36,553 nucleotides of DNA from Actinomycetes bacterium (GTDB lineage: Bacteria; Actinomycetota; Acidimicrobiia; Acidimicrobiales; Ilumatobacteraceae): assembly GCA_025351965.1 (NCBI GenBank), contig JANXUX010000274.1, positions 1-36,553 on the forward strand, written 5' to 3'. The notes beneath the pieces were generated by a model. It made no database searches. It saw only the letters and a list, made by a program, of their open reading frames with translations, and had not been told where the DNA came from. The translations under genes and the position numbers were made by a program. Positions 1-36,553 of this stretch are shown here, in pieces. How positions within the stretch are numbered: the stretch's first letter is position 1; the number at the start of each line of letters is the position of its first letter.

Positions 1-375
1 CTGATCCGACCCGATCTCACCCGCCGCATACGCCGCGGCCACCTCGGGCAGCACAGCCAACACCGCAGCGTGCTGGACCCGACGATCGGCGGAACGCTGA
101 TGACAATTCGACACCGCCTGGGTCCAGCGGGCCACACTGCGGTGACTGTCATCACGGAACGACCCGCACGCCTTGACCTCGGTGATCACCGCCGCCTGCA
201 TCGCCTCCAACCGGCGCTTCGCGCGCTCCAGGGCGAAATAGATGTCATCCGATCGGCGACACACCACCCGCAGATCAGCCAAGTCCGGCAACGAGAACAA
301 ACCATCCGCGTCCGAAACACCCGAACCCGCAACAAAAGAACCCGACAACGGGTCGACCGGAACATCGATGCTCAC
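1..375 (-). CDS. DUF222 / 13E12-type (HNH endonuclease-associated) protein, truncated by the window edge (N-terminal part only)
   Basis: Minus-strand reading MSIDVPVDPLSGSFVAGSG...DDIYFALERAKRRLEAMQAAVITEVKACGSFRDDSHRSVARWTQAVSNCHQRSADRRVQHAAVLAVLPEVAAAYAAGEIGSDQ; resembles the DUF222 N-terminus. Not in the ORF track as a complete ORF because it runs off the edge. Start is GTG at 375 or 381. Confidence 0.72.
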   Translation of the reverse strand, partial: MSIDVPVDPLSGSFVAGSGVSDADGLFSLPDLADLRVVCRRSDDIYFALERAKRRLEAMQAAVITEVKACGSFRDDSHRSVARWTQAVSNCHQRSADRRVQHAAVLAVLPEVAAAYAAGEIGSDQ

Positions 376-606
376 ACACACCACCCCCCACGAACACCAA
401 CACACGACGCCACCACCAGAACGGGCACTGACCGGGGACCACCGAAGCAGTCGAGAATGATCGGGGAAGATCAACTACCAACACCCTATCCCGAACACCC
501 GTACGAGGCAACCGATCGCTCGGATTCGTTCGATGCAGATGCAACAACCTCGCCAGGCGGGTCAGGTGCCGGGATCAACATCGCCGGTGCACGGTGCCGA
601 GATCGC

Positions 607-2076
607 TCAGCTGTTTGGGAGACGGTCGTCGGCGTGGTCGAGGTGGCGGATGGCGACGCCCGCGACGCGTCGCCTGGCGGCGAGGACGCAGCCGACACCG
701 GCGAGCAGCGCGAGCACTGCGAGGGCCTCGATCACGAGGCTGGCGGCGCCGGTCTGCGGCAGTTGCGGGCTCACGATCTGCACGACCTGACGGACGGACT
801 GACCCGTCGTGGGTTGGTACACCACGAGTGAGTGCTCGCCGAGCAGATCGGCCGGCAGGTTGACCGTCATCGAGAACGTGCCGTCCCCAGCGGCGATGCC
901 GCTGCCGAGGAGCACGGGCTCCGACGCCACGTACACCTCGACCGGGCCACCGCCAACGAGGCCCGCAGCGGACACGGTGACCTCGCCACTGCTGCCGATC
1001 AAGCCAGGAGCGCCGACCGACTCGACCGGCATCTGCAGCACCGACTGCTCGGTCAACGGACCCAACACCGTCGGAGCATCCGGCACCGTCGTCACCGCGA
1101 CTGTGTCGGGCACGACGGTTGGTTGAATGGTCGGCTGGTTCGTTGCCGGGACACCGGTCGTTTCGGGGACAGATGCAACCGTGGTCGGGCCTGACGTCGT
1201 CTCCGGGGTCGGCGCGATCGTGGTGGTCGGCGCGATCGTGGTCGTGGTCGGCGCGATCGTGGTGGTGGTGGTCGTCGTGGTCGACGTGGTGGTGGTCGTC
1301 GGATGCACGGTGACCGAGAAGGCGCGAATGGGTCGCACGGATACACCATTCGTGTTCTTCGTGACGTACAGGTTCTGACCGGTGCGGAAGTCGAGGGCGC
1401 GAGCCGAGCTGCCGCCGGCATCCGTGGAGGACCACTGGTTCGCTCCGAAGGTCCCCATTTGCGTCCCGAGCGTCGCCTGCTCGATGACGATCAACGAGAG
1501 CTCGTCGATCGACGCGAGGAACCAGTCGCTCTGGCCGCCGCCGACGTACGCGTCGGCGTAATAGGCCGCTGACGATGTCGTGTCGTCGTAGCCGAGCGCC
1601 CCGAGCGTTGTCATCATCGCCGCCGTGTTCGAGGCACCCGCGCCGATCGCAGTGCCCGTGGCGACGTTGGCCTGGGTGACAGACCAGAGCCGGCCGACGT
1701 CGGACGACGCCGGTCCGACCTCGAGGTAGTCGAACGGCAACGCGGCCTGAGCGGTGTCGGTGAGTGACACCGTCGGGGTGTAGTTCCGACACATCACGTG
1801 GTACGTCACGCAGATCGGGTTCATGTCCAGGAAGGCTCGGCTCGCGGTGAACGCACCGGTGCCCTTGACGAAGAAGACGGTGCCGCCTCCGGGACCGGTT
1901 TCACCCAGCGCGCACACGCCGCCCTCGGCGCATGTCGGCGCGGTCGGATCGACCGGCGGAGAGGCGAGGCCGCTGCCTGGACCGGCCACGAGCAGTCCGA
2001 TCGCGAACGCTCCCGCCAGTAATCCACCGACGACGGAACGGCGACGTCGGACCTCGTGAGCCATCACTTCGTGCAT
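607..2076 (-). CDS. Secreted surface protein with LPQTG sortase-type C-terminal signal, Thr/Pro-rich stalk and DUF1566-like N-terminal region
   Basis: Signal peptide-like N-terminus (RRRRSVVGGLLAGAFAIGLLVAG), CALGETGPGGGTVFFV motif, TTTTTSTTTTTTTTIAPTTTTIAP stalk, then LPQTG-hydrophobic-AARRR. Confidence 0.85.
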   Translation of the reverse strand: MHEVMAHEVRRRRSVVGGLLAGAFAIGLLVAGPGSGLASPPVDPTAPTCAEGGVCALGETGPGGGTVFFVKGTGAFTASRAFLDMNPICVTYHVMCRNYTPTVSLTDTAQAALPFDYLEVGPASSDVGRLWSVTQANVATGTAIGAGASNTAAMMTTLGALGYDDTTSSAAYYADAYVGGGQSDWFLASIDELSLIVIEQATLGTQMGTFGANQWSSTDAGGSSARALDFRTGQNLYVTKNTNGVSVRPIRAFSVTVHPTTTTTSTTTTTTTTIAPTTTTIAPTTTIAPTPETTSGPTTVASVPETTGVPATNQPTIQPTVVPDTVAVTTVPDAPTVLGPLTEQSVLQMPVESVGAPGLIGSSGEVTVSAAGLVGGGPVEVYVASEPVLLGSGIAAGDGTFSMTVNLPADLLGEHSLVVYQPTTGQSVRQVVQIVSPQLPQTGAASLVIEALAVLALLAGVGCVLAARRRVAGVAIRHLDHADDRLPNS

Positions 2077-2172
2077 TCGACATCTCCGTCGTCGTCCACG
2101 GACGCTGAATCAGTATCCACGGTAACCATCGGCGTCCCTGGTGCGCACTTGAGCAGTCGCTAACGTCTCACC

Positions 2173-2739
2173 ATGGATTCACCCGATCGCGGGACTCGCG
2201 CAGCACGCACGCCCCGCGAGGGCGGCAAACGCCACATGGTCGATGCAGCAATCGCCCTGCTCAGCGAGTTCCCGCCGGAGCAGATCACCACGCGCGACGT
2301 CGCCGATCGGGCGGGCCACCATCATCGTTTCGTGTCCGCATGGTTCGACGGCAAGGTCGGCCTGTTCCAGGCCGCCTTCGATCAGCTCGGCAACGAGGTG
2401 GCGCGATCATTGGTGTTCCCGCCCACGCGCGACGGCATCAACCCTGAGGTCGTACGTCTCGTACACCTCCTCAACTGGCTCGTCGCCCACGGCTCGCCGT
2501 CCCTCGTCGGGCCACACTCGACCCCACTGATCGACAGGGTCGAGCAGCTCTACATCGATCAGCTCGGGATCTCGGTCGAGCACGCTCGATTGTTCGCGCA
2601 GCGCATTGTCGCCAGTGCGATCTCAATGGTCCTGTTCGCCGGCGCCATCGGCGTGCAGCCAGCGGACCTGCAGCGTCACATCGCGTTCGAGCTCCGCCTC
2701 GCCAGGCTGTTCACGGCCGACCAGACCGCTCCTGCATGA
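2173..2739 (+). CDS. TetR family transcriptional regulator
   Basis: N-terminal HTH-like region ...MVDAAIALLSEFPPEQITTRDVADRAGHHHRFVSAWFDGKVGLFQAAFDQL. Confidence 0.82.
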   Translation: MDSPDRGTRAARTPREGGKRHMVDAAIALLSEFPPEQITTRDVADRAGHHHRFVSAWFDGKVGLFQAAFDQLGNEVARSLVFPPTRDGINPEVVRLVHLLNWLVAHGSPSLVGPHSTPLIDRVEQLYIDQLGISVEHARLFAQRIVASAISMVLFAGAIGVQPADLQRHIAFELRLARLFTADQTAPA

Positions 2740-2779
2740 CCGCGCCCGTCTGACTGCTCACGGCGTAGGACCCCCAGCG

Positions 2780-4369
2780 CTATGCGTCCGGCGTCGCCGG
2801 CACCTGGACCGTCGGTGGAGTCGCAGCGGGCAACTCGTTGCACGCACCGTTCGCGAACTCGCCGGCGCGCGCTGCGGTGTCCGGCAACGTCGGGACCGAC
2901 GTGTCCGTTGCGGAGAAATCGAAGACCTCGCTGAGATCGCCGCACGTCTCGCGCCGCCAGGCCGAGATGAGCGGGGCATCCACGCCGAACCGGGTCTCCA
3001 ACAGCCGCAGCAGCGAGGTGTGATCGAACACGGAGCTGTTCACCCGAGCACCGGCGGCTCCCCCTGACGGGGCCCTACGTCGGGTCCACGGTGAGGCAAT
3101 GATCGTCGGGACGCGGAAGCCGAGTCCGATCGGGACGTCAGCGACGAACTCGTCGGCGGTTCCGGGGGGCGGCGTCGGCGGTGGCAGGTGGTCGAAGAAC
3201 CCGCCGTTCTCGTCATAGGTCAGGATGAACGCCGTCGTGGCCCACAGCGACGGGTTGCCCATCACCGCGGCGAGGGCGTTGGCGGTGAAGTCCTCCCCCA
3301 CCGACGGCGCCCACGGCGGATGTTCGGAGATCACGGTCGGCGCGACGAGCCAGCTCACCTGCGGCAGATCGCCGGCCGCAGCATCCGTCGCGAACGCATC
3401 GGCGGCGCGGTTCACCATCGCGTTGTCGTAGAGCGGGTCACCTGCGCCGAGGCCTTGGTACTGGGCGAAGAACTTGACGCTGTTGTCATCGAAGTCGTCG
3501 ACCTCGTGGTACACCCGCCAACTGACACCGGCCGCCTGAAGGCGTTCCGGATACGTCTCCCAGGTGTACGCAACGCCAGAGTTGTCGATCGCCGGGCCGC
3601 CGCCCAGGCCGGCGGGATCGATGGTGCCGGTCATCGTCATGTGCCGGTTCGGGTTCGTCGGCCCGAGCACCGAACAGAAGTAGTGGTCACAGAGCGTGAA
3701 TTCATCGGCAAGCGCCCAGTAGTACGGCAGGTCCTCACGATTGAAGTAGCCGAGCGCATGGGCACCCATCGACGTCGCGAACCCGTCGTTCGCACCACGG
3801 TTCCACGCGCTGTGCTGGGCCTCCCAGGAGTGCGCGGGGTCCGGCCCACACTGCGCAGAGGTGATGGCGGAGTCGTAGCGGTACGGGATCAGGTAGCCGT
3901 CGGGATGATCCGGATACGGGTTGCGGTAGGCCCTCCCGGCTTCGGTCGACGCGAAGCCTGCGACGCCCGGCCGGGTACCGAAGTAGTGGTCGAAGCTGCG
4001 GTTCTCCTGCAGCAGGATGACGATGTGCTCGATGTCGGCCAACGACCCGACCGATGCCGTCGTGGTCGCTGTCGCGGCCGTCGCAGCCGTTTCGGGCGCC
4101 AGCGCTGTGGTTGTGGTCGGCTCGATGGTCGATGCAGGCATGGTGGTCGCGGACGCGCGTGTCGACGTGGACGGCAGCTCGGTCGTCGCCGCCGTACCGT
4201 CGTCGCCCGACGCGCAGCTCGCCAACACCGCGCCGACGGCCACTGCTCCCGCTACCGCAGCGCCTGCCGACATGAATGCACGCCGGGTCAGTGGCGTCGC
4301 GGACGGACCAGCCGATGAACCAGCCGCCGGAGTGCCGTGATCGTCGCCGTCACTCACGACATCACCCAC
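2780..4369 (-). CDS. Phosphoesterase / phospholipase C family protein, Tat-type lipoprotein signal
   Basis: TRRAFMSAGAAVAGAVAVGAVLASCAS (twin Arg plus lipobox); EHIVILLQENRSFDHYFGTRPGVAGF and LTYDENGGFFDHLPPP are phosphoesterase family motifs. Confidence 0.9.
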   Translation of the reverse strand: MGDVVSDGDDHGTPAAGSSAGPSATPLTRRAFMSAGAAVAGAVAVGAVLASCASGDDGTAATTELPSTSTRASATTMPASTIEPTTTTALAPETAATAATATTTASVGSLADIEHIVILLQENRSFDHYFGTRPGVAGFASTEAGRAYRNPYPDHPDGYLIPYRYDSAITSAQCGPDPAHSWEAQHSAWNRGANDGFATSMGAHALGYFNREDLPYYWALADEFTLCDHYFCSVLGPTNPNRHMTMTGTIDPAGLGGGPAIDNSGVAYTWETYPERLQAAGVSWRVYHEVDDFDDNSVKFFAQYQGLGAGDPLYDNAMVNRAADAFATDAAAGDLPQVSWLVAPTVISEHPPWAPSVGEDFTANALAAVMGNPSLWATTAFILTYDENGGFFDHLPPPTPPPGTADEFVADVPIGLGFRVPTIIASPWTRRRAPSGGAAGARVNSSVFDHTSLLRLLETRFGVDAPLISAWRRETCGDLSEVFDFSATDTSVPTLPDTAARAGEFANGACNELPAATPPTVQVPATPDA

Positions 4370-4372
4370 GGC

Positions 4373-5230
4373 TCACAGCCCCGTGGGCCGGTTGACGAAC
4401 CGGCCGGCCTGCGGCGAGAAGAACCAGCCGCCGCCGGCCTTGGTGCCACCGTCGACGGGAATGTTGTGGCCGGTGACGAACGACGAGAGGTCCGACGCCA
4501 GGAACAGTGCGACTCGGGCCTGGTCCTCGGGCCAGCCGAGCCGGCCGACCGGAGCCCATGACGACCACAGATGCTCATGGTCCTCACCTCCCGTGATGTA
4601 GTCGACCTGCGGGGTGTTGGTGAGGTCCGGCCCGATGCCGTTGACGCGGACGCCGTTGCGACCGAGCGACGCCGCGAGGCACGTCGTGAAGTGGGCCGCT
4701 GCCGCCTTCATCGCGCCGTAGACGGGATCGCCCGGATACCCGCGCATGCCCTCGACGGAATGAAAGTTCACGATCGACCCACTGCGCTGATCGATCATGG
4801 TGTTGATGAACGCGTGGGTCATCGAGAAGATGTGCTGCAGGTTGATGTCGTACATCGCCTTCCAGGACTCCGGCGACGACTGCGGGAAACGCACCAGCGG
4901 GCGGAAGTCGCCGACATTGTTGACGAGCACGTCGATCCGCCCGTGCGTCGCGAGGACCTCCCCCGCATAGGTGTTCACGGCCTCCGGGTCGCGCACGTCG
5001 ACGACGCGGGCCGTGACCGTCCCGCCGGCGGCGCGCACCTCGGCCTCGATGGATGCCGCACGTTCGGCATCGATCTCGGCGACCTCGACGATGGCGCCGT
5101 GCTGGGCGAACAGTCGCGAGATCGCGCCACCGATGCCATCACCGCCACCACTGATGACGGCGACCCTCCCGTCGAGGAGCCGGTTCCAGTCCTCGATCGG
5201 CGGGACGTTGGACGGGAGCTGGGTGGTCAT
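4373..5230 (-). CDS. SDR family oxidoreductase
   Basis: GGGDGIGGAISRLFAQHG cofactor motif, NNVGDF, YGAMKAAAAH active site, GIGPDLTNTP, C-terminal VDGGTKAGGGW. Confidence 0.92.
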   Translation of the reverse strand: MTTQLPSNVPPIEDWNRLLDGRVAVISGGGDGIGGAISRLFAQHGAIVEVAEIDAERAASIEAEVRAAGGTVTARVVDVRDPEAVNTYAGEVLATHGRIDVLVNNVGDFRPLVRFPQSSPESWKAMYDINLQHIFSMTHAFINTMIDQRSGSIVNFHSVEGMRGYPGDPVYGAMKAAAAHFTTCLAASLGRNGVRVNGIGPDLTNTPQVDYITGGEDHEHLWSSWAPVGRLGWPEDQARVALFLASDLSSFVTGHNIPVDGGTKAGGGWFFSPQAGRFVNRPTGL

Positions 5231-5400
5231 GCGGATCTATCCTCGGTGTTCATCGTCGGACCGTCGCCGGTCTGTGCTTCGGGCACGATCAATCGATAGC
5301 CGACATGATGCTCCGTGTCGATCATCGGACGGCGCACGTCGCTCGCCGGATTGGTACACGACCACAACACAACGCCCGCACATCCGTTACTCGGCGATCG

Positions 5401-5472
5401 CACGATGTCCGCACAGAGTTCGGGGTGGTGTGTGGCGTTCTCCCCCATGCCACCCCGAACTCGCCAATCGTG
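5401..5472. repeat. Intergenic foldback inverted repeat
   Basis: GAGTTCGGGGTGG (5416-5428) and its perfect reverse complement CCACCCCGAACTC (5450-5462), with further outer arms CACGAT (5401-5406) / ATCGTG (5467-5472). Confidence 0.75.
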
Positions 5473-5540
5473 AGGTGTTCGCGCACGTTCGAATGTCGAC
5501 TGCGCACGCTGGTCGTGTCCGCCGGTGCCAGAATCCAGGC

Positions 5541-6194
5541 GTGACACAGACCGCCGACCTGAGCCCGAGCGACCAGCAACTGCTCCGTGCAGTCACCGAC
5601 CGGCAAGCCATCACCGACCAGATCCACCGCTACTGCAGGGCGATGGATCGCATCGACGCCGAGCTCGGATACTCCGTGTGGCACAACGGTGCCGAAGCTG
5701 ACTACGGGGCCATCTTCCGCGGTACGGGGCATGCGTTCATCGACTGGGTCTGCGAGGTCCATCGCGGCATGGAGTTCCACACCCACCGGATCTCCAACAT
5801 CTCCATCGAGTTGGATGGCGACACCGCCGGTAGCGAGAGCTACGTGATGGTGACTCTGCGCTTCGCACAACGCGACCGGTTGATGCAGAGCACGTCGCAC
5901 GGCCGGTACGTGGATCGATGGTCGCGACACAACGGCCGCTGGGCGATCGATCGACGCGAGTACGTCCAGGACTTCGACGACCTCACCGAGGTCACGACGT
6001 CGGTCGTGGAACGTACCGGACGCCGCGACCGACACGATCCCTCGTACGCCGTGCTCGCCGCTGTCGGGGACCCCAGGTCGGGACTGGAGTGCCAGTCCTG
6101 CGGCGCACCGTTCGCGCGCCTGTGGCAGACGCGCGACGGGGATGCCCGTCTGTGCCCCTCGTGTGCAACGCTGCACGGCATCGGCTGCCCCTGA
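5541..6194 (+). CDS. SnoaL-like / NTF2-fold protein with a C-terminal CxxC...CxxC zinc-ribbon-like tail
   Basis: GTG start; QQLLRAVTDRQAITDQIHRYCRAMDRIDAELGYSVWHNGAEADYG...HTHRISNISIELDGDTAGSESYVMV is SnoaL-like; C-terminus ECQSCGAPFARLWQTRDGDARLCPSCATLHG. Confidence 0.8.
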   Translation: MTQTADLSPSDQQLLRAVTDRQAITDQIHRYCRAMDRIDAELGYSVWHNGAEADYGAIFRGTGHAFIDWVCEVHRGMEFHTHRISNISIELDGDTAGSESYVMVTLRFAQRDRLMQSTSHGRYVDRWSRHNGRWAIDRREYVQDFDDLTEVTTSVVERTGRRDRHDPSYAVLAAVGDPRSGLECQSCGAPFARLWQTRDGDARLCPSCATLHGIGCP

Positions 6195-6224
6195 TCGTCG
6201 CGGCGACCTGTGGCCGCCGATCAG
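6191..6224. terminator. Stem-loop between convergent genes (candidate bidirectional terminator)
   Basis: CTGATCG-TC-GCGGC-GACCTGTG-GCCGC-CGATCAG (7+5 bp with a TC bulge), overlapping the stop codon of the SnoaL-like gene. Confidence 0.5.
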
Positions 6225-6245
6225 AATCGACCGATCGCCGGCCGC

Positions 6246-6686
6246 CTAGCCGACGATCACGCCGTTCAGTTGCCTCGCCAGGCCAGCGGCAGCCTTGTCC
6301 CCGATCCGGCCGAACACGACTCGCAGGCCGAGGTCGGCCACGCTGAGCAACCCCTTGAGCTGGAGTTCCGCCTCGTAGGTGACCAACGTGACACCACCGT
6401 CGGCTCGGACCGAGATGTGATCCAGCGACGTCAGGTGTTTGCCGTCTGCCCTGGCGGAGAACTCGTGGGTCGACCATTCGATGACCTGATAGGGCAGGAC
6501 GATGTCGCGGCCCGGCCCGCGTGCTGTGACGTCGTACCGCGAACCCAACCCGGGCCCGTCGCCCAGTGTCTGGACGACTCGCTTGGTGCCCGGGTCCCAC
6601 TCTGCGAAGTTGCGCAGATCACTCATGTAGGCGAAGACGTCGTCCACAGGGCGGTCGGTGCGGACGGTGGTCGTGTAGCGGGCCAT
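6246..6686 (-). CDS. SRPBCC (START/Bet v1-like) family protein
   Basis: MARYTTTVRTDRPVDDVFAYMSDLRNFAEWDPGTKRVVQTLGDGPGLGSRYDV...; internal ATG at 6686 chosen over the longer ORF, which overlaps the divergent gene. Confidence 0.85.
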   Translation of the reverse strand: MARYTTTVRTDRPVDDVFAYMSDLRNFAEWDPGTKRVVQTLGDGPGLGSRYDVTARGPGRDIVLPYQVIEWSTHEFSARADGKHLTSLDHISVRADGGVTLVTYEAELQLKGLLSVADLGLRVVFGRIGDKAAAGLARQLNGVIVG

Positions 6687-6807
6687 GCCGTGCTGTTCCC
6701 CGCGCGGACGATCTGCACACACGGCTCGATCCGTGGCCCGGCATCGCGCGGCGGTAGCTTGCGGGCGTTCGACTGAGGTTCCGTCCGGGCGAAGGAGTGT
6801 TGCAGGC

Positions 6808-7233
6808 ATGAACCGAGACGACAAGGTCGAGATGCTGCGCCGGGTGCCGCTGTTCTCGGGCTGCACCTCCGACGAATTGCGCCAGGTGACACACCTCATG
6901 ACCGAGGTCGATGTCGAGGCCGGCCACGTCCTCGTGCGCGAGGGAGCGGGGACCCCGGAGTTCTTCATCATCGACGAGGGCACTGCGGCCGTGACCCGCC
7001 AGGGCAAGCAGATCGGTTCGGTCGGGCCCGGCGACTTCTTCGGTGAGATCTCGATCATCGACGGTGGCCCACGTACCGCCACTGTCACGGCGACGTCGCC
7101 GATGCGAATCAACGTCGCCACCCACCGCGAGTTCGTCGGCCTGCTCGACTCGGTCCCCGAGATCGCCCGCAACCTGTTGCCGACCCTGACCCGCCGTATT
7201 CGCGATGCTCGGGCGGAGAACCAGTCCGACTGA
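6808..7233 (+). CDS. Stand-alone cyclic nucleotide-binding domain protein
   Basis: MNRDDKVEMLRRVPLFSGCTSDELRQV...GPGDFFGEISIIDGGPRTATVTATSPMRI; cNMP beta-roll signature, no HTH; GGAG upstream of the ATG. Confidence 0.9.
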   Translation: MNRDDKVEMLRRVPLFSGCTSDELRQVTHLMTEVDVEAGHVLVREGAGTPEFFIIDEGTAAVTRQGKQIGSVGPGDFFGEISIIDGGPRTATVTATSPMRINVATHREFVGLLDSVPEIARNLLPTLTRRIRDARAENQSD

Positions 7234-7405
7234 CTCATGGTGCACGGAGCAGATCAGCATCGGCCGATGCAAGGTGAGAACGCCATGGCGCTCCGAAGAA
7301 GCCAACGATGTCGACGAAGGCGTTCACGAACATGCTCGATGTGCGCATGCCCTCACCGTCATGCGCAAGGCATCACACATCAACCCGAGTTGCGCTGTCC
7401 GCTCG

Positions 7406-7715
7406 TCAGCCGTCCATGAGTCGCGGATCGCCGGACACGTAGCTGCGTCCGGCCCGAATGCGTTGCACGTTCACCGTCTCGGCAACGCCCTTGAGTATTG
7501 CGTTGTCGCGCGCCGTCCGGGATGTCGACGAGGGCCCCGGTCGTTGCCGAGCCGATGATCTCGCCCGGCTCGCGCGCGTCGTACTGCTCGGTCAGAAAGT
7601 CGGGGACTTCGAAGTCGGCACCGTTCTCCATGCTCTCGATACGCGCCAGTTCCGGAACGGTGCGCACCACATCGACGGTGGCCGGCCTCAGCAGGCCGAT
7701 GCCGAGCTTTGGCGA
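7406..7715 (-). pseudogene. Frameshifted coding remnant, family unknown
   Basis: Coding-like minus frame PKLGIGLLRPATVDVVRTVPELARIESMENGADFEVPDFLTEQYDAREPGEIIGSATTGALVDIPDG continues in another frame as ARDNAILKGVAETVNVQRIRAGRSYVSGDPRLMDG*. Confidence 0.45.
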
Positions 7716-8030
7716 GCAGGCACTGCTCAGCCCGGCGGCGGTGCGTACGGCCAGCGCCGTCGCGCTCGATGCAACGGAAACCAGTTCGCTGCATCGCCGT
7801 GAGTTCGAGGGGCTGCGCGCCAGCACACCAGCGTCGCGGATGTGTATATGTGCGCAGATCTCTCGATCGAGGTGCCTCTGCGCCAGGACGACCTGGCATC
7901 GCTGGCCGGCTCGACGCGTCCCACGGCGAACCGTGTGCTCCGTTCGCTCGAGGATACCGGAGTCATCACGCTCGCTCGGGGACAGATCACCGTCGTCGAC
8001 ATCGCGGCGCTCTGCACACGTGCGCGCTGA
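7702..8030 (+). pseudogene. Frameshifted 3' remnant of a Crp/Fnr family regulator
   Basis: One frame reads FGEQALLSPAAVRTASAVALDATETSSLHRREFEGLRAST (cNMP beta-roll end); a second frame continues ...VADVYMCADLSIEVPLRQDDLASLAGSTRPTANRVLRSLEDTGVITLARGQITVVDIAALC* (Crp HTH). Confidence 0.75.
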
Positions 8031-8042
8031 TCAGGCGCCTTG

Positions 8043-8095
8043 TTGCGCCCCCGGCACGATTCGAACGTGCGACCGTCGCATGAGAAGCCCGTTCA
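8043..8095 (-). other. tRNA 3'-half-like fragment related to the tRNA-Arg at 9091-9167
   Basis: TTGCGCCCCCGGCACGATTCGAACGTGCGACCGTCGCATGAGAAGCCCG aligns with TGGCGCCCCCGGCAGGATTCGAACCTGCGACCGTCGGATTAGAAGTCCG; no matching 5' half follows. Confidence 0.7.
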
Positions 8096-8266
8096 AGGGG
8101 TTGCAGATGGCCACTCGTGACAAACCGCACGTAGTCCGCGACACACCCCGGCGGTACATGATCACCAACGGCACCTCACGCAACTGCGAATGGCGGGCAT
8201 CGAGTTGGCAGGACGCAACGGCTCGAATGCTCTCCGCGCCCGAACGCCGGATGCGCGGTCACGCCA

Positions 8267-8752
8267 TCACAGCGCCACCACGACCGCCGTCGCCGCCGGT
8301 GAGGCCGCTGCCTGCTCCATCCCGGCGAGCATTGCGCCGGCGATGACACTGAACGCGGCGGCCCATGCCTCGCGAACGTCGGCAGTGAAGAGATCCCCGA
8401 GGCCTTGCTCGAGCGTCCACAGCAGCGCAGCGCCGACGACGTCGAAGTGTTCGGGAAGCACTCCGTAGCGAACGTGTCGCGCGCCGAGCCTGACCAGGAA
8501 CGGGGCGACCTGCTCGATGTTGTCGAGCCCATCCACTACTGTTTTCACCGCTGCCATCGTCCGGGTCGCCTGCAGCGCAATGTCGTCTCCGAAGAGCGAC
8601 CGCGTCCCCGGTGCGAGCGTGAAGACTCGCTCGTAGAAGAGCAGACCGGCTGCGTCAACGATTGGCAGCACGTGCACGAAGGACGACTGGACAAGGGCGA
8701 CGTGTGCTTCGGTGATGATCGCTGCGCTCGAGGGGGTACACGTGTTGTTCAT
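8267..8752 (-). CDS. Globin family protein
   Basis: IVDAAGLLFYERVFTLAPGTRSLFG...VAPFLVRLGARHVRYGVLPEHFDVVGAALLWTLEQGLGDLFTADVREAWAAAFSVIAGAML; LGARHVRYGV holds the proximal His. The ORF opens at 8806; start taken at MNNT. Confidence 0.85.
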   Translation of the reverse strand: MNNTCTPSSAAIITEAHVALVQSSFVHVLPIVDAAGLLFYERVFTLAPGTRSLFGDDIALQATRTMAAVKTVVDGLDNIEQVAPFLVRLGARHVRYGVLPEHFDVVGAALLWTLEQGLGDLFTADVREAWAAAFSVIAGAMLAGMEQAAASPAATAVVVAL

Positions 8753-9090
8753 ACCCTCAAGGAGGCCCGAGAACGGCTCGAGCATCACAGAGCAGGCGAT
8801 ACTCAATTTTCAGCAACGGCAGTACTCAGTCGCAGCACCCGAGGCACATTTCGTCCCGTCGTGTTGCCCGACAACCGGGATCGTCGCGATCGACGACTAC
8901 ACCCCGAGCACCGTGTGGCCGCTCCACCAGGACAAGGTCCGCGACCAATCAGAGATCCACTTGCTCGAGGACACCGACTCTCCACGACCGAGATCGCCGT
9001 CACACCAGATGTCATGGATCGTCGATTGCCGCTCCACGGACCTCGCGATGACCTAGCGAGGATGTTCACGTGGTGTGAGCTGGTCTTTTG

Positions 9091-9167
9091 TGGCGCCCCC
9101 GGCAGGATTCGAACCTGCGACCGTCGGATTAGAAGTCCGGTGCTCTATCCAGCTGAGCTACAAGGGC
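9091..9167 (-). tRNA. tRNA-Arg (anticodon TCT), CCA encoded
   Basis: Reverse complement GCCCTTGTAGCTCAGCTGGATAGAGCACCGGACTTCTAATCCGACGGTCGCAGGTTCGAATCCTGCCGGGGGCGCCA; cloverleaf with GTTCGAATC T-loop and CTTCTAA anticodon loop. Confidence 0.95.
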
Positions 9168-9288
9168 ATGTGGCGGCTCAAGTCTGGCAGTTGGGCCAGG
9201 TATTTGCGCGCAGTGAGCACGTCGTGGATGACTCGCGCACCCCTTCGTCAGGATGTCTCCATCGGCATACGAACGACAGGGGAACCCG

Positions 9289-9735
9289 ATGAAGGTACTG
9301 GTAGCGACTCACATCACCCAAGGCAATGAGATGGGCGACTATTGCTGGGCGGTCGACGGCGAACTCGTCACACCGCTCGGCTTGGTCTGTGGCAACAGTC
9401 GGTGTGGCTGCGAGCGCGGCTTTCCCAGTCTCGCCAGCTCCAGCGCGACGACAACTGCGATGGTCGTCGATCTCGCCCACATCGGCCGCGCCGAACTGGA
9501 AACCGCAGTACACGCTTCGCTGCAGCGCGGCGGTTGGCTGACCGACGGGGTCGGCTCAGACGATCTCGATGATGAATTCGATGACGAATTCGATGACGAG
9601 GACGATCTGACTGACGAGGAGTTCATCGCTGCCCACGTCGACGCGATCATCAAATCGGCGGGCAGCTTCGCGATCGGCTCGATCCTGTGCCGATCGAAGG
9701 ACAGCGTCTTCGCTCGCCAGTCCATCGCGGCCTGA
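9289..9735 (+). CDS. Conserved actinobacterial hypothetical protein with an acidic DDEFDDEFDDEDD repeat
   Basis: MKVLVATHITQGNEMGDYCWAVDGELVTPLGLVCGNSRCGCERGFPSLASSSATTTAMVVDL; resembles a small actinobacterial protein family that I cannot name with certainty. Confidence 0.75.
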   Translation: MKVLVATHITQGNEMGDYCWAVDGELVTPLGLVCGNSRCGCERGFPSLASSSATTTAMVVDLAHIGRAELETAVHASLQRGGWLTDGVGSDDLDDEFDDEFDDEDDLTDEEFIAAHVDAIIKSAGSFAIGSILCRSKDSVFARQSIAA

Positions 9736-9747
9736 GCGTGACGCTGC

Positions 9748-10998
9748 TCACACACCGTCGCGGAGGTGGCGGCGCACGAAGTCGAGCGCCGTGATCACGC
9801 TCATCTGGCGCATCTGTTCACGTTGACCCGGCATCCGGACCGTCGTCGTGATGACCTCGTCGCCGATGGCGAGGCCGATACACAGAGTGCCGACCGGCAT
9901 GCCGTCCTGCTCGGTCGGACCGGCCACGCCCGTGAGCGCGAGCGCGACGTCACTGCCCAACACCCGGCGAGCACCACGGGCCATCTCTGCCGCCGCGGAT
10001 TCACTGACGACGGGACCGCGGGTCACACCCAGCAGCTCGAACTTGACCTCGCTCGCATAGGAGACGATGCTGCCGCGCAATACGTCGCTGGCACCGGGGA
10101 TCGCTGTCAAACGCCCAGCCACGAGTCCACCGGTGACGGACTCGGCGAGTCCGAGCGTCAGCCCGCGAGCGCGCAGCATCTCCAGCACGACCGATTCCAT
10201 CGTGTCGTCGTCGAACCCGAACACGTGCTGGCCAACGATCTCCTCGACGCGGCCGGACCAGTGATCGAGCAGCGCCGTGACCGCCTCCTTCGTGGGTGCC
10301 TTGGCGGTCAAGCGCACCTTGAGACCTTCCCAGCCGCTGGCCAGGAAAGCGAGCGTCGGGTTACCGACCTGGTCGAGTTCGGCGATGATCGGATCGAGCG
10401 TCTCATTGAGGCCGCTCTCGCTGTCACCCCATGTCCGCAACGTACGACTGGCGATGACCGCGACCTCGCCGCTGCGCTGGTGGAGGTCGGGCAGGATCGC
10501 CCGCTCGACCATCTCCTTCATCTCGTGCGGTACGCCTGGAACGGCGTACAGGATCTTCTCGACGCCGTCGATCATCACCGGACAGATCAAGCCGGGAGCC
10601 GTGCCACGGGTCTGCACGATCACACTGGCGCCGGCCGGCACCTGAGCCTGGCGGAGGTTGTTGTCCGACATCGGTCGGTTGCGGGCCGCGAACATCTCAC
10701 GGATCCGGTCGGCGATGTCGTCGTGGGTCTCCAGCTCCACACCCATCACCAACGCAATCGCATCGCGGGTCAGGTCGTCGTGGGTCGGGCCGAGGCCTCC
10801 ACAGACGATGACCGCGTCGGCATCGGCCAGGGCCCGACGGAACGCGGACTCGACACGGCCGAGGTTGTCGCCGACCTTGATCTGCAGCAGCGAGTCGAAA
10901 CCGTGCGCAGCGAGCTGCTCACCGATCCAGCCGGAGTTCGTGTCGGTGATCTGACCGAGCAGCAGCTCGGTCCCGACGGCGACGACGTCAACTCGCAT
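9748..10998 (-). CDS. cinA: CinA family protein (competence/damage-inducible protein A; nicotinamide-nucleotide amidohydrolase)
   Basis: MRVDVVAVGTELLLGQITDTNSGWIGEQLAAHGFD, GGLGPTHDDLTRDA, C-terminal AESVTGGLVAGRLTAIPGASDVLRGSIVSY. Confidence 0.95.
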   Translation of the reverse strand: MRVDVVAVGTELLLGQITDTNSGWIGEQLAAHGFDSLLQIKVGDNLGRVESAFRRALADADAVIVCGGLGPTHDDLTRDAIALVMGVELETHDDIADRIREMFAARNRPMSDNNLRQAQVPAGASVIVQTRGTAPGLICPVMIDGVEKILYAVPGVPHEMKEMVERAILPDLHQRSGEVAVIASRTLRTWGDSESGLNETLDPIIAELDQVGNPTLAFLASGWEGLKVRLTAKAPTKEAVTALLDHWSGRVEEIVGQHVFGFDDDTMESVVLEMLRARGLTLGLAESVTGGLVAGRLTAIPGASDVLRGSIVSYASEVKFELLGVTRGPVVSESAAAEMARGARRVLGSDVALALTGVAGPTEQDGMPVGTLCIGLAIGDEVITTTVRMPGQREQMRQMSVITALDFVRRHLRDGV

Positions 10999-11560
10999 GG
11001 ACCATCCGTTCGACCTCGTTGTGACGATGGGCGCGCCACATGTACTGCCCGAAACTGATGATCGCGAGGACCACCGAGAGCCAGAGCAGGCCCTTCCACA
11101 GCCATGTCGCGTCGATCACGGTGAGCGGTGCGACGGCGAACGCCACCGAGAACTGCTGGGTGAGCGTCTTGACTTTGGCCACCTTGCTCGCGGGCACGCT
11201 GATGCCCTTGGCTCCGACGGCGACGCGGTAGAGGCTCATCGCCAGCTCGCGGGCGAAGATGATCGCGACCGGCAGCCACCAGAACACCTCGATGTCGATC
11301 AGCGTCATCATTGCGACCAGCACCAAGAACTTGTCGGCGAGCGGGTCGACGAACGCACCGAAGGTGGTGCTGCCGTGACGCCGGGCGAGGAAGCCGTCGA
11401 TACCGTCGCTCGCGCACAGGAAGAACCAGACAGTGACCGCCAGCCAGCTGCCGCGGCCATCGTCGGGAATCACCAGGAACATCACCGGGGCGATGAACAT
11501 CCTCGCGATCGTGACCAGGTTGGCCCAGGTCGCGACGGCGCTCGGATCGACCGGCATCAC
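10988..11560 (-). CDS. pgsA: CDP-diacylglycerol--glycerol-3-phosphate 3-phosphatidyltransferase
   Basis: CDP-alcohol phosphatidyltransferase motif DGIDGFLARRHGSTTFGAFVDPLADKFLV; overlaps cinA and rimO ends. Confidence 0.93.
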   Translation of the reverse strand: MMPVDPSAVATWANLVTIARMFIAPVMFLVIPDDGRGSWLAVTVWFFLCASDGIDGFLARRHGSTTFGAFVDPLADKFLVLVAMMTLIDIEVFWWLPVAIIFARELAMSLYRVAVGAKGISVPASKVAKVKTLTQQFSVAFAVAPLTVIDATWLWKGLLWLSVVLAIISFGQYMWRAHRHNEVERMVHAS

Positions 11561-12849
11561 TCCACCTCGGCTGCGCCGGCAGCGACAAGGTCGGGCCCGA
11601 GGGCGTTGACCACGGTGATGTCGTGGAACTCACCGACCGTCAGGTGGTCGGGGACGTGGATCACGCCGTCGATCTCCGGTGCTTCGTGGTGGCTGCGTCC
11701 GACGCCACGCTCGTCGACGAGCACGCGCAACGTCGCACCGATCAGCGAGTCGCGTCGGGCGGCGGTGATTGCGTCCTGCATCTCGCGCAGCTCGGCGAGC
11801 CGCTCGTGCATCAGGCCCTCCTCGACCGCACCGTCGAGGTTCATCGCGTACGTACCCTCTTCCGGGCTGTACGCGAAGAACCCGCACCAGTCGAGCTGCG
11901 CCGACTCGACGAACGCGAGGAGTTGATCGTGATCCTCTTCGGTCTCGCCCGGATACCCGACGATGAAGTTGCTGCGGAACGCGGCCATCGGCTCTCGGGC
12001 GCGGATGTCCTCGATCCGTCGCAGGAACCGTCCGCCGTCACCCCAGCGACGCATTCGCCGCAGCAGTGGCTTACTGACGTGCTGCAGGGACAGGTCGAAG
12101 TACGGAACACCTGTCTCGCAGATCGCGTCGATCAGATCGTCGGAGAGATCACTCGGATACAGGTACAGCAGGCGCACCCAGTCGGTGACCGACGTGACGG
12201 CGCGGACCAAAGGCACGATGGAGCCGGCACCGAGCTCATCGGGGCGGTCCTTGCCGTAGCTGGCCAGGTCCTGGGCGATGAGCACGATCTCGCGGGCCTC
12301 CAGCTGCTCGACCTCGCCGAGGATCGAGCTGACGTCGCGGCTGCGCTGGGGCCCACGGAAGGACGGGATCGCACAGAAGCCGCACGAGCGGTCGCAGCCC
12401 TCGGCGATCTTCACATACGCCCACGGAGAGGTCGACTTCGGACGAGGGAGGTTGAGCAGATCGAGCGTCGGCACCGGAGCCGATCCGACCGGGATCAGTT
12501 TGCGCTTCGGCGTCGCGAGGACGTTCACGGACACGCCGAAGCCCGCAACCTGATCGACCTCCGGCAATGCCTCGGCCAGCTCGTCGCCGTAGCGCTCGGC
12601 CATGCAGCCGGTGACGACGAGCCGCGAGCCGTCGCGGCGCTGGTCCTCGAGGGCGAGGATGGTGTCGATCGACTCCTGGCGGGCCTCGCCGATGAACGCG
12701 CACGTGTTGACGACGACCAGGTCGGCGAGACTGGCGTCGTCGGTCGAGGTCATCCCGTCGGCGAGCAATGTGCCCATCAGCTTGTCGGAGTCGACCTGGT
12801 TCTTCGGGCAACCCAGGGTCTCGATGTAGAACCGTTTTGCCACGGCCAC
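11557..12849 (-). CDS. rimO: Ribosomal protein S12 methylthiotransferase (radical SAM)
   Basis: FYIETLGCPKNQVDSDKLMG; CDRSCGFCAIPSFRGPQRSR radical SAM motif; TRAM-like C-terminus. Confidence 0.95.
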   Translation of the reverse strand: MAVAKRFYIETLGCPKNQVDSDKLMGTLLADGMTSTDDASLADLVVVNTCAFIGEARQESIDTILALEDQRRDGSRLVVTGCMAERYGDELAEALPEVDQVAGFGVSVNVLATPKRKLIPVGSAPVPTLDLLNLPRPKSTSPWAYVKIAEGCDRSCGFCAIPSFRGPQRSRDVSSILGEVEQLEAREIVLIAQDLASYGKDRPDELGAGSIVPLVRAVTSVTDWVRLLYLYPSDLSDDLIDAICETGVPYFDLSLQHVSKPLLRRMRRWGDGGRFLRRIEDIRAREPMAAFRSNFIVGYPGETEEDHDQLLAFVESAQLDWCGFFAYSPEEGTYAMNLDGAVEEGLMHERLAELREMQDAITAARRDSLIGATLRVLVDERGVGRSHHEAPEIDGVIHVPDHLTVGEFHDITVVNALGPDLVAAGAAEVE

Positions 12850-12872
12850 CGAGCCTAGCGAGTGTCCCCGGA

Positions 12873-12908
12873 TGCCGGTCGGTTACCAACCGGTACCCGC
12901 GGCCGGCA
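12873..12908 (-). terminator. Possible stem-loop terminator downstream of the SMP-30 gene
   Basis: TGCCGG...CCGGCA outer arms around an inner CGGTT-ACC-AACCG hairpin just past the stop at 12926. Confidence 0.35.
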
Positions 12909-12925
12909 CCACGCGACCGACACGA

Positions 12926-13867
12926 TCACATCCAGTTCAGGCGCAGGCCACGGTGCGGCCAGCGCGCCTTGACCAGCTTGCCGGACCCGGACAACGTGAT
13001 GTATGCCGTGCGGTATTCGCCACTGCCGTCGTCGTCGCCGAAGCAGATGTTCGTCGTGAGTGGATCACCGGTCGGATGGTGCACGACGCTCGAGCCGTCG
13101 GCGGAGATCACGGTGATGCCGCCGTTGGACAGGGTGGCGACGCAGACATTGCCCTCACCGTCAACACCGAGGGAGTCCAGCAGTTGGTAGCCGACGAGGC
13201 CCGCCAGGCACAGGGTTGGATCGAGCGGGCCGGGCAAGTCGATCACTCCCGGGGCGGTGACGGTGCGCTGCATCACTCGACCGTTGTAGGTCTCGGCCCA
13301 GTAGACCCGGGTGCCGTCCGGTGACAGGCCGATGCCGTTGGGGGCCTCGACCGGGTAGACGACCTCGGTGATCGAGGAGCCGTCGGGCAGGGCGTAGTAG
13401 ATGCCGGTCAGGTCGGTGGTCCGATCGGCCTCGTTGCGCACGCCGTGGTCGGTGAACCACATCCCGCCGGCAGCATCGAACACGATGTCGTTCGGCGCAC
13501 GCAGCGGGTGGCCGTCGCACTCGGTGTAGAGGTCGGTCACCGTGCCCGAGGCGATGTCCACGCGTTGGATTCGGCCACCGATGTAGTGGCCTGGATCGAA
13601 GGGCCCGGGGAGTAACCACTCCCCCAGATCGACCGGCGTGAAGCAGCCGCCGTTGTTGCAGACGTACAGCGCTCCGTCGGGCCCGATCGCCAAGCCGTTC
13701 GGGCCGCCAGGGATCTCGGCGACGGTCTCCTTGGTCCCGTCGGGCAGGACCCGGGTGATCCGCGGACCGAACATCTCGACCAGGATCACCGATCCGTCGG
13801 GCATCGCAATCGGCCCCTCCGGGAAGCGCAGCCCCGATGTGACCTCGATCAGTTCCAACCCCGACAT
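12926..13867 (-). CDS. SMP-30/gluconolactonase/LRE family protein
   Basis: GLRFPEGPIAMPDGSVILVEMFGPRITRVLPDG...GPNGLAIGPDGALYVCNNGG...APNDIVFDAAGGMWFTDHG...PNGIGLSPDGTRVYWAET. Confidence 0.9.
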   Translation of the reverse strand: MSGLELIEVTSGLRFPEGPIAMPDGSVILVEMFGPRITRVLPDGTKETVAEIPGGPNGLAIGPDGALYVCNNGGCFTPVDLGEWLLPGPFDPGHYIGGRIQRVDIASGTVTDLYTECDGHPLRAPNDIVFDAAGGMWFTDHGVRNEADRTTDLTGIYYALPDGSSITEVVYPVEAPNGIGLSPDGTRVYWAETYNGRVMQRTVTAPGVIDLPGPLDPTLCLAGLVGYQLLDSLGVDGEGNVCVATLSNGGITVISADGSSVVHHPTGDPLTTNICFGDDDGSGEYRTAYITLSGSGKLVKARWPHRGLRLNWM

Positions 13868-13950
13868 GACAGACCCCCTGCGCTCGTTCCCCGCCGGAAC
13901 CGTACACGCAGGCCACCGCACACGAGGGTCGACGAGCCCCTCGTTCGCTC

Positions 13951-14026
13951 GTGACACACAATGTCTATGTCACGACATTCGCCAGAGTCCGCCGACGATA
14001 GTTGTGACGCAGAACGTCTCTGTCAC
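13951..14026. promoter_or_regulatory. Pair of 23-bp operator-like repeats upstream of the SMP-30 gene
   Basis: GTGACACACAATGTCTATGTCAC (13951-13973) and GTGACGCAGAACGTCTCTGTCAC (14004-14026); 19/23 identical, each with GTGAC...GTCAC ends, offset 53 bp. Confidence 0.6.
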
Positions 14027-14048
14027 GCGTCGCCCGCCCGTGACAAAC

Positions 14049-16610
14049 TCAGAGGCTGCTGCCGTCCTCGTCGCGCCACGGCTTCTCCTGGAGCAGCTCG
14101 AACTCCTCGACCGTCATCAGCACCGAGCGCGCCTTGGAGCCCTCACTCGGCCCGACGATGCCGCCCTGCTCGAGCAGATCCATGATCCGCCCGGCACGAG
14201 CGAAGCCGACCTTGAGCTTGCGCTGCAGCATGGATGTCGACCCGAGTTGGCTCCGCACGACCAGCTCCATCGCCTGCCGGGTCAACTCGTTGTCGTCCTC
14301 GTCGCCGGAGTTCGACGACGAGCTGGAACTACCGCCTCCGCCACCGCCGGGACCCGGGAACAGGCTGTTGCCGCTTCCTCCGCCCTCGTCGTCGCCCTCG
14401 ACCCCTGAAACGTAGGTGACCTCTGGTGACTGGCGGCGCCAATGGCCGACGATCTTACGGACCTCTTCCTCGCTGACGAAGGAGCCCTGGATGCGCTGGG
14501 CGACGTTGGAGCTGCCGGGCAGCAGGAGCATGTCGCCCTTGCCGACGAGCTTCTCGGCGCCGGGTTGGTCGAGGATGACGCGGCTGTCGGTGAGGCTGCT
14601 CACCGCGAACGCCATCCGGGCAGGGACGTTGGCCTTGATCACCCCGGTGATGACGTTCACGCTCGGTCGCTGGGTCGCGATGATCAGGTGGATGCCGACA
14701 GCGCGAGCCTTCTGGGCGATGCGGGTGATGCTCTCTTCGACGTCACGCGCCGCAACCATCATCAGGTCGTTCAACTCGTCGACGACGACGACGACGTACT
14801 CCATCCGCTTCGGCGGGTTCTCTGCCGACGGCATGAACTCCGCGTCGATGTCACCGAGCACAGGATCGGTCAGCTCGCCGCGATCGAATGCCGCGTTGTA
14901 CCCGCCGATGTCGCGGAATCCGACCTCGGACAGCACGTCGTAGCGACGGTCCATCTCCTTGCACGCCCACTGCAACGCGTTGGCTGCCTTTTTCGGGTTG
15001 GTGACCGGCTGGGTGAGCAGGTGCGGCAACTTGCTGTACTGGCCCATCTCGACCTGCTTAGGGTCGATCAGGATCAGCTTGACCTGGTCGGGTGTGGCCC
15101 GCATCAGCAGCGACGTGATGATGCAGTTGATGCCGCTGGACTTGCCCGCACCGGTCGCGCCGGCGATGAGCAGGTGCGGCGTGGTGGCCAGGTTGAGGAA
15201 CACCGACCGGCCGGCGATGTCCTTGCCGACTGCGACATCGAGCGGGTGGGTGGCCGTCTTGGCCTCGGTCGACGTCATGATGTCGCCGAGCGAGACGAGT
15301 TGGCGGGTGTGGTTCGGCACCTCGACGCCGATCGCCGATCGACCCGGGATGGGCGCCAGGATGCGCACGTCGATGGCGGCCATTGCGTAGGCGATGTCGC
15401 GATTGAGGCTGGTGACCCGGGCCACCTTCACACCGCTGCCTAGCTCGAGCTCGTATCGCGTCACCGTCGGGCCGACGGTCATCCCGACCAGCTTGACCTC
15501 GACACCGTGGGAGTTGAGCGAGTCGACGAGGGTCCGTCCGCGAGACTCGACCTCGGCTTTGTCGATGGTCTGGACACCCGAGCGAACCAGGAATGTGGGC
15601 GGCGGCAGGACCCACTGCCCCTTCCGCGCCCCCGGGCCGAGCGGCAGCTCGCCCTGTTCGACCACCGTGGCCAGCAGCGGATCAAGCGCCCCCATCGGAG
15701 CCGTCGACTTCTTGGCTCGCGGGGCTCTCGGCGCCGGGTTGTCGACCGCTTCGGCATCTGCGTCGTAGATCTGTGGCGCCGGCAAGCCGGAATCGACGTC
15801 GCGGGACCGCTCGCTGGTCAACGTCGACATGTCGCCAACGGCTCGTTTCGCAGCGCGCCCGACGGGGGCCACCATCGAGCCGGCCGAACCGAGCGAGCCG
15901 CGTGCCGCCGCATACAGCGACCGCACGCTCTGGTTGGAGATCAGCAGGATCCCGACGAATCCGATCGCGATCAGGAGCACGACGGCGCCGATGGTGCCGA
16001 TCAGCGAACTGATCGGGACCGCGATGATGGAGCCGAGGAACCCACCGGCGCGCTTCAAGGTGTCGTTGTTGCCCGTGACGCCCGCGCCGTGGCCCCGGGT
16101 GACGTGCAACAGTCCCAGCACGGCGAATGAGATCGCGCCCCAGCCGGCGATGAGCCGGAAGCGGTGACTGCTCTTGCCGGAGCGGATGAGCGCAACCCCG
16201 ATGAGGACGAGCACGACCGGGACGGCAAAGCGACCGAGCCCGGCGAGGAACCCGAGCACATTCGTCGCAAGCCTGCCGAGGATCCCGGCCAGCTTGAGAT
16301 AGATCGCCAACCCGACGAGCAGGCCACCGAAGATGAACGCGATCCCGATGAATTCGTGTTCGCGTCCGCTGACGGCGTCGCGCAGCTCGGCGCGGGCCTG
16401 ATCACCACGACGGGCCTGATCACCACGACGGGCCTGGTCCCCACGACGGAGCGGGCCGCTCGGGTCGGCGTCACGGGTCGCGACCGCCTTCGAACTGGAG
16501 ACCGCCTTCGGACCAGCGACCTTGGCGAGCGAGCGCGACGCGGCGACGCGCGGCGTCGGGGCCGTCTGCTTCGAGCGGGTGCTCCGGGGTTTCTCCCCCC
16601 ACGTTGCCAT
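14049..16610 (-). CDS. ftsK: FtsK/SpoIIIE family DNA translocase
   Basis: N-terminal TM segments, Walker A AGATGAGKSSGIN, VVVDELNDLM, ATQRPSVNVITG, C-terminal gamma domain TRQAMELVVRSQLGSTSMLQRKLKVGFARAGRIMDLLEQGGIVG. Confidence 0.97.
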   Translation of the reverse strand: MATWGEKPRSTRSKQTAPTPRVAASRSLAKVAGPKAVSSSKAVATRDADPSGPLRRGDQARRGDQARRGDQARAELRDAVSGREHEFIGIAFIFGGLLVGLAIYLKLAGILGRLATNVLGFLAGLGRFAVPVVLVLIGVALIRSGKSSHRFRLIAGWGAISFAVLGLLHVTRGHGAGVTGNNDTLKRAGGFLGSIIAVPISSLIGTIGAVVLLIAIGFVGILLISNQSVRSLYAAARGSLGSAGSMVAPVGRAAKRAVGDMSTLTSERSRDVDSGLPAPQIYDADAEAVDNPAPRAPRAKKSTAPMGALDPLLATVVEQGELPLGPGARKGQWVLPPPTFLVRSGVQTIDKAEVESRGRTLVDSLNSHGVEVKLVGMTVGPTVTRYELELGSGVKVARVTSLNRDIAYAMAAIDVRILAPIPGRSAIGVEVPNHTRQLVSLGDIMTSTEAKTATHPLDVAVGKDIAGRSVFLNLATTPHLLIAGATGAGKSSGINCIITSLLMRATPDQVKLILIDPKQVEMGQYSKLPHLLTQPVTNPKKAANALQWACKEMDRRYDVLSEVGFRDIGGYNAAFDRGELTDPVLGDIDAEFMPSAENPPKRMEYVVVVVDELNDLMMVAARDVEESITRIAQKARAVGIHLIIATQRPSVNVITGVIKANVPARMAFAVSSLTDSRVILDQPGAEKLVGKGDMLLLPGSSNVAQRIQGSFVSEEEVRKIVGHWRRQSPEVTYVSGVEGDDEGGGSGNSLFPGPGGGGGGSSSSSSNSGDEDDNELTRQAMELVVRSQLGSTSMLQRKLKVGFARAGRIMDLLEQGGIVGPSEGSKARSVLMTVEEFELLQEKPWRDEDGSSL
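16394..16447. repeat. Three 18-bp tandem repeats inside ftsK (encode ARRGDQ)
   Basis: GGGCCTGATCACCACGAC x2 plus GGGCCTGGTCCCCACGAC; translate as RRGDQARRGDQARRGDQA. Confidence 0.9.
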
Positions 16611-16652
16611 AGGTGATCAACGTACCAAGGGGGCGCGCGCCGACGGTGCCAA

Positions 16653-17222
16653 TCAGGATTCGGTCGGCGTGAGCTGGTCGGTTCCGAGCACGTTCCCGGT
16701 CGGTCCGACCGAGATCTGGAACTCCGTGCCGGTCGATGACCCGGCGGTGATGGCATAGCCGACGCCACCGCCGTCGGCGCCCGTCACCGAGAAGCGCAGA
16801 AACGTCGACGTCGGCAACTGCGACACGGTGAGAGCCATCACGCGGGTCTCGTCGAAGGTCATCTGCGATGCCGCGAACGTCGGCCCGCTGGCCGGGACGG
16901 CAACGGCAGGCGGTTCGAGGGTGCCGTCCGCGTCGTAGACGTACGCGACGGCCTTGGTCGCATCGTCGGTCGCAACGAACAGGTTGACCAGGGTCACGGT
17001 CGCGTTCACCTCGAAGTACTGCTGCGCGCCCCCGAGCTGGGCCTCCAGTGCCGCAACGGCTGGACGGATCTTGTCGAGCAACACCGGAGCAGCACCGGCC
17101 GGGATGGGTGCAGCCGTCGTCGTGACGGCATTCGAGCTCGACGATGGGTTGGAGCTGGAGCACCCGGCGACGGCGGCGACGGCGACGGCGGCGAAGCACA
17201 CCGCAACGACGGCCACCCTCAC
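16653..17222 (-). CDS. Predicted lipoprotein, function unknown
   Basis: MRVAVVAVCFAAVAVAAVAGCSSSNPSSSS signal peptide with lipobox VAGC; lies between ftsK and the RNase J gene. Confidence 0.75.
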   Translation of the reverse strand: MRVAVVAVCFAAVAVAAVAGCSSSNPSSSSNAVTTTAAPIPAGAAPVLLDKIRPAVAALEAQLGGAQQYFEVNATVTLVNLFVATDDATKAVAYVYDADGTLEPPAVAVPASGPTFAASQMTFDETRVMALTVSQLPTSTFLRFSVTGADGGGVGYAITAGSSTGTEFQISVGPTGNVLGTDQLTPTES

Positions 17223-17226
17223 CTGT

Positions 17227-18897
17227 TCACGCCTCCATGACGACGGGAACGATCATCGGTCGCCGCTTGGTGCGCTCGTGGACGAACTTGCCCGCCGCCC
17301 GACGAACATCGCGCTCGAGTGCGTCGACGTTGCGCTCGCCCTTGGCGAGCGCAGCTTCGATGGTGTCGGCGACACGGTCGCAGGCTTCGTCGAGCAGATC
17401 CTCGGCCTCGGGCGCATAGACCCAGCCACGCGTGATGATCTCGGGTCCGGTCAACACCTTGCCGGACTGGATGTCCACCGTGACGACCACGACGACGACG
17501 CCCTCTTCGGCGAGCACCTTGCGGTCGCGCAGGACACCCTGGCCGACGTCGCCGACGATGCCATCGACATAGAGGTACCCGGCCGGCACGCGCCCGGTCG
17601 GCGTCAGGCCGTCGTCGGTCAACGTCAGCACGTCGCCGTCCTCGCACACCAGAACGTTCTGAGGGGCGACCCCCATCACGATGCCGAGCTTGGAGTTGGC
17701 CACGAGATGGCGGTATTCGCCGTGGATCGGCACGTAGTACTCGGGCCGGACGATGGACAGATAGGTCTTCAGTTCGTCGGCTTGGGCGTGACCGGTCGCG
17801 TGCACGTCGCGGACTCCGCTGTGGATGACCTCGACGCCGGCACGCAGCAGGCCGTCGATGACACGGTTGACGTTGCTCTCGTTGCCGGGGATGGCGTGGC
17901 TGCTCAGGATGACGGTGTCGTTGTCACCGACCTTGACCCAACGGTTCTCACCGCGCGCCAGCAAGCCGAGTGCCGACATCGGCTCGCCCTGGGACCCGGT
18001 CGAGACGATGCACAGCTTCTCCGGCGGATACTTGTCCGCTTCCTCGATGTCGATCAGCGACGCGTCGGGGATGTTCAAGATCCCCAGCTCGCGACCCATA
18101 CGCACGTTCTTTTTGATGCTCAGGCCTAGCGTCGCGACGATGCGTCCGTTGGCGATCGCGGCGTCAGCGATCTGCTGGATGCGGTGCAGGTGGCTGGCGA
18201 AGCTGGCGGTGATGATCCGTCGGCCGTGTTGCTCGGCGAAGATCGCGCGCAGGACGGACCCGACGGATGTCTCGCTCGGGGCGTAGCCGGCCTCTTCGGA
18301 GTTGGTGCTGTCGGCGAGCAGGACGCGCACGCCTTCGGTGGACGCGATGGCACCCAGACGAGCCAGGTCGGTGCGTCGTCCGTCGACCGGGGTGAGGTCC
18401 AGCTTGAAGTCGCCGGAGTGGATGATGACGCCCTGGGGCGTGTGGATCACGACGGCGTGAGCGTGGGGCACGCTGTGGGTGACGGGCAGGAACTCGACGT
18501 CGAACGGGCCGATCATGCGTCGCTCGCCGTCCTTGACGACCACGAGCTCGGTGCGTCCGAGCAGACCGGCTTCCTCGATGCGGTTGCGGGCCAGGCCGAG
18601 CGTCACGGCCGAGCCGAAGATCGGGAAGCTGAGCTCGCGGAGCAGGTATTGCAGCGCGCCGACGTGATCTTCGTGACCATGGGTGGCGACGCAGCCGACG
18701 ACGCGGTCCTTATTCTCGCGGAGCCAGGTGAAGTCGGGCAGCACCAGGTCGATGCCGTGCATGTCCGCGTCGGGGAACATCAACCCGCAGTCGATCAGGA
18801 GCAGCTTGTCGTCCTGCTCGATGGCCATGCAGTTGCGACCGATCTCACCAAGGCCTCCGAGGAAGGTGATCTTGACGGGAGCGGTCATGGGCGACAC
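17227..18897 (-). CDS. rnj: Ribonuclease J
   Basis: VKITFLGGLGEIGRNCMAIEQDDKLLLIDCGLMFPDADM; metallo-beta-lactamase THGHEDHVGAL; STGSQGEPMSAL; IHGEYRHL. Confidence 0.95.
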   Translation of the reverse strand: MSPMTAPVKITFLGGLGEIGRNCMAIEQDDKLLLIDCGLMFPDADMHGIDLVLPDFTWLRENKDRVVGCVATHGHEDHVGALQYLLRELSFPIFGSAVTLGLARNRIEEAGLLGRTELVVVKDGERRMIGPFDVEFLPVTHSVPHAHAVVIHTPQGVIIHSGDFKLDLTPVDGRRTDLARLGAIASTEGVRVLLADSTNSEEAGYAPSETSVGSVLRAIFAEQHGRRIITASFASHLHRIQQIADAAIANGRIVATLGLSIKKNVRMGRELGILNIPDASLIDIEEADKYPPEKLCIVSTGSQGEPMSALGLLARGENRWVKVGDNDTVILSSHAIPGNESNVNRVIDGLLRAGVEVIHSGVRDVHATGHAQADELKTYLSIVRPEYYVPIHGEYRHLVANSKLGIVMGVAPQNVLVCEDGDVLTLTDDGLTPTGRVPAGYLYVDGIVGDVGQGVLRDRKVLAEEGVVVVVVTVDIQSGKVLTGPEIITRGWVYAPEAEDLLDEACDRVADTIEAALAKGERNVDALERDVRRAAGKFVHERTKRRPMIVPVVMEA

Positions 18898-18900
18898 GAC

Positions 18901-19815
18901 TCAGGGTTGGGGGCGAAGGGGGAAAGCATCCCTCCATCGTGCCAGGTTGGCCCACACTTGCGGTGCTCGCTCATCCACGAATGCCGGAGCATCACCCATC
19001 GGCAGGCGGGCCTGACCGACAGGGATGCCCAGGTGGCGCATCATCGCCTTCGACGGCAGCGGGTTCGGTGCGTCGTCGCCGGTCTCGAACGCGAAGCTCT
19101 CCAGCATGCGGCTGTTGACCAGGCGGGCGCCCACGGTGTCGCCCTTGTCCCACAGATCGAACATCTGTTGGTGGTCGTCGCCGGTCCAATGGGTCGCGAC
19201 GCCGACGGTGCCGACGATTCCGCTGGCCAACAGCGGCAAGGTCATCACGTCGTCGCCGCTGTAGACCTCGACGCCATCCGGTGCGCTGCTGATCAGGGCC
19301 GCAGTCTCGCCCGGATTGCCGGCCGCATCCTTGAGCGCGACGATGTTCGCCACGTCCCGGAACAAGCGCAGCAGTGTCGAGGTCGAGATCTTGCGCCCGG
19401 TGCGGACGGGGATGTCGTAGACCATCATCGGCAGGTCGCTGGCTGCAGCCATCGCGCGCAGGTGACCCTCGATGCCGGCCTGCGACGGCCGGTTGTAATA
19501 CGGGCACAGGCCGAGTGTGCCGGCCGCGCCGAGTGCGGCGGCTTCCTTGGTCAGATGGACCGAATGCGCTGTGTCGTTCGTGCCGCTACCGGCGATGACC
19601 GGGATGGTGACGGCTTCGATGACGGCGGCGAACAAGGAGAGTCGTTCGTCGTCGGTCAGCACCGGGGCCTCGCCCGTCGTGCCGGCGACGACCAGACCGT
19701 CGTTGCCGTGGTCCTGCAGATACTTCGCCAACTGTCGGGCGACGTCGAAGTTGACCGAGCCGTCCTCGTTCATCGGCGTGACCATGGCGGTGAGTACCCG
19801 ACCAAAGCGTGACAT
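18901..19815 (-). CDS. dapA: 4-hydroxy-tetrahydrodipicolinate synthase
   Basis: MSRFGRVLTAMVTPMNEDGSVNFD; VAGTTGEAPVLTDDE; MVYDIPVRTGRKIS; IVALKDAAGNPGE. Confidence 0.95.
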   Translation of the reverse strand: MSRFGRVLTAMVTPMNEDGSVNFDVARQLAKYLQDHGNDGLVVAGTTGEAPVLTDDERLSLFAAVIEAVTIPVIAGSGTNDTAHSVHLTKEAAALGAAGTLGLCPYYNRPSQAGIEGHLRAMAAASDLPMMVYDIPVRTGRKISTSTLLRLFRDVANIVALKDAAGNPGETAALISSAPDGVEVYSGDDVMTLPLLASGIVGTVGVATHWTGDDHQQMFDLWDKGDTVGARLVNSRMLESFAFETGDDAPNPLPSKAMMRHLGIPVGQARLPMGDAPAFVDERAPQVWANLARWRDAFPLRPQP

Positions 19816-19924
19816 CAGTGCGTTCCCTTTCAGTGGGCGCTGGCCGGTGAGACTCGGACCCGGCAGACATTCTGGCCCGCTGGATGGCCGCTCGCCCACA
19901 CCCATTGACGTTTCATTCGCCACG

Positions 19925-19946
19925 AAAACCGGTGCGTTTGCACCAG
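19925..19946 (-). terminator. Rho-independent terminator downstream of the tam-like gene
   Basis: Minus strand CTGGTGC-AAAC-GCACCGG followed by TTTT, just past the stop at 19952. Confidence 0.6.
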
Positions 19947-19951
19947 TCGAT

Positions 19952-20755
19952 TCAGCCCCGCAGCCGGCCCCACATCAGGATCCGCCGGAACGGGAAGAAG
20001 TACGGCTCGTGATCGCCGATGGTGGCCAGGAGCCGACGCTCGTACTCGTCCACGAACGCGGCGAACGTCGCCTCGTCGAGCACCTTCTGGAATCGCGTCA
20101 GCGTCGTGCCGCGCACCCAGTCCACGACCGACCGACTGTGATCGAGCACGTGGGGGTACACCTGCAGCCGGACATGCTGGCGGGTGCAGCCGAGGTCGTG
20201 CAGGAGCGTCGCATAGGCCTCGGGCGCGAGCACGTTGTCGGCCACCGGATCCTCGGGCGGCCCGGCCTCGCCGAACGCCTCCGCGAACTGGTCGAGATGG
20301 GCGACCTCGGAGATCACCGTGTGCGACGGCATCGCTGCGTTGGCCGGCACCTGAACGGCAATCTGTCCGCCATCGCGCATGCCGCGCACCCAACGCGCCA
20401 GCACCGCGGCGTGATCCGGCACCCACTGCAGGCTCGCGTTGGCCAGCACCAGGTCGACGGGAGCCCCACTGCCGGTCCACTGGCCGATGTCGCCACGCAC
20501 GAAGTGCAGCGCACTCGACATGTACTGATCCGCGATGCCGAGCATCGCCGGCGAGTTGTCGATGCCGACCATCTCGCGGACCTCGAGTTGGTCGGTGGCG
20601 AGCGCCGTCAGTTCCCCCGTACCGCAGCCGAGGTCGACCGCGCGCTCGAACACGCGCGGCGTGACGAGTGCGAGGAGATCGTGGAACGGCTGGGCCCGCT
20701 CGTCGGCGAACTTGGCGTACTGCTGAGGGTTCCAGTCACCACGGACGTTCGACAC
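19952..20755 (-). CDS. tam: Trans-aconitate 2-methyltransferase-like SAM-dependent methyltransferase
   Basis: VSNVRGDWNPQQYAKFADERAQPFHDLLALVTPRVFERAVDLGCGTGELTALATDQL...; GTG start at 20755. Confidence 0.82.
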   Translation of the reverse strand: MSNVRGDWNPQQYAKFADERAQPFHDLLALVTPRVFERAVDLGCGTGELTALATDQLEVREMVGIDNSPAMLGIADQYMSSALHFVRGDIGQWTGSGAPVDLVLANASLQWVPDHAAVLARWVRGMRDGGQIAVQVPANAAMPSHTVISEVAHLDQFAEAFGEAGPPEDPVADNVLAPEAYATLLHDLGCTRQHVRLQVYPHVLDHSRSVVDWVRGTTLTRFQKVLDEATFAAFVDEYERRLLATIGDHEPYFFPFRRILMWGRLRG

Positions 20756-20763
20756 GACTTGTA

Positions 20764-20791
20764 TTATACTTGTATTTTTGTCCGGATCAAG
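20764..20791 (-). promoter_or_regulatory. Predicted promoter: TTGATC-16 bp-TATAAT, 7 nt before the tam GTG (leaderless)
   Basis: Minus strand TTGATCCGGACAAAAATACAAGTATAATACAAGTCGTG; AT-rich island in GC-rich DNA. Confidence 0.7.
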
Positions 20792-20907
20792 TGACCGCAA
20801 GTGACCTGCATCACGGACTCGATGCGGAGGAGTCACGCGGTCATCACCGGATGTGGCACTCTTGCCCGACCTGCGGTGAGTAGGCCCGCGACACGCGAGG
20901 GAGACGC

Positions 20908-22479
20908 ATGAGCACCGTGGTGCAAGGATCGCCGACGATGGCCGACAAGGGCTTGAAAGGCGGGACGCTGGGCCTGGTCGCGGTGATCGTGATCGGTGTC
21001 GCCTCGACGGCGCCGGGCTACAGCCTGGCGGCTAGCATCGGTCTGGTCACGGGTGAGGCCGGAGTCAAGGCGCCGTTCATCATGCTCGCGGCCTTCGTGC
21101 CGATGGCGTGCATCGCAGCGTCCTTCTACTACCTCAACAAGGCCGACCCCGACTGCGGCACGAACTTCACGTGGGGCGTTCGCGCGTTCGGACCGAAGGC
21201 GGGTTGGATCGCCGGCTGGGGCTGCATCGTCGCCGACCTCGTGATCATGCCGAACCTCGCCGGTGTCTCCGGGCAGTACCTGGTTCTGCTGTTCAACGAG
21301 ACGGCCGCCAACAACATCTACCTCACGACCTTCATCGGCATCCTGTTCATCATCGCGATGACCTGGATCTGCTGGAAGGGCATCGAGCTGTCGGCGAGAT
21401 CCCAGGTGTTGCTGCTCGGCACCGAACTGGTCGTGCTGGCGGTTTTCGCCGTGATTGCGATCGCCAAGTCGTTCGGAAACGGCACCTCGCACACAGCCTT
21501 GGTCGACGGGGTGACCAAGACCTATCACTCGGTCAAGCCGAGCCTGTCGTGGATCTCGCCATCGGGCCTGTCCAGTTCCGCGGTCATCGCCGGCCTCGTG
21601 GTCGCTGTCTTCATCTACTGGGGCTGGGACACGTGTGTGTCAGTGAACGAAGAGGCCAAGGACTCCAGCAAGACACCGGGACGGGCAGCAGTGCTGTCCA
21701 CCGTCATCCTGCTCGCGATCTACCTGATCACCTCGTTCGGCGCGGTGTCACTGCTCGGCCCCGACTTCGTCACCGACAACGCCGGCGACGCTTTCTACCA
21801 GCTGGGCAAGGTGGCGCTGCCGACCACCATGGTCAAGCTGTTGCTGATCGCTGTGCTGACCTCGGCGGCAGCCTCGTGCCAGACCACGATCCTGCCCGCC
21901 ACCCGGACGATGCTCTCCATGGGTTCTCACGGCGGCGCACCGAAGAAGCTGGCTCACATCGACCCGAAGCGGCTCACGCCGGACTACAGCTCGTACCTGT
22001 TCGGCGGCGTCTCGATCGCGTGGTACCTGCTCCTCGTCACCGTCTCGCACAACACGAGTACCGATGCGTACAGCGCATCGATCGCCGCGGTCGGGATGGC
22101 GATCGCGGTCTACTACGGCCTGTCCGGCGTGTCGTGCATCGTCTACTTCCGTCGCCACCTGTTCTCGTCGGCGAAGAACTTCCTGCTCATCGGTGTGTTG
22201 CCCGGCTTCGGAGGGATCGTGTTGATCTATGTGTTCTGCAAGACCGTCTGGGATTCGCGTCACGCCGCGTACGGCTACGGCACCCTGTTCGGCGTCGGCA
22301 CCGTCTTGGTCATCGGCACCCTGCTGCTGGCCCTCGGTATCCCGCTGATGCTGGTCTGCTCACGGAAGTACCCGACGTTCTTCGGCTTCCGACCCGACCC
22401 ACCGGACCTGGTCAAGGATCCGTCAGGCGAGGACACGCTCGCTGCGCCGCTGGGCACCTACCGCAGAGAGATCAACTGA
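20908..22479 (+). CDS. APC family amino acid permease
   Basis: Multiple TM segments; GTLGLVAVIVIGVASTAPGYSLAASIGLV and FIYWGWDTCVSVNEEAKDSSKTPGRAAV. Confidence 0.92.
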   Translation: MSTVVQGSPTMADKGLKGGTLGLVAVIVIGVASTAPGYSLAASIGLVTGEAGVKAPFIMLAAFVPMACIAASFYYLNKADPDCGTNFTWGVRAFGPKAGWIAGWGCIVADLVIMPNLAGVSGQYLVLLFNETAANNIYLTTFIGILFIIAMTWICWKGIELSARSQVLLLGTELVVLAVFAVIAIAKSFGNGTSHTALVDGVTKTYHSVKPSLSWISPSGLSSSAVIAGLVVAVFIYWGWDTCVSVNEEAKDSSKTPGRAAVLSTVILLAIYLITSFGAVSLLGPDFVTDNAGDAFYQLGKVALPTTMVKLLLIAVLTSAAASCQTTILPATRTMLSMGSHGGAPKKLAHIDPKRLTPDYSSYLFGGVSIAWYLLLVTVSHNTSTDAYSASIAAVGMAIAVYYGLSGVSCIVYFRRHLFSSAKNFLLIGVLPGFGGIVLIYVFCKTVWDSRHAAYGYGTLFGVGTVLVIGTLLLALGIPLMLVCSRKYPTFFGFRPDPPDLVKDPSGEDTLAAPLGTYRREIN

Positions 22480-22913
22480 TGGCCGGCGATCTGGTGGCAG
22501 GCGTCGGCGGCGCCGGCAGCGGCTATGCCGCAGCTCGCACCGCCGCGCGCGTGGCCAGCCTGATCGGCGTGCCATTGGTGCTGGTCTTCGGCTACGAGTC
22601 CGTCGCGATGGGCCCACGGGGTGGCGCGCTCGAGGAGGAGATCGCCGCCATCGGCGAGGAGGCGATCGCGGCCATACGCGACGAACTCCTCGCCCAGTAC
22701 CCGACCCTCACGATCGACGTCGAGCTCGTGCCCCAGCGGCCGGTCGACGCTCTGATCGACGTGGCGGCCGCACGCGGCGCGCAGGTGATCGCCGTCGGGC
22801 ACGGCGGCAGCGGTCCGCTCAAGGCGGCGCTGCTCGGCTCGATCACCTACGAGATCGTGCACCGAGCACCGCTGCCGGTGCTCGTGGTGCCGAACGATCC
22901 CGACGACGAGTAG
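22479..22913 (+). CDS. Universal stress protein family
   Basis: ATG overlaps the permease stop; AVGHGGSGPLKAALLGSITYEIVHRAPLPVLVVPN matches the UspA ATP-binding signature. Confidence 0.9.
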   Translation: MAGDLVAGVGGAGSGYAAARTAARVASLIGVPLVLVFGYESVAMGPRGGALEEEIAAIGEEAIAAIRDELLAQYPTLTIDVELVPQRPVDALIDVAAARGAQVIAVGHGGSGPLKAALLGSITYEIVHRAPLPVLVVPNDPDDE

Positions 22914-22924
22914 ATCGGTCCCGG

Positions 22925-24064
22925 CTACTCGCCGGCGACGGGGACGGGCTCGGCATCCGGCGAGAGCTCGAAGGAGGTGTACTCCTCACCCGTGTCGGCC
23001 CAGTCCTCGAACTGGATGACGCCCATGTCCTCGAAGCGGTGACGCAGCCACTTGTCGTTGCGCTCGAGCAGACCGAGCTTCTTGCAGTTCGGCACGATCT
23101 TGCTGAACAGCATCGACTGGAAGACCTCACGCGTCGGGTCGTTGATCACGAGCGGCATGATGTCGCGCATGTTGACGCCCATGCGCTCCCAGACCTCTTG
23201 CTGCATGAAGCGGTCGCGCATCCGCACGGCGGCCTCGAACGCAAACTCCTGGCGGTCCTTCATCTCGGCGTCGGTCATGCCGTCGTAGACCTCTTTGAGC
23301 GAGAGCACGCCGAAGGCGACGTGACGGGCCTCGTCGCTCATCACATAGCGGAGGAGCTGCTTGAGCAGCGGCTCCTGGGTGATCTGGTGGAGGAATCCGA
23401 ACGCCGCAAGCGCGAGGCCCTCGACCATCACCTGCATCCCGAGGTACGTCATGTCCCACCGGCTGTCGTTGATGATGTCGTCGAGCAGGAGGCGGAGGTG
23501 CGCGTTGACCTGGTAGCTGCCACCGAGCTTCTCGTGCAGGTAGCGACCGAAGACTTCGACGTGGCGGGCCTCGTCGACGACCTGCGTGCTCGCGTACAGC
23601 TTGGCGTCGTACCACGGCACGGTCTCGACGATCTTGGCCGTACAGATGAGTGCGCCCTGCTCGCCGTGGAGGAACTGGCTGAGCTGCCAGTTACGACCCT
23701 CGATGCCGAAGTTCAGCCACTCCTTCTCGCCCCACTTCTGCACCGGGGTGCCGATGAAGGTGTTGACGTCGAGACCGCTTCCGAGGGTCTCCTGGTCCTG
23801 CTTGACGACCTTCTCGATGTCGACCTCGGTGTTCCAGGGCAGGTCGGTGGTGCCGTTCCACTGACCGGTCTTGGCCTTCTCGTACAGCTTGCGCAGCGGC
23901 GGCCGGGCCAGCGAGTAGTCCCAGGTGAAGATCGAGTCGGCGTTGTTCTTGACGACGTGCTCGACCTCGTTCGGGTCCGTCGTCGGGACGGCAAGAATCG
24001 CGTCGATGTCGTTGATCTCGCCACGACCGAGGATGGTCTGGTTGTCGTTGTGGACGATGGTCAT
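22925..24064 (-). CDS. Ferritin-like diiron-carboxylate protein (probable oxygenase/oxidase)
   Basis: SQFLHGEQGALICTAKIVE...VVDEARHVEVF...MVEGLALAAFGFLHQ...MSDEARHVAFGV: two E/DExRH diiron ligand sets. Confidence 0.88.
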   Translation of the reverse strand: MTIVHNDNQTILGRGEINDIDAILAVPTTDPNEVEHVVKNNADSIFTWDYSLARPPLRKLYEKAKTGQWNGTTDLPWNTEVDIEKVVKQDQETLGSGLDVNTFIGTPVQKWGEKEWLNFGIEGRNWQLSQFLHGEQGALICTAKIVETVPWYDAKLYASTQVVDEARHVEVFGRYLHEKLGGSYQVNAHLRLLLDDIINDSRWDMTYLGMQVMVEGLALAAFGFLHQITQEPLLKQLLRYVMSDEARHVAFGVLSLKEVYDGMTDAEMKDRQEFAFEAAVRMRDRFMQQEVWERMGVNMRDIMPLVINDPTREVFQSMLFSKIVPNCKKLGLLERNDKWLRHRFEDMGVIQFEDWADTGEEYTSFELSPDAEPVPVAGE

Positions 24065-24651
24065 GATGGTGCTCCTGTGGGGATGACAGCGGCCGAGGTG
24101 AAGGCCGGGAGGATCTGGATGCGGACGAAAGCACGCGCTGAAACCTCATTGCCGAGATCGACGTGGTCCGACGGTGCGAGGAAGTAGGAGATGACGAGGC
24201 GGGCGAGGAGGTCGACCAGTCGCGCGGCCTCGGCCCGGCCAAGAAAGGAATCGACCAACGGGGCCAGGAACAGCGAAGCCATCCGGATGATCCGGGGCAA
24301 CCCCTGGACGGTGAGCTGCGACAGCGTGTCGCCGGGCTCGGACATCAGCATCAGGGCGAGATGATCGTCGGCACGCAGCTCGTGGGTCGCGACGACAACC
24401 GTGCGCACGAGCAGCTCCTCGAGCGACTCCGAGCCGGTGACGCCGTCCTTGAGCCGGGTGAAGAACTCCTCGAGCTCGCGCACCCGGAGCGCATCGAACA
24501 CGACGTCGCGTCCCCCCGGGAACATCCGGTACAGGGTGGCGCGAGAGACGCCGGCGGCTGCGGCGATGTCGTCGACGCCGACCTTGGCGATCCCCCACCG
24601 CTCACAGCATGCCTTCGCCGCGTCGAGGACGCGTGTTTCGGCCGGGGTCAT
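24061..24651 (-). CDS. TetR family regulator, translationally coupled to the diiron protein gene
   Basis: MTPAETRVLDAAKACCERWGIAKVGVDDIAAAAGVSRATLYRMFPGGRDVVFDAL; 4-bp overlap with the next gene. Confidence 0.92.
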   Translation of the reverse strand: MTPAETRVLDAAKACCERWGIAKVGVDDIAAAAGVSRATLYRMFPGGRDVVFDALRVRELEEFFTRLKDGVTGSESLEELLVRTVVVATHELRADDHLALMLMSEPGDTLSQLTVQGLPRIIRMASLFLAPLVDSFLGRAEAARLVDLLARLVISYFLAPSDHVDLGNEVSARAFVRIQILPAFTSAAVIPTGAPS

Positions 24652-24657
24652 GGTGAG

Positions 24658-24686
24658 ACAGTAAGACGAATTCGTCTCAGTGTCAA
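24658..24686 (-). promoter_or_regulatory. Promoter/operator of tetR: TTGACA-17 bp-TACTGT with AGACGAATTCGTCT palindrome in the spacer
   Basis: Minus strand TTGACACTGAGACGAATTCGTCTTACTGTCTCACCATG; palindrome at 24664-24677; ATG 6 nt after the -10. Confidence 0.78.
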
Positions 24687-24750
24687 GTGTCACGAGGTCG
24701 GCACTTCCTTGCCGGGCGCACTGGTTCCAGCGGTCGGTGCTCACTGCGGT

Positions 24751-24777
24751 GTGATGTCGTCTGACAGACGACATCAC
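24751..24777. repeat. Perfect 12-bp inverted repeat with 3-nt loop between tetR and the ABC ATPase gene
   Basis: GTGATGTCGTCT-GAC-AGACGACATCAC. Confidence 0.85.
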
Positions 24778-24781
24778 GCGG

Positions 24782-25525
24782 TCAGAGGCGGCCGGCGTCG
24801 ATGATTCGTTTGAGGAAGGCCTGGGTGCGCTCCTCGGTCGGGTCCCCGAAGATCTGCTCCGGCGGCCCTTCTTCGAGGATGACGCCCTCGTGCAGGAAGC
24901 ACACCTTGGAGGCAACCTCCTTGGCGAAGTGCATCTCGTGGGTGGCGAGCATCATCGTCATTCCGTCACGGGCCAGATCACGCACGATGTTGAGGACCTC
25001 GGCGACGAGCTCCGGGTCGAGCGCGGACGTGATCTCGTCGAGCAGCATCAGCCGCGGCTCCATCGCCAGGGCGCGCACGATGGCCACCCGCTGTTGCTGC
25101 CCACCGGACAGCCGGTCGGGGTAGTCCCGGGCCTTGTCGGCGAGGCCGATCCGGGCCAGCAACTGCAGGGCGCGGTCCTCGGCCTCGTCCATCGGGATGC
25201 GCAGGACCTTGCGCGGAGCCAGGGTGATGTTGTCGAGCACGCTCATGTGCGGGAACAAGTTGAAGGACTGGAAGACGATGCCGATCTCCTGGCGCAACGC
25301 ATCCACGTCGATGCCGGAACCGCTGCACCGCTCGCCGTCGATGCGAATCATGCCCTGGTCGATGATCTCGAGCGCGTTGATGCACCGCAGCAGTGTGCTC
25401 TTGCCACTACCGGAGGCACCGATCAGGCAGACCACCTGATGGAGCTCGACATCGAGATCGATGCCGCGCAAGATGTGCGCCTCGCCGAAGAACTTGTGGA
25501 CGTCGCGGATCTCGAGGAACGACAT
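24782..25525 (-). CDS. Polar amino acid ABC transporter, ATP-binding protein
   Basis: IGASGSGKSTLLRCINALE Walker A, LSGGQQQRVAIVRALAMEP signature, MLLDEITSALDPELV. Confidence 0.95.
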   Translation of the reverse strand: MSFLEIRDVHKFFGEAHILRGIDLDVELHQVVCLIGASGSGKSTLLRCINALEIIDQGMIRIDGERCSGSGIDVDALRQEIGIVFQSFNLFPHMSVLDNITLAPRKVLRIPMDEAEDRALQLLARIGLADKARDYPDRLSGGQQQRVAIVRALAMEPRLMLLDEITSALDPELVAEVLNIVRDLARDGMTMMLATHEMHFAKEVASKVCFLHEGVILEEGPPEQIFGDPTEERTQAFLKRIIDAGRL

Positions 25526-25527
25526 GG

Positions 25528-26514
25528 TCAGCGGCCGCCCTGCGTGCGGTTCTGGGTCCGGCGCTGCAGCCACTCCAGCCACCTGGTGAACGGGATGGTG
25601 ACGAGCAGGAACAGCATGGCCGCCATCGAGTAGCCGGCGAGGGTGCCCTTGGAGTTGTTGATGAAACGGGCGCGGGCGACGACATCGAGCACACCGATGA
25701 AGCTGATGATCGCTGTGTCCTTCTGCAACCCGATGAAGTCGTTCAGCAACGGAGCCACGACACGGCGCACGGCCTGCGGGACGACGACGTGGCGTAGCGA
25801 TTGCGAGTACGACAGACCGAGCGAACGAGCGGCGGCAAGTTGGCCCCAGTGCACCGACTCGATGCCAGCGCGGTAGACCTCGCTGACGTACGCGCCATAG
25901 GTCAAGGTGAGGGCCAGGATGACGTATTGCATGTCCGACAGGTCGCCGGCCAGGGGCACCTTGGCCTGAAGGAATCCCAGACCGATCAGTGACACGACCA
26001 GCAGCGCCGGAATCGCCCGGAAGACGTCGACGTAGAGCGTCGCCAGGAAGCGGATCGGTCGGCACGCCTTGCCCGGCAGCAGCCGCACGATCGCGACCAC
26101 GAGCGCCCAGACCAAGACGATGACCTCGGTGATCATGAAGACCTGGACGTTGATCCAGAAACCTTTCAGCAACGAGACCCACGATCGCCGGTCGCTGAGG
26201 ATCGACCAGGCGAAGAACACGATGCGAACGGCACCGTCGTTGTTGAACAGCACGTACGCCATGAAGGCGATCACGTACACCGTCAGGCCGATGCCGACCG
26301 AGTACCACGCCCAGTCCCTCGCCTTGCCGCCGGCCTCACGCGCCGGCTCGACCTCGCCCTTGCGAGCGAGGCCGGCCGACTTCAGCGAGTAGTACATCGA
26401 CGCGATTCCCGTCGGCGGGAACAGCAGGCTGACAACGGCGGCCTTGCGATAGGTGAGCACCCGGCCCACCCGCCGCGGGGAGGGCGAGCCGACGAGCAGT
26501 CCCAGCTCGTTCAC
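25528..26514 (-). CDS. Polar amino acid ABC transporter, permease
   Basis: LYVDVFRAIPALLVVSLIG; AYVSEVYRAGIESVHWGQLAAARSLGLSYSQSLRHVVVPQAVRRVVAPLLNDFIGLQKDTA. The ORF track start is 26571; GTG at 26514 preferred. Confidence 0.93.
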   Translation of the reverse strand: MNELGLLVGSPSPRRVGRVLTYRKAAVVSLLFPPTGIASMYYSLKSAGLARKGEVEPAREAGGKARDWAWYSVGIGLTVYVIAFMAYVLFNNDGAVRIVFFAWSILSDRRSWVSLLKGFWINVQVFMITEVIVLVWALVVAIVRLLPGKACRPIRFLATLYVDVFRAIPALLVVSLIGLGFLQAKVPLAGDLSDMQYVILALTLTYGAYVSEVYRAGIESVHWGQLAAARSLGLSYSQSLRHVVVPQAVRRVVAPLLNDFIGLQKDTAIISFIGVLDVVARARFINNSKGTLAGYSMAAMLFLLVTIPFTRWLEWLQRRTQNRTQGGR

Positions 26515-26524
26515 CGAGGCTGGC

Positions 26525-27436
26525 TCAGGAAGCGGGAACGTCGATGAACGGCACGGTGGAGGGGTCGCCACCCAGGTACTTGGCGATCAACGCGTTGACG
26601 GTTCCGTCGTCGATGAGGCCCTGGATGATCGGATCGAAGATCTCCTTCTTGCCGTTGCCCTTGCCGAAGATGGCGCCGTACTCCTCACCCGTCTTGAACT
26701 GACCGACGACTTCGAGCTTGCCGCCCGAGTTCGATGCCTGACCGAGGTTGATCGGCGTGTCGATGACGATGCCGTCGACCTGGCCGGCGTTCAGTGCGGC
26801 GTAGGCGGTGGCGAGATCCGGGTACGACTTGACGCCGTCGAGCGCCCAGCCGGGCACCTCACCCGAGGTGAGGTAGTACTCGGCCGTGGTCGAGGCCTGC
26901 ACACCGATCTTGAGCGCCTTGACGTCGTCCCAGCTGGCGACCTTCGTGCCGGCCTTGACGAGCAGGCCCTGGTCGCTCTTGAAGTAGCCGACCGAGAAGT
27001 CGAGGACCTTGGCCCGGTCCTCGGTGATGGTCACCTGGGACAGTGTGATGTCGTAGCTGTCCGGCGCGATCTGGCCGGCCACGATGGCGTCGAAGCCCTC
27101 GTTGCGGAACTCCATCGTCAGGCCGCACTTCGTGGCGATGTCGGTGGCGAGGTCGAACTCGATGCCGCTCTTGATCGCGTCGGGGTCGACCTCGGCGTTG
27201 GTGGTGCCCCAGAAATTGGGGCCTGGAAGGCTGGTGACGACCGAGAGCACACCGGCCTTCACCGGCTTGCAGTCGATGGATCCTCCCGCGTCGCCCGTCG
27301 CCGGCGTGCTCGCAGCAGACGACTCGGCGGTGCTGGGCGCCGTGGTGGCGGCGGTCTCGGTCTTGGCGTCGCTGCCGCAAGCGCCGAGCAACACGACGCC
27401 GGCGATGGCCACGGCTGCATACGTTCGTATCTTCAT
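26525..27436 (-). CDS. Amino acid ABC transporter substrate-binding lipoprotein
   Basis: MKIRTYAAVAIAGVVLLGACGSD lipobox; GIEFDLATDIATKCGLTMEFRNEGFDAIVAGQ; SD GGGGAGAA upstream. Confidence 0.93.
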   Translation of the reverse strand: MKIRTYAAVAIAGVVLLGACGSDAKTETAATTAPSTAESSAASTPATGDAGGSIDCKPVKAGVLSVVTSLPGPNFWGTTNAEVDPDAIKSGIEFDLATDIATKCGLTMEFRNEGFDAIVAGQIAPDSYDITLSQVTITEDRAKVLDFSVGYFKSDQGLLVKAGTKVASWDDVKALKIGVQASTTAEYYLTSGEVPGWALDGVKSYPDLATAYAALNAGQVDGIVIDTPINLGQASNSGGKLEVVGQFKTGEEYGAIFGKGNGKKEIFDPIIQGLIDDGTVNALIAKYLGGDPSTVPFIDVPAS

Positions 27437-27495
27437 CGGTTCGTTCTCCCCTGCAGTGGACCCCGTACCTTAGCCCGCGGCCTACGCTGCGCCGA

Positions 27496-28062
27496 ATGAG
27501 CCTCAACAGCGAGCGGTACCGGCGAGCGATCGATCAGTTCGGCCGCGTCGTTACATCTGCAATGCCAGCACGATGGGACGCGCCGTCACCGTGCACGGCG
27601 TGGACGGCGCTCGACATCGCCGGACACGTCATCGCGATCCAGCACGCGATCGTGGCGGCGATCGCCGGGCAACGCCCGCCGATGAACCCGATGAAGGACC
27701 CGGGACGACACGCCGGAGCGGACCCTGCTGCGGCATGGCTGGCCGCGAGCGCAGCGATCGACATGGCGCTCGTCGAGCCGGGCGTACTCGACCGGATCGT
27801 GAGCACGTGGCGCGGTGACGTGACCGTCGACGACATGCTCGGTTACAACGTCGCCGACACCACCATCCACGCGTGGGACCTGGCCCGTGCCATCGGTGGC
27901 GATGACCGGTTGGACCCTGACCTGGTCGTGGCGTCGCTCGAGATCCTCGCGCCGGTCGCCGACACGATGCGCGGCCCGAACATGTTCGCCGGCTCGGTCG
28001 AGGTCGAACCCGGCGCCGATCCCCAGACGAGGCTGCTCGCGATGGTGGGCCGCGCCGGCTGA
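27496..28062 (+). CDS. TIGR03086-type (DinB/mycothiol-dependent-like) metal-binding protein
   Basis: YRRAIDQFGRVVTSAMPARWDAPSPCTAWTALDIAGHVIAIQHAIV...VADTTIHAWDLARAIGGDDRLD. Confidence 0.85.
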   Translation: MSLNSERYRRAIDQFGRVVTSAMPARWDAPSPCTAWTALDIAGHVIAIQHAIVAAIAGQRPPMNPMKDPGRHAGADPAAAWLAASAAIDMALVEPGVLDRIVSTWRGDVTVDDMLGYNVADTTIHAWDLARAIGGDDRLDPDLVVASLEILAPVADTMRGPNMFAGSVEVEPGADPQTRLLAMVGRAG

Positions 28063-28081
28063 TCCGGCTGATCCGGCTGTT
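28055..28081. repeat. 9-bp tandem repeat spanning a stop codon
   Basis: CCGGCTGAT CCGGCTGAT CCGGCTGTT; first unit contains the TGA of the TIGR03086-type gene. Confidence 0.8.
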
Positions 28082-28109
28082 CGGTCGGCGGGCAGCCGCC
28101 GGCGCGTCG

Positions 28110-29075
28110 TCACTTACGCCCGCTGGTGACCCCGCAGACCACATCGCGATGGATGCACGCGTCGATCTCGCTACGCAGCTTGGCCGGATCCCATGCGTTG
28201 AAGAAGTCGGCGTGACCGGTGGTGATCGGTCCGCTGGCGAGCTGCAGCCCGCTCGGATCCCCGCTGAACGCATAGACCACGGAGAACTGCAGCTGCGGCA
28301 CCGGCACCGGATGGGTGGACGGGCACGTCCCACCGCTGCTGTAGGCGACGTGGCTGTGGTGATCGGCGCTGTCGAGGTTGGTGCCGTCCCAGCAGTCCGG
28401 AAACGTCACCAGCATCCGCATCGGCCGATGGACCGGGCACGTCGGCGGCAGGGCATCACGCGCGATCCCGGTGCCACATGTCCAGGCAACGACGGCCGTG
28501 GACTGCACCCCCTGCGCGCCGGCGTCACCCGCGATCATCTTCAGGCCCGGCGGATACGGCTGCACCGTGGTGGGATCGACACCTGCGCCCGGGCGATAGT
28601 AGGCAACGCTCTTCGACGGCGTCAGCATCGTCTCGCCGTCGAACAGCGCCGGCGCCCAGTACGACGCTCGGTCGAGGCGTTGATCACACAGCGATGTACC
28701 GGCCTCGAGCGACTCGAGCGTGGATGCGGCATTGGTGCTGTCGTTGCCGAAGAAGACATGCATGTGCGAGGAACCCGGCCGGCCGGGGAAGACGATCGGA
28801 TCGTCCGCGAGGGCATGGCTGTACGGGCACTCGACGAGGAACTGCGGCACGCGTCCCTGCGCGCCGGCGACCGGTGCGTCGGGCGCACCGGCGCCCGACA
28901 TCTCGGGCATCGACATCTCCGGCATCGACATCTCTGGCATCGACGTTCCCGGCATCGACAGGTCGCCCGTGTCGTGGCTCTGCTGGGAGTTCGCGTCGCT
29001 CGCGCAGCCGGTGAGCGCTGACACTGCCACCAGCAGTGCAGGCGCCAACCACCGCGCCGCAACCCGACCGATCAC
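28110..29075 (-). CDS. DUF1996 domain lipoprotein with Met-rich (SMPEM)n segment
   Basis: ALLVAVSALTGCASD lipobox; DLSMPGTSMPEMSMPEMSMPEMSGAG; FLVECPYSHALADDPIVFPGRPGSSHMHVFFGN, FPDCWDGTNLDSADHHSHVAYSSGGTCPSTHPVPVPQL. Confidence 0.88.
   Translation of the reverse strand: MIGRVAARWLAPALLVAVSALTGCASDANSQQSHDTGDLSMPGTSMPEMSMPEMSMPEMSGAGAPDAPVAGAQGRVPQFLVECPYSHALADDPIVFPGRPGSSHMHVFFGNDSTNAASTLESLEAGTSLCDQRLDRASYWAPALFDGETMLTPSKSVAYYRPGAGVDPTTVQPYPPGLKMIAGDAGAQGVQSTAVVAWTCGTGIARDALPPTCPVHRPMRMLVTFPDCWDGTNLDSADHHSHVAYSSGGTCPSTHPVPVPQLQFSVVYAFSGDPSGLQLASGPITTGHADFFNAWDPAKLRSEIDACIHRDVVCGVTSGRK
28897..28956. repeat. Four 15-bp tandem repeats encoding Met-rich pentapeptides
   Basis: GACATCTCGGGCATC, GACATCTCCGGCATC, GACATCTCTGGCATC, GACGTTCCCGGCATC. 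Confidence 0.88.
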
Positions 29076-30580
29076 GACCCGGGTTTGGTCGGGACCGTGA
29101 TCGAGGCCGTGTCGACGGCCGCCGGCACGTCGGTGGCCGGATGCGCAGGCGCCGTCGCGGCGTCCGGCACGTTGTCCTGTGCCGGCGGTTCGGGCGACGA
29201 CGTCGTGTAGTCCTGCGACGGCGGATGGGTCTCGCCCAACCAGCCGATGACGTTCAACACACCCGCAGTCCAGTCGGTCGCGGTGGGCTTGGCGCCATCG
29301 CACGGAGCCAGGGCTTCCAGCTGCAACGGTGCTGACGTCGTGAAGGAGTTGCCGCAGAAGGAGTTGCCGAGCGTCGCCAGATCCGTGCCTGCCGAGTCGA
29401 CCGCGATGTCGGCGACCCGGTTGTCGGTGAGCACGTTGTCCTTGACGACGTTCTCGTGGGAGTCCCAGAGGACCGCATCAGGGACCGACGCTGGGTCCGG
29501 CAGCGGGTCGTTGACGGTGTCAGCGCACGGACGGCTCCAGCTGTCGCGCGTCGGCTGGTTGTCGTTGGGATCCTGTTCGAGGTACGGCACCAGCCCGACG
29601 CCGGTCTTGTCGTGGTCGTAGACGAGGTTGCGTTCGATGTCGTTGCCGACTCCGCCCGCGCTGAGGATGCCGTTACCCATCGCCAACAGCGCGACGTCGA
29701 TCGCAGGCGTATCCGGCTGGTTGTTCGAGTACACGGTGTTACCGATGATGGTGGTCGAGCGCTCTGGATAGCAGAGCTCGTAGCTCCCGCTGTTGGGCAC
29801 GACGCCGGCCCGGTTGAACCGGAAAATCGAGTTGATGATGTAGAGGTCGCCGCCGGAGTTGGTGCCGGAGTAGCCGAGGCCGTTGTACTCCGACACGACG
29901 TGGTCGATCACTGCATCGCAGGGGTAGCAGCCGCCGATGTAGAAACCGGCGTCCGGGCTGCCGCCGCCGTAGCTGTGGTCGAGCTGACCTTCGTACGAGA
30001 GGAACGCATAGACGCCGTAGTCGCCGTTGCGGAACGCAGTCAGGTACGACCCTCGGTACCCCGTGACGCCGGTCCAGAAGAAGCCGTTCTTGGTGTAGTT
30101 GCGCGCCGTCAGGTTCTCGATCGCGACGCCGTTGGCGCCGACGACGCGGATGCCGTTGTCGAGTGCGAACTGACCGTCGAGGACCGTCGCGTTGCGGTCG
30201 ATGCCGCGGATCGTGAGGTTCTCCGTCTCCACCGTCACGGCCTCGTGGTACGTGCCCGGCTGGATGAGCACGAGATCGCCTGGCTTGGCCGCGTCGACCG
30301 CTGCCTGGATGGTCGGTTGATCGTCGGGCACATTGATCGTCGCGCCATCGCCAGACGGTGCGCTCGGCGATGTCGGGTCACTCGGCTGCACCGTCGACGG
30401 CGCATCGGTGGTGTTCGTCCCGCTCGACCCGACCGGTGCCGTCGTCACACCGTTCGACCCAGCGGTCGTCGCGGTGGGAGACGTCGACGGCACGTTCGTA
30501 CCCGACGAACTGCTGTCGCTGCTGCAGCCAGCCACCGACAGCAACGCTGCAGCCACGAAGAAGCGTCCGAACCTGTTCAC
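29072..30580 (-). CDS. Right-handed parallel beta-helix (NosD-like) lipoprotein
   Basis: FFVAAALLSVAGCSSDSS lipobox; INVPDDQPTIQAAVDAAKPGDLVLIQPGTYHEAVTVETENLTIRGIDRNATVLDG followed by beta-helix-type repeats. Confidence 0.88.
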   Translation of the reverse strand: MNRFGRFFVAAALLSVAGCSSDSSSSGTNVPSTSPTATTAGSNGVTTAPVGSSGTNTTDAPSTVQPSDPTSPSAPSGDGATINVPDDQPTIQAAVDAAKPGDLVLIQPGTYHEAVTVETENLTIRGIDRNATVLDGQFALDNGIRVVGANGVAIENLTARNYTKNGFFWTGVTGYRGSYLTAFRNGDYGVYAFLSYEGQLDHSYGGGSPDAGFYIGGCYPCDAVIDHVVSEYNGLGYSGTNSGGDLYIINSIFRFNRAGVVPNSGSYELCYPERSTTIIGNTVYSNNQPDTPAIDVALLAMGNGILSAGGVGNDIERNLVYDHDKTGVGLVPYLEQDPNDNQPTRDSWSRPCADTVNDPLPDPASVPDAVLWDSHENVVKDNVLTDNRVADIAVDSAGTDLATLGNSFCGNSFTTSAPLQLEALAPCDGAKPTATDWTAGVLNVIGWLGETHPPSQDYTTSSPEPPAQDNVPDAATAPAHPATDVPAAVDTASITVPTKPGS

Positions 30581-30617
30581 GTGTCCCCCTTGGACCCCAT
30601 TGGCAGTGCGCCCGGTG

Positions 30618-31100
30618 TCAGCCGCTGACCGTAATGGTTCCGACCATGCCTTTCTGATTCGTACCGTGGATCGAGCAGAAGTACGCATACACGCCGGGCG
30701 TGGTGAACACGTAGCGATACACGTCGCCCGGATGGAATCCCGCGATCTGCACACCCCAGTCGTTGCCGGTCCGGGGGAGGACATTGTGGTCGTTCTTGCC
30801 CTTGTTCGTGAACACCACCGTGTCGCCGACCGCGGCGGTGGTGTCCTGGGCCCGGAAGTTGTTGTCGATGGCGATCACGTTCACCGTCACTCCGGTCGTG
30901 GTGACCATCGGCGCGTTGGTGACGGCCACAACGACCGACCCAGCACCGTCACCACCGACCGTCGCTGGTGCGCTCGCCACCGGTGCGTCACTGCCGTCGG
31001 GCGCACAGCCCGTCAGCCCGGCGAGGGCGACGATCGCCACGACCGACGCCGCAACCGTGAACCTGTTACCGGCGCGCGCCAGTATCGATGTTGTTCCCAT
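30618..31100 (-). CDS. Cupredoxin (plastocyanin/azurin-like) lipoprotein
   Basis: IVALAGLTGCAPDG lipobox; copper ligands HNVLP...YAYFCSIHGTNQKGM; SD GGGGGAG 7 nt before the ATG at 31100. Confidence 0.9.
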   Translation of the reverse strand: MGTTSILARAGNRFTVAASVVAIVALAGLTGCAPDGSDAPVASAPATVGGDGAGSVVVAVTNAPMVTTTGVTVNVIAIDNNFRAQDTTAAVGDTVVFTNKGKNDHNVLPRTGNDWGVQIAGFHPGDVYRYVFTTPGVYAYFCSIHGTNQKGMVGTITVSG

Positions 31101-31130
31101 GTGCATGCTCCCCCGGATGTCCGGGACGGA

Positions 31131-32759
31131 TCATTGTCCCGGCAGCACGTAGTCGGCGAACTGGTCGCGCAGTGTCTTCTTGCTGAACTTGCCGACGCTG
31201 GTCTTGGGGACCTCGTCGATGAACACGACGTCGTCGGGGATCTGCCATTTGGCGAGGTGCGGCGAGATGAAGTCGATCACCTCGGCCTTGGTCATGGTCT
31301 CGCCCTCCTGCAGCACCACACAGGCCAGCGGACGCTCACTCCAGCGGATGTGGGTGACCCCGATGACGGCGGCCTCCTTGATCTTGGGATGGGCCATCAG
31401 CTCGTTCTCGATCTCGACCGAGCTGATCCACTCGCCGCCGCTCTTGATCAGGTCCTTGGTGCGGTCGACGAGGCGGATCCGGCCTGTCGGGTCCATCACC
31501 GCGACGTCGCCCGTGCGCAACCAACCGTCGGCAGTGAAGCTCTCGCCCGATCGTGGGTCGTTGTAGTAGCTGGCGGCAATCCACGAACCGCGGCACTGCA
31601 GCTCACCGCTCGTCTCACCGTCGCGAGCAACGCTGGTCGTGGTGTCCGGCTCGACGATGCGGCAGTCGACGCCGAACGCGATGAGTCCGACCGAGGTGCG
31701 CAGTTCGGCCTGCTCCTCCTGCGGCAGCAAGTGCTCGGCGGCAGTGAGCTGACCGACGGAGGCGACGGGGCTGGTCTCGGTCATCCCCCATGCCTGCAGG
31801 ATCGGCAGACCGGTCGCCTTGCGGTAGGCCTCGCTCAACGCCTTCGGCACGGCGGAGCCACCGCACGGGATGGCACGCAGATGGCTGGTGTCGCGACCCT
31901 TGAGTTCGGGTAGAACGGCCATCCAGATCGTCGGAACACCCGCTGCGACCGTCACGTGCTCGTTGACGATCAGGTCGGCGATGGCCTTGCCGGACAGGTC
32001 CGGCCCAGGCATCACGAGGGCGGCACCCGTGGCGACCGCAGCGTGGGCGAGACCCCACGAGTTGGCGTGGAACATCGGCACGACGGGCAGGATGATGTCG
32101 CTCTCGCGGGCCCCCAGCGAGTCGGCGGTCATCACCCCGAACGTGTGCATGAAGGTGCTGCGATGCGAATACACGACGCCCTTCGGATTCCCGGTCGTGC
32201 CGCTCGTGTAACACATGCTCGCAGCCGTGTTCTCGGGGACAACGGTCCACGCGACGGGATCGGCGGCGGCGAGCAGCTCCTCGTAGTCGTGGGTCTCGAT
32301 GCCGGCGAGATCGGTCGGGACGTCACCCCTGCCGTCGTCCATGATCACGAGGTGTTTGACGGTCTGGAAGGTCTTCAGCAACGGCTGGAGCAGACCGAGG
32401 AGGCTGCGGTCGACGAAGATCACCTCGTCCTCGGCATGGTTGACGATGTAGGTCAGCTGCTCGGGGAAGAGGCGGATGTTGAGCGTGTGCAGCACGCGCC
32501 CGCTGCACGGCGCGGCGAAGTAGAGCTCGAGGTGGCGGGCCGTGTTCCAGGCGAACGTCCCGACCCGACCCTCGGCCGAGATGCCCAACCGATCGAGCAC
32601 TCCCCCGAGCTGACGGGTCCGCCGCGCCCAGGTCGCATAGTCCGTCCGCTCCAGCCCGACGGGCGTCGAGGTCGTGATCGTCTTGTCCGAGTGGTACTTC
32701 TCGGCGCGCTCGAACAGATGGATGATGGACAACGGTGCGTCCTGCATCAGACCCTGCAT
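31131..32759 (-). CDS. AMP-binding long-chain fatty acid--CoA ligase
   Basis: MCYTSGTTGNPKGVVYSHRS AMP-binding motif; GWLRTGDVAVMDPTGRIRLVDRTKDLIKSGGEWISSVEIE; GKFSKKTLRDQF. Confidence 0.95.
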   Translation of the reverse strand: MQGLMQDAPLSIIHLFERAEKYHSDKTITTSTPVGLERTDYATWARRTRQLGGVLDRLGISAEGRVGTFAWNTARHLELYFAAPCSGRVLHTLNIRLFPEQLTYIVNHAEDEVIFVDRSLLGLLQPLLKTFQTVKHLVIMDDGRGDVPTDLAGIETHDYEELLAAADPVAWTVVPENTAASMCYTSGTTGNPKGVVYSHRSTFMHTFGVMTADSLGARESDIILPVVPMFHANSWGLAHAAVATGAALVMPGPDLSGKAIADLIVNEHVTVAAGVPTIWMAVLPELKGRDTSHLRAIPCGGSAVPKALSEAYRKATGLPILQAWGMTETSPVASVGQLTAAEHLLPQEEQAELRTSVGLIAFGVDCRIVEPDTTTSVARDGETSGELQCRGSWIAASYYNDPRSGESFTADGWLRTGDVAVMDPTGRIRLVDRTKDLIKSGGEWISSVEIENELMAHPKIKEAAVIGVTHIRWSERPLACVVLQEGETMTKAEVIDFISPHLAKWQIPDDVVFIDEVPKTSVGKFSKKTLRDQFADYVLPGQ

Positions 32760-32821
32760 GGTGATCCCCTCAGTCACAGGCCGAAGCCCCCTACCAACGC
32801 ACCGTACGTTACTGTCGACGA

Positions 32822-33535
32822 ATGGTGGACAATGCTCATGGCGACCCCGTCGCGGTACCGAGCGACGATCCGTTCGCAGTGGCGCCCGTCGGCGATCCGG
32901 TCGTGGCGACCCGTCGCGACATGCGCCTGGCCGGACTCGTCAGCGCGTTCGCTGCGCTCGTCGCATGCACCCAGGTCGGCGGGATCATCTTCCCGACGCT
33001 CATCGAGCGCAGCCCCACCCTGCTGCTCGCATTGTCGTCGCGTATGCGCCACCTGCTGTTCGCGGTGCCGGCCGGTATCAACCCGTTCGGCTACGCGATT
33101 GTCGGCTTCATCCGGCTGTCGATCGCGGCCTGGATCTGTTACGGGCTCGGGTACCACTACGGCGATCGCGGCGTGCTCTGGCTCGAACGCCAGGTCCAGG
33201 GCGACACACCGGCCACGTTCCGGTGGTTGCAACGGGCCGCGGACCGAGGTGGACCGCTGTTGACGTTCCTGATGCCGGGCAGCAACATCGTCTGCGTCCT
33301 CGTGGGCCAACGCAAGATGTCGCGCGAACGATTCGCAATCTTCGTCTCGGCCGGCATTGCCTTCCGTCTCGGCTGGCTGTGGATCGCGGCGAAGCTGTTC
33401 GACAGCCAATTGAAGACGATCCTGCGGTACATCGAGCGATACCAGTGGTGGCTCGTCGTCGCGTTCTTCGCGATCACGGTCCTGCAGGGCGCCTTCAAGG
33501 CAGCCAAGAACGGACCGCCGGCACCTCGACCGTGA
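32822..33535 (+). CDS. DedA/SNARE-associated-like integral membrane protein
   Basis: GLGYHYGDRGVLWLERQ...FLMPGSNIVCVLVGQRKMSRERFAIFVSAGIAFRLGWLWIAAKLFDSQLKTILRYIERYQWWLVV. Confidence 0.6.
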   Translation: MVDNAHGDPVAVPSDDPFAVAPVGDPVVATRRDMRLAGLVSAFAALVACTQVGGIIFPTLIERSPTLLLALSSRMRHLLFAVPAGINPFGYAIVGFIRLSIAAWICYGLGYHYGDRGVLWLERQVQGDTPATFRWLQRAADRGGPLLTFLMPGSNIVCVLVGQRKMSRERFAIFVSAGIAFRLGWLWIAAKLFDSQLKTILRYIERYQWWLVVAFFAITVLQGAFKAAKNGPPAPRP

Positions 33536-33556
33536 GTTTGCTGCTAGACAACAGGG

Positions 33557-34054
33557 ATGGCTGCAGTCACCCTGGGGGGCAACCCCGTCCACACCGTCGG
33601 CGAACTTCCCGAGATCGGCACGAAGGCGCCCGATTTCTCACTGGCCGGCACCGATCTCGGTGAGATCACCCCGCAGACGTTCGTCGGCAAGAAGGTCGTC
33701 CTGAACATCTTCCCGTCCGTCGACACGCCGACGTGCGCGCAGAGCGTGCGCCACTTCAACGAATCCGCTGGGGGACTCAAGAACACGGTCGTGCTCTGCG
33801 TGAGCGCCGACCTGCCCTTCGCCCAGCGTCGCTTCTGCGGCGCCGAGGGCCTCACCAACGTGACCACCGGATCCAGCTTCCGAAGCAACTTCGGCCAGGC
33901 CTACGGCGTCACCCTCGCCGACAGCGCGTTCAGCGGTCTGCTGGCGCGTGCGGTCGTGGTCCTCGACGAGAGGGGCACGGTCGTCCACACCGAACTCGTC
34001 CCCGAGATCGGCAGCGAGCCGAACTACGAGGCGGCACTGAGCGCGCTCGGCTGA
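33557..34054 (+). CDS. tpx: Thiol peroxidase
   Basis: [34 protein letters not shown]; peroxidatic Cys region [26 protein letters not shown]. Confidence 0.95.
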
Positions 34055-34075
34055 GCAGTCACCAACCGGACGGCG

Positions 34076-36367
34076 TCATGTCGTCCAGACCCCGAAGAGG
34101 TCGACGACCACGTCGACAGCTTCCGACGCGTAGACACACGCGTAGCCGCGGGACTTGGTCAACAGTGCCGAGTTGGCGCTGTCGACCCCCGCCACGAAGT
34201 TCACGTTCGACGTACCGGGCCAAGGATCGGTCAGACACGGATAGCCGGTCAGGTAGCCCGACCCGACGGCGCCCGTCGCAGTCAGGTTGACCTGAGCGGC
34301 CACGACCGAGCCCATCGCCAGTACGTAGGCCAGGTTCGACTGGCTGCGCGGCTTGTCCTGGACCCGCGTGTCGAGCAGGCGCTGCGGGCTCAGTGCTGCG
34401 TATCGGGCGGCTGCGCCCGGCTGGTACTCGGCGAGGAGGTCGACGACGAGGTCGGTCTCCTGCGAGGTGTACAGGCACACCGCTCCCCCGGCGCCGACAC
34501 GCACGTTGACCAGGTTGGGTTGGGTGACCCCAGGCTCCGGGTTGAGGTTCGACACGTTCGGCCGGTCCGTTCCGCACGGCCACGCAGTGACGAACCCTGC
34601 GGCCCGAGGTGCCACGGCGGTGATGTTGAGCGAGACGGCGGTCGACCTCGAGCCGGCGGCGACGACGGGGATCTGGACCTGCTGGACGGCGGCCAATCGC
34701 GCGCTGCCGCCGACGCCGGTGCGGGTGTCGACCAACCGGCGTGACGCGACGGGCTGCAGGCCGACGTTCGAGCCGGCTGTCAGCCAGCCGTTGAGGTCGA
34801 CGACGACGTCGACTGCGGTCGACGAGCGCAAGCACAGCGTGCCGTCGCCGATCGGAACGATGACGGCGTTGGTCTGCGCGGTCCCGGCTACCTGGTTCAC
34901 GTTCGACGTGGTGGGCTCGGCGATCGAGCACGGAAAGACCCGAACGTATCCATCGAGCGATGCGCCGACAGCAGTGACGTTCAGCGCGACTGCAGTCGCG
35001 TCTGCGGGGACCCCACCGGGCACCACGCTGGCAGAGCGGAGGTCGAGGACCTGTCGAGCACCGGCGTCGAAGCGACGCATCGGCTGGCCGGCGATCCGCG
35101 TGTCGACGATGCGCACCGGATCGATGGCGGCGAAGCCTGATGTCGGGCGGGGGGTGGCGAACGCCGCAGGACTGGCAGCGGACCCGGCCGCGACCGCAGC
35201 CGGAACGTCGACGGTGTAGAAACTCGGACGGTACAGCGCCCCGTTGGCCAGCCAGAGCGGGTAGTCGCCGCCGTTGGAAAGGCTGATCGTCATCCGCCCG
35301 GTCGAGTCCAGCCAGGGCAGCAGCGACGCGCCGTAGCTGCCACAGCCGCTCGCGCATTTCCGGTCGCGGAACGTGTCGATCGTCTGGACCTTGGTCCACG
35401 GGCCCTGCGGATCCTTGGCGACGTCGACGGTCATCGCTGTGCCCCACCAGTCGTCGAGCTTGGTGACCGAGACCCACACGTCACCGAACCATTGCACGCT
35501 CATCGCATTCGCATACCCGCGAGTCAGCACGGGCACTGCTGCTCGGGCATCGCCGGTCCATCCGGTGCCGTTCCAGTACTCCGGCGCGACATCGAAGTGG
35601 CCGAGCGGGACGCGGGCGACGTAGCTGCTCGGCATGCACGAGCCGTCGAACTGACCCGGACCGGCCACGGCGTTGGCGAACTGGCGGTAACAGTGGCCGT
35701 AGAGGTAGCTGTACCGATCGTTGGACACGACGGACCAGCCGTAGAGCTGGCGGGTCGCCCCGGACGCCGGTGCCGGAGCGAACGACAACTGCGCCAGGGT
35801 GACCGGATCGAGGATCGCCAGCCACGTTCTGACCGGCAGCGCACCGGGGCCGGCGCCGTTGCCGGCCGGGTTGGACATCTCCGCCATGAAAATCCAGAGG
35901 TTGCCGTCGAAGCCGATCTCGCCGTCGAGCGGCCAGAACCAGCGCGCACTGTCGATGGTCTGGTCATCGCCGATGAAGTCGCGGCCCTTCGTGCCGAGCA
36001 CCGTGAAGCAGCCGCCCGCCTCGATCAGTCCGGAGTTGTGTGCGGCGTTGTTCGGCGGGTTGTTGAGGTCGTCGTCGTTGCTGAAGTAGATGTCCTGGAA
36101 CAGCCAGAGGATGCGACCATCGGGCAACGGGTAGGCGTGCTGGTAGTCGGCCCCGCCGAAGCCTTCGGCGGTCGGTACTGCGCCGAGGCCGGGCCGGGAG
36201 AACACCGAGTTGAGCTGCGCAGCATCGAGGGTGGTTCCTGCGGCGCAGGCGGCTTCGGCGGCGGGGACGGAGGACGCGTCCGCGCTCACCACGACGATGC
36301 CGGCGCACAGGGCGACGGCAACGATCATCGACGCGAGGCGTCGGTGGATCCGGGCCAGAACCGTCAC
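34076..36367 (-). CDS. Large secreted protein: beta-propeller-like N-terminal half plus three tandem VDTR...VVVDL repeats
   Basis: Signal peptide MTVLARIHRRLASMIVAVALCAGIVVVSADA; repeat hallmarks RIVDTR...VALNVTAVGA...VVVDLNGW; RLVDTR...VSLNITAVAP...LVVDLLAEY; RLLDTR...VNLTATGA...VVVDLFGVW. Confidence 0.8.
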   Translation of the reverse strand: MTVLARIHRRLASMIVAVALCAGIVVVSADASSVPAAEAACAAGTTLDAAQLNSVFSRPGLGAVPTAEGFGGADYQHAYPLPDGRILWLFQDIYFSNDDDLNNPPNNAAHNSGLIEAGGCFTVLGTKGRDFIGDDQTIDSARWFWPLDGEIGFDGNLWIFMAEMSNPAGNGAGPGALPVRTWLAILDPVTLAQLSFAPAPASGATRQLYGWSVVSNDRYSYLYGHCYRQFANAVAGPGQFDGSCMPSSYVARVPLGHFDVAPEYWNGTGWTGDARAAVPVLTRGYANAMSVQWFGDVWVSVTKLDDWWGTAMTVDVAKDPQGPWTKVQTIDTFRDRKCASGCGSYGASLLPWLDSTGRMTISLSNGGDYPLWLANGALYRPSFYTVDVPAAVAAGSAASPAAFATPRPTSGFAAIDPVRIVDTRIAGQPMRRFDAGARQVLDLRSASVVPGGVPADATAVALNVTAVGASLDGYVRVFPCSIAEPTTSNVNQVAGTAQTNAVIVPIGDGTLCLRSSTAVDVVVDLNGWLTAGSNVGLQPVASRRLVDTRTGVGGSARLAAVQQVQIPVVAAGSRSTAVSLNITAVAPRAAGFVTAWPCGTDRPNVSNLNPEPGVTQPNLVNVRVGAGGAVCLYTSQETDLVVDLLAEYQPGAAARYAALSPQRLLDTRVQDKPRSQSNLAYVLAMGSVVAAQVNLTATGAVGSGYLTGYPCLTDPWPGTSNVNFVAGVDSANSALLTKSRGYACVYASEAVDVVVDLFGVWTT

Positions 36368-36553
36368 AGATCCATGTAGGCGTCGAGTCCGACCGTGAGC
36401 CCCGCAACCGACCCGACGCGCTTGCACGCAAGGAGGATGCCGGGCATGTAACTGGAGTTGTCGTAACTGTCCTGGCGGATCGTGAGGCTCTGACCCGACG
36501 TGCCGAGGATGACTTCCTGATGCGCTTGCAGACCGCGCAGGCGCACGGAGTGG
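36364..36553 (-). CDS. dapB: 4-hydroxy-tetrahydrodipicolinate reductase, C-terminal end (truncated by window edge)
   Basis: HSVRLRGLQAHQEVILGTSGQSLTIRQDSYDNSSYMPGILLACKRVGSVAGLTVGLDAYMDL* matches the DapB C-terminus. Confidence 0.85.
   Translation of the reverse strand, partial: HSVRLRGLQAHQEVILGTSGQSLTIRQDSYDNSSYMPGILLACKRVGSVAGLTVGLDAYMDL

Follow-up and report, generated by a model that had tools for sequence, protein, structure and literature searches.

Three adjacent genes for exported lipoproteins raise the question of what a type-1 copper protein, a parallel beta-helix protein and a member of DUF1996, a domain that to our knowledge has no known biochemical function, might do together on the surface of an actinomycete cell. 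The genes lie on the minus strand of the window (the whole stretch of 36,553 nucleotides analysed here) and are listed below in the direction of transcription, together with the gene that precedes them.

31131..32777, minus strand: AMP-binding enzyme resembling acyl-CoA synthetases; its gene ends 24 bp ahead of the cupredoxin gene
30618..31106, minus strand: cupredoxin lipoprotein, 162 aa; lipobox LTGC; type-1 copper ligands H107, C144, H147 and M154
29072..30580, minus strand: right-handed parallel beta-helix lipoprotein, 502 aa; lipobox VAGC; invariant CxxC (C218, C221)
28110..29075, minus strand: DUF1996 lipoprotein, 321 aa; lipobox LTGC; conserved HxH (H104, H106), H242 and HxD (H288, D290)
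28896..28958, minus strand: residues 40-60 of the DUF1996 protein, the Met-rich tail SMPGTSMPEMSMPEMSMPEMS, after the lipobox and ahead of the domain

The preliminary description of this DNA had presented the trio as consecutive minus-strand lipoprotein genes, and their coordinates, the three lipoboxes, the 37-bp gap between the cupredoxin and beta-helix genes and the 4-bp overlap (GTGA) between the beta-helix and DUF1996 genes were all confirmed. The acyl-CoA synthetase-like gene is possibly carried on the same transcript; it is found immediately upstream of the cupredoxin gene in 13 fetched loci, is not there in the remaining loci and is outside the conserved cassette. The first product of the trio matches the cupredoxin family in Pfam (PF00127, 28.2 bits against a cut-off of 21.2) and, further, plastocyanin 1bxu, and the ligands of the type-1 copper site proposed for it are conserved among 35 homologues, in which H107, C144 and H147 are invariant and M154 is at least 90% conserved. 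It shares export and the H, C, H and M ligands with plastocyanin- and azurin-type cupredoxins, but differs from them in being lipid-anchored and in the longer spacing ahead of the Met ligand (H147 to M154). In the cupredoxins of L058 and L061, this Met is replaced by Gln (GQLG), like in stellacyanin-like sites. The assignment of the third product to DUF1996 likewise stands, with a full-length match to PF09362 (profile 1-237; 155.2 bits against a cut-off of 27). In NCBIfam, all matches of the trio are sub-threshold, and the cupredoxin falls under every equivalog cut-off.

To determine how far the arrangement extends, genome contigs were scanned with the DUF1996 protein, which yielded 80 loci. 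The beta-helix and DUF1996 genes adjoin in 61 distinct loci, on the same strand in all of them, and a cupredoxin gene lies near the pair in 53 of the 61 (46 co-directional, 7 opposite), with the caveat that these loci were partly selected by DUF1996 similarity. In L031-L070, almost all of which are recorded as Acidimicrobiia, the beta-helix and DUF1996 genes occur together and the cupredoxin gene is usually ahead of both. The arrangement is far above chance and recurs in dozens of genomes; the co-occurrence check suggested in the preliminary description thus places the cassette far beyond close relatives of the window, and the three-gene unit is real and widespread. A search of the open-access literature returned no description of the cupredoxin, beta-helix and DUF1996 combination. 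A second beta-helix copy is present near the cassette in L051, L064 and L043, directly after the DUF1996 gene in the former two.

Given the partial selection by DUF1996 similarity, a second set was built from the beta-helix alone, comprising 69 distinct members selected by beta-helix alignment search irrespective of their neighbours. Members of the family occur in 109 of the 198 genomes searched within the window's class, and in 65 of 397 in a sample of the phylum. Cupredoxin is fused to or located near 61 of the 69 members (37 fused into one protein, 24 nearby), and three of the eight members without it have short or cut flanks. Among control loci containing DUF1996 without the beta-helix, cupredoxin was found in 2 of 60 (Fisher p = 4e-25, a figure to be read as description because related genomes are not independent). 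Several of the fused proteins have what look like transmembrane segments at their end (PLDc_N match), so that fused and separate forms both appear to be membrane-attached. A quick tree of the beta-helix requires five changes for fusion, three for DUF1996 adjacency and four for oxidase adjacency; since fused members fall in both main groups, it is plausible that the fusion is ancestral, but this tree has no root and only moderate support for its deep branches. In G020 (L142:4183-5774), the cupredoxin and beta-helix genes are separated by genes for a cytochrome b561-type protein and a molybdopterin oxidoreductase (Pfam), a hint of further redox partners. In streamlined ~1-Mb genomes of one genus (L160:3-7503, L211-L214), the fused gene is found a few kb from a Caa3_CtaG gene (Pfam) and, as judged by eye, from cytochrome oxidase subunit-like genes.

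The same set reveals two kinds of neighbour. In 17 of the 69 cases, the beta-helix gene adjoins a gene for a multicopper oxidase with two domains (Cu-oxidase_3 and Cu-oxidase_2), which is often on the same strand and overlaps it or lies only a few bases away; the oxidases of 14 loci form one tight family, and quite different oxidases are encoded at other loci. DUF1996 adjoins the beta-helix gene in 20 of the 69, none of them shared with the 17 oxidase cases, and never occurs together with the fused cupredoxin-beta-helix form. DUF1996 and the oxidase are mutually exclusive, as if they were alternative partners, although the exclusivity may reflect few events because it is phylogenetically clustered. 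The position of the cupredoxin-beta-helix protein beside a two-domain multicopper oxidase in other lineages recalls laccase-like multicopper oxidases that have a cupredoxin partner, whereas the window carries DUF1996 instead and none of its three proteins is an oxidase by sequence. The multicopper oxidases encoded in the window's genome (G000) are related only distantly to the partner oxidase.

DUF1996 proteins are found in both bacteria and fungi. The signature reported for the family (DPI..P, HxH, YW.P, CP and HxD; PMC4738358) is present in the window's protein and varies little or not at all among 65 bacterial homologues (in alignment numbering, D30...P35, H42xH44, Y77 W78 P80, C189 P190 and H226xD228); the HxH, a third His and the HxD are conserved in nearly all members. 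The protein shares the HxH and HxD of the fungal formula, but differs from the characterised fungal vacuolar members in being a bacterial lipoprotein with a Met-rich tail, encoded in a cuproprotein cassette. Its AlphaFold2 model has a mean pLDDT of 93.7; a fold search gave no PDB match below E 0.1, and neither sequence nor fold search produced a solved PDB relative.

The Met-rich tail calls for a broader definition than the one originally given. The preliminary description had singled out the Met repeat itself, which is not conserved among orthologues: SMPEM repeats were found only in the window and a sister species (L031, L009: SMPGISMSDMSMPDM) that is 92% identical, and the exact repeat is young. 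It was therefore rejected as a defining feature in favour of a test for Met/His-rich tails in general. In other cassette members, the same linker is His-rich or mixed (EHHHVHTD, SHVHQHHDD, EHQHMSMP) or has nothing special. When the 30 residues ahead of the domain were considered, with a criterion of at least three His/Met in 12 residues, such tails were detected in 17 of 49 cassette DUF1996 proteins and in 0 of 55 DUF1996 proteins from elsewhere (Fisher p = 5e-7); a few non-cassette DUF1996 proteins have His/Met clusters farther upstream, beyond the tested stretch. None of 47 beta-helix and 38 cupredoxin proteins passed the same test, and at the same loci His and Met make up 7.9% of the DUF1996 linkers, 0.2% of those of the beta-helix proteins and 0.5% of those of the cupredoxins. 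In 19 of the 38 cassette tails analysed, however, no stretch of 12 residues contains more than one His/Met. Given the enrichment in cassette DUF1996 proteins, the Met motif of the window can be regarded as one instance of a tail type resembling metal-binding sequences, and we infer that the tail may bind copper.

A further connection to copper comes from another lineage. In all 20 of 20 Streptomyces/Lentzea loci, the DUF1996 gene is directly followed by a gene for a DUF305 lipoprotein with a conserved HEGHDMPGM stretch, and two more DUF305 neighbours were detected in the phylum-wide set. In Synechocystis, the DUF305 family member CopM is a copper-binding protein that contributes to copper resistance (PMC4335983), and the DUF305 proteins adjoining DUF1996 carry a comparable His/Met-rich, copper-like motif. 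The window's cassette, in contrast, has no DUF305 gene, and the link is one of gene neighbourhood in a different lineage. It should also be noted that most DUF1996 proteins outside the cassette have no copper-gene neighbours, that three fungal DUF1996 deletions are sensitive to several stresses and metals, copper not being among them (PMC4738358), and that fungal DUF1996 is often accompanied by CBM1, CBM6 or WSC domains (PMC7679414); for these reasons, copper is not established for the family as a whole.

Copper redox chemistry is the best reading of the cassette in view of the cupredoxin, the neighbouring oxidases, the Met/His-rich tails and the association with DUF305. We tentatively consider the trio to encode a copper-redox module attached to the outer side of the cell membrane, with a probability that we put just short of even. 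At its core, a type-1 copper protein, the cupredoxin, would work with a beta-helix scaffold, the two being one polypeptide or the products of adjacent genes in most relatives. This core would serve a partner, namely, the multicopper oxidase in other actinobacterial lineages and the DUF1996 lipoprotein in that of the window. The cupredoxin might pass electrons, presumably in this direction, or hand over copper to the DUF1996 protein, the Met/His-rich tail of which would capture copper and the conserved HxH, H and HxD residues of which would form a metal site; the DUF1996 protein, putatively copper-bound, could thereby take the functional place of the oxidase, possibly in a complex with the core. 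Relatives with cupredoxin and beta-helix joined in a single protein next to a copper oxidase suggest a copper-based redox unit at the cell surface that has so far gone undescribed. The shared copper role envisaged in the preliminary description survives insofar as a conserved cassette of exported lipoproteins has independent genomic links to copper (cupredoxin fusion, adjoining multicopper oxidases, the DUF1996-DUF305 association elsewhere and the Met/His-rich tails), and fails with regard to the NosD clue and the conserved Met repeat. In its broadest form, which we regard as unlikely to hold in full, the proposal would be that of an undescribed, phylum-wide actinobacterial surface module of cupredoxin and beta-helix with an exchangeable partner, in which DUF1996 represents a new copper-dependent oxidoreductase replacing the multicopper oxidase. 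The conserved blue-copper partnership and the lineages in which a copper oxidase stands in the position of DUF1996 provide a concrete, testable hypothesis for this domain. Counting against the copper reading, the beta-helix family has no conserved His/Met cluster but only the CxxC, which is 100% conserved in 105 homologues, and a search upstream of the cupredoxin genes for CsoR-like operators with simple, crude patterns gave nothing consistent.

The main rival is a glycan-directed role, whereby the beta-helix protein would bind or modify a polysaccharide of the envelope, DUF1996 would act as an enzyme at the wall, possibly with a metal requirement, and electrons would come from the cupredoxin. 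Such a module is conceivable, if unlikely. The AlphaFold2 model of the beta-helix protein (mean pLDDT 95.2) is closest in the PDB to AlgE4 and PL6 proteins, that is, mannuronan (alginate) epimerases and PL6 lyases; furthermore, several bacterial DUF1996 proteins have N-terminal extensions that, by eye, resemble carbohydrate-binding modules, in line with the domains accompanying fungal DUF1996. However, at a TM of ~0.5 and 14-17% identity, the likeness of the model to these enzymes is that of beta-helices in general, and the invariant residues of the family include no evident lyase-type catalytic set. The window's DUF1996 protein has no carbohydrate-binding module, and a role in glycan metabolism would leave the Met/His tails and the DUF305 neighbours unexplained. 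The two readings can be combined in a redox enzyme acting on envelope glycans.

Rather unlikely, in our estimation, is that the three lipoproteins serve copper tolerance, binding and buffering excess copper outside the membrane without catalysis. The Met/His-rich tails, the DUF305 neighbours in Streptomyces with the CopM precedent and the oxidase neighbours, as in Cu(I) detoxification, would all fit this role. Against it, the genes that recur around the cassette include no recognisable efflux pump, CopC/CopD or copper regulator, many members have no tails, and the cupredoxin-beta-helix protein is kept in ~1-Mb genomes, which better suits a housekeeping role.

It is improbable that the three genes have no function in common and have stayed together only as part of an inherited gene order around dapA/dapB. 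A wider synteny of dapB, a thiol peroxidase, an amino-acid ABC transporter and dapA is indeed common to many cassette loci; however, the trio is retained amid unrelated flanking genes in L055, L056, L059, L060 and L066, which indicates that the trio itself is the conserved unit. Moreover, translational coupling recurs among the cassette loci, and for the cupredoxin and the beta-helix, which are fused in other lineages, this explanation is already largely refuted.

The preliminary description had also likened the beta-helix protein to NosD. The structural part of this comparison is sound, in that beta-helix models do match and the protein, like NosD and TIGR03805 proteins, is an exported right-handed beta-helix, but as a functional clue it fails: the product falls under both NCBIfam cut-offs (42.3 bits against 300 for TIGR04247, over profile positions 1-69 of 377, and 71.2 against the curated 141.5 for TIGR03805, beta_helix_1), exceeds that of PF05048 only marginally (24.9 against 23.6, general beta-helix models scoring alike) and belongs to a family fused to or located beside cupredoxin. 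A NosD-type role, in which the protein would assist copper insertion into a cuproenzyme, N2O reductase for example, is suggested by these weak matches but is very unlikely, and was rejected on family cut-offs, genome content and the fold search, as the top fold matches are sugar-polymer enzymes with NosD not among the 50 matches listed, no NosF/NosY pair was recognised beside the beta-helix gene, and the NosZ propeller and NosL were found in 2 and 1, respectively, of 30 genomes carrying the family. The earlier observation that the window contains no nos structural genes extends to its genome, where searches for the NosZ propeller and NosL gave no match. The cassette provides a setting for a beta-helix family that may be named NosD by automatic annotation and that extends to streamlined genomes of ~1 Mb.

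Elsewhere in the window, the sole Rfam match is a tRNA gene on the minus strand (9094-9167), and a long exported protein with a weak DUF4185 match is encoded at 34076-36427. A diiron AurF-like protein (22925-24064; 27.5 bits, slightly under the cut-off) recurs near the cassette in ~18 loci.
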